Shown here one piece after another: positions 1 to 64,000 of a DNA stretch of 64,000 nt (positions within the stretch are counted from its first letter, which is position 1; every line of letters starts with the position of its first letter). The DNA comes from Anaerobaca lacustris (lineage in GTDB: Bacteria; Planctomycetota; Phycisphaerae; Sedimentisphaerales; Anaerobacaceae), in assembly GCF_030012215.1 (NCBI RefSeq), contig NZ_JASCXX010000014.1, positions 62,001 through 126,000 on the forward strand, in the 5' to 3' direction. The translations under genes and the position numbers were made by a program. The notes under the pieces are model-generated. The model ran no database searches, was not told where the DNA came from, and worked only from the letters and a program-made list of their open reading frames with translations.

Positions 1-27
1 GGTTGTGCCAGGCGGGAGTTCCCCTCT

Positions 28-1356
28 ATGAACAGACGCAGCTTCCTTCGTTCCACAGCGGCGGCCGGCGCGGGCCTGGTTGTCTCGTCGTCAGTTGCCG
101 CTCCGGCGGGCAGTGGCAACGGCAATGACGTCCGCGTCGCGCTGATCGGGGCCGGCGCCCAGGGGGAAGTCCTGCTGAACATCTGTCTCAAGATGGGCGT
201 TGAAGCCGGCATTCGCGTCACAGCGGTCTGCGATGTCTGGGAGGATCTGAATCTCAAACGGGCCGTCGGTCTGCTGGGCCGTTACGGGCATGAGGCCCCC
301 GGCTATGTGGACTACCGTGAGATGCTCGATAAGGAAAAGGACCTCGATGCCGTGATGATCGCCACGCCCGATGTCTGTCATGCCGAGCAGGCAGTGGCCT
401 CCTTGGAGGCCGGTCTCCACGTCTACTGCGAGGCGCCGATGTCCAACACGATCGAGGGGGCCCGCCGGATGGTCCAGGCCGCGCGCCAGGCCGGCAAGCA
501 GTTCCAGATCGGCCAGCAGCGGCGAAGCAATCCACGGTATCGCCACGGGCAAACGCAGTTGCTGGAGGCCGCCAATCTCCTGGGTCGCCTGACCGCCGTC
601 AATGGCCGGTGGCATCATCCCGCCCGCACGGATCGGGGGTGGGCGAGGCGATGGGCCCTCGATGAGGCGACGCTGGGCAGGCACGGCTACGCCTCGATGC
701 ATCAGTTCAGGAATTGGATGTGGTACAGGGCTCTGGGCTCCGGCCCGTCCGTTGATTTCGGGGTCCACCAGATCGATGTGATCAACTGGTTCCTGGGCGG
801 GCCACCCAGGACGATCACGGCGCGGGGCGGCACGTACTACTACGACCCGAAGACGCACGAGTGGCCGGATACGGCGATGGCCATTCTGGAGTACGAGACG
901 GATGAAGGCCTTGTCGCCGTTTCGTACGAAACCCTCTGCACCAACGGCTACGGCGGGCATGTCGAGGTCTTCATGGGCGATCAGGGGACATTGGAGCTGT
1001 CCGAATCGGCCAGTCGCAGCGGAGTCTACCGCGACCCCGAGGCGCCGGATTGGCGCAAGTGGGTCCGACTGGGTCTGCTGCGCGAGCCCGGCGGCGAGGA
1101 CAAGCCGCAGACGAGCGCCGCGAATATCGACGTGCAGGAGACGACACCGCCGGCCAGATACGAGATTCCCATCACTTTGGACGTCCCGTATCACCAGCCG
1201 CACCTGGCGAACTTCTTTGACGCGATCCGAGGCCGTGCGGAATTGAATTGCTCCGGAGAAACCGCCTACGCCGGAACGGTCACCGCGATGAAGATTGTCG
1301 AGGCGATCGAGAATAGACAGACCCTGGAACTCACCCCCGACGCCTTCCGCGTGTGA
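28..1356 (+). CDS. Tat-exported Gfo/Idh/MocA family NAD(P)-dependent oxidoreductase
   Basis: The 442-residue protein begins with a twin-arginine signal (MNRRSFLRS followed by an Ala/Gly-rich stretch to about residue 28), so it is probably exported folded. A Rossmann motif follows (VALIGAGAQG, about residues 37-46). The conserved Lys-Pro region of the family reads YCEAPMS here, so the usual EKP lysine is replaced by alanine. The C-terminal half has the normal Gfo/Idh/MocA alpha/beta domain, including VDFGVHQIDVINWFLGG. The family oxidises or reduces sugars and cyclitols with a tightly bound nicotinamide cofactor; the substrate cannot be read here. A GGCGGGAG stretch upstream is a plausible ribosome binding site. 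The gene converges with the glycosidase gene 9 bp downstream. The missing lysine suggests an altered or non-classical active site (inference). Confidence 0.9.
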   Translation: MNRRSFLRSTAAAGAGLVVSSSVAAPAGSGNGNDVRVALIGAGAQGEVLLNICLKMGVEAGIRVTAVCDVWEDLNLKRAVGLLGRYGHEAPGYVDYREMLDKEKDLDAVMIATPDVCHAEQAVASLEAGLHVYCEAPMSNTIEGARRMVQAARQAGKQFQIGQQRRSNPRYRHGQTQLLEAANLLGRLTAVNGRWHHPARTDRGWARRWALDEATLGRHGYASMHQFRNWMWYRALGSGPSVDFGVHQIDVINWFLGGPPRTITARGGTYYYDPKTHEWPDTAMAILEYETDEGLVAVSYETLCTNGYGGHVEVFMGDQGTLELSESASRSGVYRDPEAPDWRKWVRLGLLREPGGEDKPQTSAANIDVQETTPPARYEIPITLDVPYHQPHLANFFDAIRGRAELNCSGETAYAGTVTAMKIVEAIENRQTLELTPDAFRV

Positions 1357-1365
1357 CGAGTGGCT

Positions 1366-3393
1366 CTACTTCACAGGCAGCGCCTCGAAGACGAGCGCTG
1401 CAAAGGGCTCCAAGTCGAATGTATGCCGCCGACCCGCCTCTAGCGTAATCTCAGCCGAATCCTCAATGGTCTTCCAAGGTTGCTTCAGCCGGTAACGTGC
1501 TGAGGCCCCCGCAGGCAGTTCGAACGCCGTCTGGACATCCACGTCAAAACGGGTCTTCGTCTCGCCCGGGTTGCGAAGCACGAGAATGCCCTTGCGAGGC
1601 GACCACGAAGCGTAGCCATAGGGTTCGCCGTTGCCTGGGTCGCCGCCGATCCAGTGCACATCCACCAAGACGTCGGCGTTGCGGCGCGACCAGGCGGCGG
1701 CTTCCGCCAATGCGTCCCACATCGCCGGCGTCATCATCGCCGGCGTGACGTACAGCTCCTGGAGTTGTGTTCCCGAACCGAACAGCATGCGGATCTCGTC
1801 CACCAGATCGCCCAGATCGCTGGCCATCTGCGTCGCGGTGCCAAGCTGAGCGTAACAGATGCCCTGGACCATCAGGGAGTTGAGCGGATACAGCGGCGCG
1901 CGCTGGACGATCATGCGATACGTGATCATGTCGCGGTAGGTGATCCAGCGCTGGCGCATCGTGCCGGCGCCGTGGAAGCCGCAATCGAGGCCGTTACGCC
2001 AGATGGAATCACCGTAGAGCAGCCAGTGCGGCGACGGCCAGGTGCCTGTCGTGATGCTCAGGTACACATCGGGCCGCAACGCCCGCAGCTCGGTGCAGAG
2101 TCTCAGCAGTCCCTCGATGTCGGGCAGAAACTCGGCGTCGGCGCCGTCTCGGTCGTTGCCGATTCCCACGCCGTCGAATTTGAAGTAGTTGACGTCGTAC
2201 TCTTCGATCATCTGCGCGCACACGTCGCGAAAGCGCGCGTAGTACTTCGGTCCGGCCAGGGAGAATCCGTGGCGATTGGTCTCGAATCCCTGCGTTCGGC
2301 CGTACTCCAGCCGTTCCGTCTTGGCACCATCGTACCCGCCCCAGGGAGACAGCCAGACGCCGACCGCCGAGTCATATCTCTTCGCCAGCGGCACGAGCGG
2401 GCCGAACCCGTTGGGAAAACCTTCGTGAAAGCCCCACAGCGTCTTGTTGTCGTCCCAGCCGTCGTCGAAGACAAACGAATCGAGATTGACCCCGCGATTC
2501 CGCGTCAGCTCTTGACCGAATTGCTCGATCACCTCTCGGCATTGCCGCTCGTCCATCTTCCGGTCGGCCCAGGCGATATCGTACCAGGAGTTATAGTGCA
2601 GGAAGGGGCGATAAGGTCGCGGGCGCTCCAGTTCGATGTATTGCCTGTAGGCCCGTCGCAGTTGTCCGGGCGGAACGACGCCGATGACAGACGACTGGAT
2701 CAGCGGTCGATCCGAGTCCAATGGCATGTTGCGCGTAAGACGGCATGTCACGTGCCTCGGTGCATCGTCGGACCCATTGTCGGCACGAACGACACTTGCT
2801 GAATTCGGATGTTCGTAGGCGAAGAACATGCTCTCAGCCACGACGGGCGAACCGGCCACCGTACCGGCCACACGGGCGTCGGGGCAAACCAGATCGACCA
2901 GCGTGATGCTCTCTATGGGGAGCGACTCGCCGCCCGCGCGCAGCGTCAGCGACTGTCGAACGTAATGCGTGCCGTCTCGGAGCACGGCCTGCCATTGAAT
3001 GTACGGTCCGTTCTCGGTATCTCGAAACCGTGCCGTCACGGACTGTCCCGCCAGGCGGTCGGCCAGTCTCGGAGCATCGGGTTGGGCCGGCAGGTTCCGA
3101 ATCCGTGGCGCCTCGACCATCTCAAGCTGCGAGGCCTTGATGCTGCGTCCATTCGACAGCGCTATGACGAACGCTTCTCCGATGGTCTCGATGACGCGGT
3201 TCGAGAGCTTGTCTCTGATCGCCAGCGGGCGCAGTCTTCTCTGTCCGATCTCCCACGTGACGGCCAGGGCATCGTTCTCCAGCGTGACCGTGTCGCCGGC
3301 GATCTCGGTTCGTGTCGGCCCGGCCGCTGCCGCACGAGCGGCCGAAGGCAGAAGAGAGACTGCGATCAGTACAAGAATGGTTCCTCGATTCAT
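1366..3393 (-). CDS. Secreted clan GH-D-like (alpha-galactosidase type) glycoside hydrolase
   Basis: The 675-residue protein has an N-terminal signal peptide (LVLIAVSLLPSAARAAAA). A beta-sandwich-like region covers about residues 25-270 and a TIM barrel follows. Two barrel signatures fit clan GH-D (GH27/GH36): FVFDDGWDD near residue 310, and YFKFDG with Asp407 as the likely nucleophile. A C-terminal beta domain ends with FDLEPFAALVFEALP. Enzymes of this clan remove alpha-linked galactose or N-acetylgalactosamine, but the exact linkage is not predictable. The gene is 33 bp downstream of the URO-D-like gene on the same strand and may be co-transcribed with it. The neighbouring rhamnosidase, beta-helix protein and epimerase support a role in polysaccharide breakdown. 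Confidence 0.8.
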   Translation of the reverse strand: MNRGTILVLIAVSLLPSAARAAAAGPTRTEIAGDTVTLENDALAVTWEIGQRRLRPLAIRDKLSNRVIETIGEAFVIALSNGRSIKASQLEMVEAPRIRNLPAQPDAPRLADRLAGQSVTARFRDTENGPYIQWQAVLRDGTHYVRQSLTLRAGGESLPIESITLVDLVCPDARVAGTVAGSPVVAESMFFAYEHPNSASVVRADNGSDDAPRHVTCRLTRNMPLDSDRPLIQSSVIGVVPPGQLRRAYRQYIELERPRPYRPFLHYNSWYDIAWADRKMDERQCREVIEQFGQELTRNRGVNLDSFVFDDGWDDNKTLWGFHEGFPNGFGPLVPLAKRYDSAVGVWLSPWGGYDGAKTERLEYGRTQGFETNRHGFSLAGPKYYARFRDVCAQMIEEYDVNYFKFDGVGIGNDRDGADAEFLPDIEGLLRLCTELRALRPDVYLSITTGTWPSPHWLLYGDSIWRNGLDCGFHGAGTMRQRWITYRDMITYRMIVQRAPLYPLNSLMVQGICYAQLGTATQMASDLGDLVDEIRMLFGSGTQLQELYVTPAMMTPAMWDALAEAAAWSRRNADVLVDVHWIGGDPGNGEPYGYASWSPRKGILVLRNPGETKTRFDVDVQTAFELPAGASARYRLKQPWKTIEDSAEITLEAGRRHTFDLEPFAALVFEALPVK

Positions 3394-3426
3394 TTGTGTT
3401 CTCCCTTCACATGGTGATTGTCCGCG

Positions 3427-4596
3427 TCAGAAGTCCTCGACACAACGTATCATCGTTTCGTAGTTTCTCAAGGTCCGCGCGCTGACCGTCCGGCCGTAGG
3501 GGCACGCCGACGGCATCAGCACGAATCCGCGACCTGGTCCGCGCGTCCCATCGGCCAAGGCCTTCCGCACGATCTTCTCGAACCGGTCCGGCTCGGCGCT
3601 CTCGACGTCGGCGATTTCGATGTTCCCGAACAGCACCAGGCTCTTGCCGTATTTGGTCCGGACGAAGGCCAGGTCCACGTCGCCCTGCGGGGGCGGCTCG
3701 ATCGGGTCGATCGCGTCGGCGCCCATTCGCACCACCGAGTTCAGGACATTTCGAATCCGGCCATGAATGTGAACCCTCGCGAAGCCGCCACTGCGATGAA
3801 TCGCTTCGATCATCGGTCCGGTGTACCTGACGACATACTCATCAAACAGGTGCGGCGGAAGATAGGGTTGCGTCGCGAACTCCGGGCCGTAGATGCGCCA
3901 TAGACGCCCGGGGAACTGCCGCGCGACCTGTTCGGTTCGGTATTGAATGAATCGAGCATGTTTCTCCAGCAGGCGATGGAACAGGTCTTGTTGTGTCATG
4001 GCAAGGATCGTGAAATCCTCCATGCTAAACAAGGTGGCGGCCGCGCAGAGCGGGTCTTCGGTGTCCACCATGACGATGCCGCGCTCGCCCAGACGCTTCT
4101 CCTCCTCGATCAGAGGCGACACGTCGATTGTCTCGGCGAAGACTTCGTCGGGCAACTGGAGATACGCTCCCACATCCTCGGGGCTCTTGAGCAGGTGCTC
4201 GGCGGTCCACACGGTATCGACATCGGGATCTCGGCGCGTCAGGCCCGTCATGACCCGGCCGGCGATTGTCAGCGTCGTCCGCGTTATTCGACAGCCCCGG
4301 TCGAGATACCGCTCGATCGCGAAGAATTCACTGCGTGGTCCCTCTGAAGCAGCCTGTGGCGAGTCCCACGCCTGATGCGACTGCGCTCGCACGGGACTTC
4401 GCATGCGGATCAGGTCGGTCCGCTCCTCAGCCAGCGCCAGCAGCGGCTGCCAGGAGGGGTCGCGATAGATGTTGAACGGGTCGGGGTCGGACGGGTCCAT
4501 CGTCAGGCCGCCGACCTCATAGAAGCTGACAGCCGGTCGATCTACGGCTCGACCCTCCAACGTCGCCATCAGTCTCTCTCTCGACGTCATGCCCAT
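3427..4596 (-). CDS. Uroporphyrinogen decarboxylase (URO-D) superfamily protein, methyltransferase-like
   Basis: The 389-residue soluble protein starts in the typical URO-D way (MTSRERLMATLEG...DRPAVSF). It also has the barrel segments expected of the superfamily: HIHGRIRNVLNSVVRMGADAIDPIEPPP, then LVLFGNIEI, then the C-terminal FVLMPSACPYG. The superfamily includes true heme-pathway decarboxylases and the MtaA/CmuA corrinoid methyltransferases. The sequence diverges from HemE and there are no heme genes nearby, so a methyltransferase-like or unknown role is more likely (inference). Two in-frame ATGs, at 4596 and 4590, are both possible starts; AGGTG lies just upstream of the first. Confidence 0.82.
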   Translation of the reverse strand: MGMTSRERLMATLEGRAVDRPAVSFYEVGGLTMDPSDPDPFNIYRDPSWQPLLALAEERTDLIRMRSPVRAQSHQAWDSPQAASEGPRSEFFAIERYLDRGCRITRTTLTIAGRVMTGLTRRDPDVDTVWTAEHLLKSPEDVGAYLQLPDEVFAETIDVSPLIEEEKRLGERGIVMVDTEDPLCAAATLFSMEDFTILAMTQQDLFHRLLEKHARFIQYRTEQVARQFPGRLWRIYGPEFATQPYLPPHLFDEYVVRYTGPMIEAIHRSGGFARVHIHGRIRNVLNSVVRMGADAIDPIEPPPQGDVDLAFVRTKYGKSLVLFGNIEIADVESAEPDRFEKIVRKALADGTRGPGRGFVLMPSACPYGRTVSARTLRNYETMIRCVEDF

Positions 4597-4718
4597 CGCA
4601 CCTGTCCGCGATCGTTGCCAGTGACTGTCCCTTCTGAATCGCCCGACAGTATATCAGAGATTCAGGCGGCGCGTACCCCCCTTGTCGGAAGCACGCCGCT
4701 TCGGTGTGCATAGAGTAA

Positions 4719-4750
4719 GGGCCTGAGTTCCGTAACAGGAACCCAGGCCC
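4719..4750 (-). terminator. Strong hairpin downstream of the aminotransferase gene
   Basis: Two 13-bp arms (GGGCCTGAGTTCC and GGAACCCAGGCCC, one mismatch) enclose a 6-nt loop. The hairpin begins 36 bp after the stop codon of the aminotransferase gene read on the minus strand. There is no long U-run after it, so it may end or stabilise the transcript rather than act as a classic intrinsic terminator. It separates the DUF1015-aminotransferase pair from the URO-D/glycosidase pair. Confidence 0.55.
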
Positions 4751-4785
4751 GTCTTGTCGCAATCTTCAGTGAATCGGAAGATGGC

Positions 4786-5874
4786 TTAGCCGATCGCCTC
4801 GTCGATCCAGCCGCACAACTCCTTCACGTCCGCCAGGGTGATGTCGCCCATGTGCGCGATGCGGAAGGTCTTGTCCTTGAGCTGGCCGTAGCCGTTTCCG
4901 AACACGGTGTTGTGTTTCTCCTGAACGGCCTTGATCACGTCAGCCACGACGATCCCGCGCGTGTTCTTCACCGTGGTCAGCGTATTGGACGCGTATTTCT
5001 CCTCGCAGAAGACCTCGAAGCTCTTTCGGGCCCAGCCCCGAACGAACTCGCCCATCTCCTTGTGCCGGGCCCAGACGTTCTCCATACCCTCTTTTACGAG
5101 CTTCTCGCACTGGTAGTGCAACGCCGCGATGTGCGGGATGCTTGGCGTCACGAGGGTCTGGCTCTTGGCGGCCGACTTGGCCCATTGCACGAAATCGAAG
5201 TAGTAACCGCGATCGGGCACGCTCTTGCTCTTCTCGACGGCTCGGTTGCTGACGGCGGCGACGGTGAACCCCGGGGGCATGGCAAAGGCCTTCTGTACCG
5301 AGGCGAACCCCACGTCCCAGCCCAGTTCGTCGAAGTGCATGGGCAGGCCGATCAGACCGCTGACCGCATCGACGAAGACCAGTACGTCGGGGTACTTGGC
5401 CTTCATCATCTTGCTGATCTCGTAGACGGGATTGGTCAGGCCCGTGCTCGTCTCGTTATACACCAGCGTGATGGCGGCGTACTTGCCCGCCGACAGCTTC
5501 GCATCGATCTGTTCGGCGGTTGTGGGCTGGCCCCACTCGACCTTCAGCCGATCCACCTTGCGCCCGCACATCTCCGCGACTTCCGCCCACTTGTCGCTGA
5601 AGGCGCCGCAGCATGTCGCCAGGATGGTCTCGTCGGGCGCCACGCAGTTGCGGATGGCGGCTTCCCAGAGACCCGAGCCGCTGCACGTGCACAGGAACAC
5701 GTTCTGTTCGGTGAAGAGGATCTTCTTGAGCATCTCGACGGTCTCGCCGTGAAGCTGGGCGTACTCCTTGCCGCGGTGCCCGAGTGTGGGCCGGGCAAGC
5801 TGCTGGAGGACATCGTCATCGACTTTGACAGGGCCGGGGATGAAAAGTCTCGGTGGGTTCTTCCAATCTGGCAT
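4786..5874 (-). CDS. Class V aminotransferase (SerC/alanine-glyoxylate aminotransferase-like)
   Basis: The 362-residue PLP enzyme opens with LFIPGPVKVDDDVL and a GHRGKEY segment typical of the class V alanine-glyoxylate/serine-pyruvate group. It has FVDAVSGLIGLPM, where the Asp contacts the PLP ring nitrogen, and SVQKAFAMPPG, where the Lys is the Schiff-base residue. The family transfers amino groups among serine, alanine, phosphoserine and 2-oxo acids; the substrate is not fixed by sequence. The start has a TTTGGAGC ribosome site. The gene lies 23 bp downstream of a DUF1015 gene, a pairing known from clostridial serine-biosynthesis loci, so a phosphoserine aminotransferase role is plausible (inference). 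Confidence 0.88.
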   Translation of the reverse strand: MPDWKNPPRLFIPGPVKVDDDVLQQLARPTLGHRGKEYAQLHGETVEMLKKILFTEQNVFLCTCSGSGLWEAAIRNCVAPDETILATCCGAFSDKWAEVAEMCGRKVDRLKVEWGQPTTAEQIDAKLSAGKYAAITLVYNETSTGLTNPVYEISKMMKAKYPDVLVFVDAVSGLIGLPMHFDELGWDVGFASVQKAFAMPPGFTVAAVSNRAVEKSKSVPDRGYYFDFVQWAKSAAKSQTLVTPSIPHIAALHYQCEKLVKEGMENVWARHKEMGEFVRGWARKSFEVFCEEKYASNTLTTVKNTRGIVVADVIKAVQEKHNTVFGNGYGQLKDKTFRIAHMGDITLADVKELCGWIDEAIG

Positions 5875-5897
5875 GGGCGCGCTCCAAAGGATGAATT

Positions 5898-7211
5898 TTA
5901 GAGTTTCTGAATCGTCAAACCGGTATACATTTTGGGGAAGAAATACGTCGATTTATGGGGCATGCGCTCGCCGGTGTCGGTGACGGCGACGAGCTGCTGC
6001 ATCTTGACGGGGTTCGTAAAGAACGCGACCTGCTTCTGTCCGGCGTCGATGCGCGAGATAATGGCATCGATGGCGTTGGGCACGTCCTTGACGTATTCGA
6101 CGCAGTCGGGATCGCCCATGCGCTCCTCGTCAATGCCGAGCAGTTCCTCCAGGGCCAGCTTCTGGAGCACCGAGACGTCGAGCGTCCGCCAGGCCTCGCT
6201 CATCCCGGGCGCCGCATCCGCCATGAGCTGCTTGTCCTTGAGGACGGCGATGCGAAACGCGCCGCCGGCCATGTAGATCCCGAACGCGACCCGGTCCTCT
6301 TCGTGCAGGGTTTTCATCCTGGCCAGCATTCTCTGCCGGGCCTGCATCTTGTCCTCGTCTTGGGAGGTGAACGGAAACTCGACGAGATCGAACCTGCCCT
6401 GAAGCTTCCCGAGAAACGTCTGCGGTTCGAAGTCGGCGACACTTCCAGCGACGCGATGTGTCGCCAAAACCACGAGGCCCTGCTGGCGCAGATTGGTGAA
6501 TGCCATCATCTGATATGCGGCTGCCGGGTTTCCGCTCTGCCGCCAGTAGTTCAGTCCCGTTGTGTAGCGGTGGTGTCCGTCGGCGATGATGCAGCTCTTC
6601 TGGGCCATCATCTGGCGGATGGCCTCGATCTCCGCCTTACCGGTGATGACGAAGAGCCGGTGGCGCACCTCCTGATCGTCGACGAAATCGATCACCGGCT
6701 TCTGGGCGGCGGTCTTCTGGAGGATTCGGTCCGCGACGCCCTGGGGGTCTTCGTAGAGCATGAAGACCAGGCCGAACCGAGCCGCTGTGGCCTTCTTGAG
6801 GTTGAGCCGGTCGAGCATCGGCTTGGCGAACACCTGCTCGTGAGGCTTGACGGTTTTGCCGAAGTCTTCGAGCTTGCCCAGAGCGATGAACGTCAGACGC
6901 TCAAACGCGACACCATCGATCGTGAAGTCCTGGACGTAGCCGTAAATGCTTTCCCTCGCGTCCTGCTTGAGAGCGCCCTGCTGGATCCATTGCGTCAGGT
7001 ACTCGGCGGCACGGGTGTACTGGTTGTGCTGCTCGTCGTCGCAGGAGGTGGTCTTGCCCCTGGTGATGCGGACGATGTTATAGGGGCTCTTCTCGTACAG
7101 TTGCCGCTGCTGATCGGCGTCAATGACGTCGTATGGCGGGGCGATGCAGTCGCCGACGTCGCCCACGACGCTGGCATCGAATCGATACGCCCTAAACGGT
7201 TGAATCTCCAT
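5898..7211 (-). CDS. DUF1015 family protein
   Basis: The 437-residue soluble protein starts MEIQPFRAYRFD and soon has CIAPPYDVID, the typical DUF1015 opening. Later come CIIADGHHRYTTGLNYW and FPFTSQDEDKMQ-like segments. The molecular function is not established to my knowledge; in several phyla the family sits beside serA/serC genes. The reading frame extends 6 bp to a GTG at 7217, but AAGAAGGTG is placed correctly for the ATG at 7211, so the ATG is preferred. The gene is first in a two-gene unit with the class V aminotransferase and has a good promoter about 140 bp upstream. Confidence 0.85.
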   Translation of the reverse strand: MEIQPFRAYRFDASVVGDVGDCIAPPYDVIDADQQRQLYEKSPYNIVRITRGKTTSCDDEQHNQYTRAAEYLTQWIQQGALKQDARESIYGYVQDFTIDGVAFERLTFIALGKLEDFGKTVKPHEQVFAKPMLDRLNLKKATAARFGLVFMLYEDPQGVADRILQKTAAQKPVIDFVDDQEVRHRLFVITGKAEIEAIRQMMAQKSCIIADGHHRYTTGLNYWRQSGNPAAAYQMMAFTNLRQQGLVVLATHRVAGSVADFEPQTFLGKLQGRFDLVEFPFTSQDEDKMQARQRMLARMKTLHEEDRVAFGIYMAGGAFRIAVLKDKQLMADAAPGMSEAWRTLDVSVLQKLALEELLGIDEERMGDPDCVEYVKDVPNAIDAIISRIDAGQKQVAFFTNPVKMQQLVAVTDTGERMPHKSTYFFPKMYTGLTIQKL

Positions 7212-7344
7212 TGGCACCTTCTTGACAGCCTTTCGAAACCGCGCCTTCTAGGGCGTTTCACCCTCGCTCGGTCCAGGCCGAAATATGGGTCAGTATCGAG
7301 GCTGGAAACCCTCTCGGTGTTTCTCCATGCCTCCAAGCGTCGGG

Positions 7345-7374
7345 ATCATAACCAATGCATTTCTGTTTTGTCAA
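7345..7374 (-). promoter_or_regulatory. Sigma-70-type promoter for the DUF1015-aminotransferase unit
   Basis: Read on the minus strand, TTGACA (7374-7369) is followed after 18 bp by TATGAT (7350-7345). This is a perfect -35 hexamer and a 5/6 -10. Transcription would start near 7338 and leave an untranslated leader of about 125 nt before the ATG at 7211. The region 7212-7562 contains no other gene. Confidence 0.7.
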
Positions 7375-7562
7375 GCAAGAACATTGTGCGACGAGGTTCT
7401 GATGGCTGTCTGGAACGTTGCGGACTGACGTGGGAACCAAACAGATATGCTCTGGCAAGGCCTGATTCGGGCCTCGTCAGTTGGTGTACATGTGCTGGCG
7501 GAAGTTTTGTTGTGAATACAGTGCAAATAGTAGCATGTGCGGTCCCGCAGTAATTGGGGTGT

Positions 7563-8561
7563 CTACTGGTATTGTACTGTATTGCCGTTTTCCATGCGAA
7601 TCCAGGTTGTGAATGTCTCCTTGTCAGCCTCGATGAGGATGATGCGGCCTCCCCGGGGGAAGCCATCGCGGCCGTAGGCGCTGAAGCCGGTCGCTCGGCC
7701 GTAGATCAGCCGAATGCCGTGGAGCGTCGCCTCGTAATCGTTGACGTGGTCGTGCCCGACGAACGTTCCCTTGATGTCGCCGCATTCGAGCATGGCCGCG
7801 AAGAACCCCGAGTTGATTTCCGGACAGCACACCTTTTCGTGTCGGTTGCCCACGAGGTTCGCATTGCCAGCGGCCAGGGCCTGCTCGTATTCCGGCAGGG
7901 GGATATGGAAGAAGGCGAGTGCAGGGTAGGGGCGGCCTCCACGTTGGGCCGTCAGTTCCTTTGACGTTCGGCGGTACCAGTCGACCTGATCGACGCGAAT
8001 CCAGTCATATTTGCCCAGCGATTTCTCGGGCGGGTAGGCGTTCGAGTCCAGAAGATAGAGAATCCACTTCTTCTCCCGACCGTCAGCCGAATATACGGGC
8101 AGGATGTGGTTGCCTACGCCGGTGATGTCCTTTGGACCGTGCTGGGACACCGAGTATGGCAAGGATGTGATGACGTCCATCAGGCCCCGACGGTCGTCGG
8201 TCCCCTCGTCGTCATGGTTGCCAAGGGTCATCGCCCACGGGATGCGTCGCTCCACCATAGGCCCGGCACACAGCTCCATCGTCTCTCGCACCTGCTTGGC
8301 CGCACCCAGGACGTCGCCGGTCAGCACGACGAGCTGCGGCTTCTCCGCATCGAGCACCTCTGCCATCAGCGCGATGGTCTTGCCGTCTTCTTCGTTGCCC
8401 TCCTTCAGGTGAAGGTCGGTGAATTGGACGATTTTGAACTGTCCCCGATCGTTGAACTTCAACGATGGTTTCCCCTGCGGACCGGACTGAGCGCCGCACG
8501 TCGCGACGACAAACAGAACGAGAGCCGGCAGCGAAGCGAGGACTTTGGCTGATGCGTGCAT
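7563..8561 (-). CDS. Secreted calcineurin-like metallophosphoesterase
   Basis: The 332-residue protein has a signal peptide (VLASLPALVLFVVATCGAQ). The metallophosphatase motif series follows in order: QFTDLHL (D-x-H), LVLTGDVLG (GD), TLGNHDDEG (GNHD), FHIPLPE (H), and VGHDHVND (GHDH). All five metal-binding blocks are present, so it should be an active di-metal phosphoesterase in the periplasm. It resembles the PPA1/purple-acid-phosphatase-like DR1281/YkuE group; the substrate is unknown. The frame extends upstream to 8705, but the ATG at 8561 has AAGGAAGG in front of it and starts the signal peptide. Confidence 0.88.
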   Translation of the reverse strand: MHASAKVLASLPALVLFVVATCGAQSGPQGKPSLKFNDRGQFKIVQFTDLHLKEGNEEDGKTIALMAEVLDAEKPQLVVLTGDVLGAAKQVRETMELCAGPMVERRIPWAMTLGNHDDEGTDDRRGLMDVITSLPYSVSQHGPKDITGVGNHILPVYSADGREKKWILYLLDSNAYPPEKSLGKYDWIRVDQVDWYRRTSKELTAQRGGRPYPALAFFHIPLPEYEQALAAGNANLVGNRHEKVCCPEINSGFFAAMLECGDIKGTFVGHDHVNDYEATLHGIRLIYGRATGFSAYGRDGFPRGGRIILIEADKETFTTWIRMENGNTVQYQ

Positions 8562-8631
8562 AGGAAGCCTTCCTTTCCGCGAAACACGTTTTCCAGGGCG
8601 ATGCCGACAGAGCAGCACCAGCATTTTGCCC

Positions 8632-8660
8632 AAACTACCGCAGTTCCCCGTGCCGGTCAA
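8632..8660 (-). promoter_or_regulatory. Possible promoter for the metallophosphoesterase gene
   Basis: On the minus strand TTGACC (8660-8655) is followed by a 17-bp spacer and TAGTTT (8637-8632). The -35 is good and the -10 is weak. It would give a leader of about 65 nt. It lies in the 387-bp gap 8562-8948, where I see no gene. The same gap contains a perfect 12-bp palindrome at 8836-8847 (GGTGCGCGCACC) of unknown role. Confidence 0.4.
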
Positions 8661-8948
8661 ATTAGAACCTTGTTGGATTTGGCCCGGCTGCAAGCGACTT
8701 GACACAGGCTATTGCCTGCCGATTCGCTATGGCGTGACATGTCTTGTACACGCCTGGCTGAGACTGGCCCCTGGGATGTTCCCCGGTGTGCGGAATCAGG
8801 CCAAGGGGGCGGGAATGAAAAGAGTCCCCAATAGAGGTGCGCGCACCCCCTTGGCCATCCCTGCGGCGTCGGGCATAGTGCGAATGTGGACGACAAAATC
8901 CGCGCGAGTGACATTTTTCTCGCCGGCATCTACGGGAGACGATCTTCC

Positions 8949-11372
8949 CTATCCTTCCTTATCAGAGTCGATGAGGACGTATCCGGCGGGGAGTTCGACG
9001 TGGCGGCGGGTTTGGCCGTTGTCGTTCCACCATCGGACCACGACGGGGCCGTCCGGCGTCAGAAGCTTGCCCTCGCACCAGTCCAGGCCCACGTCGGCGA
9101 TCTTCAGGCGCACGGTCTTGTTCTGCGTATCGACGTGCCGAACGCCGAGCAGGTCGCGGTAGAGGCTGTGGGCCACGTGGGAGGCGAAGCCGTGATTGCA
9201 GCTTGCCTCGGAGCCGACGTTCTCCCACAGGGTCCCCGTCCGGTCGGCCATGTAGAGGTAGTAATCGGCGAGTTCCTTGCGGATCTGGCCTGGCATCCCG
9301 TAGCGGCTGAGCAGCTCGAACCGCAGATAGTTGCCGATGAAGGCGTTGGCCGGATGGACCTCCGGGAAGGCGCCGGTCGCCTTGCGCCGTGGGCCGAACT
9401 GATGGGCCAGCCGGTCCCAGAGTTCACCGTGGGTCTCGGGCGTCGCCACGTCGAAGAAGAAGGCGAAATACTGGCAGACCTCGCTGCGGTTGCGGGTGAC
9501 TTCGAGCCGGCCGTCCTTGCGCACGGCGTTATCGACAAAGAACTCGCCGTCGAAGGATTGCCGGCGGATCGCCTCACGGATCTGCTCGGCCTCGTCGAGG
9601 AGGGCGGGCTCGCCGTACATCCGCCCGGCCGCCGCCAAGGCCGCCGCGTACAGCATATTGCTCGGATAGCTGACGTCCTGCACGAAACTGTTGGCGGCCG
9701 ACCACTCGACGAAGACCCAGCTTTCCAGCTTCTCCAGGAGGCCGTTGGCATTCTTGAACCTCTGGAAGTACTCGTACAGGCCCTCCAATCGGGGACGAAG
9801 GGCGGCCACCAGCTCGCGGTCGCCGCTGCGGGCCTGGTACTCCTCCAACTGGATCACGAACCAGAGCGCCCAGTTCGGGATGAAGACGCCGTCGTAGTGG
9901 TCGGCGGGGTAGCACATCGGCAGCATGCCTTCGGGCAGGTGGTCGAAGCGCGGCGGCAGGAGGTAGTTCTCGAACATGTTCTTCTCGATAGTCGTGTTGC
10001 CGCACAGATCGAGGGCGACGCGGGCCATGAAGAAGCTGTCGCACAGCCAGCCGGCCCGCTCCCGCGACGGGCAGTCCATGAAGATGTCCACGGCGTTCTG
10101 CCGGAAGGTCTCGCGGGCGGCCTCAAAGATGCGGTTCAAGCCGGGGTCGCTGCACGCGAACCGGGCTTGGTCCGCCTCCGGATTGGCGTATTCCCGCAGA
10201 TACAGGCCCTCCACCCGGCAGTCGCCGGCCAGTACGTTGAGCTTGAGATACCGCATCGTGTAGGGCTCGAAAGACTCCAGATGGTACGTGCCGGGCTGCA
10301 GTTCGTAGCCGATGGCGTTGACACAGCCGAGCCGCTTGAAATCGACGTCGTCCTGGGTCAGGATCTCATCGAATGTGATGTAGAGCGTGGTCGGCTCGAC
10401 GCAGCGGATCTGCGCCCCGACAAACCCGGTGAGGTTCGTGCCGAGGTCAACAATGGAAAACGTGTTCCGGCCCAGCGCGATGGCCTCATTCGGCTGATAG
10501 GGTTTCTCGGCCTTGCTGGTGAACGCCGAGCGGATTCGCTGCAACTGGGTCGAGGGGACGATATCGAGTTCGCTTTCGGGATACCCCTTGAGTTGCGGCC
10601 CGATATTGACCAGCGAGCGGTCCTTCCAAAGCCGTTCCACCGGCACATCCTGTTCGAGCGTGCCCTGTGCGAGGATGCGGCTCGGCTGGCGCTTCAGAAA
10701 CTGCGGGTAGGCCACCCGGCGGACCAGGAGTCCGCGTGCGGGCTGAATCGAGCAGGCAGCGGCCTCGGACTGGGCCGGGGGGCGGTCCCACCAGCGGTCG
10801 TCGCCGGCGCGCATGCGATAGTACTCGATGAAGGGCCGCTGAAAGCTGTAGCGCTGCACCTTCTGCACGCGATGGGGCAGGACCGTGGCCTCGAAACCGG
10901 CGCCCGCGCCGGCAGTGGAAGCCAGCACCGTCCCACCGGTGACAATCTCCGCCTGGAGAAAGGCGGGCTCATCCAGCAGGTAATAGCTGTTGGCGTTGTA
11001 GCCGGCGACCTCGACGGCAAGGACGTTGCGTCCCCTTGTTGCCTGGAGCGGCCATTCATCGATGCGACAGTGCCCGTGAGGGCCGCGAGCGGGACCGTGA
11101 CCGATGAATCGCCCGTTGAGGTAGACGCGGTAGAGCGACGAGGCTGTAATCCGCAGAACGGGCCGCCCTGATTTCGGGGAGTCAAAGTCCGTCCGAAACC
11201 CCACAAACAGGTTCTTCTCCGTCTGCCGGTCCGCCACCCAGATAGGCCGAGCGGACACAAAGGACGCCTGTTCGCCGCCAGCCCGTGCGGCCCGGACAAG
11301 GACCGGCATGGCCGCCACGCAAAGAACGCAGATCGATACAAGTTTGTGAGCGAACTCGATGCGTGTTCTCAT
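8949..11372 (-). CDS. Secreted GH78-like alpha-L-rhamnosidase
   Basis: The 807-residue protein has a signal peptide (KLVSICVLCVAAMPVLVRAARAG), an N-terminal beta-sandwich with YRVYLNGRFIGHGPARGPHG, a second beta region, and a six-hairpin (alpha/alpha)6 catalytic barrel. The barrel starts with DIFMDCPSRERAGWL: Asp433 and Glu438 match the spacing of the Asp and the catalytic Glu in GH78 enzymes. GH78 enzymes remove terminal alpha-L-rhamnose from pectin- or flavonoid-type glycans. The ATG at 11372 was chosen because GAAGGGA precedes it and the signal peptide starts there; the frame itself runs on to 11675. The gene diverges from the beta-helix gene. Confidence 0.87.
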   Translation of the reverse strand: MRTRIEFAHKLVSICVLCVAAMPVLVRAARAGGEQASFVSARPIWVADRQTEKNLFVGFRTDFDSPKSGRPVLRITASSLYRVYLNGRFIGHGPARGPHGHCRIDEWPLQATRGRNVLAVEVAGYNANSYYLLDEPAFLQAEIVTGGTVLASTAGAGAGFEATVLPHRVQKVQRYSFQRPFIEYYRMRAGDDRWWDRPPAQSEAAACSIQPARGLLVRRVAYPQFLKRQPSRILAQGTLEQDVPVERLWKDRSLVNIGPQLKGYPESELDIVPSTQLQRIRSAFTSKAEKPYQPNEAIALGRNTFSIVDLGTNLTGFVGAQIRCVEPTTLYITFDEILTQDDVDFKRLGCVNAIGYELQPGTYHLESFEPYTMRYLKLNVLAGDCRVEGLYLREYANPEADQARFACSDPGLNRIFEAARETFRQNAVDIFMDCPSRERAGWLCDSFFMARVALDLCGNTTIEKNMFENYLLPPRFDHLPEGMLPMCYPADHYDGVFIPNWALWFVIQLEEYQARSGDRELVAALRPRLEGLYEYFQRFKNANGLLEKLESWVFVEWSAANSFVQDVSYPSNMLYAAALAAAGRMYGEPALLDEAEQIREAIRRQSFDGEFFVDNAVRKDGRLEVTRNRSEVCQYFAFFFDVATPETHGELWDRLAHQFGPRRKATGAFPEVHPANAFIGNYLRFELLSRYGMPGQIRKELADYYLYMADRTGTLWENVGSEASCNHGFASHVAHSLYRDLLGVRHVDTQNKTVRLKIADVGLDWCEGKLLTPDGPVVVRWWNDNGQTRRHVELPAGYVLIDSDKEG

Positions 11373-11420
11373 CGTCTGTCCCTTCAAATCACTTCTCCAT
11401 GCAAGCGAACGACGCGGTGC

Positions 11421-11426
11421 ATTATA
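11421..11426 (-). promoter_or_regulatory. -10 element upstream of the rhamnosidase gene
   Basis: TATAAT is present on the minus strand about 49 bp before the ATG at 11372. No good -35 hexamer is seen 16-18 bp upstream, so this is a candidate promoter that might depend on an activator. Confidence 0.4.
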
Positions 11427-11575
11427 GCGACGGTCCAGGCCGAAACGAAAGGGTATTGACGGAAGGTTGCCTCCGGGCATACAGTGGGCACCGGCCCGGG
11501 TGAACGGGGGCCGGAGATTGACGCCGGATCCGGCCACCGGAGTGAGTCGGTGGTGGTCCAGAGGAGACGCTGAGT

Positions 11576-12889
11576 ATGCGACGTGGCGTGGGATCGAGCT
11601 TGTTGCTGCATATCGGAATCGTCCTATTGGTGCGCATCTGTTGTATTGCGGCAGATGTCGCCCCCGCCCCCGCACACGATGTCGTTCCGCACGAGGGTCG
11701 GCCCATCCATGCGGCTCCGTCCTGGTTTCCCGAGGCCCCGCCGCTTCCGCCGCCTTCCGGGGAGGTGATCGTCGCGGCGACGGTCGAAGAGCTGTTTGCC
11801 GCCGTGGAGCGCGTCGGACCGGGCGGCACGGTCCTCCTGGCCGATGGCCATTACAAGCTGCTCCGTCCGGTCGTCCTCACGGGCAAGACGAACATCACCA
11901 TGCGCAGCGCCGCCGGCGACCCGATCCGAGTCGTCCTCTCCGGCCGGGGCTGGGACAGCGAAGCCCGAGGGGATGATATCCTCCACATTGGCCGATGCGA
12001 GGGAGTCACCCTGGCCGATCTGACTTTCGCGGACTGTCGTTCCTACGGCGTCAAAGTGGAGGCCGAAAACGGGCCGAAGGACGTCCACATCTACAATTGC
12101 CGGTTCCGGGACATCGGCGTGCGCGCGATCAAGGGCTCGGCGGGCCAGGACCCCAGCGTCCGTGCTGTACGGGGCTCGGTCCGGTATTGCCGTTTCGAGA
12201 ATACCCGGGTCCCGCCGGCCGACTGGCTCTTCGGGGGCGATTACATTTCGGCGATCGACATGATGGCGCTGGAGGACTGGACCTTCAGCGACAACGTCTT
12301 TCGCAACATCAAGGGCCGCAACGGCGGCGGACGCGCGGCCATCTTTCTTTGGGTGCGCTCGCGTCGCGTGACGGTGGAACGCAATCTCATGATCGATTGC
12401 GATCGAGGCGTGGCCTTCGGCAACCCCGGTCAATCCACGGCCAACATCGACGGCCGGGCACCGGCCTACGTGTCCGACGGGATCATTCGCAACAACTTCA
12501 TCGCCGGCGGTCCCGATTGCGGGATCGAGTTGTGGTACGCTGAGGGCGTCAAGATATACCACAACAGCATCTGGCGGCCCGAGCGGAACTGGCAGCGAGG
12601 CATCCGCATCGGGACTGGAACGAACCGCACCGAGATCGCCAACAACCTCGTGCATGGCGAGATTCGGTTCGAAGGCGGGCAGGCCGAGCTTCGAGACAAC
12701 CTGTCCGGTCGGTTGGACGGCTACTTCGCCGATCCGCAATCAGGTGACCTGAGGCTCACGCCGTCAGCCACTGGGGCCATCGACCAAGGCGTGTCCCTGC
12801 CCGATGTCACCGAAGATATCCGACGGCGGCCGCGTGACGGCCGTGTCGACCTCGGCGCGTGGGAATTCGACAAGCAGCAAGGCAAGTAG
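11576..12889 (+). CDS. Secreted right-handed parallel beta-helix protein (polysaccharide lyase/hydrolase-like)
   Basis: The 437-residue protein has a signal peptide (LLLHIGIVLLVRICCIAADV). A proline-rich linker follows, then LFAAVERVGPGGTVLLADGHY, the usual entry into a pectate-lyase-type beta-helix. Coils are visible as repeated strand-turn units with asparagines in the turns (VTLADLTFADCRSYGVKVE, NNFIAGGPDCGIELWYA, NLVHGEIRF). The C-terminal AIDQGVSLPDVTEDIRRRPRDG with LGAWE is common in chondroitinase-B/DUF1565-like proteins. The likely role is binding or cutting of uronate-containing polysaccharide outside the cytoplasm. AGAGGAGA precedes the ATG. The stop codon lies in a palindromic repeat (12886-12908). 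Confidence 0.8.
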   Translation: MRRGVGSSLLLHIGIVLLVRICCIAADVAPAPAHDVVPHEGRPIHAAPSWFPEAPPLPPPSGEVIVAATVEELFAAVERVGPGGTVLLADGHYKLLRPVVLTGKTNITMRSAAGDPIRVVLSGRGWDSEARGDDILHIGRCEGVTLADLTFADCRSYGVKVEAENGPKDVHIYNCRFRDIGVRAIKGSAGQDPSVRAVRGSVRYCRFENTRVPPADWLFGGDYISAIDMMALEDWTFSDNVFRNIKGRNGGGRAAIFLWVRSRRVTVERNLMIDCDRGVAFGNPGQSTANIDGRAPAYVSDGIIRNNFIAGGPDCGIELWYAEGVKIYHNSIWRPERNWQRGIRIGTGTNRTEIANNLVHGEIRFEGGQAELRDNLSGRLDGYFADPQSGDLRLTPSATGAIDQGVSLPDVTEDIRRRPRDGRVDLGAWEFDKQQGK

Positions 12890-12908
12890 GATGGGCTTGA
12901 GCCCATGC
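12886..12908 (+). repeat. 23-bp palindromic repeat, copy 1 (spans a stop codon)
   Basis: The sequence is GTAGGATGGG followed by CTTGAGCCCATGC, with ATGGGCT/AGCCCAT arms. It differs from the reverse complement of 62548-62570 at a single loop base. The first bases of the element form the TAG stop of the beta-helix gene. Confidence 0.75.
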
Positions 12909-12982
12909 TGCATCTATCATGATCGTTGACACAAGATCGCGGCCGCAACGAAACCTTCACGCACGAAAAGGAGACAGCCACG

Positions 12983-14503
12983 ATGAGCACACACGAACGG
13001 GAGCACACGCATGGTTGCTGTTCACGGATGGGGCGACGGGATTTCCTGGCGGGTCTGGGCAGCCTGGGCGGGGCAGCCCTGGCGATCAACCTGGGGCTGT
13101 TCAAGTGGAGCACCAGCAAGGTCCTTGGGGCGCCCGTGCTGCCGGGGCAGGAGGGTCCCAAGCCACTGATCCGTGTGGGTTTCTGCCAGGCGGGCCCAGG
13201 GGATCTGCTGGAGACCGGCTGGCCGGGCAAGGCATTCGACGCCGACGCCAGTCAGGCCACGTATACCAAGGCGCTCCAGGGGGGCGCGGATCGGCTGGGC
13301 GTTGACCTTCACGTCCAGAAGGCGCGTCTGAGGAACCATGAGACGGCCGACGCCTTTCTGGCCGAGGCCATCGCCCAGAAGGCGGACGGCATCATCCTGA
13401 TCAACATGGACGGTCACGTGTACGGCGTCCAGGCGGTGCACCGCATCCTGGATGGGCGCGGGGACCGTGCTTTGCCCATTCTCGTCTTCGTGCCGCATGG
13501 AACGCTCCACTCCAATCCGGGCGTGTACGAGCGGTTTCGCAAGGCGCCCTATTTCTTCGCCGCCGGCAGCGCGAACGTCGAATGGCTGGCCGACGGCCTG
13601 CGCCTGTTGAAGGCTCGCTGGCAGATGGCCCATACGCGCATGGCGGTGGTGACCGGTGAGGCGACCGGCGAAAAGACGCTCGATCCACTCGGCACGGTCC
13701 TTCAATACACGCCGATCCAACAATATGTGGACATCTACGAGGCCACGAAGAAGTCGGACGAGGTGATGGAGATCATGCGGCTGTATGGCTCGAACGCCAA
13801 GGGCATGGTGGAGCCTTCGAAGGACGATCTGTTCCAGGCCGCCCGCGCCTATGTGGCCAGCCGACAGCTTCTGAACGATACCCGTTGCCATGCGGTTACG
13901 ATGGATTGCTTCCCCCACGTGGCCAGACGCCGGCTTCCGTATATCTTTCCCCCGTGCCTGGCATTCATGCAGTTGCTCGACGAGGGCACGACGGGCGGCT
14001 GTGAGGCGGACATCTTTCCAGGCGTCACCGAGTTGCTGAGCAGTTATCTCCTGGGCCGGCCCGGCTTCCTGCACAATCCCATCTATGACACGGTGCGCAA
14101 CGTCTATGCCGGCGCCCACTGCAAGGCGCCCAGCCGCATGGCGGGCTTCGACGTTGACCCCGAGCCGTACATCATCCGAAGCCACCACGAGGCCGACTAC
14201 GGCGCGGTGCCCCAGGTGCTGTTCAAGGAGAACCAGCCGGCCACGCTATGGCGGTTCCTCTCGGCCGACACGCTGATGATCGCCACGGGCACGATCCTGC
14301 GCAATGTCGATTCGCATCCTGCCGACGGGATCGGCGGTTGCCGCTGCGCGTTCGAGATGGCCATGGACGATGTCAAAGACGTGCGCGACATCCGCGGGCA
14401 CCACAAGATCCTGACCTACGGCAAGCACCTGCACACCGTGCGGGCGTGGGCCCAGCTATCCGGCGTGACCGTAGAGCACATCACCGGAGGTGTGCTGGCG
14501 TAG
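12983..14503 (+). CDS. Tat-exported protein with L-fucose/L-arabinose isomerase fold (first copy)
   Basis: The 506-residue protein starts with a Cys/His-containing twin-arginine leader (HTHGCCSRMGRRDFLAG). The body has the layout of the FucI/AraA superfamily: Rossmann-like N-terminal domains (IRVGFCQAG, ADGIILINMDG), a central TMDCFPH...PPCLAF...DEGTTGGCEADIFP block near residues 307-345, and a C-terminal GHHKILTYGKHLH segment near residue 473. These correspond to the acidic and histidine metal-site regions of the family. The function here is unknown: an isomerase acting outside the cytoplasm would be unusual. AAAAGGAGA stands 9 bp before the chosen ATG, whereas the longer frame start at 12926 has no such site. 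A second member lies at 54727-56286. Confidence 0.75.
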   Translation: MSTHEREHTHGCCSRMGRRDFLAGLGSLGGAALAINLGLFKWSTSKVLGAPVLPGQEGPKPLIRVGFCQAGPGDLLETGWPGKAFDADASQATYTKALQGGADRLGVDLHVQKARLRNHETADAFLAEAIAQKADGIILINMDGHVYGVQAVHRILDGRGDRALPILVFVPHGTLHSNPGVYERFRKAPYFFAAGSANVEWLADGLRLLKARWQMAHTRMAVVTGEATGEKTLDPLGTVLQYTPIQQYVDIYEATKKSDEVMEIMRLYGSNAKGMVEPSKDDLFQAARAYVASRQLLNDTRCHAVTMDCFPHVARRRLPYIFPPCLAFMQLLDEGTTGGCEADIFPGVTELLSSYLLGRPGFLHNPIYDTVRNVYAGAHCKAPSRMAGFDVDPEPYIIRSHHEADYGAVPQVLFKENQPATLWRFLSADTLMIATGTILRNVDSHPADGIGGCRCAFEMAMDDVKDVRDIRGHHKILTYGKHLHTVRAWAQLSGVTVEHITGGVLA

Positions 14504-14507
14504 GCGG

Positions 14508-14527
14508 GGGCGAATCATCATTCGCCC
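14508..14527. repeat. REP-like palindrome, copy 1 (downstream of a stop)
   Basis: GGGCGAATCATCATTCGCCC begins 4 bp after the stop codon of the first isomerase-like gene. It is the exact reverse complement of the core at 48863-48882. The flanks (GCGG before, TTAC after) extend the family form GTAGGGGCGA...TCGCCCCTAC. Confidence 0.75.
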
Positions 14528-14553
14528 TTACGGGTCATCGGCTACGTCGTATC

Positions 14554-15789
14554 CTACGATCCGGAACGGACGTCGTAGACCAGCAGCGTATCGCCCCGGC
14601 GGACGTACAGCCGGCCGTTGGCGATCGTCGGGTGGGCCCAGTGTTCGTCCGTCCCGGCTGAGATGGTGAACTGGCTCACCGGTTTGTATCCGTCCGGGCT
14701 CGGCTGGACGAGAATCATCGTCCCGTCCTGCGTATAGACGTAGAGCATGCCGTCGGCGGCCACGACCACCCCCATCTTGGTTTCCGGAGCATTCCATCTC
14801 ACCTGGCCTGTCTTCCAGTCCAGGCAGACCAAGCCCCGGTTGCCGCTCTGGGCGGTGCCGTAGATGTGGCCGTCGAGCAGGACGGTGCCCTGCATCTGGC
14901 AGTCCAGCGTCTTGTCCGTCCACCTGGCGGCTACGCCGGCCTGGACCAGCGGCAGCATGGCGCCGCCCGTGCCCATCCCGGAGGCGACGTAGACCATGCC
15001 GTCAGCGTAGAGTGGTGGATTGGGCTGGACGGCCGCGCGGTGCGGATACTCATGCTGCCAGACGACCTCGCCCGAGCCGGCGTCGACGGCGACCACGCTG
15101 TTGGCCAGCATCGTCAGGACCAGCATCCGGCCGTCATGGCTGACCAGCCTTGCAGAGCAGTAGCCGGACGGCTCGCCGAGTCCCTTGGTCTGCCAGATCG
15201 TCTCGCCCGTGTCGCGGTCCAGGGCCACCAGCGACGCATCGGGGCCGCCGGGGGTGCAGATCACCCTGCGCCCATCGACCAGGACCGACTCGGCGAAGCC
15301 AAACCGCGCCGGCTCGGCCCCGAATCGCTCCAGCAGATCGATGATCTTGACCGCCCGGCCCTTGTTGGCGTCGAGGATGACCAATTGGGTGAAGCCCGTC
15401 ATGACGAAGACCCGGTCGCCATCCACCGTCGGCGTGCCGCGCGTTCCTGTCGGAGCGGGTCCCGTCCGGACGAATTCCGGGCCGTAGGCCACCTTCCACT
15501 TTCGGGCGCCATCCTCTCCGAGAGCATACAGGACACCCTGGTTCTGGTCGTCCATTCCGGTCACGTAGACCGTCCCATCGACAACGACCGCCGAAGAATA
15601 GCCCGGCCCCAGCCCATCGGCCGACCATGCCAGCTTCGGCCCGTCCTGAGGCCACTGCTTGGCCAGACCCGTCTCAGGAAACACCCCATCGCCCTGCGGC
15701 CCGCGAAAACGAGGGCAATCCCCTGCCTGAGCCGCCACGGCCAGAATCAAGGTCCCTGTGAGCATGCCAACAACCGTCGTCCTCTTCAT
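14554..15789 (-). CDS. Secreted PQQ-like beta-propeller repeat protein (1 of 3)
   Basis: The 411-residue protein has a signal peptide (TTVVGMLTGTLILAVAAQA). It then has the planctomycete-type start CPRFRGPQGDGVFPETGLAKQWP...PKLAWSADGLG, and about seven propeller blades with the PQQ-repeat pattern (GTVYVTG, GRRVICTPGGPDASLVALDRDTGETIW, GQVRWNAPETK). The family covers BamB-like scaffolds and quinoprotein dehydrogenases; no metal or PQQ ligands can be assigned, so a binding or scaffold role is safest. AGGAGG sits in front of the ATG at 15789. It shares the opening and the PGGPDA block with its two paralogues upstream. Confidence 0.85.
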   Translation of the reverse strand: MKRTTVVGMLTGTLILAVAAQAGDCPRFRGPQGDGVFPETGLAKQWPQDGPKLAWSADGLGPGYSSAVVVDGTVYVTGMDDQNQGVLYALGEDGARKWKVAYGPEFVRTGPAPTGTRGTPTVDGDRVFVMTGFTQLVILDANKGRAVKIIDLLERFGAEPARFGFAESVLVDGRRVICTPGGPDASLVALDRDTGETIWQTKGLGEPSGYCSARLVSHDGRMLVLTMLANSVVAVDAGSGEVVWQHEYPHRAAVQPNPPLYADGMVYVASGMGTGGAMLPLVQAGVAARWTDKTLDCQMQGTVLLDGHIYGTAQSGNRGLVCLDWKTGQVRWNAPETKMGVVVAADGMLYVYTQDGTMILVQPSPDGYKPVSQFTISAGTDEHWAHPTIANGRLYVRRGDTLLVYDVRSGS

Positions 15790-15814
15790 GAGTTGCCTCC
15801 TTTTTTTCCCAGCA

Positions 15815-15820
15815 AGTATA
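15815..15820 (-). promoter_or_regulatory. Extended -10 promoter candidate for PQQ-like gene 1
   Basis: On the minus strand the sequence reads TGGTATACT, an extended -10 (TGn plus TATACT), about 26 bp before the ATG at 15789. The -35 region is weak. It suggests that this gene can be transcribed separately from the upstream PQQ-like genes, from which it is separated by 199 bp. Confidence 0.35.
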
Positions 15821-15988
15821 CCACTCTTGCCGGCCCGCAAACATCCTCATGCCCATTCTCACGACACGCTCGAGAAAAGTGCCGACGCGGCGTTCCCGAA
15901 TACACCGACCGGGAATATGACCGCGCCGGCACCAACTGTGGAGGCAAACTCATGTTGGACGGAAGACTGGCAATTGACGGACGGAGTT

Positions 15989-17359
15989 TTACTTCGCCTT
16001 GACGTCGTAGCAGAACAAGACATCCTGATCGCGGATGTACAGTCTGCCGTTGGCAACGACCGGATGCGCCCAGGCCGGCAGGCGAGTGCGGTCGGGCTGT
16101 TGGAAGCGACCGCGCTCGGTGTACTGCTTCGGGTTCGGTTCGATCAGGCACACAGTGCCGTCCTCCATGCGATAGTAGAGCAGGCCGTCGGCCAGGGCCA
16201 GTGAGCCTTTCGCGCGACGGCCAACGCTGTCTCGCTGGTCCCACAGAACCTTGCCTGTCTTGAAGTCGAGACAGATGAGGGCGCCGCCCTCATTGCCGCC
16301 GCTGGCGCCGTAGAGGTAGCCGTCTAAAAGGACCATGCCACCGTGATGGTTCTGCATGTCGGTTGTGGCATAGACTTCCTCGGTCCTGACGGAGCCATCG
16401 GCATCCGTGATCAGCTTGACCAGCCCGCTGCCTCCGCCATAGGCGGAGGAGGCGAATACCATACCATCATGGTACAGCGGCGTCGCACAATTGATCCCCA
16501 CGCGGTTGGCGGGTCGGTCATATCGCCAGAGGAACTTGCCGTCGGATGCCGCGACTCCGATCAGTGCGTTGGCGGTCAGTTGCACGTACTGGCGCTGCCC
16601 GTCGAAGTCGATAGCGATCGGTGATGCGTAGGCCGCTCCACCACCACCGCCGAAACCGCCTGGACGACCGCCTCGACCTCCTCGACCACCGCCAAAGCCA
16701 CCTGGCGCTTCAGATTCACCGGCCGGGCTATCAGGTAACTTGCTCTTCCAGACAGTCTCGCCGGTCAATTTGTTCAGGGCCACCAGGATCGCATCCGGGC
16801 CGCCGGGGGTGACGATGACTTTGTCGCCATCAACCAGCGGCGACTCGCGGTAGCTCCACATGGGTACGCGCCCGCCAAATTCGTCTGTCAGGCTGCGCTG
16901 CCAAAGGACCTTGCCGTCCGCGACCTGCAGACAAGCGACATTGCCCCCCAATCCCTCGACATAGAGGCGTTCGCCATCGACCGTCGGCGTGCATCCCGGC
17001 CCTTCTCTTCCCTGGGATGCCCGCTGCTGAAAGGCCGGTCCAAGCGGCGTCACCCAGATTTCACTGCCGTCCTTTTCGGACAGGGCCCGGACCACTTCCT
17101 CATCGCCGCGATTGCTCATGATGAAGATCCGCCCGGCGGCAACGGCCGGGCTGGCATCGCCCCCGCCGAGATTGTCGATCTTCCAGGCAAGCGGGGGACC
17201 GTTCTCAGGCCATTGCTTGAGAAGGCCCGTGTCTGCGGACTTGCCGTCCCGGTTCGGCCCGCGCCATTGCGGCCAGTCGGCAGCCAGACCGGCCGTTGGG
17301 GCAAGAAACAGCGTGCAACTGCTGGTCCACAGAAACAATCGAGATGACCTACTCATCAT
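15989..17359 (-). CDS. Secreted PQQ-like beta-propeller repeat protein (2 of 3), with Gly/Arg-rich loop
   Basis: The 456-residue protein has a signal peptide ([20 protein letters not shown]) and the start [20 protein letters not shown] shared with its paralogues. Propeller blades follow. Between blades, around residues 225-250, there is a Gly/Arg-rich insertion ([12 protein letters not shown], then more Gly) that the two paralogues lack. That stretch is probably a flexible surface loop. GGAG precedes the tandem ATG pair at 17359/17356. The gene starts 39 bp after the stop of PQQ-like gene 3, so the two are probably co-transcribed. The role is presumed to be periplasmic binding or scaffolding. 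Confidence 0.85.
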
Positions 17360-17398
17360 CTTCTCCTACAGGGGATCGAGGTGCATGTACTATGAGAT

Positions 17399-18727
17399 TC
17401 ACTGAGCAACTCTGACACACTTCATCCGGCTCTGGTCTCGGATCAGGAGCTTGCCTTCGGAGAGGGCGATCGGGGCCCAGTTCTGGGTTCTGCCTCCCAC
17501 TCGTGCTGCGATCCCCTCACCGTCGGTTCCTGCTTCTCCAAGCAACTCTGCCGATGCCAGCGCCTTGAATCCGGACGGGTCAGGCTCGATCAGATACAAC
17601 GCCTTCGTGCCGTCGGTCGCCAGGATCAGGCCGTCGACCAGAATCATGCTGCCTTTGTTGAAGTCGGGCGAACGTCTCGTTTTCCACAGGATCTCGCCGT
17701 CCATGCTCATGCACACCAGGCCGTCGCGCCGGCGATTGGTTCCGTACTGAGCGTAGAAACAGCCATTGTGCAGGATCGGCGGCTTCGTTTGATCGCCAAA
17801 TTCTTCGGTCGTGAACAGTTCCGTTGTGCCGTAGCTGCCATCGGCCTGTTTCTCGACCTTGATCATCGTTGCACCGAGTTCATATCCACCCACAATGAGT
17901 ACTTTGTTGTCGCCGGCATCCACCGCACTCGGCACCGAGATGTGACAATTCCAGTTTGAATACTTCCAGAGGATCTTTCCCGTGAGCGGCTCGATTCCGA
18001 CCACGTTCCCCAAGGCATCCTCCAACTCCGGATGTCCGATACGATTGGTAGAGGAAGTGACCATCACAACATGGTCTTGCCCGTCTATTCGCACGACGGC
18101 CGGACTGACATATGTTTCGTTACCGAGATTGGGCGTCTTCCATACCACATCGCCCGTGCGTTTGTGGTAGGCCACTACACCCGCCTCCGGCGCTTGCGAT
18201 GCGATGATGAGAAGATCGCCATAGATCAAGGGGTTCTGTGTGATCGCCCAAATGGGAAGCCTGTCGCCGCCGAAGTCCTTCCACACGTTCTTGTGCCAGA
18301 CGGGCTTGTGGGTGTTGATGTCGATGCAATAGAGATCGCCGAAGCCGCCACACGAGTATACATGATCGTTATCCACGATCGGCACACTGCGCGAGCCGGG
18401 GAACATGACACGTCCGGGAGCGTCGTAGGCGAAACTCCAGAGTTCCTCGCCGCTGGAAAGGTCAAAACACCGAAGGTTGTCACCGACTTTGTCAACCCTG
18501 TCGAGCAGGTAGACCCTGCTGTCTTTGACCACAGGTCCGCCGTAGCCTATGCCAACAGGAACAGTCCAGAGGACCTGCGGCCCATTCTCAGGCCAGGAGC
18601 GCAAGAGTCCTTTTTCCGACGAAGTTGAGTTTCTGGCCGGTCCCAGATATTGCGGCCAGTCGGCCGCCAGACCGCTGCCGGCCGTGACCATCGCGACAGC
18701 CGCCGTTAACATGAGTGTCGCTTTCAT
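17399..18727 (-). CDS. Secreted PQQ-like beta-propeller repeat protein (3 of 3)
   Basis: The 442-residue protein has a signal peptide (LMLTAAVAMVTAGSGLAA), then DWPQYLGPARNSTSSEKGLL and successive PQQ-type blades (DSRVYLLDRVD, DLYCIDINTHKPVWHKNVW, GKILWKYSNWNC). It carries no heme or transmembrane segment. AAGGAG precedes the ATG. The gene follows the Ser/Thr kinase gene by 28 bp on the same strand, which ties this set of propellers to the sigma factor-kinase pair upstream. The kinase may report on cell-surface or substrate status sensed together with these proteins (inference). Confidence 0.85.
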   Translation of the reverse strand: MKATLMLTAAVAMVTAGSGLAADWPQYLGPARNSTSSEKGLLRSWPENGPQVLWTVPVGIGYGGPVVKDSRVYLLDRVDKVGDNLRCFDLSSGEELWSFAYDAPGRVMFPGSRSVPIVDNDHVYSCGGFGDLYCIDINTHKPVWHKNVWKDFGGDRLPIWAITQNPLIYGDLLIIASQAPEAGVVAYHKRTGDVVWKTPNLGNETYVSPAVVRIDGQDHVVMVTSSTNRIGHPELEDALGNVVGIEPLTGKILWKYSNWNCHISVPSAVDAGDNKVLIVGGYELGATMIKVEKQADGSYGTTELFTTEEFGDQTKPPILHNGCFYAQYGTNRRRDGLVCMSMDGEILWKTRRSPDFNKGSMILVDGLILATDGTKALYLIEPDPSGFKALASAELLGEAGTDGEGIAARVGGRTQNWAPIALSEGKLLIRDQSRMKCVRVAQ

Positions 18728-18755
18728 TCCTTACTCCTTCATCGTATGACTGTGG

Positions 18756-21923
<3,168 letters not shown>

Positions 21924-22029
21924 AACGGAAGACTTCGCCTTGTTCTCTTGGTAGCCAAGGTTCTGTATTTTGCCCTTTCTCCATTACCTGCGCAAACTGG
22001 CCGTGGGTTCGATCACGATTTACGGGAAA

Positions 22030-22074
22030 AACGAAAAAAAATGTGCGGGATCAATCCGCCGAGCGGATTCGGCC
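22030..22074 (-). terminator. Hairpin with U-run between sigma factor and kinase genes
   Basis: On the minus strand, AATCCGC-TCG-GCGGATT forms a perfect 7-bp stem overlapping the last codons and the stop of the sigma factor gene. A run of eight T residues follows about 11 nt later, and a second T-run soon after. This fits an intrinsic terminator or attenuator that would lower kinase expression relative to the sigma factor. Confidence 0.45.
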
Positions 22075-22608
22075 GTAGAGCCAGGCCCGCGCGTAGTTCC
22101 AGTGCCGTCTCGCCGTCGCCGGGGAGATATCAAGCAATTCGGCGGCCTGCTCGAAGCTCAGGCCGGCAAAGAAACGCAATTTGACCAGTTCCGCCTTGAT
22201 CGGATCAGCCTCTGAGAATTTTGTGAGGGCTTCGTCCATGGCAATCAGGTCGTCGGGGGATTCCTCCGCCATCACGTCGGCACTCGCGAAATCGACGCGA
22301 TTGCGGTCTCCACGACGCTTCTTGCTTTTCTTTTTTCGAGCGTGTTCAACCAGGATGCGCCGCATCGCCTCTGCTGCCGCACCGAAAAAATAGGTACGGC
22401 TGGGCCAGTTGTTGTCCTCTGAACCCACAAGACGCAGGTATGCCTCATGGACCAGCGCGGTCGCCTGAAGTGTGTGTCCGGGGCCTTCGTTCAAGAGCTT
22501 GCGATCGGCCATTTGGCGGAGTTCTTCGTACACAGCCGGAAGCAATGTATTGGTGGCTTCGGCATCTCCCCGTCCAATCGCATTCAAGATCCGGGTAACA
22601 TCGGCCAT
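22051..22608 (-). CDS. ECF-type RNA polymerase sigma factor (kinase-associated group)
   Basis: The 185-residue protein has region 2 (EELRQMADRKL, ALVHEAYLRLVG, YFFGAAAEAMRRILVEHARKKKSKKRRG) and region 4 (VKLRFFAGLSFEQAAELLDISPATARRHWNYARAWLYGRI), the helix-turn-helix that reads the -35. The RILVEHAR plus Lys/Arg-rich linker is typical of the planctomycete/acidobacterial ECF group encoded next to Ser/Thr kinases. No anti-sigma factor gene is adjacent; by family knowledge control may come from phosphorylation by the neighbouring kinase. It starts at the ATG at 22608 and has its own promoter. Confidence 0.92.
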   Translation of the reverse strand: MADVTRILNAIGRGDAEATNTLLPAVYEELRQMADRKLLNEGPGHTLQATALVHEAYLRLVGSEDNNWPSRTYFFGAAAEAMRRILVEHARKKKSKKRRGDRNRVDFASADVMAEESPDDLIAMDEALTKFSEADPIKAELVKLRFFAGLSFEQAAELLDISPATARRHWNYARAWLYGRIRSAD

Positions 22609-22647
22609 AATTCGTCCTGCATTTAGACGTCATAGTGCATTCGCAAT

Positions 22648-22676
22648 ATGATATCCGTAGTCAGGAGAGGGCTCAA
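22648..22676 (-). promoter_or_regulatory. Sigma-70-type promoter for the sigma factor gene
   Basis: On the minus strand TTGAGC (22676-22671), a 17-bp spacer and TATCAT (22653-22648) form a good housekeeping-type promoter about 40 bp before the start codon. It lies in the divergent gap shared with the epimerase gene. Confidence 0.55.
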
Positions 22677-22804
22677 ATGCAATGCTCGCACTCTTCTGGC
22701 TCCGTCGTCTTGACCGGGGCGGCTTGCTGTGCCTACAATCCCATCATCGTCGCGTGGCCAATCCATAGTGTGTCAGCAGACTCCAGGTGTAGGAGAGACA
22801 GATC

Positions 22805-23941
22805 ATGACCGTCAGACGCTCATTTGCCCCGTTGCTCCTGATCGCAGCCATCCTTGCATCCAGCCTGCTGGCACGGGCCGACCAGCCAGCCATCACAAGC
22901 CTCTCCGAGACCCCGTTCGGCACCACACCGGATGGACAGGATGTCATGCTCTTCACGCTCACCAACGCGCACGGACTGCGGGCGAAGGTCATCACCTACG
23001 GGGCCATTCTCGTTTCGCTCGACGTACCCGACCGCCGTGGACAGTTGGCCGACGTCGTGCTCGGCTTCGACGACCTCGATTCATACATCAAGCGGAACCC
23101 GCTCTTCGGGGCCGTTGTTGGGCGCTATGCCAATCGCATCGCCGGCGCGCGGTTCATGCTGGACGGCGTTGAACACCGTATCACGGCCAACGCGGGCAAG
23201 AACCACATCCACGGCGGGGGCAACAGGCGATTCGACAAGGTCGTCTGGAAAGGCTCAAGCTACCGCGACGGCACGGAAATCGGCGTCCGCCTGACCCACC
23301 TCAGTCCCGATGGCGAGGAGGGCTTTCCAGGCAACCTGCAATGCACCGTCACGTATGCGCTGACCGACAAGAATGAACTCAGGATCGTGTACGCCGCCAC
23401 CACGGACAAGCCGACCATAGTCAACCTCACGAACCACAGTTATTTCAACCTCGCCGGCGCCGGCAGCGGAGACATCCTGGGCCATGAACTGATGATCGCC
23501 GCCCCGTGGTATACACCGGCCGGTGAAGGGTTGATTCCCACGGGCGAGATCCGCAGCGTCAAAGGTACGCCCCTGGATTTCACCGAGCCTCGTAAGATCG
23601 GCGAGCGAATCGACGAACTGACCGAGACGCGGGGATACGACCACAACTATGTGCTCAAAGGCTCGTACGGCTCGTCGATCCTGGCCGCCTGCGTTCGTGA
23701 GCCTCTCAGCGGGCGGGTCATGGAGGTCTATACCACCGAGCCGGGCGTGCAGCTCTACACCGCCAACGGCATGAACAACGTCAAGGGCAAGGGCGGCAAG
23801 ATCTACGGTTCGCACCACAGCTTCTGCCTGGAGACGCAGCATTTCCCCGATTCACCCAACAAGTCGCACTTCCCATCCACTGTGCTTCGGCCGGGCCAGG
23901 AGTACAGAACCACGACGACCTTCAGATTCAGTGCCGAATGA
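22805..23941 (+). CDS. galM: Secreted aldose 1-epimerase (galactose mutarotase)
   Basis: The 378-residue protein has a signal peptide (FAPLLLIAAILASSLLARA) and the full GalM signature: GAVVGRYANRIAGARF, NHIHGG, TIVNLTNHSYFNLAG with the catalytic His, GVQLYTANGM, and SFCLETQHFPDSPN with the catalytic Glu. It interconverts alpha and beta anomers of aldoses such as galactose and glucose. Export suggests it works on sugars released outside the cytoplasm by the secreted glycosidases of the region. Length matches the family. It is a single-gene unit divergent from the sigma factor gene. Confidence 0.93.
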   Translation: MTVRRSFAPLLLIAAILASSLLARADQPAITSLSETPFGTTPDGQDVMLFTLTNAHGLRAKVITYGAILVSLDVPDRRGQLADVVLGFDDLDSYIKRNPLFGAVVGRYANRIAGARFMLDGVEHRITANAGKNHIHGGGNRRFDKVVWKGSSYRDGTEIGVRLTHLSPDGEEGFPGNLQCTVTYALTDKNELRIVYAATTDKPTIVNLTNHSYFNLAGAGSGDILGHELMIAAPWYTPAGEGLIPTGEIRSVKGTPLDFTEPRKIGERIDELTETRGYDHNYVLKGSYGSSILAACVREPLSGRVMEVYTTEPGVQLYTANGMNNVKGKGGKIYGSHHSFCLETQHFPDSPNKSHFPSTVLRPGQEYRTTTTFRFSAE

Positions 23942-24047
23942 GGGCCGCACATCGCGGTGATTCGTCCTGATGCGGCCTGTGTTATAGGGCGGTGTTCGTT
24001 TGACATGGGATGAGGAGGCGATTCTTGTCGCGTTCTCAAAAAAGCGT

Positions 24048-24089
24048 TTGACTTAGCGGGTCCGTGTAGTTCAAATGGCCTTTTGAAAC
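24048..24089 (+). promoter_or_regulatory. Promoter and overlapping palindromic operator of the TetR-RND operon
   Basis: TTGACT (24048-24053), a 17-bp spacer and TCAAAT (24071-24076) form a moderate promoter. An inverted repeat, GTTCAAA...TTTGAAAC (24069-24089, arms around a 6-bp centre), covers the -10. A TetR-family protein encoded directly downstream would be expected to bind such a site and repress its own operon (inference). Confidence 0.5.
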
Positions 24090-24149
24090 GATTGTTCATA
24101 CGGTCTGGCCTGACAACGGCAGGCAGACCGACCAGCGAAAGGTGTTGGC

Positions 24150-24899
24150 GTGGCCAGACGAAGGGATGGAATCGAAACTCGCAGCCGGATTCTCGCCGTG
24201 GCCCAAGAGGTCTTTGCCGAGAAGGGCTATCGCGAGGCGACCGTCGAGGACATCTGTTCGCGGGCCAAGAGCAATATCGCGGCGATCAACTATCATTTCG
24301 GGTCCAAGGAAGAACTCTACGCCCAGGTCTGGCGCAAGGCCTTCGATGAGGCCAATGAGGCCTATCCTCCCGAAGGCGGACTCGGCCCCGATGCGCCCGC
24401 CGAAGACCGTCTGCGCGGCACCATCCATTCGCTGGTCGGCAAACTGGTCGATCGCGGGCGGATCGGACACTCGGGCAAGCTGCTGCTGCGCGAGATGATG
24501 AACCCGACCGAGGTTATCGAGCGCGTCAAAGACGATGCCCTTCGGCCGATGCAGGAACGGATGCGCCGACTGATGAAGGAGATGCTCGGGCCGGGGGCCT
24601 CCGACGAACAGATCCATCTGTGCGGCATGAGCGTAGTACACCAGTGCCTCGCGATCGGAATCCGCCTGTTCAGCGGCAAGATTCCGCCTCACGTGAGGTT
24701 CGATGCGCCGACCGATCAACTGGTCAAGACATTAACAGATCACATTGCGCGTTTCTCTCTGGCGGGAATCAGGACGATCCGCCAGGATATTGAGTCTGGG
24801 CCGGATCAGATGCCCGAGCGTGAATCTCGGATGGCGGATTCGTCGTCCGTGATGGGTTCGCGATCCGCCCGACCATGCGTCGGGATCAATCCGAAATAG
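24150..24899 (+). CDS. TetR/AcrR family transcriptional repressor (CecR-like)
   Basis: The 249-residue protein has an N-terminal TetR DNA-binding domain (SRILAVAQEVFAEKGYREATVEDIC...NIAAINYHFGSKEELYAQVW, residues 11-60). The C-terminal ligand domain includes KLLLREMMNPTEV, a hallmark of the CecR/DUF1956-type subgroup. That subgroup commonly controls efflux systems, in keeping with the RND genes immediately after it. The start is a GTG at 24150 with AAAGGTG in front. The last 30 or so residues look unstructured. The gene is 18 bp before the outer-membrane lipoprotein gene, so it heads the operon. Confidence 0.9.
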   Translation: MARRRDGIETRSRILAVAQEVFAEKGYREATVEDICSRAKSNIAAINYHFGSKEELYAQVWRKAFDEANEAYPPEGGLGPDAPAEDRLRGTIHSLVGKLVDRGRIGHSGKLLLREMMNPTEVIERVKDDALRPMQERMRRLMKEMLGPGASDEQIHLCGMSVVHQCLAIGIRLFSGKIPPHVRFDAPTDQLVKTLTDHIARFSLAGIRTIRQDIESGPDQMPERESRMADSSSVMGSRSARPCVGINPK

Positions 24900-24917
24900 G
24901 ATGATGGCAGGAAGAGT

Positions 24918-26378
24918 ATGGTACGTTTGGGAAGAGAACATCGTAGCTGGCTGCTTCTCGGCCTGTTATGCTTTGGCGGCAGTTGCAGCCGCCCGACCAG
25001 GGAGCCGGCGATGCCGGTACAGGTACCCGGGTCGTTTTCCGACAGCGGAACAGCGTCCTTTTCAGACGACTGGTGGCGTGACTTCAACGACGCATCGCTC
25101 GACGATCTCATCGCCCAAGCCCTGACGGAGAATCTCAGCCTGCGGATTGTCTGGGATCGGCTCGCGCAGGCGGAGGCCACAGCACGGAAGGCCGATGGCT
25201 CGTTGTGGCCGCAGGTGAACCTCAACGCGGGCTACCGACGCAGCCGCCAGGTCGTGCAGGGCCAGACGGTCCACAGCGATCTCTACAGCGTGGGCGTGGC
25301 GGCCAGCTATGAGGTTGATCTTTGGTCGCGCGTCCGGTCGTCGCGAGAAGCGGCCAGACTCGATGCCCAGGCTGGACGGGATGCCGTCGATGCGGCAGCA
25401 ATCACGCTGGCCGCCTCCATCGCCAATACTTGGTACCAGTTGGCCGAGGCCAAGGCCCTCGTCCGCATTGCTCAAGGACAGATCGAGATCAACCGGCAGG
25501 TCCTCGATGTTGTCAACATCCAGTTCCGTAACGGCGCGGCTTCCGCAGCCGACGTTCTACGACAGCGCCAACTCATCTCGGCTACCCAGAGTCAGTTGAT
25601 TTCGGCGTACGAGACGGTGGAACTGCTGCAGTACACCCTTTCCGTGCTGATCGGTCGGTCCCCCGAATTGGCGTGGGAGCATACGACGGTTGCCCTGCCC
25701 AAGCTGGGGCCTGTGCCTGAGATCGGTGTTCCCTCCGAGGTGCTCTGGCGCCGCCCCGACGTGCGCCAGGCCTATCGGCAGGTGCAGGCGGCCGACCAGC
25801 GGCTGGCTGTGGCGATCGCAGACCGATATCCGCGTTTGAGCCTCTCGGCCAGTGCCGAGACCTCTGCAACATCCGTGAGCGATCTGTTCGACGATTGGAT
25901 CGGGAACTTGGCGGCTAACGCCATCCAGCCCCTGATCGACGGCGCGCAGCGAAGGGCCGAGGTCCAGCGACAGGAAGCGATCGTCTCCGAACGAATCCAC
26001 GCATGGGGCCAGACCCTGCTCGATGCGATCTGGGACGTTGAAACGGCCCTGACCCAGCAGCGCCAGCAGTCACTGCTGCTGGACAGCCTTCAGCAACAAC
26101 TGGTGCTGGCGGAACAAACCTATGACCGCAACCGGGAGCGATTCATGAAGGGCCAAGCCGATTATATTCGCGTCCTCGAATCGCTGCAATCGCTGCAATC
26201 GCTGGAGCGCGAGGTCGTACGAGCCCGGCGCACACTGATCCAACGTCGAATCGATCTGTACCGATCGACGGCCGGACCATGGGATATGTCTCGGCCTGAA
26301 CCGGCTCGCACGGCAGATTCCAGCAAATCCAACATGGGCACACAGAACAAGGTCGAGGACAATCAGGTGAAGATATGA
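24918..26378 (+). CDS. RND efflux outer-membrane lipoprotein (TolC/OprM/NodT family)
   Basis: The 486-residue protein has a lipoprotein signal with lipobox LLCFGGSC, so the Cys near residue 23 should be lipidated. Two OEP repeats follow, with the long coiled-coil helices of the TolC family (LDDLIAQALTENLSLRIVWDRLAQAEATARK; YEVDLWSRVRSSREAARLDAQAG; VLWRRPDVRQAYRQVQAADQRLAVAIADRYP). It forms the trimeric outer-membrane duct of a tripartite pump. Its stop overlaps the start of the fusion-protein gene by 4 bp (ATGA), so translation is probably coupled. Confidence 0.92.
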   Translation: MVRLGREHRSWLLLGLLCFGGSCSRPTREPAMPVQVPGSFSDSGTASFSDDWWRDFNDASLDDLIAQALTENLSLRIVWDRLAQAEATARKADGSLWPQVNLNAGYRRSRQVVQGQTVHSDLYSVGVAASYEVDLWSRVRSSREAARLDAQAGRDAVDAAAITLAASIANTWYQLAEAKALVRIAQGQIEINRQVLDVVNIQFRNGAASAADVLRQRQLISATQSQLISAYETVELLQYTLSVLIGRSPELAWEHTTVALPKLGPVPEIGVPSEVLWRRPDVRQAYRQVQAADQRLAVAIADRYPRLSLSASAETSATSVSDLFDDWIGNLAANAIQPLIDGAQRRAEVQRQEAIVSERIHAWGQTLLDAIWDVETALTQQRQQSLLLDSLQQQLVLAEQTYDRNRERFMKGQADYIRVLESLQSLQSLEREVVRARRTLIQRRIDLYRSTAGPWDMSRPEPARTADSSKSNMGTQNKVEDNQVKI

Positions 26379-27652
26379 CAACACCGCGCGATTCCGAGAC
26401 GAAAACAGATGCCACACCACGTCGGCGGTTGCCCAGGATCCTCGGAGGCGGGATCAAGGTTGCGCTGACCCTGTTGCTCGTCGGTGGGGCGATGGCTGCA
26501 TACAAATACCAGATGGAAACGAGCCCCCGCGTCCAGCGTCAGCGACCTGCCCGCCAGGCGAGGCTCGTGCAGGTGATCGAGCTGCAGAACAGCCACCATG
26601 CCACAGCGGTCAGCGCGATGGGGACGGTGGTTCCCGCCCAGCGCGTGACGCTGCATCCACAGGTTTCCGGCCAGATCGTGGAGGTCTGCGAAGCCCTCAT
26701 TCCGGGCGGGATCGTGAGCGCCGGAGACAAACTCGTCATGATCGACCCGCGGGATTACGAAGTTCAGGTCCAGCAGCGGCGGGGCGACGTTGCCCGTGCG
26801 CTGAAGGAGCTCAAGGTTGAACAGGGCAACCAGGCGATCGCCCGGCAGGAATATGAGCTTCTCGGAGAGATCATCGCCGAGGAGGATCGCGAACTGGTGC
26901 TGCGTGAGCCGCAACTGGCTTCGGCTCGCTCGGCCCTGGAGTCGGCCGAGGCAGCGCTGCGGAAGGCCGAGTTGGACCTGGCGCGATGCGAGATTTTCGC
27001 CCCGTTCAACGCCGTCATTCAGGACAAGCACGTCGATCTCGGCACGACCGTTTCGGCCGGCACGCAACTGGTGACTCTGATCGCGACCGACGAAACCTGG
27101 ATCGATCTGAAGGTACCGATCAGCCAGCTCCAATGGCTCACGATTCCCCAACGGAACGGGGACGCCGGGTCGAGGGTGAAGATCTTCAACACGCTCGCCT
27201 GGGGACCGGAGCGGTTTCGCACCGGTCAGGTCGTGCGTCTGTACGGCCAGATCGAGGCCGAAGGACGGATGGCCCGACTGCTCGTGGCGGTCGACGATCC
27301 GTTCAGTCTGAAGCCCGCCAATCGGGGCGAGCCCAGGTTGTTGATGGGGACGTTCGTTCAGGCCGAGATCGAGGGCCGCACGCTCGAATCCGTCATTCCC
27401 ATTGCACGCCCGTACGTGCGTGACAACGACACGGTGTGGATCATGGACGACAACGACCAACTGGAGATCCGCCCGGTGCAGATCGTCTATCGCGGACCGG
27501 AGGTGGTGTTCGTCGAGGCCGGCCTTGAGCCAAACGAACGGCTCATCACGACCGACATCGCCGCCCCCGTCGCTGGCATGCCGTTGCGTCTTGTGGGCTC
27601 GGATGTGTCGCAAGGGACCGTCGTGGCCCAGGAGGGGGAGACGCAGCCATGA
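26375..27652 (+). CDS. RND efflux periplasmic membrane fusion protein
   Basis: The 425-residue protein has a cytoplasmic N-terminus, one membrane anchor (VALTLLLVGGAMAAYKY, residues about 29-46), a lipoyl half-motif (RVTLHPQVSGQIVEV), a helical hairpin (about residues 130-200, KELKVEQGNQAIARQEYELL...), the second lipoyl half (CEIFAPFNAVIQDKHVDLGTTV) and beta-barrel domains. It links the inner-membrane pump to the outer-membrane duct. It overlaps both neighbours by 4 bp. Confidence 0.92.
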   Translation: MTTPRDSETKTDATPRRRLPRILGGGIKVALTLLLVGGAMAAYKYQMETSPRVQRQRPARQARLVQVIELQNSHHATAVSAMGTVVPAQRVTLHPQVSGQIVEVCEALIPGGIVSAGDKLVMIDPRDYEVQVQQRRGDVARALKELKVEQGNQAIARQEYELLGEIIAEEDRELVLREPQLASARSALESAEAALRKAELDLARCEIFAPFNAVIQDKHVDLGTTVSAGTQLVTLIATDETWIDLKVPISQLQWLTIPQRNGDAGSRVKIFNTLAWGPERFRTGQVVRLYGQIEAEGRMARLLVAVDDPFSLKPANRGEPRLLMGTFVQAEIEGRTLESVIPIARPYVRDNDTVWIMDDNDQLEIRPVQIVYRGPEVVFVEAGLEPNERLITTDIAAPVAGMPLRLVGSDVSQGTVVAQEGETQP

Positions 27653-30600
27653 GCAATCTGAAGCCGTCGGCCGGGCATGGCGAATCCCATGGCGTGCTCG
27701 CGTGGATGATCCACAATCGCATTACCCCCAACGTCATGATGGCGGTCTTCCTGCTGGGCGGTCTGTTCATGGCGACGCGCATCAAGCAGGAGGTCTTCCC
27801 CGAGTTCGATCTCGGGATTGTCACCATCCGCATCATCTACCCCGGATCGAGCCCGGAGGAAGTTGAGCAGGGGATCATCCTCGTCGTCGAGGAGGCGATT
27901 CGCGGCCTGGACGGGATCAAGGAGATCACCGCCAGCGCCTCCGAAGGAATGGGCATGGTCACCGCCGAGCTGGAAGAAGGCGGCAACCAGCAGCGCGTCT
28001 ATCAGGACATCAAGCAGCAGATCGACCGCATCACCACCTTCCCGTTGGACGCCGAAGAGCCCGAGGTGAGCCTGCGGATCATTCGCCGGGAAGTGCTTCA
28101 AATCCAACTCTATGGCGACACGAGCGAGTGGGTCCTGCGCGAGCTGGCCGAGCAGGTGCGCGATCGCCTGCTGCAAGACCCCGACGTCACACAGGTCGAT
28201 CTGATCGGTGCGCGACGATACGAGGTCGCCATCGAAATCGATCAGGATACTCTTCGCACGTACGGGCTGACGCTGGACCAGGTCGCGCAGCGCGTCCGCG
28301 CCACGAGCGTCGAGATCCCCGGCGGCACGCTGGAAACGCAGGCCGGGGACATCCTGCTGCGCGTCAACGAACGCCGCAACTGGGCGAGAGAGTTCGCCAC
28401 CATTGCCCTGGTGACCACCGCCGACGGCGCCGTGCTGACTCTCGACGACGTCGCCCGAATCAGCGACACCTTCGAGGAGTCGGACCGCTACGCGACCTAT
28501 AACGGCTCTCCCGCCGTCGGACTGGGGGTGTATCGCGTGGGCAAACAGACACCCATCGGCGTTTCCAACGCGGTGCGTGCGGCCATGATCGAGATCGAAG
28601 AGGACCTGCCCCCCGGCATCCACTGGACGATCAGCCGAGATCGATCCGATATCTACCGCCAACGACTGACGCTGCTGCTCAAGAACGCCTTCTACGGCCT
28701 GACGCTCGTCCTGCTGCTGCTTGGTCTGTTCCTGAACCTGAAGCTGGCATTCTGGGTGACGATGGGTATTCCAATATCGTTCCTCGGCTGCTTCCTGTTC
28801 CTGCCCGGCATGGACGTCACCATCAACATGATCTCGATGTTCGCCTTCATCATCGCTCTGGGCATCGTCGTCGACGATGCCATCGTGGTCGGCGAGAACA
28901 TCTACGAGTATCGCCTTCGCGGAATGAGCTTCATGCGGGCGGCGACCCTGGGCGCCCGGGAAGTGCTGCTGCCGGTGACGTTCAGCATCCTGACCAACAT
29001 CGTCGCGTTCATGCCGCTTCTTTACATCCCGGGCACCATGGGCAAGATTTGGCGGGTCATCCCGTATGTGGTCATCACGGTCTTCGCCATTTCCTGGATC
29101 GAGGCCCTCCTGATTCTGCCGTGTCACCTGGCCCATGCCCATCGGCCGAAATCGCAGCGCCCCGGCCTCATCGGCGCCCTTCAGCAAGGAGTCAGCTCGG
29201 GCCTGGAATGGTTCATCAACCGGCTGTATGCGCCCTTTCTCGATTTCTGCATTCGTTTTCGCATGGTGACCATCGGCGCCAGCGTGGCAATCCTGATCGT
29301 CATAGTCGGCTACGTCGCCAGCGGCCGCATCGGAGTGATCCTGATGCCCCGCATCGAGTCGGACCAGTCCGTGGTTACGGCAACGCTGCCCTACGGATCG
29401 CCCCTGTCGAAGGCCGAGGAGGTTCGCGACCGATTGCTGACGGCCGCCGAAGAAGTCGCCGCGGCCAACGGTGGCGAGAAACTCGTCGAGGGGATCTTCG
29501 CCCTGATCGACGAAAACGTTGTCGGAGTCACCGTCTATCTGACCGATCCGCGCATCCGCCCGATCAGCACGACCCGGTTGACTCAGTTGTGGCGGGAGCG
29601 CACCGGTCCGATCCCCGGCCTGGAGAACCTGCTGTTCGAGGCGGATCGCGGCGGCCCCGGTGGGGGCGCAGCGCTGACGATCGAATTGAGCCATCGCGAC
29701 ATCGATGTGCTGGATGCCGCCAGTGCGGCACTGGCCGAACGCCTGACCGATTTCTCGAACCTCAAGGACATCGACGACGGCTTCACGCCCGGCAAACGAC
29801 AGTTGGACTTCAGCCTGGCGGAGGGAGGTCACGCCCTGGGCCTGACTCAGCAGGCCCTGGCTCGACAATTGCGCAACGCGTTCTACGGGTCCGAGGCCGT
29901 ACGCCAGCAGCGCGGGCGCAACGAGGTCCGTGTCAAGGTCCGTCTGCCGCGCCAGCAGCGGATCCGCCAATATGACCTCGAACATCTGCTGATCCGCACG
30001 CCGCGAGGCACGGACGTCCCGCTGGCGCAGATTGCCGAGGTGAGGCCGGGTCGCGCTTATACCACGATCACTCGACGCGAGGGCCGGCGCACCGTGAGCG
30101 TCACAGCCAACGTCGAGCCGATGTCACAGACCAGCCAGCTACAGGTAACCCTGGATCAGGAGGTCCTGCCGCAATTGCTCGAGGATTTCCCCGGTCTGTC
30201 CTATGCCTGGGAAGGCCGCCAGCAGGACATGAAAGAAAGCACCGCCAGCCTGTTCCAGGGCCTGGTGCTCGCGCTGTTCGCCATCTACATCCTGCTGGCC
30301 ATTCCGTTTCGCAGTTACACACAGCCCCTGCTCGTGATGATCGCCATCCCGTTCGGCATCGTCGGGGCGGTGCTGGGCCACATCCTGATGGGTTATGCGC
30401 TGAGTCTTCAAAGCCTGATGGGCGTGGTCGCGCTGTCGGGCGTGGTTGTGAACGATTCGCTGATCCTGATCGATTACGCCAATCGGCGGACTCGGGAGGG
30501 CCTCTGCCCCTTCGACGCCATTCATCAGGCGGGTGTCCGCCGGTTCCGCCCGATCCTGCTGACCACGCTGACCACCTTCGGCGGTCTGGCGCCGATGATC

Positions 30601-30810
30601 TTCGAGACGAGCCGCCAAGCGCGGTTCATGATCCCCATGGCGATCAGCCTCGGGTACGGCATCCTCTTTGCGACCGCCATCAGCCTTGTCATCGTTCCCT
30701 GCCTCTACTCGATTGCCGAAGACGTCCGACGCGCCCTGCTGAAGCTCTGGCCGCCGCAAGAGGACGTCGATCTTGTGCCAGGTGTCCCGGTAGATGTCGG
30801 GGCCCGGTAA
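27649..30810 (+). CDS. RND family efflux pump (AcrB/HAE1-like permease)
   Basis: The 1053-residue inner-membrane protein has the full RND layout of 12 transmembrane helices and two large periplasmic loops. The proton-relay motif is present ([18 protein letters not shown], with two adjacent Asp residues in helix 4). The C-terminal half repeats the fold ([51 protein letters not shown]). Its sequence type suggests the broad HAE1-like branch for organic substrates rather than metal exporters; the substrate is unknown. It closes a four-gene operon with the TetR gene. Confidence 0.93.
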   Translation: [1053 protein letters not shown]

Positions 30811-31064
30811 GCTGTGACCCCGGTCACCAGCGACGGCGTGAGCCGGCGCGTCCGCCGGGTCCTCTGCCCCCCCCCAGGAGCCGCACACCGCTTCTGCCGC
30901 GTCGCGCACCCCCCCAGAAGGTGTTGGGTCTTGTGGATCTTGTATCGATCTGTTAAAATAGCTGATTCGGAGATTCTGGGGGCATGGAGGCCTCGGCCCA
31001 TCGAATGGCCCGATGTCCTCGGATCGAGATACCCTGCGGCTTGAGAGAAAGGACCGGAGATCGA
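30811..31064. other. Intergenic region with C-runs and a promoter-like site
   Basis: This 254-bp gap after the pump gene has a GTGACC/GGTCAC inverted repeat just after the stop. It also has two C-runs (9 C at about 30868-30876, 7 C at about 30910-30916), each followed by a similar AG-rich trinucleotide context. I see no gene in it. Confidence 0.5.
30931..30959 (+). promoter_or_regulatory. Promoter candidate for the CotH/lamin-tail gene
   Basis: TTGTGG (30931-30936), a 17-bp spacer and TAAAAT (30954-30959) lie about 105 bp before the ATG at 31065. Confidence 0.45.
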
Positions 31065-34000
31065 ATGAGAAGAGCCGGACGGAAATCCCGATTGGGATTG
31101 GCCTGTGCGATGGTCTTGTGCCTGTCGACCCTGTGGGGATCGCCGAGCATGGCCCTGGTCATCAGCGAGATTATGTATCATCCGGCCGATGATGGCGAGT
31201 CGCTGGAATTCATCGAGTTGTACAACGACCGGGCGGTCTTTGAAGACCTCAGCGGATGGGTGTTCACACGGGGGATCGAGTACACCTTCGAGCCCGAGAC
31301 GATCCTCGGCGCCAAGCAGTACATGGTGATCGCGCGCGACCCGGCTGCCTTGGAGGCCGCCTATGGGATTAGCGGAGTGCTGGGTCCATATGCCGGCCGG
31401 CTGGACAACGCCGGCGAGCGCGTCGAGCTGTCCAATGCCAGCGGGGCCGCCGTCTTGTCCGTCCGCTACGACCGCGAGCCGCCCTGGCCGGCGGCGCCGA
31501 GCGGAACGGGCCACTCGCTGGTCCTGGCTACGCTGGCCGGTGATCCGGACGAAGCCTCAAGCTGGGCTGCCAGCAGCACGATCGGCGGGACGCCCGGTGC
31601 GCCGGACCCGATTCAGGTGGAAGCTGAGGGTCCCAATCTCGTGACACTTGTCGACATCGGCCATCCAGGACGATACTTCAAGGGGACCAGGGAGCCTTCG
31701 CCGGACCGCTTGGGACGCCCGACCACCGAATGGACGGCGATCGAGTTCAACGACGACCCGGCCACGACCGACTGGCTCGAGGGCCCGAGCGGCTATGGCT
31801 ACAGCGGCGACCCAGCCCATTTTCAGGTCATCCGAACGCTTCTGGACGACATGAGATACAACTACGTCTCGGTCTATGCCAGGCTGCCATTTGTCCTGAC
31901 GGGCGGGCAGATCGATTCGTTTGCCCAGTTGCAGGCGGAAATCCATTACGACGACGAGTTCATTCTGTACCTTAATGGGGTGCGTGTGGCCGATTCCGGG
32001 CGGATGCCCGGCGATCCGCCGCCCTTCAACCATCCGTCCGGCCAGGGGTGGAACCCGCCGGCCGAGATCCTCGACCTGACGAATCGCATGAACCTTCTTG
32101 TGGTCGGAACGAACGTCTTGTCCATTCAGGTCCACAACGCATCGTTGGGCGGCAGTTCGGATTGCATCGCCAGTCCCATCCTGCGTGCGGTTGTCGAAGC
32201 CCCGCGGACCGGCGGTGACCCCCGAGCCCGCCTGGTCATCAATGAGCTGCTGACCAAGGGCGGCACCGACTGGATTGAGATCTACAATCCGGGGCCTGTC
32301 CCGGTGGATTTGAGCGGCGTCTATCTGAGCGACGACCCCACGAATCTGCTGCAATGCAGGTTTGCCGATGGGCTCGTGCTGGCGCCGGGGGAGTTCTGGG
32401 CGGTCGAGCAGGGCACGTCTGACGAGGGGTTCGGTTTCGGACTGAGCTTCGCGGGCGAGACGGTCTATGTGACCGCCGCGACAGACGAGGCGGAACCGAG
32501 GCCGGTCCGCGTTATGGATGCGGTGCGTTTCGGGACGATCCCGCCCGGCATGACGTTCGGGCGATACCCGGACGGGTCCGGCGATCTTCATGTTCTCGAA
32601 GTTCCCACGTTTGCCGGACCCAACGCCCGGCCGTCCGTGCACGACATCGTCATCAACGAGATCATGTATCACCACCTCACGGCCGATGAGCGCTTCGAAT
32701 ACGTCGAACTGTACAACAAGGGTAACGAGACGGTCTCTCTGGGCGGTTGGGCCTTCACCGGGGGGATCGACTATGTCTTCGAACAGGGCGTGGAGATGCC
32801 GCCCGACTCGTACCTCGTGATCGCTCAGTCGCCGGATTTCCTGGCGGCGATCTACGAACATCTGGACGTGGGCGTCAACGTGGTCGGACCGTATTCGGGC
32901 CGCCTGAGCGAGCGCAGCGACCGTTTGCGCCTCTCGTACCCGCTGACCGAGGACGACGAGGTGTACATGGTCACGGCCGATGAAGTCACTTATTACGACG
33001 GCGGCCGATGGCCCTTCTGGGCCGACGGTCGGGGCTCCAGCCTCGAGCTGCGCGATCCGCACAGCGACAACAGCAAGCCCGATGCCTGGGCCGACAGCGA
33101 CGAGAGCGACAAGACCGAGTGGACCGAATACTCGTTCACGATCGCCGCCAATGATACGCAGTACACCCACGACCGCGTGACCGTGTTCGACCTGATGCTC
33201 CTCAAACACGGCGAGGTGCTCCTCGACGACATCGAGTGCGTCATCGACGGCGCCAACCGCCTGACCAACGGCGGATTCGAGAGCGGCATGTCCCCCTGGC
33301 GAACGCTCGGAAACCACGTGCAGTCTTTCGTCACGACGGCCGACAGCTATTCGGGCTCGCGCGCGCTGCACCTGATCGCTACCGGACATGGCGATCCGGG
33401 GGCCAATCGCGTGAACCAGTCGATCTCGGGCGTCAACGCCAATACAGTGACATTCCGTTTCCGCGCCCGCTGGCTGCGAGGCAGCCGATACCTGCTGCTT
33501 CGCACGACGCAGGAGCAGTCGCCCGTGCAGCCGCCACGACCGGCCTATGCCTTCGAGCTGGGCATTCCTTTCAATATGGGCACGCCCGGCCTGCGGAACA
33601 CTGCCTATGTGGCCAACCGCGCTCCCGATATCACGAACGTGCGACACAGTCCCGTCCTGCCTGCGGGCGGCGAGCCGATCGTTGTCACCTCGCGCATTAC
33701 CGACCACGACGGCGTGGTCATGGCGATGCTCAGCTACCGATCCGAGGGCGGCGCGTTCACCAATGTGCCTATGGTCGATGACGGATCGGGCGACGACGCC
33801 ATTGCCGGCGACAGTGTGTTCACCGCGACGATTCCCGGCGCGCCGACGGGCACGATGCGGGCGTTCTATATCGAGGCCTTCGACGGCACGGCCTTCACAC
33901 GGTTCCCCAGCCGGCTGGCCCCCACCGCTGAGGTGCCCGACCGGACCTGCCTGGTCCGCGTGGGCGAGACTCCCGTCAACAGCCGGTTCGCCAGCTATCG

Positions 34001-35159
34001 TGTCTGGCTCTCGAACGACGTCGTCAGTACGTTTCGCTCTCGCCCGAACCTTTCGAATGAGTTACTGGACTGCACCTTTGTCTACAACGACACGGACGTT
34101 TTCTACAACGTTGGGATCCGTCACCGGGGCAGCCCGTTCCTGCGGAGCGGTACGGGACGCGACCCGACCCCGGCCGACAGCCACGGCGTCCGACTCGATT
34201 TCAATCCGAACCAGAGATTCCGGGACCGAACGGAGGTGAATCTCGACGGGACGGAGGGCTCCAGCCGCGGTCCTTTGCAGGAACGCGCGTCGTATTGGTT
34301 CTATCAGCAGATGGGCCTGCAGTTCTCACGGCAGGAGTACGTGCGCCTGATCATGAACGGCCGTGCGAGGAACATCTATGAAGACGTTCAAAAGATCGAC
34401 GGCGACTACATCGACAAGTGGTTCCCCAACGACGCCGACGGCTACATTCACAAGATCGACGACTATTTCGAGTATTCGGCCGACGGCACACGACACAGGA
34501 ACCTGGACGAGGGCCTGAAGTACGATTCCCGACACCCCCTGCTCAAGGAGACCTATCGCTGGGGCTTCGAGAAACGCTCGCACCGCGAGAACGACAAGTG
34601 GGATCATCTGTTCAACTTCGCTGCGGCGATGAACACACCGTCTGCCAGTCCGACGTACGAGCAGACCATCGAATCGGTGATCCATCCGGACCATTTCGCG
34701 GCGGTCCTGGCGATCCGTCACGCCGTGGGCGACTGGGACAGTTACGGATACCGTCGCGGCAAGAACAACTACTTCTATTACGCGGCTCAAAAGGGCAAAT
34801 GGTATCTCCTGCCTTGGGATATCGATTTCACGCTCGGTTCGGGCGACGGGCCGTCCACGGGGTTGCCACCAACCAATTCGAGTATCTTCCCCGAAGTGCA
34901 TCAATTCCTCAATCACCCCAAGTACAAGGAGGTGTATTGGGATGCGCTGCGGACGCTGGTCGAAGGCCCGTGGCAGACGTCGTACGGCACGAACGACCCG
35001 CCGACAGCGTTCGACCGGTTCCTGGATGACGCCGCCGACGCGCTGGGGGCCGAGGGCTTCGACAACAGCCGACGCAATTCGATCAAACAATTCGTGCGCT
35101 CGCGCCGCAATTACGTCCTCTCGCAACTTCCGACGGCGCCGACCGGCAGGGACCGCTGA
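31065..35159 (+). CDS. Giant secreted lamin-tail-domain protein with C-terminal CotH kinase-like domain
   Basis: The 1364-residue protein has a signal peptide (LGLACAMVLCLSTLWGSPSMA). Three lamin-tail (LTD) modules are seen: near residue 30 (LVISEIMYHPADDGESLEFIELYN), near 390 (LVINELLTKGGTDWIEIYNPG) and near 525 (IVINEIMYHHLTADERFEYVELYN). A jelly-roll, carbohydrate-binding-like stretch with NGGFESGMSPW lies around residues 690-830. The C-terminal third (about 975-1350) has CotH hallmarks: GIRHRGSPF, and RRGKNNYFYYAAQKGKWYLLPWDIDF. Known CotH proteins phosphorylate spore-coat proteins. Extracellular planctomycete forms are uncharacterised and may modify or anchor surface proteins. GGAG precedes the ATG. 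Confidence 0.85.
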   Translation: MRRAGRKSRLGLACAMVLCLSTLWGSPSMALVISEIMYHPADDGESLEFIELYNDRAVFEDLSGWVFTRGIEYTFEPETILGAKQYMVIARDPAALEAAYGISGVLGPYAGRLDNAGERVELSNASGAAVLSVRYDREPPWPAAPSGTGHSLVLATLAGDPDEASSWAASSTIGGTPGAPDPIQVEAEGPNLVTLVDIGHPGRYFKGTREPSPDRLGRPTTEWTAIEFNDDPATTDWLEGPSGYGYSGDPAHFQVIRTLLDDMRYNYVSVYARLPFVLTGGQIDSFAQLQAEIHYDDEFILYLNGVRVADSGRMPGDPPPFNHPSGQGWNPPAEILDLTNRMNLLVVGTNVLSIQVHNASLGGSSDCIASPILRAVVEAPRTGGDPRARLVINELLTKGGTDWIEIYNPGPVPVDLSGVYLSDDPTNLLQCRFADGLVLAPGEFWAVEQGTSDEGFGFGLSFAGETVYVTAATDEAEPRPVRVMDAVRFGTIPPGMTFGRYPDGSGDLHVLEVPTFAGPNARPSVHDIVINEIMYHHLTADERFEYVELYNKGNETVSLGGWAFTGGIDYVFEQGVEMPPDSYLVIAQSPDFLAAIYEHLDVGVNVVGPYSGRLSERSDRLRLSYPLTEDDEVYMVTADEVTYYDGGRWPFWADGRGSSLELRDPHSDNSKPDAWADSDESDKTEWTEYSFTIAANDTQYTHDRVTVFDLMLLKHGEVLLDDIECVIDGANRLTNGGFESGMSPWRTLGNHVQSFVTTADSYSGSRALHLIATGHGDPGANRVNQSISGVNANTVTFRFRARWLRGSRYLLLRTTQEQSPVQPPRPAYAFELGIPFNMGTPGLRNTAYVANRAPDITNVRHSPVLPAGGEPIVVTSRITDHDGVVMAMLSYRSEGGAFTNVPMVDDGSGDDAIAGDSVFTATIPGAPTGTMRAFYIEAFDGTAFTRFPSRLAPTAEVPDRTCLVRVGETPVNSRFASYRVWLSNDVVSTFRSRPNLSNELLDCTFVYNDTDVFYNVGIRHRGSPFLRSGTGRDPTPADSHGVRLDFNPNQRFRDRTEVNLDGTEGSSRGPLQERASYWFYQQMGLQFSRQEYVRLIMNGRARNIYEDVQKIDGDYIDKWFPNDADGYIHKIDDYFEYSADGTRHRNLDEGLKYDSRHPLLKETYRWGFEKRSHRENDKWDHLFNFAAAMNTPSASPTYEQTIESVIHPDHFAAVLAIRHAVGDWDSYGYRRGKNNYFYYAAQKGKWYLLPWDIDFTLGSGDGPSTGLPPTNSSIFPEVHQFLNHPKYKEVYWDALRTLVEGPWQTSYGTNDPPTAFDRFLDDAADALGAEGFDNSRRNSIKQFVRSRRNYVLSQLPTAPTGRDR

Positions 35160-35465
35160 TCCTGAATCCCCCCCGCCGATCACCGGTCCTTATGATCTCG
35201 ACGGATGCCCGGATGGGATACATCGGGACATCGAACTGCGGATGCACCGACGGCGTAGCCCAAAGGGAATGGGTTGCGGATCGTCCGTGATCTGCAGAAA
35301 AAAGGAGTAACGCCTCGGCGCCGCGCGGCACTATCATGGCATCTGACGGCTTGTCCGCCTGGACGAGCCGATCGTGACTCTTGTGAAAAGCTCGCCAAAT
35401 GCCCCTTCAGAACCGGGTATTGGGCGAAGAGTGCTGTACGGACGCCGGTTCGGGTGGGCAAAGGG
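35160..35465. other. Intergenic region without a recognisable gene
   Basis: These 306 bp between the CotH gene and the TPR peptidase gene carry a C-run (about 35167-35173) and an AAAAAAGGAG stretch near 35298 with no start codon at a proper distance. No clear promoter pair or hairpin was found by eye. Confidence 0.5.
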
Positions 35466-38051
35466 ATGATGTCGTCGGATGCACAGGATTCGCGCCGCAG
35501 GCTGCTGACCGGAGCAGCGGTCTGCATTGCCATCGTGCTCGGATCGGTCCCGTACGTGCAAGCGGCGGGCCTGGATGTGACCCGGGAGCATTTCCGAAAA
35601 GGTCAGTACGATGCCTCTCTCGATGCGGCCGCCAGGGCGATCGCCGATTCGGCATACCAACCCCAATGGCGTGTGCTGTGGATCGAATCCCTGCTGGCCC
35701 TGGGCCAATACGAGGAGGCGGCCGACAGAATCGGCTCGGTCCTGATTCAGTACCCGCTGAACCTCACGCTCCTGAAGCTCGCCCACACGGTATACACGGA
35801 CAACGGCCAGGCCGATCTGGCCAGGGAGATGCTCGAGAAGATCTATCGGATCGCCTCGGCCAGACGTCTGGCATTCGTTTCAAACACCGATCTTGTGGCC
35901 CTCGGGCAGGCGCTTCTGCTGCTGGGGGCCGAGCCACGCACCGTCTTGCGGGATTTCTACAACCGGGTGCTGCAGAACGACCCGAACTGTCGCGAAGCGT
36001 ATCTGGCGGCCGGCGATCTGGCGATCGCCAAGCAGGACTTCGAGCTGGCGGTCGAGCAATTTCGCAAGGCGCTCGAACGCTTCGGCGATGACCCGGACGT
36101 GCACTGTGGCCTGGCCAGGGCGTTCTATTACAGCGACCGACGGACCATGATGGAGCACTTGGACGCGGCCCTGTTCGTCAATCCGAGGCACGCACCGTCC
36201 CTGATCCTGCTGGCCGAGCACCAGATCGACTGTGAGGACCACGACGGGGCCGCCAGGTCGCTGGACCACGTTCTGGCCGTCAATCCCTGGCGGCCGGAAG
36301 CATGGGCCTATCGTGCGCTGTTGGCCCATTTGGCCAACGACCCCGGCGAGGCGACTGCCTGTCGGGCCAAGGCGCTGAAGTTCCGCCCGGCCAATCCGCT
36401 GGTGGACCACCTGATCGGGGCCAAACTCTCACAGAAGTACCGATTCGCAGAGGGCAGCGCCCATCAGCGCCATGCCCTGCAATTCGATCCGAACTATCTC
36501 CCGGCACGAATCCAGTTGGCCGAAGACCTGCTGCGGCTCGGAGACGATGAGCCGGGCTGGACGCTCGCCCGACAAGTCGCCGATGCCGACCCGTACAACG
36601 TCAAGGCATACAACCTGACCACCCTGCACGACAGCATGTCGAAGTTCAAGACGCTGGAGGCCGACGGATTCGTGTTGCGGATGAACGAGCTTGAGGCGGC
36701 GGTCTATGGAGACAGGGCGCTGGCGCTGTTGAAGGAGGCCAAAGAAGAGCTATGCGAGAAGTACGGCCTGCAACTCGACCGCCCCGTGATCGTCGAGCTG
36801 TTTCCCAATCCGCAGGATTTCGCGGTGCGCACGTTCGGCATGCCCGACGTCGATGGTTACCTCGGTGTCTGCTTCGGCAACGTCATCACGGCCAACAGTC
36901 CCAAGGCCCAGAGACCTGCGAACTGGGAGGCGGTGCTGTGGCACGAGTTCGCTCACGTCGTGACGCTGAACCTGACGCAAAACAAGATGCCGCGCTGGCT
37001 GAGCGAAGGGATCTCCGTCCACGAAGAGTTGCAGCGGAACCCGACGTGGGGCCAGCGGATGAATCCGACGTATCGCCGGATGATCCTCGACGGAGAACTG
37101 ACGCCGATCCGCAAGCTCAGCGGTGCGTTCCTGAATCCGCCGACGCCGGTGCATCTCCAGTTCGCGTACTATCAATCGGCGCTCGTGGTCGAGTTTCTCA
37201 TCGAGCGTTTCGGCCTGGATGCCGTCAAGGCGACCCTGGCCGATTTGGGCGACGGCGAGGAAATCAACGCGACCCTCGCCAGGCACACTGTGCCGCTGGC
37301 GCAGATCGAGCGGCAGTTTGCGGCCTTTGCGCGAAAGCGCGCCGAGGGTCTGGCCCCCGATGTCAACTGGGAGCAGCCGAGCGCCGAACAGGTCGACTCC
37401 GCCGATCCCGAGGCGGTAGCGGAATGGTTGGCCAAGCGCCCCAACAACTTCTGGGCGTTGCAGCTTCAGGCTCGCATGTCCCTGGCCGGCCAGCGATGGG
37501 AAGAGGCGAAAAAGCCGCTCGAAAAGCTGATCGACCTTTATCCCGAGCATGTCGGTGAGGGCAGCGCATACGGGCTCCTGGCGGCTGTGCATCGCGCGCT
37601 TGGCGAGACCGAGCGGGAACGCGACGTTCTAAGCAGGCTGGCCGAGATGTCTTCTGATGCGGCCGATGCCTATACGCGGCTGATGGAAATCACGACGGAA
37701 CAGAAAGCATGGGACCAGGTCGTCGAAAACGCCGAGCGATATCTGGCCGTCTACCCCATGCTGGGCAAGGTCTATGAGTCGCTCGGGCGGGCAGCGGAAG
37801 AACTGAACCGGGGCGAGAGAGCCGTCGATTCGTATCGGCGACTGCTGCTGCTGGAGCCGGCCGACCCCGTTGAGGTTCATTATCGACTGGCTCGACTGCT
37901 TCGACATGACGAGCCGGCCGACGCCAGACGCCACATCCTCGAGGCCCTCGCCGATGCTCCGCGCTTTCGAGAGGGACATCGATTGCTTCTGGAACTGCTC
38001 GATGACGCGCAGGACACATCGTCTTCGACAGATCAGGGGGGTGCGCAATGA
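35466..38051 (+). CDS. TPR protein with peptidase-MA-like zinc metalloprotease domain
   Basis: The 861-residue protein has a signal or membrane anchor (LLTGAAVCIAIVLGSVPYVQA). TPR helices span about residues 40-400. A gluzincin-type catalytic site follows: WHEFAH with His493, Glu494 and His497, then PRWLSEGISVHEE about 20 residues on, whose Glu is the likely third zinc ligand. More TPR repeats complete the C-terminus. It should be an active periplasmic or surface peptidase recognising partners through its TPRs (inference). Tandem ATGs at 35466/35469 follow AAAGGG; the longer frame from 35274 lacks a leader-like sequence. It overlaps the next gene by 4 bp. Confidence 0.82.
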   Translation: MMSSDAQDSRRRLLTGAAVCIAIVLGSVPYVQAAGLDVTREHFRKGQYDASLDAAARAIADSAYQPQWRVLWIESLLALGQYEEAADRIGSVLIQYPLNLTLLKLAHTVYTDNGQADLAREMLEKIYRIASARRLAFVSNTDLVALGQALLLLGAEPRTVLRDFYNRVLQNDPNCREAYLAAGDLAIAKQDFELAVEQFRKALERFGDDPDVHCGLARAFYYSDRRTMMEHLDAALFVNPRHAPSLILLAEHQIDCEDHDGAARSLDHVLAVNPWRPEAWAYRALLAHLANDPGEATACRAKALKFRPANPLVDHLIGAKLSQKYRFAEGSAHQRHALQFDPNYLPARIQLAEDLLRLGDDEPGWTLARQVADADPYNVKAYNLTTLHDSMSKFKTLEADGFVLRMNELEAAVYGDRALALLKEAKEELCEKYGLQLDRPVIVELFPNPQDFAVRTFGMPDVDGYLGVCFGNVITANSPKAQRPANWEAVLWHEFAHVVTLNLTQNKMPRWLSEGISVHEELQRNPTWGQRMNPTYRRMILDGELTPIRKLSGAFLNPPTPVHLQFAYYQSALVVEFLIERFGLDAVKATLADLGDGEEINATLARHTVPLAQIERQFAAFARKRAEGLAPDVNWEQPSAEQVDSADPEAVAEWLAKRPNNFWALQLQARMSLAGQRWEEAKKPLEKLIDLYPEHVGEGSAYGLLAAVHRALGETERERDVLSRLAEMSSDAADAYTRLMEITTEQKAWDQVVENAERYLAVYPMLGKVYESLGRAAEELNRGERAVDSYRRLLLLEPADPVEVHYRLARLLRHDEPADARRHILEALADAPRFREGHRLLLELLDDAQDTSSSTDQGGAQ

Positions 38052-38890
38052 CCAGGACACGATGGGTTCTCGCACTACTGGTTGTCTCGGCTGTCGGCGG
38101 GACGCTGGTGTTCGCCCAGCGGTACTACGATCGCGGGGGCGTGCCCGACTGGCAGACGGACAAGGAGTTCGCTCACGATGTGTTCACCTTCGTGCGGATC
38201 CAGTACTCCTCCGGGTACGGCGGCGGAGGGTTCGGCCCCGGTCGTGGCCGGCGAGGCTTCGGGCGAGGAGGGGGACGCTGGGCCACCGATTACCCCGACA
38301 GCGACTTGAACTTCTCCTATCGTCTCCAGCAACTGACGTCTCTCGAAGTCAACCCGGACGGCCTGATCCTTGAACTGACCGACCCGGAACTGTTCAACTA
38401 TCCGTTTATCTATATCGTCGAGCCCGGCTATCTGGTGTTTACCGAAGAGGAGGTCGTGGCCCTGCGGCGCTATCTGCTCAACGGTGGGTTCCTGATGGTC
38501 GATGATTTCTGGGGACAGGAGGAATGGTACAACTTCTACTACGAGATCAAGCGGGTCTTTCCCGACCGCGAGCCGGTCGAGCTGCCGCTGAGCCACCCGA
38601 TCTTCCGCGCCGTGTTCGAGTTGAAGGAGAAGCCTCAGATCCCCAGCGTCGACGCGGCGATCCGCGGCCGGCCTTATGGCATCACCTGGGAGCGCGAGGA
38701 CGCCCGCGAGCCGCACTACAGGGCTCTCTACGACGACAAGGGCCGGATGATGGCGATCATCTGCCACAACACCGACTTGGGCGACGGATGGGAAGAGGAA
38801 GGCACAGATGAGTGGTTCTTCCGCGAGTTCTCTGAGAAGAAAGCCTATCCCATGGGGATCAACATCGTGTTCTATGCGATGACTCGGTGA
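38048..38890 (+). CDS. Secreted DUF4159 domain protein
   Basis: The 280-residue protein has a signal peptide (WVLALLVVSAVGGTLVFAQ). A Gly/Arg-rich segment follows (GGGGFGPGRGRRGFGRGGG, about residues 57-80), then the DUF4159 domain: LNFSYRLQQLTSLEV, YPFIYIVEPGYLVFTEEEVVALRRYLLNGGFLMVDDFWG. The domain resembles glutamine-amidotransferase-like flavodoxin folds without a catalytic Cys. It is regularly found next to MoxR/DUF58/VWA genes, as here; the function is unknown. The start overlaps the peptidase gene stop (ATGA). Confidence 0.85.
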   Translation: MTRTRWVLALLVVSAVGGTLVFAQRYYDRGGVPDWQTDKEFAHDVFTFVRIQYSSGYGGGGFGPGRGRRGFGRGGGRWATDYPDSDLNFSYRLQQLTSLEVNPDGLILELTDPELFNYPFIYIVEPGYLVFTEEEVVALRRYLLNGGFLMVDDFWGQEEWYNFYYEIKRVFPDREPVELPLSHPIFRAVFELKEKPQIPSVDAAIRGRPYGITWEREDAREPHYRALYDDKGRMMAIICHNTDLGDGWEEEGTDEWFFREFSEKKAYPMGINIVFYAMTR

Positions 38891-38930
38891 GACCGGGCCC
38901 GGTGACACGCACCACAGACGAGAAAGGACG

Positions 38931-39937
<1,007 letters not shown>

Positions 39938-39941
<4 letters not shown>

Positions 39942-40906
39942 CGGAAGTGCCGACTCCATCCGAGTCCCGCACGACGAGCGGGATGATCGATCCGGCCGCA
40001 TTGATGAAGATCCGGTCGATGGAGCTGCGCGCCAAGGGCGTCGTCCAGGGGTTCCTCAGAGGCATCCACCGAAGTCCCTATCACGGCTTCTCCGCCGAGT
40101 TCACCGAGTATCGCCAGTACAGCGCCGGCGACGATCCTCGCTACGTCGATTGGCGCGTCTACGCGCGGAGCGACCGGTTCTACATCAAGAAATTCGAGGA
40201 CGAGACCAACCTGCGCTGCCACCTGCTGATCGACCACAGTCGGTCGATGGGGTACGGGTCCATCGGCTACACCAAGGGCCAATACGCCGGCACGCTGGCC
40301 GCGACGCTGGCGTATTTCCTTTTCCGGCAAGGCGACGCCGTCGGGCTGGCGACGTTCGACGACCGGATCACACAGTACATGCCACCTCGCAACCGGCCCA
40401 GCTATCTGCGCCGGCTGATGGCGGCGCTCGAGGCGGACCCGCAGGGCCGCGCCACCGACCTGGGGCCGCCACTGCAACGCTTGGCCCGAATGCTGACCAA
40501 ACGCGGTTTGATCGTGCTGGTCTCCGATCTGCTGACCTCAATCGACTGGCTCGAATCCGACCTGGGCTATCTGTCGGCCGGCGGCCACGACGTCGTCGTG
40601 TTCCAGGTGCTCGACCCGGCCGAGTTGAACTTCGATTTCGACGCGCCCGCCCTGTTCCGCGACCTCGAATCAGGTCGTGATATGTACGTCGATCCGCCCG
40701 CCGCGCAGAAGGGCTACAAACGCATGCTCGAGGCGCATCTCGACAAGGCCCGGACCGCGTGCCGGCGTCTGGGGATCGATTACCACCTGTTCGCAACGGA
40801 CCGTTCGTTCGATCTGGCCCTGCTGGAGTTCTTGCAGGACCGGATGCGCCGCCACAAGCAACAGGTTCGACGGATGCGGAGCGCAACTGCCGGGAGGAGG
40901 ACATGA
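39938..40906 (+). CDS. DUF58 domain protein (VWA-like MoxR partner)
   Basis: The 322-residue protein has the DUF58 signature YRQYSAGDDPRYVDWRVYAR...FYIKKFEDETN. A VWA-like core follows, with an intact MIDAS D-x-S-x-S (LIDHSRSMGYG). It lacks transmembrane helices, so it probably acts in the cytoplasm with the MoxR ATPase. The gene is joined by 4-bp overlaps to MoxR and to the BatA-like gene. Confidence 0.92.
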
Positions 40907-43005
40907 GCTTTCTGTATCCTCTGTTTCTGGCCGGCATCGCCGCGATCGGCGTGCCGATCGTCCTGCACATGATCCGCCGCCATACGCGGAAGCGCGTGAC
41001 GTTCAGCTCGCTGATGTTCGTGCGGACGACGGCGCCGCGTCTGCGGAATCGCAGCCGGGTGGAGAATCTGCCGCTGCTGATCCTGCGCTGTCTGCTGCTG
41101 ATCCTTCTGGCGGTGGCGTTCGCCCGCCCGCTGTTCTCCCGCCAGGAACCTGAGACCGTCGTGCGCGCGGGCCGGCGAATCGTCCTGCTCGTCGACACCA
41201 GCGCCTCGATGCGTCGCACCGGACTCTGGGGACAGGCCATCGACGAAGTGCGCTCGGTGCTGCGCGACGTCGAGCCGATGGATCGCCTGTGCCTGATAAC
41301 TTTCGACCGAAGCGCGCGCATACAGATCGGCTTCGAGCAATGGGCCGGTCTGGACGTGTCGCAACGCGCTGCGGCGGTGATCGACTGCCTGTCGGACTTG
41401 TCGGCTGGCTGGGCGGCAACCGATCTGGGCCGGGCCCTCGTGGCCGCGGCCGAAGCCGTCGAAGACGACGAAGTCCATGACGACCGGCAGCCGGTCGGAC
41501 CGCGACAGATCGTGCTGATCGGCGACGTGCAGCAGGGAAGCCGCCTCAATGCGCTTCACGCGTACGAATGGCCCGCTACAACGGAACTGGTCGTCCGCCC
41601 CGTTGAATCGCGTGGCTTGACCAACGCCACCCTGGAATGGGTGGTCCACCACGATCGGCTGACGAGCCCGGACGGCAGCGAGGCGCTCCGCATTCGCGTG
41701 AGCAACTCGTCCGAGGCGACCACCGAGCAGTTCCAGTTGCGATGGGACGCCCATGACGCAAGGACGGAGATCTACGTGCCGCCGGGCACAAGTCACGTCG
41801 TCCAGGTCCCACCGCCGCCCGACCCTTCGGCCACCCATCGCCTCATCCTGTCCGGCGACGATCACGATTTCGACAACACGCTCTACATCGCACCGCGTCT
41901 GCAGCAGCCGATTGACATTCTCTACATCGGCCGCGACGACCCTAACGATCCGCAGGGCATGCTGTTCTACCTGCGTCAGGCGTTCGGCGTCACGAGCGCG
42001 CTCCATGCCCGCGTGACGAGCCGCCGGAGCGATGGGGCACTGCGTGTGGACGAAGTGGCGACGGCGCATTTGATCGTCACAACCGATGTGACCGGCGCAG
42101 AGAACCTCGCGACCCTTCGACGACACATCGAAACCGGTGGGACCATCCTTCTGGTCATGCCTTCGGCTCAGGCCGCTACAATGCTATCGGCCCTGACAGG
42201 CGGCGGCCGCATCGAATTGCAGGAGGCGGACATCGATCGATACGCGATGCTCGGACGAATGGAGTTCGCCCATCCTGTGCTGTCGGCCTTCTCCGATCCG
42301 CGCTTTGGCGACTTCACCAAGGTCCACTTCTGGCGACATCGTCGTGTCGATCTCGCCGGCCTGCCCGATGTTCGGGTTCTGGCCTGGTACGACAGCAACG
42401 ATCCGGCGTGGTTTGAAGTGCCGGTCGGCTCAGGGGCGTTGCTTGTCTTCACCGGCGGCTGGCATCCGGCCGACAGCGATCTGGCCCTCTCGTCGAAGTT
42501 CGTTCCGCTGCTCTATAGCATCCTCGAATACGGCGGCGTCCGAATGGGGACGCAGGCACAGTACGTTGTCGGCGATCCGGTGCCTGTGACCGGTCCGGCC
42601 GGACCGCAAAGAGACGTACGAGTTCGGAAACCTGACGGCGCGGCGGTTGCCCTCGACGCGGGTGTTGAGACGTTCACCCAGACCGATGTGCCCGGGATCT
42701 ATGGCGTCGAATCCGCCGGCGAGACAACGTGGTTTGCGGTTAACGTGGCCGCTTCAGAGGGCCGGACCGACCCGATGCCCTTCGAAGATATGGAGAGACT
42801 GGGGCTCTCGATGAAGACGCCGGGTCCGGCTGCCATCGGACAGGTTGCGAAGACCATGATCCACAGAGGGTTGGTGGAAACCGAAAACCAGCAGAAGCTC
42901 TGGCGGTGGGTGTTGGTTGCCGCTTCGGTTGTGCTGCTGATGGAGATCTGGCTGGCGGGCCGGCTGACCCGACCGGCGACAGAGTCTCAGGGGGAACAGC
43001 CATGA
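40903..43005 (+). CDS. BatA-like membrane protein with von Willebrand A domain
   Basis: The 700-residue protein begins with the Aerotolerance/BatA N-terminal region: one helix (LYPLFLAGIAAIGVPIVLHMI), RRHTRKRVTFSSLMFV, and a second helix (LPLLILRCLLLILLAVAFA). A VWA domain with complete MIDAS IVLLVDTSASMRR comes next, then a long beta-rich region and a C-terminal helix (WVLVAASVVLLMEIWLAG). GGGAGGAGG precedes the ATG at 40903. The ATGA overlap with DUF58 fixes the start although the frame is open much further upstream. Confidence 0.9.
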   Translation: MSFLYPLFLAGIAAIGVPIVLHMIRRHTRKRVTFSSLMFVRTTAPRLRNRSRVENLPLLILRCLLLILLAVAFARPLFSRQEPETVVRAGRRIVLLVDTSASMRRTGLWGQAIDEVRSVLRDVEPMDRLCLITFDRSARIQIGFEQWAGLDVSQRAAAVIDCLSDLSAGWAATDLGRALVAAAEAVEDDEVHDDRQPVGPRQIVLIGDVQQGSRLNALHAYEWPATTELVVRPVESRGLTNATLEWVVHHDRLTSPDGSEALRIRVSNSSEATTEQFQLRWDAHDARTEIYVPPGTSHVVQVPPPPDPSATHRLILSGDDHDFDNTLYIAPRLQQPIDILYIGRDDPNDPQGMLFYLRQAFGVTSALHARVTSRRSDGALRVDEVATAHLIVTTDVTGAENLATLRRHIETGGTILLVMPSAQAATMLSALTGGGRIELQEADIDRYAMLGRMEFAHPVLSAFSDPRFGDFTKVHFWRHRRVDLAGLPDVRVLAWYDSNDPAWFEVPVGSGALLVFTGGWHPADSDLALSSKFVPLLYSILEYGGVRMGTQAQYVVGDPVPVTGPAGPQRDVRVRKPDGAAVALDAGVETFTQTDVPGIYGVESAGETTWFAVNVAASEGRTDPMPFEDMERLGLSMKTPGPAAIGQVAKTMIHRGLVETENQQKLWRWVLVAASVVLLMEIWLAGRLTRPATESQGEQP

Positions 43006-46000
43006 TCGAGCACTCGCTTCGCAGACAACTTGAGCCGATCGTGACGCGCCGAAGGCGTCTCGACCTCGCACGGCGTCTATCGCTCCACTGGCTCATCACC
43101 GCCCTCATAGGACTGGTGCTGATTGGCGCCGCCTGGCTCTGGGGCTGGAGACTGCCCTTTGCCCTGGTTCTGTGGGGTATTGCCGTCGTTGTGGCGACGA
43201 TCATAGCCTTCTGGCGATGCGAGCGTGTCGGACCCGACTACCAGGCCATCGCGCGGGACATCGAACGGCACCACCCCGATCTCAGGGCCCTCTTATTGGC
43301 CGCCATCGAGCAGAAGCCACAGAGTCCGGGCGGCCGGCTGGGCTACCTCCAGACGCAGGTGCTCAGGGAGGCCGTCGTTCACGCGACGAACCATGACTGG
43401 CTCGAGAGCATTCCGCCGACGACCGTAGCACTGGCCCACGCAAGTTGGATTGCGGCCCTGTTGCTCCTGGTCGCTGTGTTCTCGCAGATGCTGCCCTCGA
43501 TGTCTTTGCTGCCACAGGGCCGTCGCGGGATCCTGGCGTCCAGAGGCTACGACGTGACGATCACGCCGGGCGACACCATCGTCGAAGCCGGGAGTCCCGT
43601 GGTGATCGTCGCACGATTTGACGGACAGGTTCCGTTGGAGGTCAATCTTTTTTACGGCGCGGCCGGGCAGGCACAACAGCGGGTGCTGCTGACTCGAAGT
43701 GTGGATGACGCCGTGTTCGGGGGCGTCATTCAGGACGTTCGATCCGACCTGCTCTATCACGTCGAATACGACGGCCGGCGGAGCAGCAACTACAAGATCC
43801 ACGTCCATGACCGCCCGCGACTGGTGCGTGCCGACGCGAAGATCGTCTTCCCGGCCTATACGAACCTGCCCGAGAAGACCATCCATGACACGCGCCAGAT
43901 CAGCGTGGTCGAGGGATCGCACATCACGCTGACGTTCACGTTGAACAAGCCGGTTGCGACGGCGCGTTTGGCTCCCCGGACGGGCATTGCCCTGGCTCTG
44001 AGCGTTGACGCCGAGGTTCCGAACATTCTGACAACGTCCTTCACGGCCGAAAACAGCGAACGCTACGAACTGCTTGTGGCCGACGCCCGTGGTCTGGAAA
44101 ACGAGTTTCCTCCGCGCTTCGCGATCGACGTCCACAAGAACCTGCCGCCGGACGTCAAGCCGGTGTTCCCCAATCGTGATGTTGCCGCGTCTGCTCTCGA
44201 AGAGCTGGATCTTCAGGCGGAGGTCTCCGATGATTACGGCGTGACCAATTTCGGACTGACGTACACCCTTGCCGGCGTGCAGAGCCGCGAGATTGCGCTG
44301 GGCGATTCCTCGGTCTCGCCCAGCGGGACGATTCAGTACCTGCTGGCCCTCGAAGAACTGGGGGCCGTGCCGGACCAACTGCTGACGTACTACTTCTGGG
44401 CCGACGACGTGGGACCGGACGGCAACCCTCGCCGGACCGCCAGCGACATCTACTTCGCCGAGATCCGTCCTTTCGATGAGGTCTTCGTCGAGAATCAGTC
44501 GTTCCAGGATCAACAAAGCCAACAGCAGCAAGGCCAGGACGGACAGCAGCAGGGCAGGCAGACCGAAGAACTGATCCAGATGCAGAAGCAGATCATCATC
44601 GCTACATGGAACATCAAGCAGCAGACCGACCTCTCTGGCGACCTCGGCGACCGCGCCGACGATCTCGATGTCGTCCGTCAGTCACAGGTCGAAGCGTTAG
44701 AGCGGGCTCAATCGGCACTGGCCGAAGCAGAAGACCCCTCGGCCGGCCAGGCCCTTCAGGCAGCGACCGAACATATGACTGATGCGGTGCACCACCTGAC
44801 CCTGGTGGGGGCGAGGCATGCCTTGCCCCTACCCGACGCCCTTGCTGCCGAGCAGGCGGCCTACCAGGAACTGCTCAAGCTCAGACAGCGAGAGCACCAG
44901 GTCGCACGAGGACAAAACTCTGATCGCGGCAGTGATCGCGGTTCGGCCCGATCGCAGCAGCAGTTGCAGCAACTGCAACTGACCGAGCAGGAAAACCGCT
45001 ACGAAACGGAGCGCCGCGCCCAATCGCAACGGCAGACGGCCCAGCGGGAAGACCTTCAGGTGCTCACTCGGCTCGGCGATCTTGCCCGGCGACAGAACGA
45101 CATGAGCGAGCGCCTGCGAGAGGCCGAGGCCGCACTGCGGCAGGCCCGCAACGAGCAGGAGCGACAGGAGATCCTCCGGGAGCTCCGACGCCTGCGGGAT
45201 GAGCAGCTTGAAGCGATTCGTGATGTCGATGAGCTTCAGGCCAGGATGGACCAGGCCCAGAGCCGGCAGCGAATGGCCGACACCCGGCAGCAGCTCGACG
45301 ATTCGCGCTCGCAGATCCAACAGTCGGCCCAGGAGCTCGAAGAGGGCAGGGTTTCGCAAGCCATCACGTCAACCACGCGCGCGCAGCGCCAACTCGAAGA
45401 GATGCGCGACGAGTTTCGCCGCAACACATCGAGTCGGTTCTCCGAGGAGATGCGTGACATGCGCGATCGCGCCCAGCAGCTCGACCGGCGGCAGGACCGG
45501 ATCGCCGAGCAGATGGAGCAACAACAGGACTCGGGGCGCAGGACGCTCGCCGACGGCGATACAGCCGATGGCAGCCTGACCGAGCAGGTTCAGCAACAGC
45601 GAAGAGAAATCGAGGAGTTGATCGAGCAGATGAGAGACGTGAGCGATCAGGCGGAAGTCCCTGAACCCCTCCTTTCTCGCAGGCTCTATGACACGCTTCG
45701 CCGGGCCAGCACGGAGAACCTCGACCGGGCCCTCGAAGCCACGGGCCAGTTGCTGGAGCGGAACTTCCTGCCCGAGGCCCAGGAGATCGAGCGACGGGCG
45801 GCTCAGGGAATCCGCGAGCTTCGCGAAGGCGTCGAAGAGGCCGCTGAGGGCGTCCTGGGCGACGAGGCCGAATCACTGCGGCTGGCTCGACAGCAGCTCG
45901 ACGAATTGATCGAGCAGGTCAGCGAGGAGACCGCTCGTGCGGGGAGACCGTCCCAGGCCGATCCGGCCAGCGATGATGATTCAGGACGGCAGCCGGGCGC

Positions 46001-46430
46001 GGCGCGTGATGCGGAGCGCCCGCAGGACGAAGACGCCAGGACCGCGCGGGCAGGCGAGTCGTCCGACCAGTGGAATGACGAGGCCCGAGGACCGCTCACC
46101 GGCGGCGACTATCGCCAGTGGTCCGACCGACTCCGCGATGTGGAGGAGATGCTGACCGAGCGCGACCTCCGCGAGGACGTGGCCCGGGTCCGGGACCGAG
46201 CGCGCACCGTGCGGACTGAATTCGTGCGCCATGGCAAAGAGCCGCAGTGGGACCTTGTGGCCCGGCAGATCATGAAGCCTCTTGCCGAACTGCGCGAGCG
46301 ACTCGCCGACAGGCTCGCCCAGCTTGAGTCGGACAAGGCCCTGGTCCCCATCGACCGCGACCCGGTGCCCGACCGTTTCGCCGAACTGGTCCGCAGCTAC
46401 TTCGAGAACCTGGGGGGGGAGGCGCGATGA
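43002..46430 (+). CDS. Large membrane-anchored Gln/Arg-rich coiled-coil protein (DUF4175-like)
   Basis: The 1142-residue protein has two N-terminal helices (LITALIGLVLIGAAWLWGW, FALVLWGIAVVVATIIAFW) and a third near residue 150 (WIAALLLLVAVFSQML). A beta-rich extracytoplasmic part follows. From about residue 500 on there is a long coiled coil very rich in Gln, Arg and Glu. The end (FAELVRSYFENLGG) is typical of proteins in MoxR/BatA operons. No enzyme motif is seen; a structural or scaffold role in the envelope is likely. Residues VGARHALPLP near 600 are encoded by a palindromic repeat (44809-44828). Start and end both overlap neighbours by 4 bp. Confidence 0.75.
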   Translation: MIEHSLRRQLEPIVTRRRRLDLARRLSLHWLITALIGLVLIGAAWLWGWRLPFALVLWGIAVVVATIIAFWRCERVGPDYQAIARDIERHHPDLRALLLAAIEQKPQSPGGRLGYLQTQVLREAVVHATNHDWLESIPPTTVALAHASWIAALLLLVAVFSQMLPSMSLLPQGRRGILASRGYDVTITPGDTIVEAGSPVVIVARFDGQVPLEVNLFYGAAGQAQQRVLLTRSVDDAVFGGVIQDVRSDLLYHVEYDGRRSSNYKIHVHDRPRLVRADAKIVFPAYTNLPEKTIHDTRQISVVEGSHITLTFTLNKPVATARLAPRTGIALALSVDAEVPNILTTSFTAENSERYELLVADARGLENEFPPRFAIDVHKNLPPDVKPVFPNRDVAASALEELDLQAEVSDDYGVTNFGLTYTLAGVQSREIALGDSSVSPSGTIQYLLALEELGAVPDQLLTYYFWADDVGPDGNPRRTASDIYFAEIRPFDEVFVENQSFQDQQSQQQQGQDGQQQGRQTEELIQMQKQIIIATWNIKQQTDLSGDLGDRADDLDVVRQSQVEALERAQSALAEAEDPSAGQALQAATEHMTDAVHHLTLVGARHALPLPDALAAEQAAYQELLKLRQREHQVARGQNSDRGSDRGSARSQQQLQQLQLTEQENRYETERRAQSQRQTAQREDLQVLTRLGDLARRQNDMSERLREAEAALRQARNEQERQEILRELRRLRDEQLEAIRDVDELQARMDQAQSRQRMADTRQQLDDSRSQIQQSAQELEEGRVSQAITSTTRAQRQLEEMRDEFRRNTSSRFSEEMRDMRDRAQQLDRRQDRIAEQMEQQQDSGRRTLADGDTADGSLTEQVQQQRREIEELIEQMRDVSDQAEVPEPLLSRRLYDTLRRASTENLDRALEATGQLLERNFLPEAQEIERRAAQGIRELREGVEEAAEGVLGDEAESLRLARQQLDELIEQVSEETARAGRPSQADPASDDDSGRQPGAARDAERPQDEDARTARAGESSDQWNDEARGPLTGGDYRQWSDRLRDVEEMLTERDLREDVARVRDRARTVRTEFVRHGKEPQWDLVARQIMKPLAELRERLADRLAQLESDKALVPIDRDPVPDRFAELVRSYFENLGGEAR
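44809..44828. repeat. REP-like palindrome, copy 2 (inside a coding sequence)
   Basis: GGGCGAGGCATGCCTTGCCC is a near-perfect palindrome. It is followed by CTAC, giving the family ends GGGGCGA...GCCCCTAC. It is translated within the coiled-coil protein as GARHALPLP. Confidence 0.65.
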
Positions 46431-48796
46431 CACTGTTGGCGACGGTCACCATCCCGCAGACGGTCTGGGTCTGGCCGGCGGCGATTCTGGCACTGGCGGC
46501 GACGGGGCTGCTGGTCTGGACGTACCGGCGCAGTCCGCGCAACGACCCGGCGGGGAGAATCGCCTTCGTCGCGAAGCTGCTGGGCGTCTTCGTCCTGACC
46601 ATGTGTTTGATCGAGCCGCTCTGGAGCGGTCGGCGCGCCAAATCCGGCGCCAACCTGTTCGTCGTCATCGCCGACAACAGCGCCAGCATGAACATCCGGG
46701 ACCCCGACTCAGACCGAACGCGCGGCGAAATCCTCCGCGACGCTCTGGATGTCACGAGGACCGATTGGCTGGCGGCCCTGGCCGACAGCTTCCAGTTTCG
46801 GATGTACACCTTCGATTCCCGGCTGCGCCGCACCTCGAATTTCTCGGAGCTGACCTTTGAAGGCGCTGCTTCCACAATCGGCGCCGCTCTGCAGGCGGTC
46901 GGCGAGCGATACCGGGACCGCCCGCTTGCCGGCGTGCTGCTGATGACCGACGGCAACGCCACCGATGGGCTCGCCCAGTCGGCCGATCCATCGGGCGAGC
47001 CGCCGGTCTATCCCGTAGTCATCGGTCGAGATCGAGCGGGCAGAGACCTCTCGGTGGCCAACGTTTCGGTCAGTCAGACAGCGTTCGAGGACGCCCCCGT
47101 CATCGTGCAGGCCGACATCGAGGCCGCCGGATTCGCCGGGCAGATCGTCGCCGTCGAGCTGACCGACGAGTCGGGTGGCCTGGTCGAACGTCAGACCTGG
47201 AAAGTGAGCAAGAACGACGAGAGGCAGGTCTTCCGCTTTCGCGTCCGTCCGAGCAGAGCGGGCATCCTGTTCTATCAAGTCCGTGTGGCCCGAGTGCTCT
47301 CGGACGACGCCTCCGATCCGACGGCGTCCCATTCCGAAGCGACGCTCGCCAACAACGCGCGGACCGTCGTCGTGGATCGCGGCGAAGGCCCCTATCGAAT
47401 CCTGTATGTGGCCGGTCGGCCGAACTGGGAGTACAAGTTCCTTCAGCGGGCCGTCAGCGAGGACGATCAGGTGCAGATGGTGGGCCTGATCCGCGTGGCG
47501 CGTCGTGAGCCGAAGTACGACTGGCGCGGGCGCTCGGGCGAGCAGAGCAATCCGCTCTATCGCGGTTTCGACAACCAGGATCGCGAGGAAACGGAGGCGT
47601 ACGACCAGCCCGTTCTTGTGCGTTTGAACACGCGCGATGCGGCCGAGCTTCAGGAGGGATTCCCAAAGACAGCGGAGTTGCTGTTCGGCTATCACGCTGT
47701 GATCCTGGATGACATCGAGGCGGCATTCTTCACGCACGACCAGATGGACCTGCTACGCCGATTCGTCACAGAACGCGGCGGTGGGTTCTTCATGCTGGGG
47801 GGCAAGGATTCCTTCCGGGAAGGCGGTTTCGACCGCACACCGATCAGCAGCATTCTTCCGGTGTATCTCGACCGAGTGCCTCAGAACGTCACCAACTCAA
47901 CGATTCGCATCACCCTGACGCGCGAAGGCTGGCTGGAGCCCTGGACCCGGCTGCGCGATAACGAGCAGGCCGAACGGGAGCGGCTTGGCACGATGCCCGA
48001 CTTCCGCGTGCTCAATCGCGTCCGTTCGACCAAGGCCGCAGCGCGAACCGTCGGGACAATTGGAGGCGACGGCGCGGAGGGGCTGCCCGCCTTGATCGTG
48101 CAGCGCATAGGACATGGACGTAGCGCCGCGCTGACCGTCGGTGACATCTGGCGGTGGGGCATGCAGAGCCCGGAGGCGCGCGAAGATATGAACAAATTCT
48201 GGCGACAGACGCTCCGCTGGCTGGTGGCGGATGTGCCGGGGCGCATCTCGCTCCAGGTGGCCGACGAGCCCGATCGGGCCAACGATGTCATGCCGCTGCG
48301 AGTTCGCGTCCGCAGTGAAAGCTTCGAGCCGATGGATAGTGTCTCGGTGGCCGTTGAGGTGGACCAGCCACAGGGACAGACGCTCCGTCTGACGGCGACC
48401 CCGGCAGCCGGCGAAAGTGGTCTGTTCGAGAGCGCGTATGTCCCACGCGTCAGCGGCGGGTACCGTGCCAGGGCGGTGGTCACTGGTCCTGACGGTATCG
48501 AGATCGGCCGGGCCCAGGCGGGTTGGGCCACCGATCTGGAGGCCCGCGAGTTTCGCTCGATCAAGGCCAACCGGCCGCTGCTGGAGCAGATCGCTCGCCA
48601 GACCGGGGGTCGGGTTGTGGAGATCGACGAACTGGAACGCTTTGCCCGCAGTCTGCCGAACCGGGAAGCGCCGATCAGCGAATTCTGGGTCCGGCCGTTG
48701 TGGGATCTGCCGGGGGTCCTGCCGGCCGTCTTCCTTCTCGTCGTGCTCTGCCTGGCCGTCGAATGGACGCTTCGCCGCTGGAAAGGAATGCCATGA
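46427..48796 (+). CDS. Membrane protein with VWA-like and glutamine-amidotransferase-like domains
   Basis: The 789-residue protein has two N-terminal helices (VWVWPAAILALAATGLLVW; IAFVAKLLGVFVLTMCLIEPLW). A VWA-like domain with MIDAS-type VIADNSASMN follows. Later there is a class I amidotransferase-like region without the nucleophile Cys (AVILDDIEAAFFTHDQMDLL...GGGFFMLGGKDSF), and a C-terminal helix (VLPAVFLLVVLCLAVEW). This is the usual last large membrane protein of planctomycete BatA operons. It overlaps both neighbours by 4 bp. Confidence 0.85.
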   Translation: MTLLATVTIPQTVWVWPAAILALAATGLLVWTYRRSPRNDPAGRIAFVAKLLGVFVLTMCLIEPLWSGRRAKSGANLFVVIADNSASMNIRDPDSDRTRGEILRDALDVTRTDWLAALADSFQFRMYTFDSRLRRTSNFSELTFEGAASTIGAALQAVGERYRDRPLAGVLLMTDGNATDGLAQSADPSGEPPVYPVVIGRDRAGRDLSVANVSVSQTAFEDAPVIVQADIEAAGFAGQIVAVELTDESGGLVERQTWKVSKNDERQVFRFRVRPSRAGILFYQVRVARVLSDDASDPTASHSEATLANNARTVVVDRGEGPYRILYVAGRPNWEYKFLQRAVSEDDQVQMVGLIRVARREPKYDWRGRSGEQSNPLYRGFDNQDREETEAYDQPVLVRLNTRDAAELQEGFPKTAELLFGYHAVILDDIEAAFFTHDQMDLLRRFVTERGGGFFMLGGKDSFREGGFDRTPISSILPVYLDRVPQNVTNSTIRITLTREGWLEPWTRLRDNEQAERERLGTMPDFRVLNRVRSTKAAARTVGTIGGDGAEGLPALIVQRIGHGRSAALTVGDIWRWGMQSPEAREDMNKFWRQTLRWLVADVPGRISLQVADEPDRANDVMPLRVRVRSESFEPMDSVSVAVEVDQPQGQTLRLTATPAAGESGLFESAYVPRVSGGYRARAVVTGPDGIEIGRAQAGWATDLEAREFRSIKANRPLLEQIARQTGGRVVEIDELERFARSLPNREAPISEFWVRPLWDLPGVLPAVFLLVVLCLAVEWTLRRWKGMP

Positions 48797-49863
48797 ACGG
48801 GCTTGCAGCATTCCTGAGCGGCGTGCTGGTCCTGATCGCGATCGCTTTGCCGGTTTCAGTAGGGGCGAATGATGATTCGCCCCCCCACACCGTGATCGTG
48901 GTGGTCGGGGCGGCCGGTACGCCGGAGTACCTGGAGCAGTTCGTCGAATGGAGCGACCTCTGGAAACAGGCCTGTGCCGAAGGCCTTGGGCGGTTTCACG
49001 GCATTGGCCTGAATGGCGGGTGGCAGCCTCAATCGCAGCTTGGGGATGGGCGGCCCGCGGAAACCATCACCGAGTCCTTCGGACTTGAGGCTGCCACCCG
49101 GTCGGACCGCCTGCATCTCAAGGAGTTGCTGGCCGCGGAATCGCAAGGCGATGGGCCGCTGTGGCTGGTCCTGATCGGACACGGGACGTACGACGGTAGG
49201 ACGGCTCGATTCAATCTGCGAGGGCCGGACCTGACGACGGACGACTTGGTCGAATGGCTGGCCCCGATCCAGAGGCCCGTTGCCCTGATCAATACGGCTT
49301 CCGCCAGCGCCCCGTTTCTCACGGCGCTGTCCGCTCCGGGACGGGTGATCGTCACCGCCACCAAGAGCGGCTTCGAGCAGAACTACACGCGTTTCGGCCG
49401 GTATCTGGCCGAAGCGATAGCGGAGCCTGCGGCCGATCTCGACAAGGACGGCCAGGTCTCGCTGCTCGAAGCCTTCCTGACCGCCTCCCATCGCACGCAG
49501 GCGTTCTATCAGGGGCAGGGATGGCTGGCGACCGAGCACGCGCTGCTCGACGACGACGGCGACGGCCTGGGCACACCGGCCGACTGGTTCCGAGGCATCC
49601 GCCCCGTCCGCCAGGCGGCCGCACGGACGGATCATGATTCGCCTCTGCTCGACGGCTACCGGGCCCATCAGCTTCATCTGATTCGTAGCGAGATCGAGGC
49701 CGCCATGCCGCCGGACTTGCGGGCCGAGCGCGACCGGCTCGAACTCGAAGTGATGAAACTGCGCGACACCAAGGGCGACCTTCCCGAAGCGCAGTACTAC
49801 ACCGAACTTGAAACCCTGCTCCGCCAGATCGCCCGAATCTACGAACGAAGTACGGGCGAGTAA
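48793..49863 (+). CDS. Secreted C13/caspase-fold protein lacking the catalytic cysteine, with EF-hand-like loop
   Basis: The 356-residue protein has a signal peptide (LSGVLVLIAIALPVSVGA). Its core resembles the C13 (legumain)/caspase fold: the His-Gly block LVLIGHGTYDG (His130) and the next strand ALINTASASAPF. In active C13 enzymes the strand reads I-x-A-C-x-S-G; here the Cys position is Ala169. A perfect EF-hand loop, DLDKDGQVSLLE, spans residues 215-226, and DDDGDGLG follows. It is therefore probably a pseudo-protease or calcium-binding partner (inference). Three palindromic elements lie in this gene, encoding GANDDSPP after the signal peptide, about 27 residues near 76-102, and the stop codon region. 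Confidence 0.7.
   Translation: MNGLAAFLSGVLVLIAIALPVSVGANDDSPPHTVIVVVGAAGTPEYLEQFVEWSDLWKQACAEGLGRFHGIGLNGGWQPQSQLGDGRPAETITESFGLEAATRSDRLHLKELLAAESQGDGPLWLVLIGHGTYDGRTARFNLRGPDLTTDDLVEWLAPIQRPVALINTASASAPFLTALSAPGRVIVTATKSGFEQNYTRFGRYLAEAIAEPAADLDKDGQVSLLEAFLTASHRTQAFYQGQGWLATEHALLDDDGDGLGTPADWFRGIRPVRQAAARTDHDSPLLDGYRAHQLHLIRSEIEAAMPPDLRAERDRLELEVMKLRDTKGDLPEAQYYTELETLLRQIARIYERSTGE
48863..48882. repeat. REP-like palindrome, copy 3 (inside a coding sequence)
   Basis: GGGCGAATGATGATTCGCCC is the exact reverse complement of the core at 14508-14527. GTAG precedes it, giving GTAGGGGCGAAT. It is translated directly after the predicted signal peptide of the C13-like protein. Confidence 0.75.
49018..49099 (-). 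repeat. 82-bp palindromic element, copy 1 (inside the C13-like gene)
   Basis: The element has outer arms GGGTGGCAGCCTCAA/TTGAGGCTGCCACCC and inner GGGGATGG/CCATC-type arms. Read on the minus strand it matches 61887-61968 (plus strand) at 66 of 82 positions without gaps. It is translated on the plus strand as part of the C13-like protein (WQPQSQLGDGRPAETITES and following residues). Confidence 0.85.
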
Positions 49864-49873
49864 TCACTCGCCC
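49854..49873. repeat. REP-like palindrome, copy 4 (supplies a stop codon)
   Basis: GGGCGAGTAATCACTCGCCC has 8-bp perfect arms around AATC and is followed by CTGC. The TAA stop of the C13-like gene (49861-49863) lies at the centre of the element, so the element sets the protein's C-terminus. Confidence 0.7.
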
Positions 49874-49904
49874 CTGCTTGGGCGTCCCTGGCGGATGATC
49901 CGCG

Positions 49905-52268
49905 TCAGCCGGTGCTCCATTTCCAGTCACGTACCTCCGGCATATCCTCGCCGTGCTCGCGGATGTAGTGATGGTGTGCGATCAGTTTGTCGCGGACTTC
50001 CTGCCGGACGTAGGCCGCCATCGTACCGAGCTTGGGGACCCGGTCGATCACGTCCTGGACGAGATGGAACCGATCCATGTCGTTCAGCACCAGCATGTCG
50101 AACGGTGTGGTGGTCGTGCCTTCTTCCTTGTACCCGCGGACGTGAAGATTGCGGTGGTTCGTCCGCCGATACGTCAGGCGATGGATCAGATAGGGATAGC
50201 CGTGATAGGCGAAGATGATCGGCTTGTCCGTTGTAAACAACGTGTCGAACTCGTAATCCGACAACCCATGCGGGTGCTCTTCTTTCGCTTGAAGGGTCAT
50301 CAGATCGACGACGTTGATCACGCGCATCTTCAGATCCGGCGCATGCTGCCGCAGCATGCTGACGGCGGCCAGGACCTCTTTCGTGGGGATGTCGCCGGCG
50401 CAGGCCATGACGACGTCGGGCTCCGATCCTCGGTCATTGCTGGCCCACTCCCAGATGCCGATGCCGCTGGTGCAGTGCCGGACGGCCGCATCCATGTCGA
50501 GCCATTGCGCCTCGGGCTGCTTGCCGGCCACGATGACGTTGACGTAATCCCGGCTCCGCAGGCAGTGGTCGGCCACGGAGAGCAGCGTGTTGGCGTCGGG
50601 CGGCAGGTACACGCGAACTACGTCGGCCTTCTTGTTCATCACGAGATCGACGAAACCGGGGTCCTGGTGGCTGAACCCGTTGTGGTCCTGCCGCCAGACG
50701 TGGCTTGTCAGAAGGTAGTTCAGCGACGCAATGGGACGTCGCCAGGGGATTTCGTCCTGGGCGACCTGGAGCCATTTGGCGTGCTGGTTGAACATGGAAT
50801 CGACGATGTGAACGAACGCCTCGTAGCAGGAGAAGAACCCGTGTCGACCGGTGAGCAGATAGCCTTCGAGCCAGCCTTGGCAGGTGTGCTCGCTGAGGAT
50901 TTCCATGACCCGTCCGTCGGGCGAGAGGTGATCGTCTCCCGGCTCGGTCTGGGCCAGCCATGTTCGATTCGTCACTTCGAACAGGGCGTCGAGACGATTG
51001 GAGGCTGTCTCATCCGGCCCGAAGACGCGGAAGTTCCGCCGGTCCATGTTCAGTTTCATGATGTCTCGGAGGAATTGCCCCAGGACCCGCGTCGCCTCGG
51101 CCTGAACCTCTCCTGGGCCGGGGACCTCGACGGCATAGTCCCGGAAATCGGGCATCCGGAGTTGTCTGAGAAGCAGACCGCCGTTGGCGTGTCGATTGGC
51201 GCCCATGCGTCGGTCGCCCTGGGGCGCCATCTCGGACAGTTGGGGTACAAGTCGGCCTTCGGCGTCGAAGAGTTCGTTCGGCCCGTAGCTCTTCATCCAT
51301 TTCTCGAGCATCTTCACGTGCGCCGGTTTGTCGGCCGGTTGTGAAAGCGGGACCTGATGCGACCGCCATGTCCCTTCGACCTGCTTTCCATCGACCTCGG
51401 CGGGCCCCGTCCAGCCTTTGGGAGTCCGCAGGACGATCATGGGCCATTGGGGGCGCGTCGCCTTGCCTTTGCGGCGGGCCTCCTGTTGAATCGCCTTGAT
51501 CTCCCCAATCACCGTATCGAGCGTCTCGGCCATCGACCGGTGCATGGCCATCGGCTCGGAACCCTCGACGAAATACGGCTTGTATCCGTACCCACGAAGC
51601 AACTGGGACAGTTCCTCGGCGCTGATTCGCGCCAGCACCGTCGGATTGGCGATCTTGTAGCCGTTCAAGTGAAGAATCGGCAGAACCGCGCCGTCGTGGA
51701 TGGGATTGAGGAATTTGTTCGAATGCCAGGCCGTCGCCAGCGGACCGGTCTCGGCCTCCCCGTCGCCGACCACGCACGCCACGATCAAGTCGGGATTGTC
51801 GAAGGCGGCTCCGAAGGCATGGGACAGCGCATAGCCCAGCTCACCGCCCTCATGGATCGAGCCGGGGGTCTCCGGAGCGGCGTGACTGGGGATGCCGCCG
51901 GGAAACGAGAACTGCTTGAAGAGCTTCTTCATTCCCGACTCGTCCTGCGTGATGTCCGGGTACAACTCGCTGTAGGTCCCTTCCAGATAGGTGCTGGCCA
52001 CCATGGCCGGGCCGCCGTGTCCGGGACCGCAGATGTAGATGACGTCGAGGTCCTGTTCTTTGATGACCCGGTTCAGATGGACGTAGATGAAATTGAGGCC
52101 GGGCGTAGTCCCCCAATGCCCCAGGAGGCGGGGCTTGATGTGCTCGATCTTGAGCGGTTTTTTCAGCAGCGGGTTGTCGAGCAGATAGATCTGACCGACG
52201 GACAGGTAGTTGGCCGCCCGCCAATAGCGATGGATCTTCTCGATGATGTCCTTCGATGCATGCGTCAT
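49905..52268 (-). CDS. xfp: Xylulose-5-phosphate/fructose-6-phosphate phosphoketolase
   Basis: The 787-residue thiamine-diphosphate enzyme has the complete phosphoketolase pattern: the N-terminal [61 protein letters not shown], and the TPP motif [15 protein letters not shown] with NGYKIANP. The C-terminal half includes [29 protein letters not shown] and [17 protein letters not shown]. It splits xylulose 5-phosphate (or fructose 6-phosphate) with phosphate into acetyl phosphate and glyceraldehyde 3-phosphate (or erythrose 4-phosphate). Length is normal. AGAGGAG precedes the ATG. No acetate kinase gene is adjacent. It diverges from the histidine kinase gene with only 28 bp between them. Confidence 0.96.
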
Positions 52269-52296
52269 GAAGTCTCCTCTTCAAAAGGGTGGTCCG

Positions 52297-54018
52297 ATGA
52301 ACGCTCACATTTACATCCATCCAATCGTGGTTTACAGGGGCCGCGCAGAACCCAAAACAGGGAATTTCCTTATTCGGAAACGAATAGAATACCCGTACCG
52401 TATGGTTCGTATGGCACAAGAGGACCATCGTGTACGGATCGGCCGGACGCTTCTTGCCCTGGTCTGCTGGGCGGTCGTTCTCAGCGCTCTCTATGTGCTC
52501 AGCCGGCATGGGTTCCTGCTTTTCCACAGCTTGGTCGAGATCGCCAGCGTCAGCGTCGCGTTCGCCATTTTCCTGATCGTCTGGAACAGCCGGGAGTTCA
52601 TGCAGAACGGCTATATGCTCTTTCTCGGTGCGGCGTTCCTCTTCGTCGGCGCGCTCGACCTGATCCACACGCTTGCGTACAAGGGGATGGGGGTCTTTCC
52701 CGGTCACGGAGTCAACCTGCCGACGCAGCTCTGGATCGTCGCACGGTATGTCGAGAGCCTGTCGTTTCTGATCGCCCCGGTCTTCCTTCGACGCCGATAC
52801 AACATCGGATGGGTTCTTTTGGCCTATGCGGTGCTTTCGTGTCTCATCTTGCTGTCGATCTTCGGGGGACTCTTTCCGGCCTGCTACGACGACATCGGCA
52901 ACCGACTGACACCGTTTAAGGAAATCAGCGAGTTCATCATTATCGGAATTCTCCTGGCCGCTTTGCTCGCGCTGTTCATGGATCGTGCCGCGTTTGATCC
53001 GCGGGTTCTGAAGTACATCAGTTTCTCGATTTTCGTGACGATACTGTCCGAGTTTATGTTCACCCGGTATACGAGTCCTTACGAAGGGACCAATGCCGTC
53101 GGCCATCTGCTGAAGATCGTCGCGTTCTACTTCGTCTATAAGGCCCTGGTCGAGATCGGCCTGCGGGAGCCGTACAATCTGCTCTACCGTGAGTTGAAAC
53201 AGCGCCAGATCGATCTCCAGGAAGCCCACGACGATCTGGAAGCCAGAGTTCGGCAGCGCACCGTCGAGTTGTCGCAGACGGTGGAGACCCTTCAAGGCGA
53301 GGCACAGGCGCGGATGCGGGCCGAGGAGAAGATTCTCGCCGATCAGGTGCAGCTCCGAGCCCTGACCGCCCAACTGCTCCGCGTCGAGGACCAGGAACGG
53401 CGCGCCATCGCCACGGAATTGCACGACTCGGTCGGCCAGATCCTGGCGTTCATCAAGATCGAGATGGGAGAGCTGCGCCGGGCCCAGCTTCCCGCCAGGC
53501 TCGCGCAGACCGTCCACCACGTCCGCGAGCAGGTCGATGAGGCGATCCAACAGACGCGAACGCTGACGTTCGAGATCAGTCCGCCGGAACTGTATACGCT
53601 CGGTCTGGAGTCCGCTCTGGAGGAATTGACGCAGCGGTTCAGTCAGGAGCGTCAGATCGAGTGCACCATACAGGATACGGACGATCCCAAGCCGCTGAGC
53701 GATCAGATGAAGACGTTGCTCTATCGCTCCGTCCGCGAGCTCCTGGTCAACGCGGCCAAACACGCCAGGGCCACCGGCGTACGTGTCACCGTGGATCGAG
53801 TCGATCAGGACATTCGAATCATCGTGGAAGACAACGGCATCGGTTTCGACACGTCTGACCTCGAAAACCCCTCTCCGCACAGGACCGCAGGGTTCGGGCT
53901 CTTCAGCATCCGGGAAAGGTTGACACACATGGGTGGCGCCGTGTATATTCAGTCTGATCGTGCGAAAGGAACGAAAGTGGTGCTGAGGGCGCCTCTGGAA
54001 GACGCCGGTCGCCAATAG
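52297..54018 (+). CDS. MASE3-type membrane sensor histidine kinase (HisKA_3 family)
   Basis: The protein is 573 residues from the ATG at 52297. An integral-membrane sensor resembling MASE3 has about seven helices (LLALVCWAVVLSALYVL, VSVAFAIFLIVW, MLFLGAAFLFVGALDLIHTLAY, and so on), up to about residue 285. A coiled coil, the dimerisation/phosphoacceptor helix RRAIATELHDSVGQIL (His376) and the ATPase domain follow (LLVNAAKHARATGVRV; IVEDNGIGFD; GFGLFSIRERLTHMGG). It should phosphorylate the NarL-type regulator encoded 12 bp downstream. The start is uncertain: AAAAGGGTGG favours 52297, but residues 1-38 are AT-rich and look non-coding, so 52402 or 52411 is possible. Confidence 0.88.
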   Translation: MNAHIYIHPIVVYRGRAEPKTGNFLIRKRIEYPYRMVRMAQEDHRVRIGRTLLALVCWAVVLSALYVLSRHGFLLFHSLVEIASVSVAFAIFLIVWNSREFMQNGYMLFLGAAFLFVGALDLIHTLAYKGMGVFPGHGVNLPTQLWIVARYVESLSFLIAPVFLRRRYNIGWVLLAYAVLSCLILLSIFGGLFPACYDDIGNRLTPFKEISEFIIIGILLAALLALFMDRAAFDPRVLKYISFSIFVTILSEFMFTRYTSPYEGTNAVGHLLKIVAFYFVYKALVEIGLREPYNLLYRELKQRQIDLQEAHDDLEARVRQRTVELSQTVETLQGEAQARMRAEEKILADQVQLRALTAQLLRVEDQERRAIATELHDSVGQILAFIKIEMGELRRAQLPARLAQTVHHVREQVDEAIQQTRTLTFEISPPELYTLGLESALEELTQRFSQERQIECTIQDTDDPKPLSDQMKTLLYRSVRELLVNAAKHARATGVRVTVDRVDQDIRIIVEDNGIGFDTSDLENPSPHRTAGFGLFSIRERLTHMGGAVYIQSDRAKGTKVVLRAPLEDAGRQ

Positions 54019-54030
54019 GAGTGCGAGAAG

Positions 54031-54684
54031 ATGAGAATTCGGATTATCATTGCCGACGATCATACCATCGTCCGTCACGGACTGACCAGACTGCTTCAGC
54101 AGGACAGCGACGTCGAGGTCGTTGCCCAAGCCCAAAACGGACACGCCACCGTGGAGCTCGCCAGAGAGCTGTCGCCCGACATCGTCGTGATGGACGTTGG
54201 CATGCCCGACCTCAACGGGATCGATGCGACGCAGCAGATTCTGCGTGAGAACTCCAAGATCAAGGTCCTGGCCCTGTCCATGCACTCCGGGCGCAAATTC
54301 GTGGTGGCCATGCTCAAGGCGGGCGCATCAGGATACCTGTTGAAGGACTGTGCGCTGGAGGAACTGACGACCGCTCTACAGACCATCATGTCCGGCAAGA
54401 TCTATCTGAGTCCCGCGATCACCGATATCGTCGTTGACAGCTATGTGCGCCAGCCGGCGGAATCCGAGAAGTCGGCGTTCTCCGTCCTCTCACAACGTGA
54501 GAGGGAAGTGCTTCAACTCATGGCCGAGGGCAACACGACCAAGCAGATCGCGTTGCATCTGCACATCAGCCCCAAGACCGTCGAAGGCCATCGCCTCCGC
54601 CTCATGTCGAAACTGGACATCGACAACGTCGCCCAGTTGACCAAGTACGCCATCCAGGAAGGGCTGACGTCGGCCGAGCTATAG
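54031..54684 (+). CDS. NarL/FixJ-type response regulator
   Basis: The 217-residue protein has an N-terminal receiver (RIIIADDHTIVRHGL; phosphoacceptor Asp55 in VVMDVGMPD; LKAGASGYLLKD) and a C-terminal LuxR-type helix-turn-helix (LSQREREVLQLMAEGNTTKQIALHLHISPKTVEGHR). It is the cognate partner of the preceding histidine kinase. The closely placed divergent phosphoketolase gene is an obvious candidate target (inference). Confidence 0.95.
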   Translation: MRIRIIIADDHTIVRHGLTRLLQQDSDVEVVAQAQNGHATVELARELSPDIVVMDVGMPDLNGIDATQQILRENSKIKVLALSMHSGRKFVVAMLKAGASGYLLKDCALEELTTALQTIMSGKIYLSPAITDIVVDSYVRQPAESEKSAFSVLSQREREVLQLMAEGNTTKQIALHLHISPKTVEGHRLRLMSKLDIDNVAQLTKYAIQEGLTSAEL

Positions 54685-54726
54685 ATGGGTGGCTTCTCGC
54701 ACGGCGGGCATCGTGGATCGACGATC

Positions 54727-56286
54727 TCACGCCTCTTCGAGCACCTTGTAGCCCATTGCGTCGGCCAGCGCGAAGATCGGTTCTTTCAGATCGCCGTAGC
54801 AGGTGACCCGGTGCCAGCTCCATTGGTCCCACTGTGTGAACAACTTCTCGATGTCCCCGACCGGCTCGACGGCCAGTTTGGTCCGGCACGCCCGGTCGTC
54901 TGGATCGTTCTGAACCGCTTTGCCCTGATGGAAGAGGATCTCCTGGCGCGACTGCTCCATCTCGACGGTCGTGGTCATATATCCGAGCGGCAGAACCGAT
55001 CGCAGCGACGCCCCCTGGCGGTCCTCCGAGTGGGTCATGATCGCGAACGGGTTCGTCGCACCCTCGGGCCCGAAGACCCTGTTCGAGGCGACGCAGTGGG
55101 CGTAAATGATCTGGCGCTTGGCCGTGTCGATGACCGGGTCGGAGATGTATCCCGGTCGGCCCTGCGTCAACGCCGTCAGCATGACCATTGTTGCGGTCGA
55201 ACGGACATCGCATTCGCAGGCCCCGATCAGTCCTTCATTGCACAACTCATGGAAGCCCAGGCACGGGTAGGCGTGGATGTGTCCGCCGTAGAAGCCGCCC
55301 AGGCAGTTGATCGTGATCGCGTTGGCCCTGTGCCTCCTCAGCACCGACTTCATGCCCAGGTACATCGCCGCCGAGGTCTCCAGGGTCTCACGCGACACGT
55401 CGATCACCTCCGTGGCGCTGCGCTGCCAGCGATCGGCCACAGCGCGGGATTCATCCTTGTCGGCGGTCTTCCAGGCTTCGTTGACTTCTGCGAACGAGAC
55501 GCGCTCCATTGGGATGCCGGAGACGGGCTCGGCCGGTCCGGATTCCTGGTCGCGCACGGCCAGGATTTTCGAGGTCTTCATCGCCGCGATGCACTCGGCC
55601 GACGAAAGTGTCTTGACGGCATCCGGGTTGCAGGACAGATCGCCCGCCTTGGGTGTCGTGGACGTCCGCGCGCGTGCCGTGGCGGCAACGAACTCGGCAG
55701 GCGAGCCGCCCTTGCCGACGACGCCGAAGCACTTGACGGCCTCGACCAGATCTTCCATCCGCGACGACGATACGAACCCAACGTTCGGGGTACCACTTCG
55801 CAGGAACGCCGCCGTGTAGACCAGAAAGCCGCCGCTGCCGCCGTACTGGAAATCAACGTACAGGGTCGGCTTGCCTGATGTCGCGAGGGTCTGCACGACG
55901 CGGTTCCAGCAATTCAATTGGCAAACGACATACCCGTCGATTGTGCCCTTGTCTTCGTCGAGAATCTTCTGGGCCTGCTCCGGACCGGTTGCCATTGAGG
56001 CGACGAACCGCAGGTCGGGGCACTGCTTTGTCAGTGTCGTTGTGGTCCGCTCCATCACCGGTCGGAAATCGAAGCCGACGTTCGGCCAGTCCGGGCCCGG
56101 CTGCACCGGAGCGTGCAGCGCATAGACGATGCGAATCCGCATCGTGCGGCCCTGAGCGGCGCGTGTCGCGCGAGGGGCCGTCAAGACCCCGGCCGCACCG
56201 AGACAGGCACCGCAACCGGCGGCCAGGAACCGGCGACGGCTCAATCCACAGCATGCACATCCCACTGGAAGTCTCTGCGTACCCAT
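54727..56286 (-). CDS. Tat-exported protein with L-fucose/L-arabinose isomerase fold (second copy)
   Basis: The 519-residue protein has a twin-arginine leader with Cys residues (CACCGLSRRRFLAAGCGACLG). The fold pattern matches the copy at 12983-14503: N-terminal Rossmann-like domains; AITINCLGGFYGGHIHAYPCLGFHELCNEGLIGACECDVRS around residues 320-360, containing the acidic metal-site block; and C-terminal SWHRVTCYGDLKEPIFALADAMG, where the His corresponds to the FucI/AraA metal-site histidine. The substrate and even isomerase activity are unproven. GGGAGGATCG sits just upstream of the ATG at 56286, although the frame runs to 56358. It converges with the response regulator gene. Confidence 0.77.
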   Translation of the reverse strand: MGTQRLPVGCACCGLSRRRFLAAGCGACLGAAGVLTAPRATRAAQGRTMRIRIVYALHAPVQPGPDWPNVGFDFRPVMERTTTTLTKQCPDLRFVASMATGPEQAQKILDEDKGTIDGYVVCQLNCWNRVVQTLATSGKPTLYVDFQYGGSGGFLVYTAAFLRSGTPNVGFVSSSRMEDLVEAVKCFGVVGKGGSPAEFVAATARARTSTTPKAGDLSCNPDAVKTLSSAECIAAMKTSKILAVRDQESGPAEPVSGIPMERVSFAEVNEAWKTADKDESRAVADRWQRSATEVIDVSRETLETSAAMYLGMKSVLRRHRANAITINCLGGFYGGHIHAYPCLGFHELCNEGLIGACECDVRSTATMVMLTALTQGRPGYISDPVIDTAKRQIIYAHCVASNRVFGPEGATNPFAIMTHSEDRQGASLRSVLPLGYMTTTVEMEQSRQEILFHQGKAVQNDPDDRACRTKLAVEPVGDIEKLFTQWDQWSWHRVTCYGDLKEPIFALADAMGYKVLEEA

Positions 56287-56461
56287 GACGATCCTCCCGC
56301 TAATCTGGTTCACCAGGAGCCGGGGACAACCCCACAAGCCGATGCCGGAGATTATCACGCGCCGGGCGAGGCAGCGTCAATGCTGCATATCGTGAAAGCC
56401 TTTCTGCGGGCCTTTTTGCCACGGTTCCACGCAAAAACGAACCATTGAGGACGGCATAGGG

Positions 56462-56467
56462 TATAAT
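56462..56467 (+). promoter_or_regulatory. -10 element upstream of the isoprenoid cluster
   Basis: TATAAT lies about 73 bp before the ATG at 56540. No good -35 is present at normal spacing (TTGAGG is 11 bp away, too close), so an activator or another sigma factor may be needed. It lies in the divergent gap between the second isomerase-like gene and the Fe-S protein gene. Confidence 0.4.
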
Positions 56468-56539
56468 CGAACATTGCGTCCGGAGACGTACTCCGGTCCC
56501 CGGGTAGGGTATGTGGCGGTAAGGTGGGGCAGTGATTCC

Positions 56540-57481
56540 ATGACAACAGGGCATACCGAGAAGCGGCCGCACGTGGTGTTCTGTAGCTGCGCCTACTACG
56601 AGACCATCCCGCAAGCCGTGAAGGAGCGCGTCTTTACATCTTTGCGCGACGCGGGTATCGCCGTGGAAGCCGTAGCCGATCTGTGCGGCATGGCCGCTGG
56701 TCGGCATCCGAGACTGCGGCACTGGGCCCGGGCCGAGCCCCTGGTCGTCGTGGCCTGTTTTCCACGGGCGGTCCGGTGGCTGTTCGAGGCTGCGGGCACC
56801 CCGCTGAACCCCGAACGGACGCGGCTGTTCAACATGCGAACCCAATCCCCCGAGGAGATTGCGCGGGAATTGATGAAGGATGATGGATCATGGATGATTG
56901 AAGAGAAGTCCGCCCCTTCGGCCCCCAATCATCAATCATCAATCGAAAACCATCAATCGGATTGGGTGCCGTGGTTCCCTGTGATCGACTACGACCGATG
57001 CGCCAACTGCAAGCAGTGCATGAACTTCTGCCTGTTTGGCGTATATGGACTGTCCGATGGAGGACGCGTGGAGGTGCAAAACCCGGCCGGCTGCAAGACG
57101 AACTGCCCGGCCTGCGCGCGGATGTGTCCGAGAAGTGCGATCATCTTCCCCAAGTATGCCGATTCCCCTATCAACGGTGATGATGCCCCGCCGCCGGCCG
57201 AGGTGCCACAGGAATCGGCCCCGGACCTGCGCAGCCTACTGCGAGGGGATGTTTACGACAGGATTCGCCGGCGCGCTCCGGGGCAGAAGCGATTTTCGAC
57301 CGATGCGCCGGACAGCGTACCGGCCGGGCCGTGTCCCACGATCGATGCGCTGCGGCGCGACCTTGATATCCCCGACGACGTCCTGGCCTCGTTGTCCGGC
57401 GCGGAATTGCAGCGCCTCCGCTCTCAGGCGCGCACCCCGGAGGCCGGAGACGGCGACAAGAAAGAGAGCCGCAATGCCTGA
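56540..57481 (+). CDS. Dicluster 4Fe-4S ferredoxin-domain protein, first gene of the isoprenoid cluster
   Basis: The 313-residue protein has an N-terminal domain with VVFCSCAYYETIP, DLCGMAAG and LVVVACFPRAVRWLFEAAG, recalling Cys-containing segments of HdrA-type electron-transfer proteins. A ferredoxin domain follows with two clusters: Cys154-x2-Cys157-x2-Cys160-x3-Cys164, and Cys185-x3-Cys189-x2-Cys192-x3-Cys196-Pro. It probably delivers electrons to the radical SAM enzyme encoded next. Between the two domains lies a low-complexity linker (about residues 112-142) encoded by AT-rich repeats. The ATG at 56540 follows AAGGTGGGG. It overlaps the next gene by 8 bp. Confidence 0.82.
   Translation: MTTGHTEKRPHVVFCSCAYYETIPQAVKERVFTSLRDAGIAVEAVADLCGMAAGRHPRLRHWARAEPLVVVACFPRAVRWLFEAAGTPLNPERTRLFNMRTQSPEEIARELMKDDGSWMIEEKSAPSAPNHQSSIENHQSDWVPWFPVIDYDRCANCKQCMNFCLFGVYGLSDGGRVEVQNPAGCKTNCPACARMCPRSAIIFPKYADSPINGDDAPPPAEVPQESAPDLRSLLRGDVYDRIRRRAPGQKRFSTDAPDSVPAGPCPTIDALRRDLDIPDDVLASLSGAELQRLRSQARTPEAGDGDKKESRNA
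56893..56965. repeat. AT-rich repeat insertion in the Fe-S protein gene
   Basis: A stem-loop is formed by GATGATTG (56893-56900) and CAATCATC (56926-56933). CAATCATC is repeated directly at 56933-56940 and a related CATCAATC follows at 56951-56958. Base composition is clearly lower in GC than the flanking gene. It encodes a Ser/Asn/His/Gln-rich linker. Confidence 0.5.
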
Positions 57482-59045
57482 ATCCCGACTCAGACCGGCG
57501 GTCGTCCTCGTCGCCGACCGGTCACTCAGCGCCGATTATCGCATCCTCTTCGACGGCATGTTCGCCACGATGCAGATGACCCAGGTGCCCGAGATCTTCA
57601 TGCGTCGCTTCCTCGCCCCTGCCGTGCCGACAGACGCCGACGGGCGCGCCCGAACGGTCCCCTTGGGACTGCGGCGGGTCGAATCGGCGCTGCTCAAGTA
57701 CACGACTCTGGAACCGGACGATGTGGTCTGCACGACGCCGGAGCGACTGGGCGATGTGATCGGTCCGTGGGTGAAGGTCGTGGGTTTCAGCTCCAGCGAT
57801 CCGCTCGGGATGGGCATGAGCAATACGACGACCGCCAACTTCTGGAAGGGCGAACTCTACACCCGGCGATGGACACGTCAGACCCTCGAACAACTGACGG
57901 CGCTGAAGCGCCGGCACGGTTTCAAGATCGTCGTCGGCGGCGCAGGAGCCTGGCAGTGGATCGTCCATGCGGACAAGCGACCCGACGTCGATATCGACGT
58001 GGTCTTCCAGGGCTATTTCGAGGCCTCGGGGCCCGAGCTGTTCACCGAACTGCTGAACGGCCGCCTGCCTGGGCATCACGTGGTCGAAGCGGACATCGGC
58101 GCCGATCGCATCCAGCCGATTTGCGGTCCATCGCTGCTCGGGATTGTTGAGCTGTCACGCGGCTGCGGCAGGGGGTGCAAGTTCTGCGCGATGGCGCGCC
58201 ACGGAATGAAGCACCTCGATCCCGACACGATTCTGGCCGACCTGCAAACCAACGTGGCCGGGGGCCTCAAGGCGGTGGTCAGCGGCAGCGAGGACTTCTT
58301 CCGCTATGGCGCGAAGGGGCTGCGTCCCGATTTTGAAAAGCTGTGCGGTCTGCTGGAACGGATGCGGCAGATCAAGGGGCTGTCGTTCATGCAGATCGAC
58401 CACGCCAACGTGACATCGGTTCTGCAACTGACCGACGAGCAGCTTCGCGAGATTCGGCGTCTCTTGACCTGGGAGCGGCCGAGCGAGTATCTATGGGTGA
58501 ATATGGGCGTCGAAAGCGCCAACGGGCATTTGGTGGCCGCCAACAGCCCGGGCAAGGTCGCGCCCTTCGATCCGGACGATTGGGGCCGGATGGTTCGCGA
58601 GACGGCGGACCGCACGACGCGTTGCGGGTTCTTTCCCGTCGTCAGTGTCCTGCTGGGCATGCCGGGCGAGACCCCGGACGACGTCACGGCGACCCTGGAA
58701 CTGGTTCGGGACCTGGCGGCAAAGAACGCCGTGATCTTTCCCATTTTCTACGAGCCGATGGCCACAGGGGCGGAGGCCGACAAACAGCGATTCACGCTGG
58801 CGAAGATGACGCTCGAACACCTGGAGCTCTATCGGACCTGCTACGAGCAGAATTTCAAGATGGTCCCGAAGTTGTTCTGGGACAATCAGCGTGCTGGCGG
58901 CGTCTCGTGGGCCCGACGTGCGTTCATGCAGACCCTCGGACACGGCGAAGTGATGACCTGGCGACGGACCTTCAGGAGATTGCGAAGACAGATGGATCGT
59001 TCCATTTCGACAGTGGTGGAGAAGGAGCAGGTGTATGCCTCATGA
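57474..59045 (+). CDS. Radical SAM enzyme with B12-domain-like N-terminus
   Basis: The 523-residue protein has an N-terminal Rossmann-like domain (VVLVADRSLSADYR; VKVVGFSSSDPLGMG; FKIVVGGAGAWQW), laid out like the cobalamin-binding domain of class B radical SAM enzymes but without a visible DxHxxG cobalt-ligand motif. The radical SAM core starts with SRGCGRGCKFCAM: Cys231-x3-Cys235-x2-Cys238 bind the 4Fe-4S cluster. Other core segments are LWVNMGVESANG and VSVLLGMPGETPDDVTATLEL. The reaction is not known. Position between an Fe-S protein and a polyprenyl synthase suggests modification of an isoprenoid (inference). The start at 57474 was chosen from the overlap context. Confidence 0.85.
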   Translation: MPESRLRPAVVLVADRSLSADYRILFDGMFATMQMTQVPEIFMRRFLAPAVPTDADGRARTVPLGLRRVESALLKYTTLEPDDVVCTTPERLGDVIGPWVKVVGFSSSDPLGMGMSNTTTANFWKGELYTRRWTRQTLEQLTALKRRHGFKIVVGGAGAWQWIVHADKRPDVDIDVVFQGYFEASGPELFTELLNGRLPGHHVVEADIGADRIQPICGPSLLGIVELSRGCGRGCKFCAMARHGMKHLDPDTILADLQTNVAGGLKAVVSGSEDFFRYGAKGLRPDFEKLCGLLERMRQIKGLSFMQIDHANVTSVLQLTDEQLREIRRLLTWERPSEYLWVNMGVESANGHLVAANSPGKVAPFDPDDWGRMVRETADRTTRCGFFPVVSVLLGMPGETPDDVTATLELVRDLAAKNAVIFPIFYEPMATGAEADKQRFTLAKMTLEHLELYRTCYEQNFKMVPKLFWDNQRAGGVSWARRAFMQTLGHGEVMTWRRTFRRLRRQMDRSISTVVEKEQVYAS

Positions 59046-60720
59046 CCGTGTGACAACGGCCAGACCCGTCAGGCAGCCTCAGGACAACGTTCCACAGACG
59101 AAACAGCAGCGAGACGATTTGCTCGCGGTCATCCGTCAGTACGTCGAGGCGCATGGGCCGGTCCCGCCTCTGTCGATTGGTGAGCTGCGGGCCCACACGG
59201 AGGCCGTGCTCGAACAAGCCGGCATGGATCGCAAGTACACCGACTATGCGGCCGTTCTTGTCAACAACGAGGTCTGGCGCGAGACGGTGGCGGCTATTCC
59301 TTACGAGAAACGTCTGCTGCTTCTGCCCAAGTGCCTTCGCAGCAGCACGGAATGCCCGGCGAGCTTCGACGATCTGGGGTTGCTTTGCGAGCATTGCGGC
59401 CGATGCGCCATCGACGAGTTGAAGAGCCAGGCGGAGCAGTTGGGTTATGCCGTTCTGGTTGCCGAGGGTTCGCCCGTTGTGATGGGCCTGATCGAGACGG
59501 GACGTATCGAAGCGGTCGTGGGTGCCAGTTGCCTGTCGGTGCTGGAGCGGGTTTTTCCGTACATGGAGGCCGGAGCGGTCCCCGGCGTGGCGATTCCCCT
59601 CCTGCGAGACGGCTGCGCCGACACCAGTGTGGACCTCGATTGGGTCTGGGAAGCAATCTACCAGACGACGGACGATCAAACCAGGCGTCTCGACCTCGAT
59701 GCGCTGCACGAGCAAGTCAACGCGTGGTTTTCCCAGGAAGCTCTCGCGCAGATGATCGCGCCGCAGCCCGACGAGACCGAGCAAGTGGCCCTGGATTGGA
59801 TGGCCAAGGCGGGCAAACGCTGGCGGCCTTTCCTCGGTGTCTGCGCGTACAAGGCCCTCTCGACCGACGGCTCGCCTGCTACAGACAAGGACCTGCAACG
59901 GATCGCCGTTGCCGTGGAGTGTTTCCATAAGGCGTCGCTGGTTCATGACGATATCGAAGATGGTGACTCGGAGCGGTACGGTGAGAAGACGCTCCATTCG
60001 GAGCACGGCGTTCCCGTCGCATTGAATATTGGCGACCTGCTTCTGGGCGATGGCTATCGGCTTCTCGTCGAGACCGATGCCTCCGATGAGCGCAAGGCGA
60101 AACTCCTGAATGCCGCCGTGCAGGGCCATCGCACGCTGTGCCTGGGCCAGGGCCGCGAGCTGGCGTGGGCCCGAGCGCCGAGGCCGCTGACGGTGGACCA
60201 GGTGCTGGAGATCTTTCGCATGAAGACGGCGCCGGCGTTCGAGGTGGCTCTTCGCCTCGGGGCGGTCCTCGCCGGCTGCGACGATCGGGTCGGCAGTGTG
60301 CTGAAGCAGTACAGCGAGTCCCTGGGCATCGCGTATCAGATTCGCGACGATCTGGACGACCTTCGCAGCCCCGATGGGATCGACCTGTGCGCGAGCCGGC
60401 GGCCGTCCGTCCTGCTGGCCCTGGCCTATGAGATGGGTGATGAGGCAAAAAGGACGCGAATCGAGCGGCAGTGGGCCCCGTCCGCGACGGATGCCGACCG
60501 CCAGCAGGTGCGGCAGATCGTCTCGGCGCAGGAGGTGGAGCTGGCGGCGATGCGATTGATGGAGAGCTACAAAGCGCAGGCCATCGGCTCGCTGATCGCC
60601 CTGAAGAACGCCAACCTCAAGGGCCTGCTGCGCCGCGTGATGGGCAAGATATTCAACGACTTCGAGATCATGGGCTGCTGCAATGACCATCCGCCTCGAC
60701 ATGCGCCGCGCCGTGACTAA
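59035..60720 (+). CDS. DUF116-polyprenyl diphosphate synthase fusion
   Basis: The 561-residue protein joins two domains. Residues about 20-225 match DUF116: LLLLPKCLRSSTECP...LLCEHCGRCAI (six Cys in about 30 residues), then GYAVLVAEGSPVVMGLIETGRIEAVVGASCLSVLE. Residues about 245-555 form an all-alpha trans-prenyltransferase: GKRWRPFLGVCAY, HDDIEDGD (first Asp-rich motif, Asp305-Asp309), GDLLLGDGYRL, FRMKTAPAFEVALRLGA and YQIRDDLDDL (second motif, from Asp438). Both Mg-binding motifs are intact, so it should condense IPP with an allylic diphosphate. The Cys set of DUF116 may bind an Fe-S cluster or zinc. It overlaps the radical SAM gene by 11 bp. Confidence 0.87.
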   Translation: MPHDRVTTARPVRQPQDNVPQTKQQRDDLLAVIRQYVEAHGPVPPLSIGELRAHTEAVLEQAGMDRKYTDYAAVLVNNEVWRETVAAIPYEKRLLLLPKCLRSSTECPASFDDLGLLCEHCGRCAIDELKSQAEQLGYAVLVAEGSPVVMGLIETGRIEAVVGASCLSVLERVFPYMEAGAVPGVAIPLLRDGCADTSVDLDWVWEAIYQTTDDQTRRLDLDALHEQVNAWFSQEALAQMIAPQPDETEQVALDWMAKAGKRWRPFLGVCAYKALSTDGSPATDKDLQRIAVAVECFHKASLVHDDIEDGDSERYGEKTLHSEHGVPVALNIGDLLLGDGYRLLVETDASDERKAKLLNAAVQGHRTLCLGQGRELAWARAPRPLTVDQVLEIFRMKTAPAFEVALRLGAVLAGCDDRVGSVLKQYSESLGIAYQIRDDLDDLRSPDGIDLCASRRPSVLLALAYEMGDEAKRTRIERQWAPSATDADRQQVRQIVSAQEVELAAMRLMESYKAQAIGSLIALKNANLKGLLRRVMGKIFNDFEIMGCCNDHPPRHAPRRD

Positions 60721-61588
60721 GGCCGCCGAGGCCCTGGGCGATTCCGTCGAGGCGGTCAGAGAGTTTCTCGGTCGCCATCTCAATGAGGACGGGGGCTTTC
60801 GGGGTCGAGATGGAAAGAGCGATCTGTACTACACCGTCTTCGGACTGGAGGCGTCGCTGGCTCTGAAAGCGCACATCCCATACGAGCGCGTTGCAGGGTA
60901 CCTTCATCGCTTCGACGCGGGCCAGTCCCTGGACCTGGTGCACCTTGCCTCTCTGGTCCGATGCCGGGTCAACCTCACGGATATCGCGCGCGACGCATTC
61001 GATTCGGGTACACGACGGGCCCTGATTGCCCGCCTGATGGAGTTTCGGGCGCGCGATGGAGGTTTCAGCGTATCAGGCGGGGCCGAACGTGGGCATGTGT
61101 ACGGCAGCTTCCTGGCCTTGGGCGTCTGTCAGGACCTTCTGGTGGATGATCTGGACCCGGCCGGCGTGCTCGGCTCGGTTGGTTCACTCCAGATGCCCGA
61201 CGGCGGCTATTCGAACGAGCCGACAATGACCGTCAGCGCTACAGCCGCTACCGCGGCGGCGGTTTTGATTCTTCACTATCTTGAAGCGCCGCTGCCTATG
61301 TCCGCGGTGCAATGGCTGGCCGCGCGCGCCGAGCCGTACGGCGGGTTCTCCGCCATCCCATCGGGACCCGATCTGGCGATTCCCGATCTGCTCTCGACGG
61401 CGACCGCATTGCACGCTTTGACGTTGGCCGGAGTGGATCTGGACGAGATTCGAGAGAGGAACCTGGACTATCTCGACGGACTATGGGATGTGCAGGGCGG
61501 TTTCCACGGCCATCCGGCCGACGATGTGCTGGACTGCGAATACACCTACTACGGGCTGCTGTCGCTCGGCGACCTTGTCGGACCATGA
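60683..61588 (+). CDS. Single-barrel prenyltransferase-beta/terpene-cyclase-like protein
   Basis: The 301-residue protein consists of repeated QW/prenyltransferase-type units with Gly-Gly-aromatic turns (EDGGFRG, DGGFSVSGGAERGHVYGSFLALG, DGGYSNEP, YGGFSAIP, QGGFHGHP). It therefore forms one alpha/alpha barrel like the beta subunit of protein prenyltransferases. The zinc Asp-x-Cys of those enzymes reads Leu-Asp-Cys here, and no clear zinc histidine follows, so protein prenylation is unlikely. It has no DxDD motif, so it is not a class II cyclase by itself. It overlaps the synthase gene by 38 bp and the following cyclase gene by 4 bp, suggesting a partner of that cyclase (inference). Confidence 0.72.
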   Translation: MTIRLDMRRAVTKAAEALGDSVEAVREFLGRHLNEDGGFRGRDGKSDLYYTVFGLEASLALKAHIPYERVAGYLHRFDAGQSLDLVHLASLVRCRVNLTDIARDAFDSGTRRALIARLMEFRARDGGFSVSGGAERGHVYGSFLALGVCQDLLVDDLDPAGVLGSVGSLQMPDGGYSNEPTMTVSATAATAAAVLILHYLEAPLPMSAVQWLAARAEPYGGFSAIPSGPDLAIPDLLSTATALHALTLAGVDLDEIRERNLDYLDGLWDVQGGFHGHPADDVLDCEYTYYGLLSLGDLVGP

Positions 61589-63471
61589 TGCGAGTCGATC
61601 AAGAGGCACTGAACCAGACGGTTATGGCGCTCCGCGAGCGGCTTCTGGGATTGAGGAACGCTGAGGGCCATTGGGTTGGCCACCTTTCCAGCAGCGCCCT
61701 CTCGACCGCAACCGCCGTCTTCGCCCTGGCCCAGGTCGATGCAGCGAGGCATCGAACGCTGATCGACCGGGGCCTGAACTGGCTCTGCGAGAACCAGAAC
61801 GACGATGGCGGATGGGGCGACACCATCCAGAGTCCGAGCAATCTCAGCACGACACTGCTATGCTATTCAGCGTTGGCCGTTGCAGAGGGTGGCAACCTCA
61901 AGTCCGAAGGACTTGGGGATGGTTTGCCCGAACGGGCCATCCCCAAGCGGCGCCTGAGGTTGCCGGGCGCCCTTGAGAAGACAGAGGTGTGGCTTCGTCG
62001 CGAAGTCGGCTCGTTCGAACCGGAAGCCTTAGCCGGGGCGGTGATCGGGCGATATGGCAAGGACCGCACGTTCTCGGTTCCGATTCTGACGATGTGCGCG
62101 CTGGCGGGGCGGCTGGGCGCCGGATCACAGGTGTGGCGCCGCGTCAAGCCGCTGCCCTTTGAGCTGGCGGTCCTGCCGCACCGGCTGTACAAGTGGTTGC
62201 GGCTGCCCGTGGTCAGCTACGCATTGCCCGCTCTGATTGCCATTGGGCAGGCCCGCTATGCCCATCGCAGGCCCCGTTGTCCGGTGTCGTGGCTCGTTCG
62301 CCATCTGGCGAGAAGGCGAAGCCTCGATGTGCTGACGACGCTCCAGCCGACCAACGGTGGCTTCCTTGAAGCGGCTCCGTTGACCTCGTTCGTCGTGATG
62401 AGCCTGGCCTCCTGCGGGCAGGCCGACCACCCAGTCGTCTCCAAAGGGGTCGAGTTCCTTCTCGCCTCAATCCGCGACGACGGCAGTTGGCCGATCGACA
62501 CGAACCTTGCGATCTGGGGCACGACGCTCTCGATCGCCGCTCTGGCCGCATGGGCTGAAGCCCATCCTACATTGCCGGCAACCGAGCGCCGACGGCTGAT
62601 CGATTGGCTGTTGGCCTGCCAGCACACGCGTGTGCATCCCTACACGCAGGCGGCGCCCGGAGGCTGGGCGTGGACGAATCTGCCCGGGGCGGTCCCCGAT
62701 GCCGACGACACCGCCGGTGCACTGCTCGCATTGCACCACCTCGGCGTCCGGAACGAAGTGGTCTCGAAAGCTGTCACGGCGGGAATCGGATGGCTGCTCG
62801 ATCTTCAGAACCGCGACGGGGGGATACCGACGTTCTGCCGCGGTTGGACGAAGTTGCCCTTTGACCGAAGCGCGCCGGACATCACCGCTCATGCGCTCGG
62901 TGCGATGGGAGCCTGGCTGAACGAACTGCCGGCCAGCCTGAGGCAGCGAACGGACGCCGGGATGGTCCGAGCGATGGACTATCTCAAGGCGGCCCAGCAT
63001 GAGGACGGTTCGTGGGCGCCGCTGTGGTTCGGCAATCAATCGGCGCCGAACAAGGAGAATCCCGTTTACGGCACGAGCCGGGTGCTGACTCACCTGTCGC
63101 GCGTTCCGGCCGCTCGCAGAGAGCGAGTGGCTAGTGAGTGCGAGCGGGCCCTGCACTGGCTCATGGGGGCGCAGAACGCCGATGGAGGCTGGGGTGGTGC
63201 GGCCTCCGTCGCGTCGTCTATTGAGGAGACCGCATTGGCTGTCGATGCACTGGCCGAGTGTCTACACCGGAGAGCGATACCGGGGCCTGCGACGGTCCAC
63301 GCGACGCATCGCGGCGCCGACTGGCTCATCTGCCATACCGAGCGGGGCACATCGGTTCCGGCCTCACCGATCGGGTTGTACTTCGCGCAGCTCTGGTATT
63401 ACGAGGAACTCTATCCTCTGGTCTTCGCCCTGTCGGCGCTTGGCAAGGTCCAGCGACTGCCAGGTGCCTGA
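61585..63471 (+). CDS. Class II terpene cyclase of the squalene-hopene cyclase family
   Basis: The 628-residue protein equals bacterial squalene-hopene cyclases in length. The protonating DxDD motif is present (PDADDTAGALLAL, residues 372-375), close to the position of the same motif in the Alicyclobacillus enzyme. QW-type repeats are seen throughout (DDGGWGD, DDGSWPID, GGWAW, EDGSWAP, ADGGWGG). A hydrophobic stretch near residues 205-225 fits the membrane-inserting part. The substrate may be squalene or another linear isoprenoid made by the neighbouring synthase. Two palindromic elements are translated within it: 82 bp at residues about 102-128 and 23 bp at about 322-329. The start at 61585 is fixed by the ATGA overlap. 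Confidence 0.85.
   Translation: MMRVDQEALNQTVMALRERLLGLRNAEGHWVGHLSSSALSTATAVFALAQVDAARHRTLIDRGLNWLCENQNDDGGWGDTIQSPSNLSTTLLCYSALAVAEGGNLKSEGLGDGLPERAIPKRRLRLPGALEKTEVWLRREVGSFEPEALAGAVIGRYGKDRTFSVPILTMCALAGRLGAGSQVWRRVKPLPFELAVLPHRLYKWLRLPVVSYALPALIAIGQARYAHRRPRCPVSWLVRHLARRRSLDVLTTLQPTNGGFLEAAPLTSFVVMSLASCGQADHPVVSKGVEFLLASIRDDGSWPIDTNLAIWGTTLSIAALAAWAEAHPTLPATERRRLIDWLLACQHTRVHPYTQAAPGGWAWTNLPGAVPDADDTAGALLALHHLGVRNEVVSKAVTAGIGWLLDLQNRDGGIPTFCRGWTKLPFDRSAPDITAHALGAMGAWLNELPASLRQRTDAGMVRAMDYLKAAQHEDGSWAPLWFGNQSAPNKENPVYGTSRVLTHLSRVPAARRERVASECERALHWLMGAQNADGGWGGAASVASSIEETALAVDALAECLHRRAIPGPATVHATHRGADWLICHTERGTSVPASPIGLYFAQLWYYEELYPLVFALSALGKVQRLPGA
61887..61968 (+). repeat. 82-bp palindromic element, copy 2 (inside the cyclase gene)
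   Basis: The element reads GGGTGGCAACCTCAAGTCCG at its start and CCATCCCCAAG in its inner right arm. It matches the reverse complement of 49018-49099 at 66 of 82 positions with no gap. It is translated as GGNLKSEGLGDGLPERAIP and following basic residues, between two helices of the first cyclase domain. Confidence 0.85.
62548..62570 (-). repeat. 23-bp palindromic repeat, copy 2 (inside the cyclase gene)
   Basis: On the minus strand the sequence is GTAGGATGGGCTTC followed by AGCCCATGC. It differs from 12886-12908 by one base in the loop. It is translated on the plus strand as AWAEAHPT. Confidence 0.75.
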
Positions 63472-63533
63472 GAACATGGCCGAAACACAAGCCGGGCTCG
63501 TTCGAACCCTGCGGTCGTGTCGGCGAAAGAGAG

Positions 63534-63581
63534 GCCCCTGCGCGGCGGAGGGAGAGGAAAAGCGAGATAACGCGCAGGGGC
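63534..63581. terminator. Inverted repeat between cyclase and HU-like genes
   Basis: Perfect 11-bp arms, GCCCCTGCGCG (63534-63544) and CGCGCAGGGGC (63571-63581), lie between two convergent genes. Neither side has a strong U-run. The position suits a bidirectional terminator or transcript-end hairpin. Confidence 0.5.
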
Positions 63582-63608
63582 TTGCAGACTCCGGTCTTCA
63601 CACAGGAA

Positions 63609-63941
63609 TCAGACCATGTCTTTGAGGTTCTTCAGAGGCCGAATCTTTACCACATTCCTTGCGGGTTTGGCTTTGAACGTGGTTTCTTCGCCGGTGAAGG
63701 GATTGACACCCTTGCGGGCCTTGGTTGCGGGCTTTCGCACGACCACCAGCTTCATCAGGCCCGGGATCGTGTAGGCGCCCGGCCCGCGGCTGGAGAGGCT
63801 CTTCTTGATCTGACCGGCCATCGCCTCGAACACGGAGTTCACCTGCTTCTTGGTCAGCCCGGTCGTCTCGGCGATCCCCACGACGACCTCACTCTTGCTC
63901 ATGGGTTTGGCAGGTGCTTTCGCTGCTGTTGTCTTCGCCAT
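63609..63941 (-). CDS. HU/IHF-like DNA-binding protein
   Basis: The 110-residue protein has a short Lys/Ala-rich N-terminal extension (AKTTAAKAPAKPMSK). The HU-fold helices follow (EVVVGIAETTGLTKKQVNSVFEAMAGQI), then beta strands and the arm-like segment (GAYTIPGLMKLVVVRKPATKARKG, NPFTGEETTFKAKPARN). It bends or coats DNA as a nucleoid protein; the arm motif GVNPFTGEE is close to bacterial HU (RxNPxTG). AAGGAGG precedes the ATG at 63941; the open frame runs to 63989. The true promoter is probably beyond the window end. Confidence 0.9.
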   Translation of the reverse strand: MAKTTAAKAPAKPMSKSEVVVGIAETTGLTKKQVNSVFEAMAGQIKKSLSSRGPGAYTIPGLMKLVVVRKPATKARKGVNPFTGEETTFKAKPARNVVKIRPLKNLKDMV

Positions 63942-64000
63942 AACAAATGGCCTCCTTGCATCAAATAGAGATAGAACGTAGTCAATCACTCCCCGGTATC

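Follow-up and report, generated by a model that had tools for sequence, protein, structure and literature searches.

Sugar isomerases of the AraA and FucI type are textbook cytoplasmic enzymes, and two genes in a 64,000-nucleotide stretch of the Anaerobaca lacustris genome (the window) raise the question of what proteins of this kind might do behind a twin-arginine leader. The first gene (12983–14503, plus strand) encodes a product of 506 aa, P0001, and the second (54727–56286, minus strand; the plus-strand frame there contains stops) a product of 519 aa, P0003. An earlier reading, made from the sequence alone, had assigned Cys-containing twin-arginine leaders to both products, and such leaders are present in both. 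That of P0001, with the N-terminus MSTHEREHTHGCCSRMGRRDFLAGL, covers approximately residues 1–50 (12983–13132, plus strand) and consists of a CC pair, then the RR (residues 18–19; 13034–13039), then a hydrophobic stretch. That of P0003, with the N-terminus MGTQRLPVGCACCGLSRRRFLAAGC, covers approximately residues 1–45 (56152–56286, minus strand) and has CACC ahead of the RR (residues 17–18; 56233–56238) and CGAC behind it. The P0001 start is supported by the AAGGAG located nine bases 5′ of its ATG; an alternative ATG at residue 16 would lose both leader cysteines. A GGGAGG is located six bases 5′ of the P0003 ATG. The two proteins share 26% identity across 260 columns (E 1e-20) and are paralogues, so the shared motifs are not just a pair of chance matches; the alignment columns also reveal an insertion in P0003-type sequences that is absent from P0001.

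Both products were modeled with AlphaFold2, P0003 with a pLDDT of 87 and a pTM of 0.85, and P0001 with a pLDDT of 74 and a pTM of 0.77 from an alignment of 21 rows, most of which are loci of the P0003 subfamily (the best 80 of 341 relatives of P0003 found by contig search) at 21–25% identity to P0001. The best Foldseek matches are L-arabinose isomerases in each case (E 1.7e-19 for P0001 and 3.5e-18 for P0003), and AraA, D-arabinose isomerase and FucI, enzymes with a three-domain fold, outrank all other structures by far. In the VIA comparison P0001 reaches Z 26.3 over 410 residues (4.4 Å; best row outside the superfamily, Z 12.6) and P0003 reaches Z 28.4 over 283 residues (best row outside the superfamily, Z 10.5). 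The top VIA matches of P0003 span only residues 223–519, at 2.6 Å, and the Foldseek matches span the chain at an rmsd of 24 Å; in this model the N-terminal domain seems to be placed otherwise than in AraA.

Sequence profiles lead to the same superfamily. A profile of 26 exported-type rows finds a PDB L-arabinose isomerase at 3.2e-10, and it also matches designed TIM barrels from 1.8e-05, so that the top of its list is meaningful and its weak matches are untrustworthy. When leaderless relatives are added, E. coli AraA is reached at 2.2e-14 over almost the full profile length and FucI at 1.8e-11, and a profile from the leaderless rows alone reaches AraA at just 0.0013. No Pfam or NCBIfam enzyme family attains its cut-off for P0001 or P0003. 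The sulfoquinovose isomerase (SftI) model NF048012 matches 52 of the 53 rows of the family alignment at E ≤ 0.001; it gives 52.2 bits with P0003 and 11.7 with P0001, and membership of either in SftI is ruled out by scores so far under the curated 700 bits. Pfam AraA_central matches two of the 26 exported-type rows at E ≤ 0.001, and Fucose_iso_C (PF02952), at E ≤ 0.01, matches none of the eight family places in the A. lacustris genome and two places elsewhere in it. Among the Peripla_BP models none exceeds its cut-off, Peripla_BP_4 giving 11.4 of 35.1 bits with P0001 and none being listed for P0003. The best explanation is that P0001 and P0003 belong to a Tat-exported-type clade within the superfamily of L-arabinose and L-fucose isomerases; the kinship and fold that had been proposed for both are borne out by Foldseek, VIA, the profile searches and the tree described below. 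A chance resemblance to isomerases is ruled out by the homology of the two proteins (E 1e-20) and by the fold matches.

The pair belongs to a larger set. Both proteins of the sequence-only reading are real, and its count of two falls short of the genome total of eight family matches, seven of them intact. One copy, L003 (G000:C3:106847–107716), is truncated; it is nearly identical to the last ~290 residues of L002 (G000:C21) and is located behind unrelated sequence, a recent partial duplication or conversion scar. In a sample of 294 genomes of the phylum, 14 have a match (A. lacustris included), and none of the 20 listed genomes of the same order and class has one; the distribution is therefore patchy. 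The titles of the best 80 of the 341 relatives name Planctomycetota, Verrucomicrobia, Kiritimatiellae, Lentisphaerae, Hydrogenedentota, Omnitrophota, Aminicenantes and Acidobacteria, together with a single Bacteroides MAG and a single Desulfomonile MAG, MAG labels being sometimes wrong. Twenty genomes picked for holding at least one match have between 1 and 18 each, some of them fragments or masked, and one named chromosome has 18. The family is apparently large, widespread and undescribed; no account of exported FucI/AraA-type proteins was recognized from titles and abstract openings among the literature matches listed, in a search whose scope lies outside most subscription journals.

The residues of the metal site can be placed by alignment. 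We take the ligands of FucI to be E337, D361 and H528 and those of AraA to be E306, E333, H350 and H450, and presume their acid/base roles in the same way. In the profile alignment FucI E337 and D361 are joined by an ungapped stretch and fall on the Glu of a CExD block and on the Asp of an 'ISDP' segment, and H528 falls on a C-terminal His; the ligand-bearing pieces of this alignment score 3.7 and 0.0 bits by themselves. Against AraA the Glu and two His agree, and the Asp falls on D334, adjoining the ligand E333, not on E333 itself. In P0003 (minus strand) the block is CECD (C357-E358-C-D360; 55207–55218), with E358 at the place of FucI E337 and AraA E306, followed by Asp383 at that of FucI Asp361 (55138–55140), H397-C398 with H397 at that of AraA H350 (55093–55098), and His492 at that of FucI His528 and AraA His450 (54811–54813). 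In P0001 (plus strand) it is CEAD (C340-E341-A-D343; 14000–14011), with E341 corresponding to the same Glu, followed by Asn365 at the FucI Asp361 ligand place (14075–14077), H379-C380 with H379 at the AraA H350 place (14117–14122), and H474 at the FucI H528 and AraA H450 place (14402–14404). The central C-E-x-D block and C-terminal histidine proposed for both proteins are thus found in both. The metal site is complete in P0003 (E358, D383, H492), but P0001 keeps two of the three FucI ligands (E341 and H474) and has lost one carboxylate. Since P0001 is without this ligand, one shared function is unsupported, and a single function should not be assumed for the two proteins. The reading had named the joint loss of all metal ligands and of any match to the isomerase fold as the finding that would count against it; ligands are retained and the fold is matched.

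The leader, too, can be followed through the family. The RR is present at the aligned place in all 51 exported-type rows of the tree and in 76 of the 80 P0003-subfamily loci, that is, in every one with a readable leader, as the four without one begin within 46 bases of a contig end. It is also present in 30 of the 31 copies of chromosomes CP070678.1 and CP070675.1, the remaining copy being masked there. TatC is encoded in the A. lacustris genome. Both proteins fall short of the cut-offs of the Tat-signal models; TIGR01409 gives 14.9 bits for P0001 and 11.5 for P0003 against a cut-off of 16.7 and matches three of the 53 rows of the family alignment at E ≤ 0.001. In the tree, which was built first with the leader columns and repeated without them, one branch separates exported-type from leaderless rows with an SH-aLRT of 99 when the leader columns are removed. 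This is a quick tree with SH-aLRT support only and with some long branches flagged, and it does not give the direction of change because it has no AraA/FucI outgroup. Its 17 relatives filed as cytosolic have no leader from the chosen start codons; two of these, L151 and L164, show RR letters at that column from frame upstream of the chosen starts. The tree omits L001, L003, L009, L026, L028, L034, L037, L046 and L060 of 48 exported-type entries as fragments or duplicates (L001 and L009 being the two proteins of the window, entered from its sequence), and L153, L155, L159 and L172 of 21 other entries.

From what was computed, namely the homology, the fold, the conservation of ligands, an RR in every readable copy examined, TatC and one supported branch, we infer the following for export, metal, catalysis and substrate. 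A protein of this family would fold in the cytoplasm, where a divalent metal (probably Mn2+) would be bound with the Glu, Asp and His as ligands; the folded protein would be moved across the cytoplasmic membrane by the Tat system; and in its mature form, in some copies perhaps lipid-anchored, it would be located in the periplasm and interconvert an aldose and a ketose there through a cis-enediol mechanism. P0003 would represent the conserved and complete form. The second carboxylate would have been lost in P0001 and the remaining Asn-type paralogues, which would probably perform an altered chemistry on another sugar, or binding only. We favor this reading, in which the Asp-type proteins are periplasmic metal-dependent aldose-ketose isomerases and the Asn-type proteins have changed chemistry or binding, with moderate confidence. 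The suggestion that Tat export fits a protein that loads its metal beforehand is a reasonable one by analogy, as MncA is described in an excerpt of PMC4192464 as a Tat substrate that folds with manganese in the cytoplasm.

Does the genomic context indicate which reaction would be involved? The P0001 gene is downstream of a gene for a beta-helix protein on the same strand, and a hydrolase of the rhamnosidase type, an aldose 1-epimerase and a GFO/IDH/MocA protein whose leader is Tat-like are encoded within approximately 12 kb of it. The epimerase (22805–23941, plus strand; Pfam E 6e-95) has a start that is signal-peptide-like by eye and looks like another usually cytoplasmic sugar enzyme that is apparently exported. 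The P0003 gene is flanked by a gene for a response regulator (by eye) and a divergent gene, and elsewhere in the genome the copy L007 is near GH127 and GH16 genes. An all-against-all ORF comparison across the 80 named loci, a set with many short ones, revealed no conserved partner; the largest neighbor clusters, named by eye, are Tat-like GFO/IDH/MocA proteins (7 of 80 loci) and sulfatase-like proteins (5 of 80). Two further groups of genes in the window may be mentioned. Three successive beta-propeller-like proteins with signal-peptide-like starts are encoded at 14554–18727 (minus strand), the first matching PQQ_2 and the other two assigned by eye, and a row at 57036–63471 (plus strand) of radical-SAM-like, prenyl-synthase-like and two cyclase-like proteins (by eye) suggests a cluster for terpenoids or hopanoids.

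The best-surviving alternative is that the metal site is capable of enediol chemistry and is used outside the cytoplasm, not for plain isomerization, but for epimerization or for rearranging keto-sugars released by exported GFO/IDH/MocA enzymes. The genome has 88 GFO/IDH/MocA and 32 3-keto-disaccharide-hydrolase matches, a script assigns Tat-like leaders to 16 of the top 30 GFO matches (two, L206 and L212, being doubtful), and its gene content suggests a heavy extracytoplasmic sugar-oxidation outfit. Moreover, the copy L004 is near a Tat-like GFO/IDH/MocA gene, L005 is beside a 3-keto-disaccharide hydrolase gene, and the many diverged paralogues per genome suggest several substrates. However, the association with such genes is weak where it was measured by position on CP070678.1 and CP070675.1, using 31 of 32 family matches, 150 of 165 GFO matches and 57 of 69 3-keto-hydrolase rows (the other 12 being further domains of the same genes). 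A GFO gene is within 4 kb for 5 of the 31 family members (shift mean 2.66, with 241 of 2000 shifts as high) and within 8 kb for 10 of 31 (shift mean 5.08, with 64 of 2000 as high), and a 3-keto-disaccharide hydrolase gene is within 4 kb for none of the 31 and within 8 kb for three (mean 2.25). In these two chromosomes clustering is therefore weak with GFO genes and null with 3-keto hydrolases. The P0003 metal triad, furthermore, is that of FucI. Another reaction of this type thus seems unlikely to us, though it keeps some weight. With no conserved partner and with position tests that are weak or null, the context speaks of a carbohydrate-degrading bacterium and of no particular pathway.

A second alternative is that these are non-catalytic extracytoplasmic proteins that bind sugars or metals, which is likelier for Asn-types such as P0001, and it is the variation of the metal site that bears on it. 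At the position of P0003 D383, the 51 exported-type tree rows have D in 37, N in 13 (P0001 included) and E in one; the switches between D and N require at least six changes on the tree, and N is present in six of the seven intact copies of the A. lacustris genome (P0001, L002, L004, L005, L007 and L008). Structural matches to periplasmic binding proteins (Z about 10–11.5) are obtained with the N-terminal domain, and Peripla_BP_6 matches one of the 26 rows at 0.00067. Against this, the rest of the site is retained. The Glu position is E in 49 of the 51 rows, Q in one and D in one, and among the 13 Asn-type rows it is Glu in 11, the exceptions being L040 (Q) and L027 (D; its C-terminal end is cut off); H397 is present in all 51 rows and H492 in 50 with one gap, and these histidines and the cysteines are invariant in Asn-type rows. 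No conserved transporter neighbor was recognized by eye among the 40 neighbor clusters listed. Finally, E358, D360, D383, H397 and H492, and with them the full triad, are conserved in all 80 P0003-subfamily loci, a pattern of sequence conservation that favors an enzyme over a binding protein for that subfamily. A binding role for the family is in our judgment improbable. In 6 of the 13 N rows (P0001, L005, L007, L008, L025 and L041) the Asn has a His immediately before it, giving HN in place of SD, and none of the 37 D rows has a His there; it is a guess that this His might replace the Asp ligand in a possible ligand swap.

The cysteines are a further peculiarity of the family. C328, C342, C357 and C398 are invariant in exported-type rows, and of the 17 leaderless relatives 16 have C357 and all have the other three; C467 is present in 50 of the 51 exported-type rows, with a gap in the remaining one, versus 2 of 17 leaderless rows. 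Four of these five cysteines also occur in the leaderless relatives and so are not explained by export alone; a disulfide or Fe-S role may be considered. The cysteines of the leader are a separate matter. First, at least two precede the RR in 55 of 58 P0003-subfamily leaders versus 1 of 26 other Tat-like ORFs at the same loci, and at least two follow it in 45 of 58 versus 3 of 26; these controls were chosen by regular expression and some are unlike real Tat leaders. Second, within the A. lacustris genome at least two precede the RR in six of the seven intact copies (L007 has none) versus none of the 16 Tat-like GFO/IDH/MocA leaders. Third, a close Cys pair precedes the RR in 63 of 71 non-redundant leaders, a CxxC follows it in 42 and both features occur in 34; in some of the rows with RRR the anchor is shifted by one residue. 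In the family beyond the P0003 subfamily the cluster is frequent without being general, several rows having none. The controls (1 of 26 and 0 of 16) rule out a Cys-rich leader as general composition, and the leader Cys cluster is a mark of the family, not of genome composition.

A more far-reaching proposal is that Planctomycetes, Verrucomicrobia and their allies isomerize sugars outside the membrane with a paralogous exported family whose leader Cys cluster (Cys pair, RRxFL, CxxC) serves as a sensor of metal or redox state and restricts exit to enzyme that is folded and loaded with metal; in this complete form we consider it very unlikely. On CP070678.1 and CP070675.1 the leaders of L261, L262, L272 and L276 have lipobox-like ends (LLAGC, LLQGC, LTTGC and LAGGC); these four are likely to be Tat lipoproteins within the family, and such ends would point to a location outside the membrane. 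That the protein instead stays in the cytoplasm and keeps its Cys-rich N-terminus as a regulatory or cofactor-binding segment, as the unusual Cys clusters might suggest, is extremely unlikely given the hydrophobic Ala/Gly/Leu-rich stretch that follows the RR in readable copies, the four lipobox-like ends, and the presence of a leaderless relative, L160, in the same genome.

If periplasmic isomerization by the Asp-type proteins is the correct reading, some bacteria would reshape sugars before uptake; records of the Tat-leader clade extend from Planctomycetota to Acidobacteria. Asp-type and Asn-type proteins would also offer a natural series for the role of the second carboxylate, and the Cys-rich Tat leader would be a candidate for metal- or redox-dependent export. 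The surprise for a specialist is moderate to high, as a cytoplasmic textbook fold is found as an exported-type paralogous family with a Cys-rich leader.

Among known systems, AraA (E. coli 2ajt and 4f2d, Geobacillus 4r1o) has the same whole-chain fold, and its E306, H350 and H450 correspond to P0003 E358, H397 and H492, but the identity of the structural matches is 11–15%, and to our knowledge AraA enzymes are made without a leader. FucI (1fui) and D-arabinose isomerase (3a9r) also share the fold, and FucI E337, D361 and H528 correspond to P0003 E358, D383 and H492. FucI differs in that PF02952 misses all eight family places, in that P0001 has Asn for D361, and in that we know of no exported FucI. 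Fucose isomerases are mentioned in PMC6365825, PMC8857213 and PMC7356697, excerpts of which do not speak of export. SftI provides the best curated sequence match of P0003, yet one far under 700 bits, and according to an excerpt of PMC11659671 it works after sulfoquinovose (SQ) import. GFOR and AAOR, sugar enzymes of the GFO/IDH/MocA family, bear Tat signals (PMC4628093, in excerpt) and in this resemble P0001 and P0003, but their fold and chemistry differ. A further comparison is with the leaderless SftI/FucI-like relatives of the same phylum, such as L160, which share four of the cysteines, the CExD block, the Asp, the HC pair and the C-terminal His with the exported-type proteins, but differ from them in the lack of a leader and, in all but two of 17, of C467.
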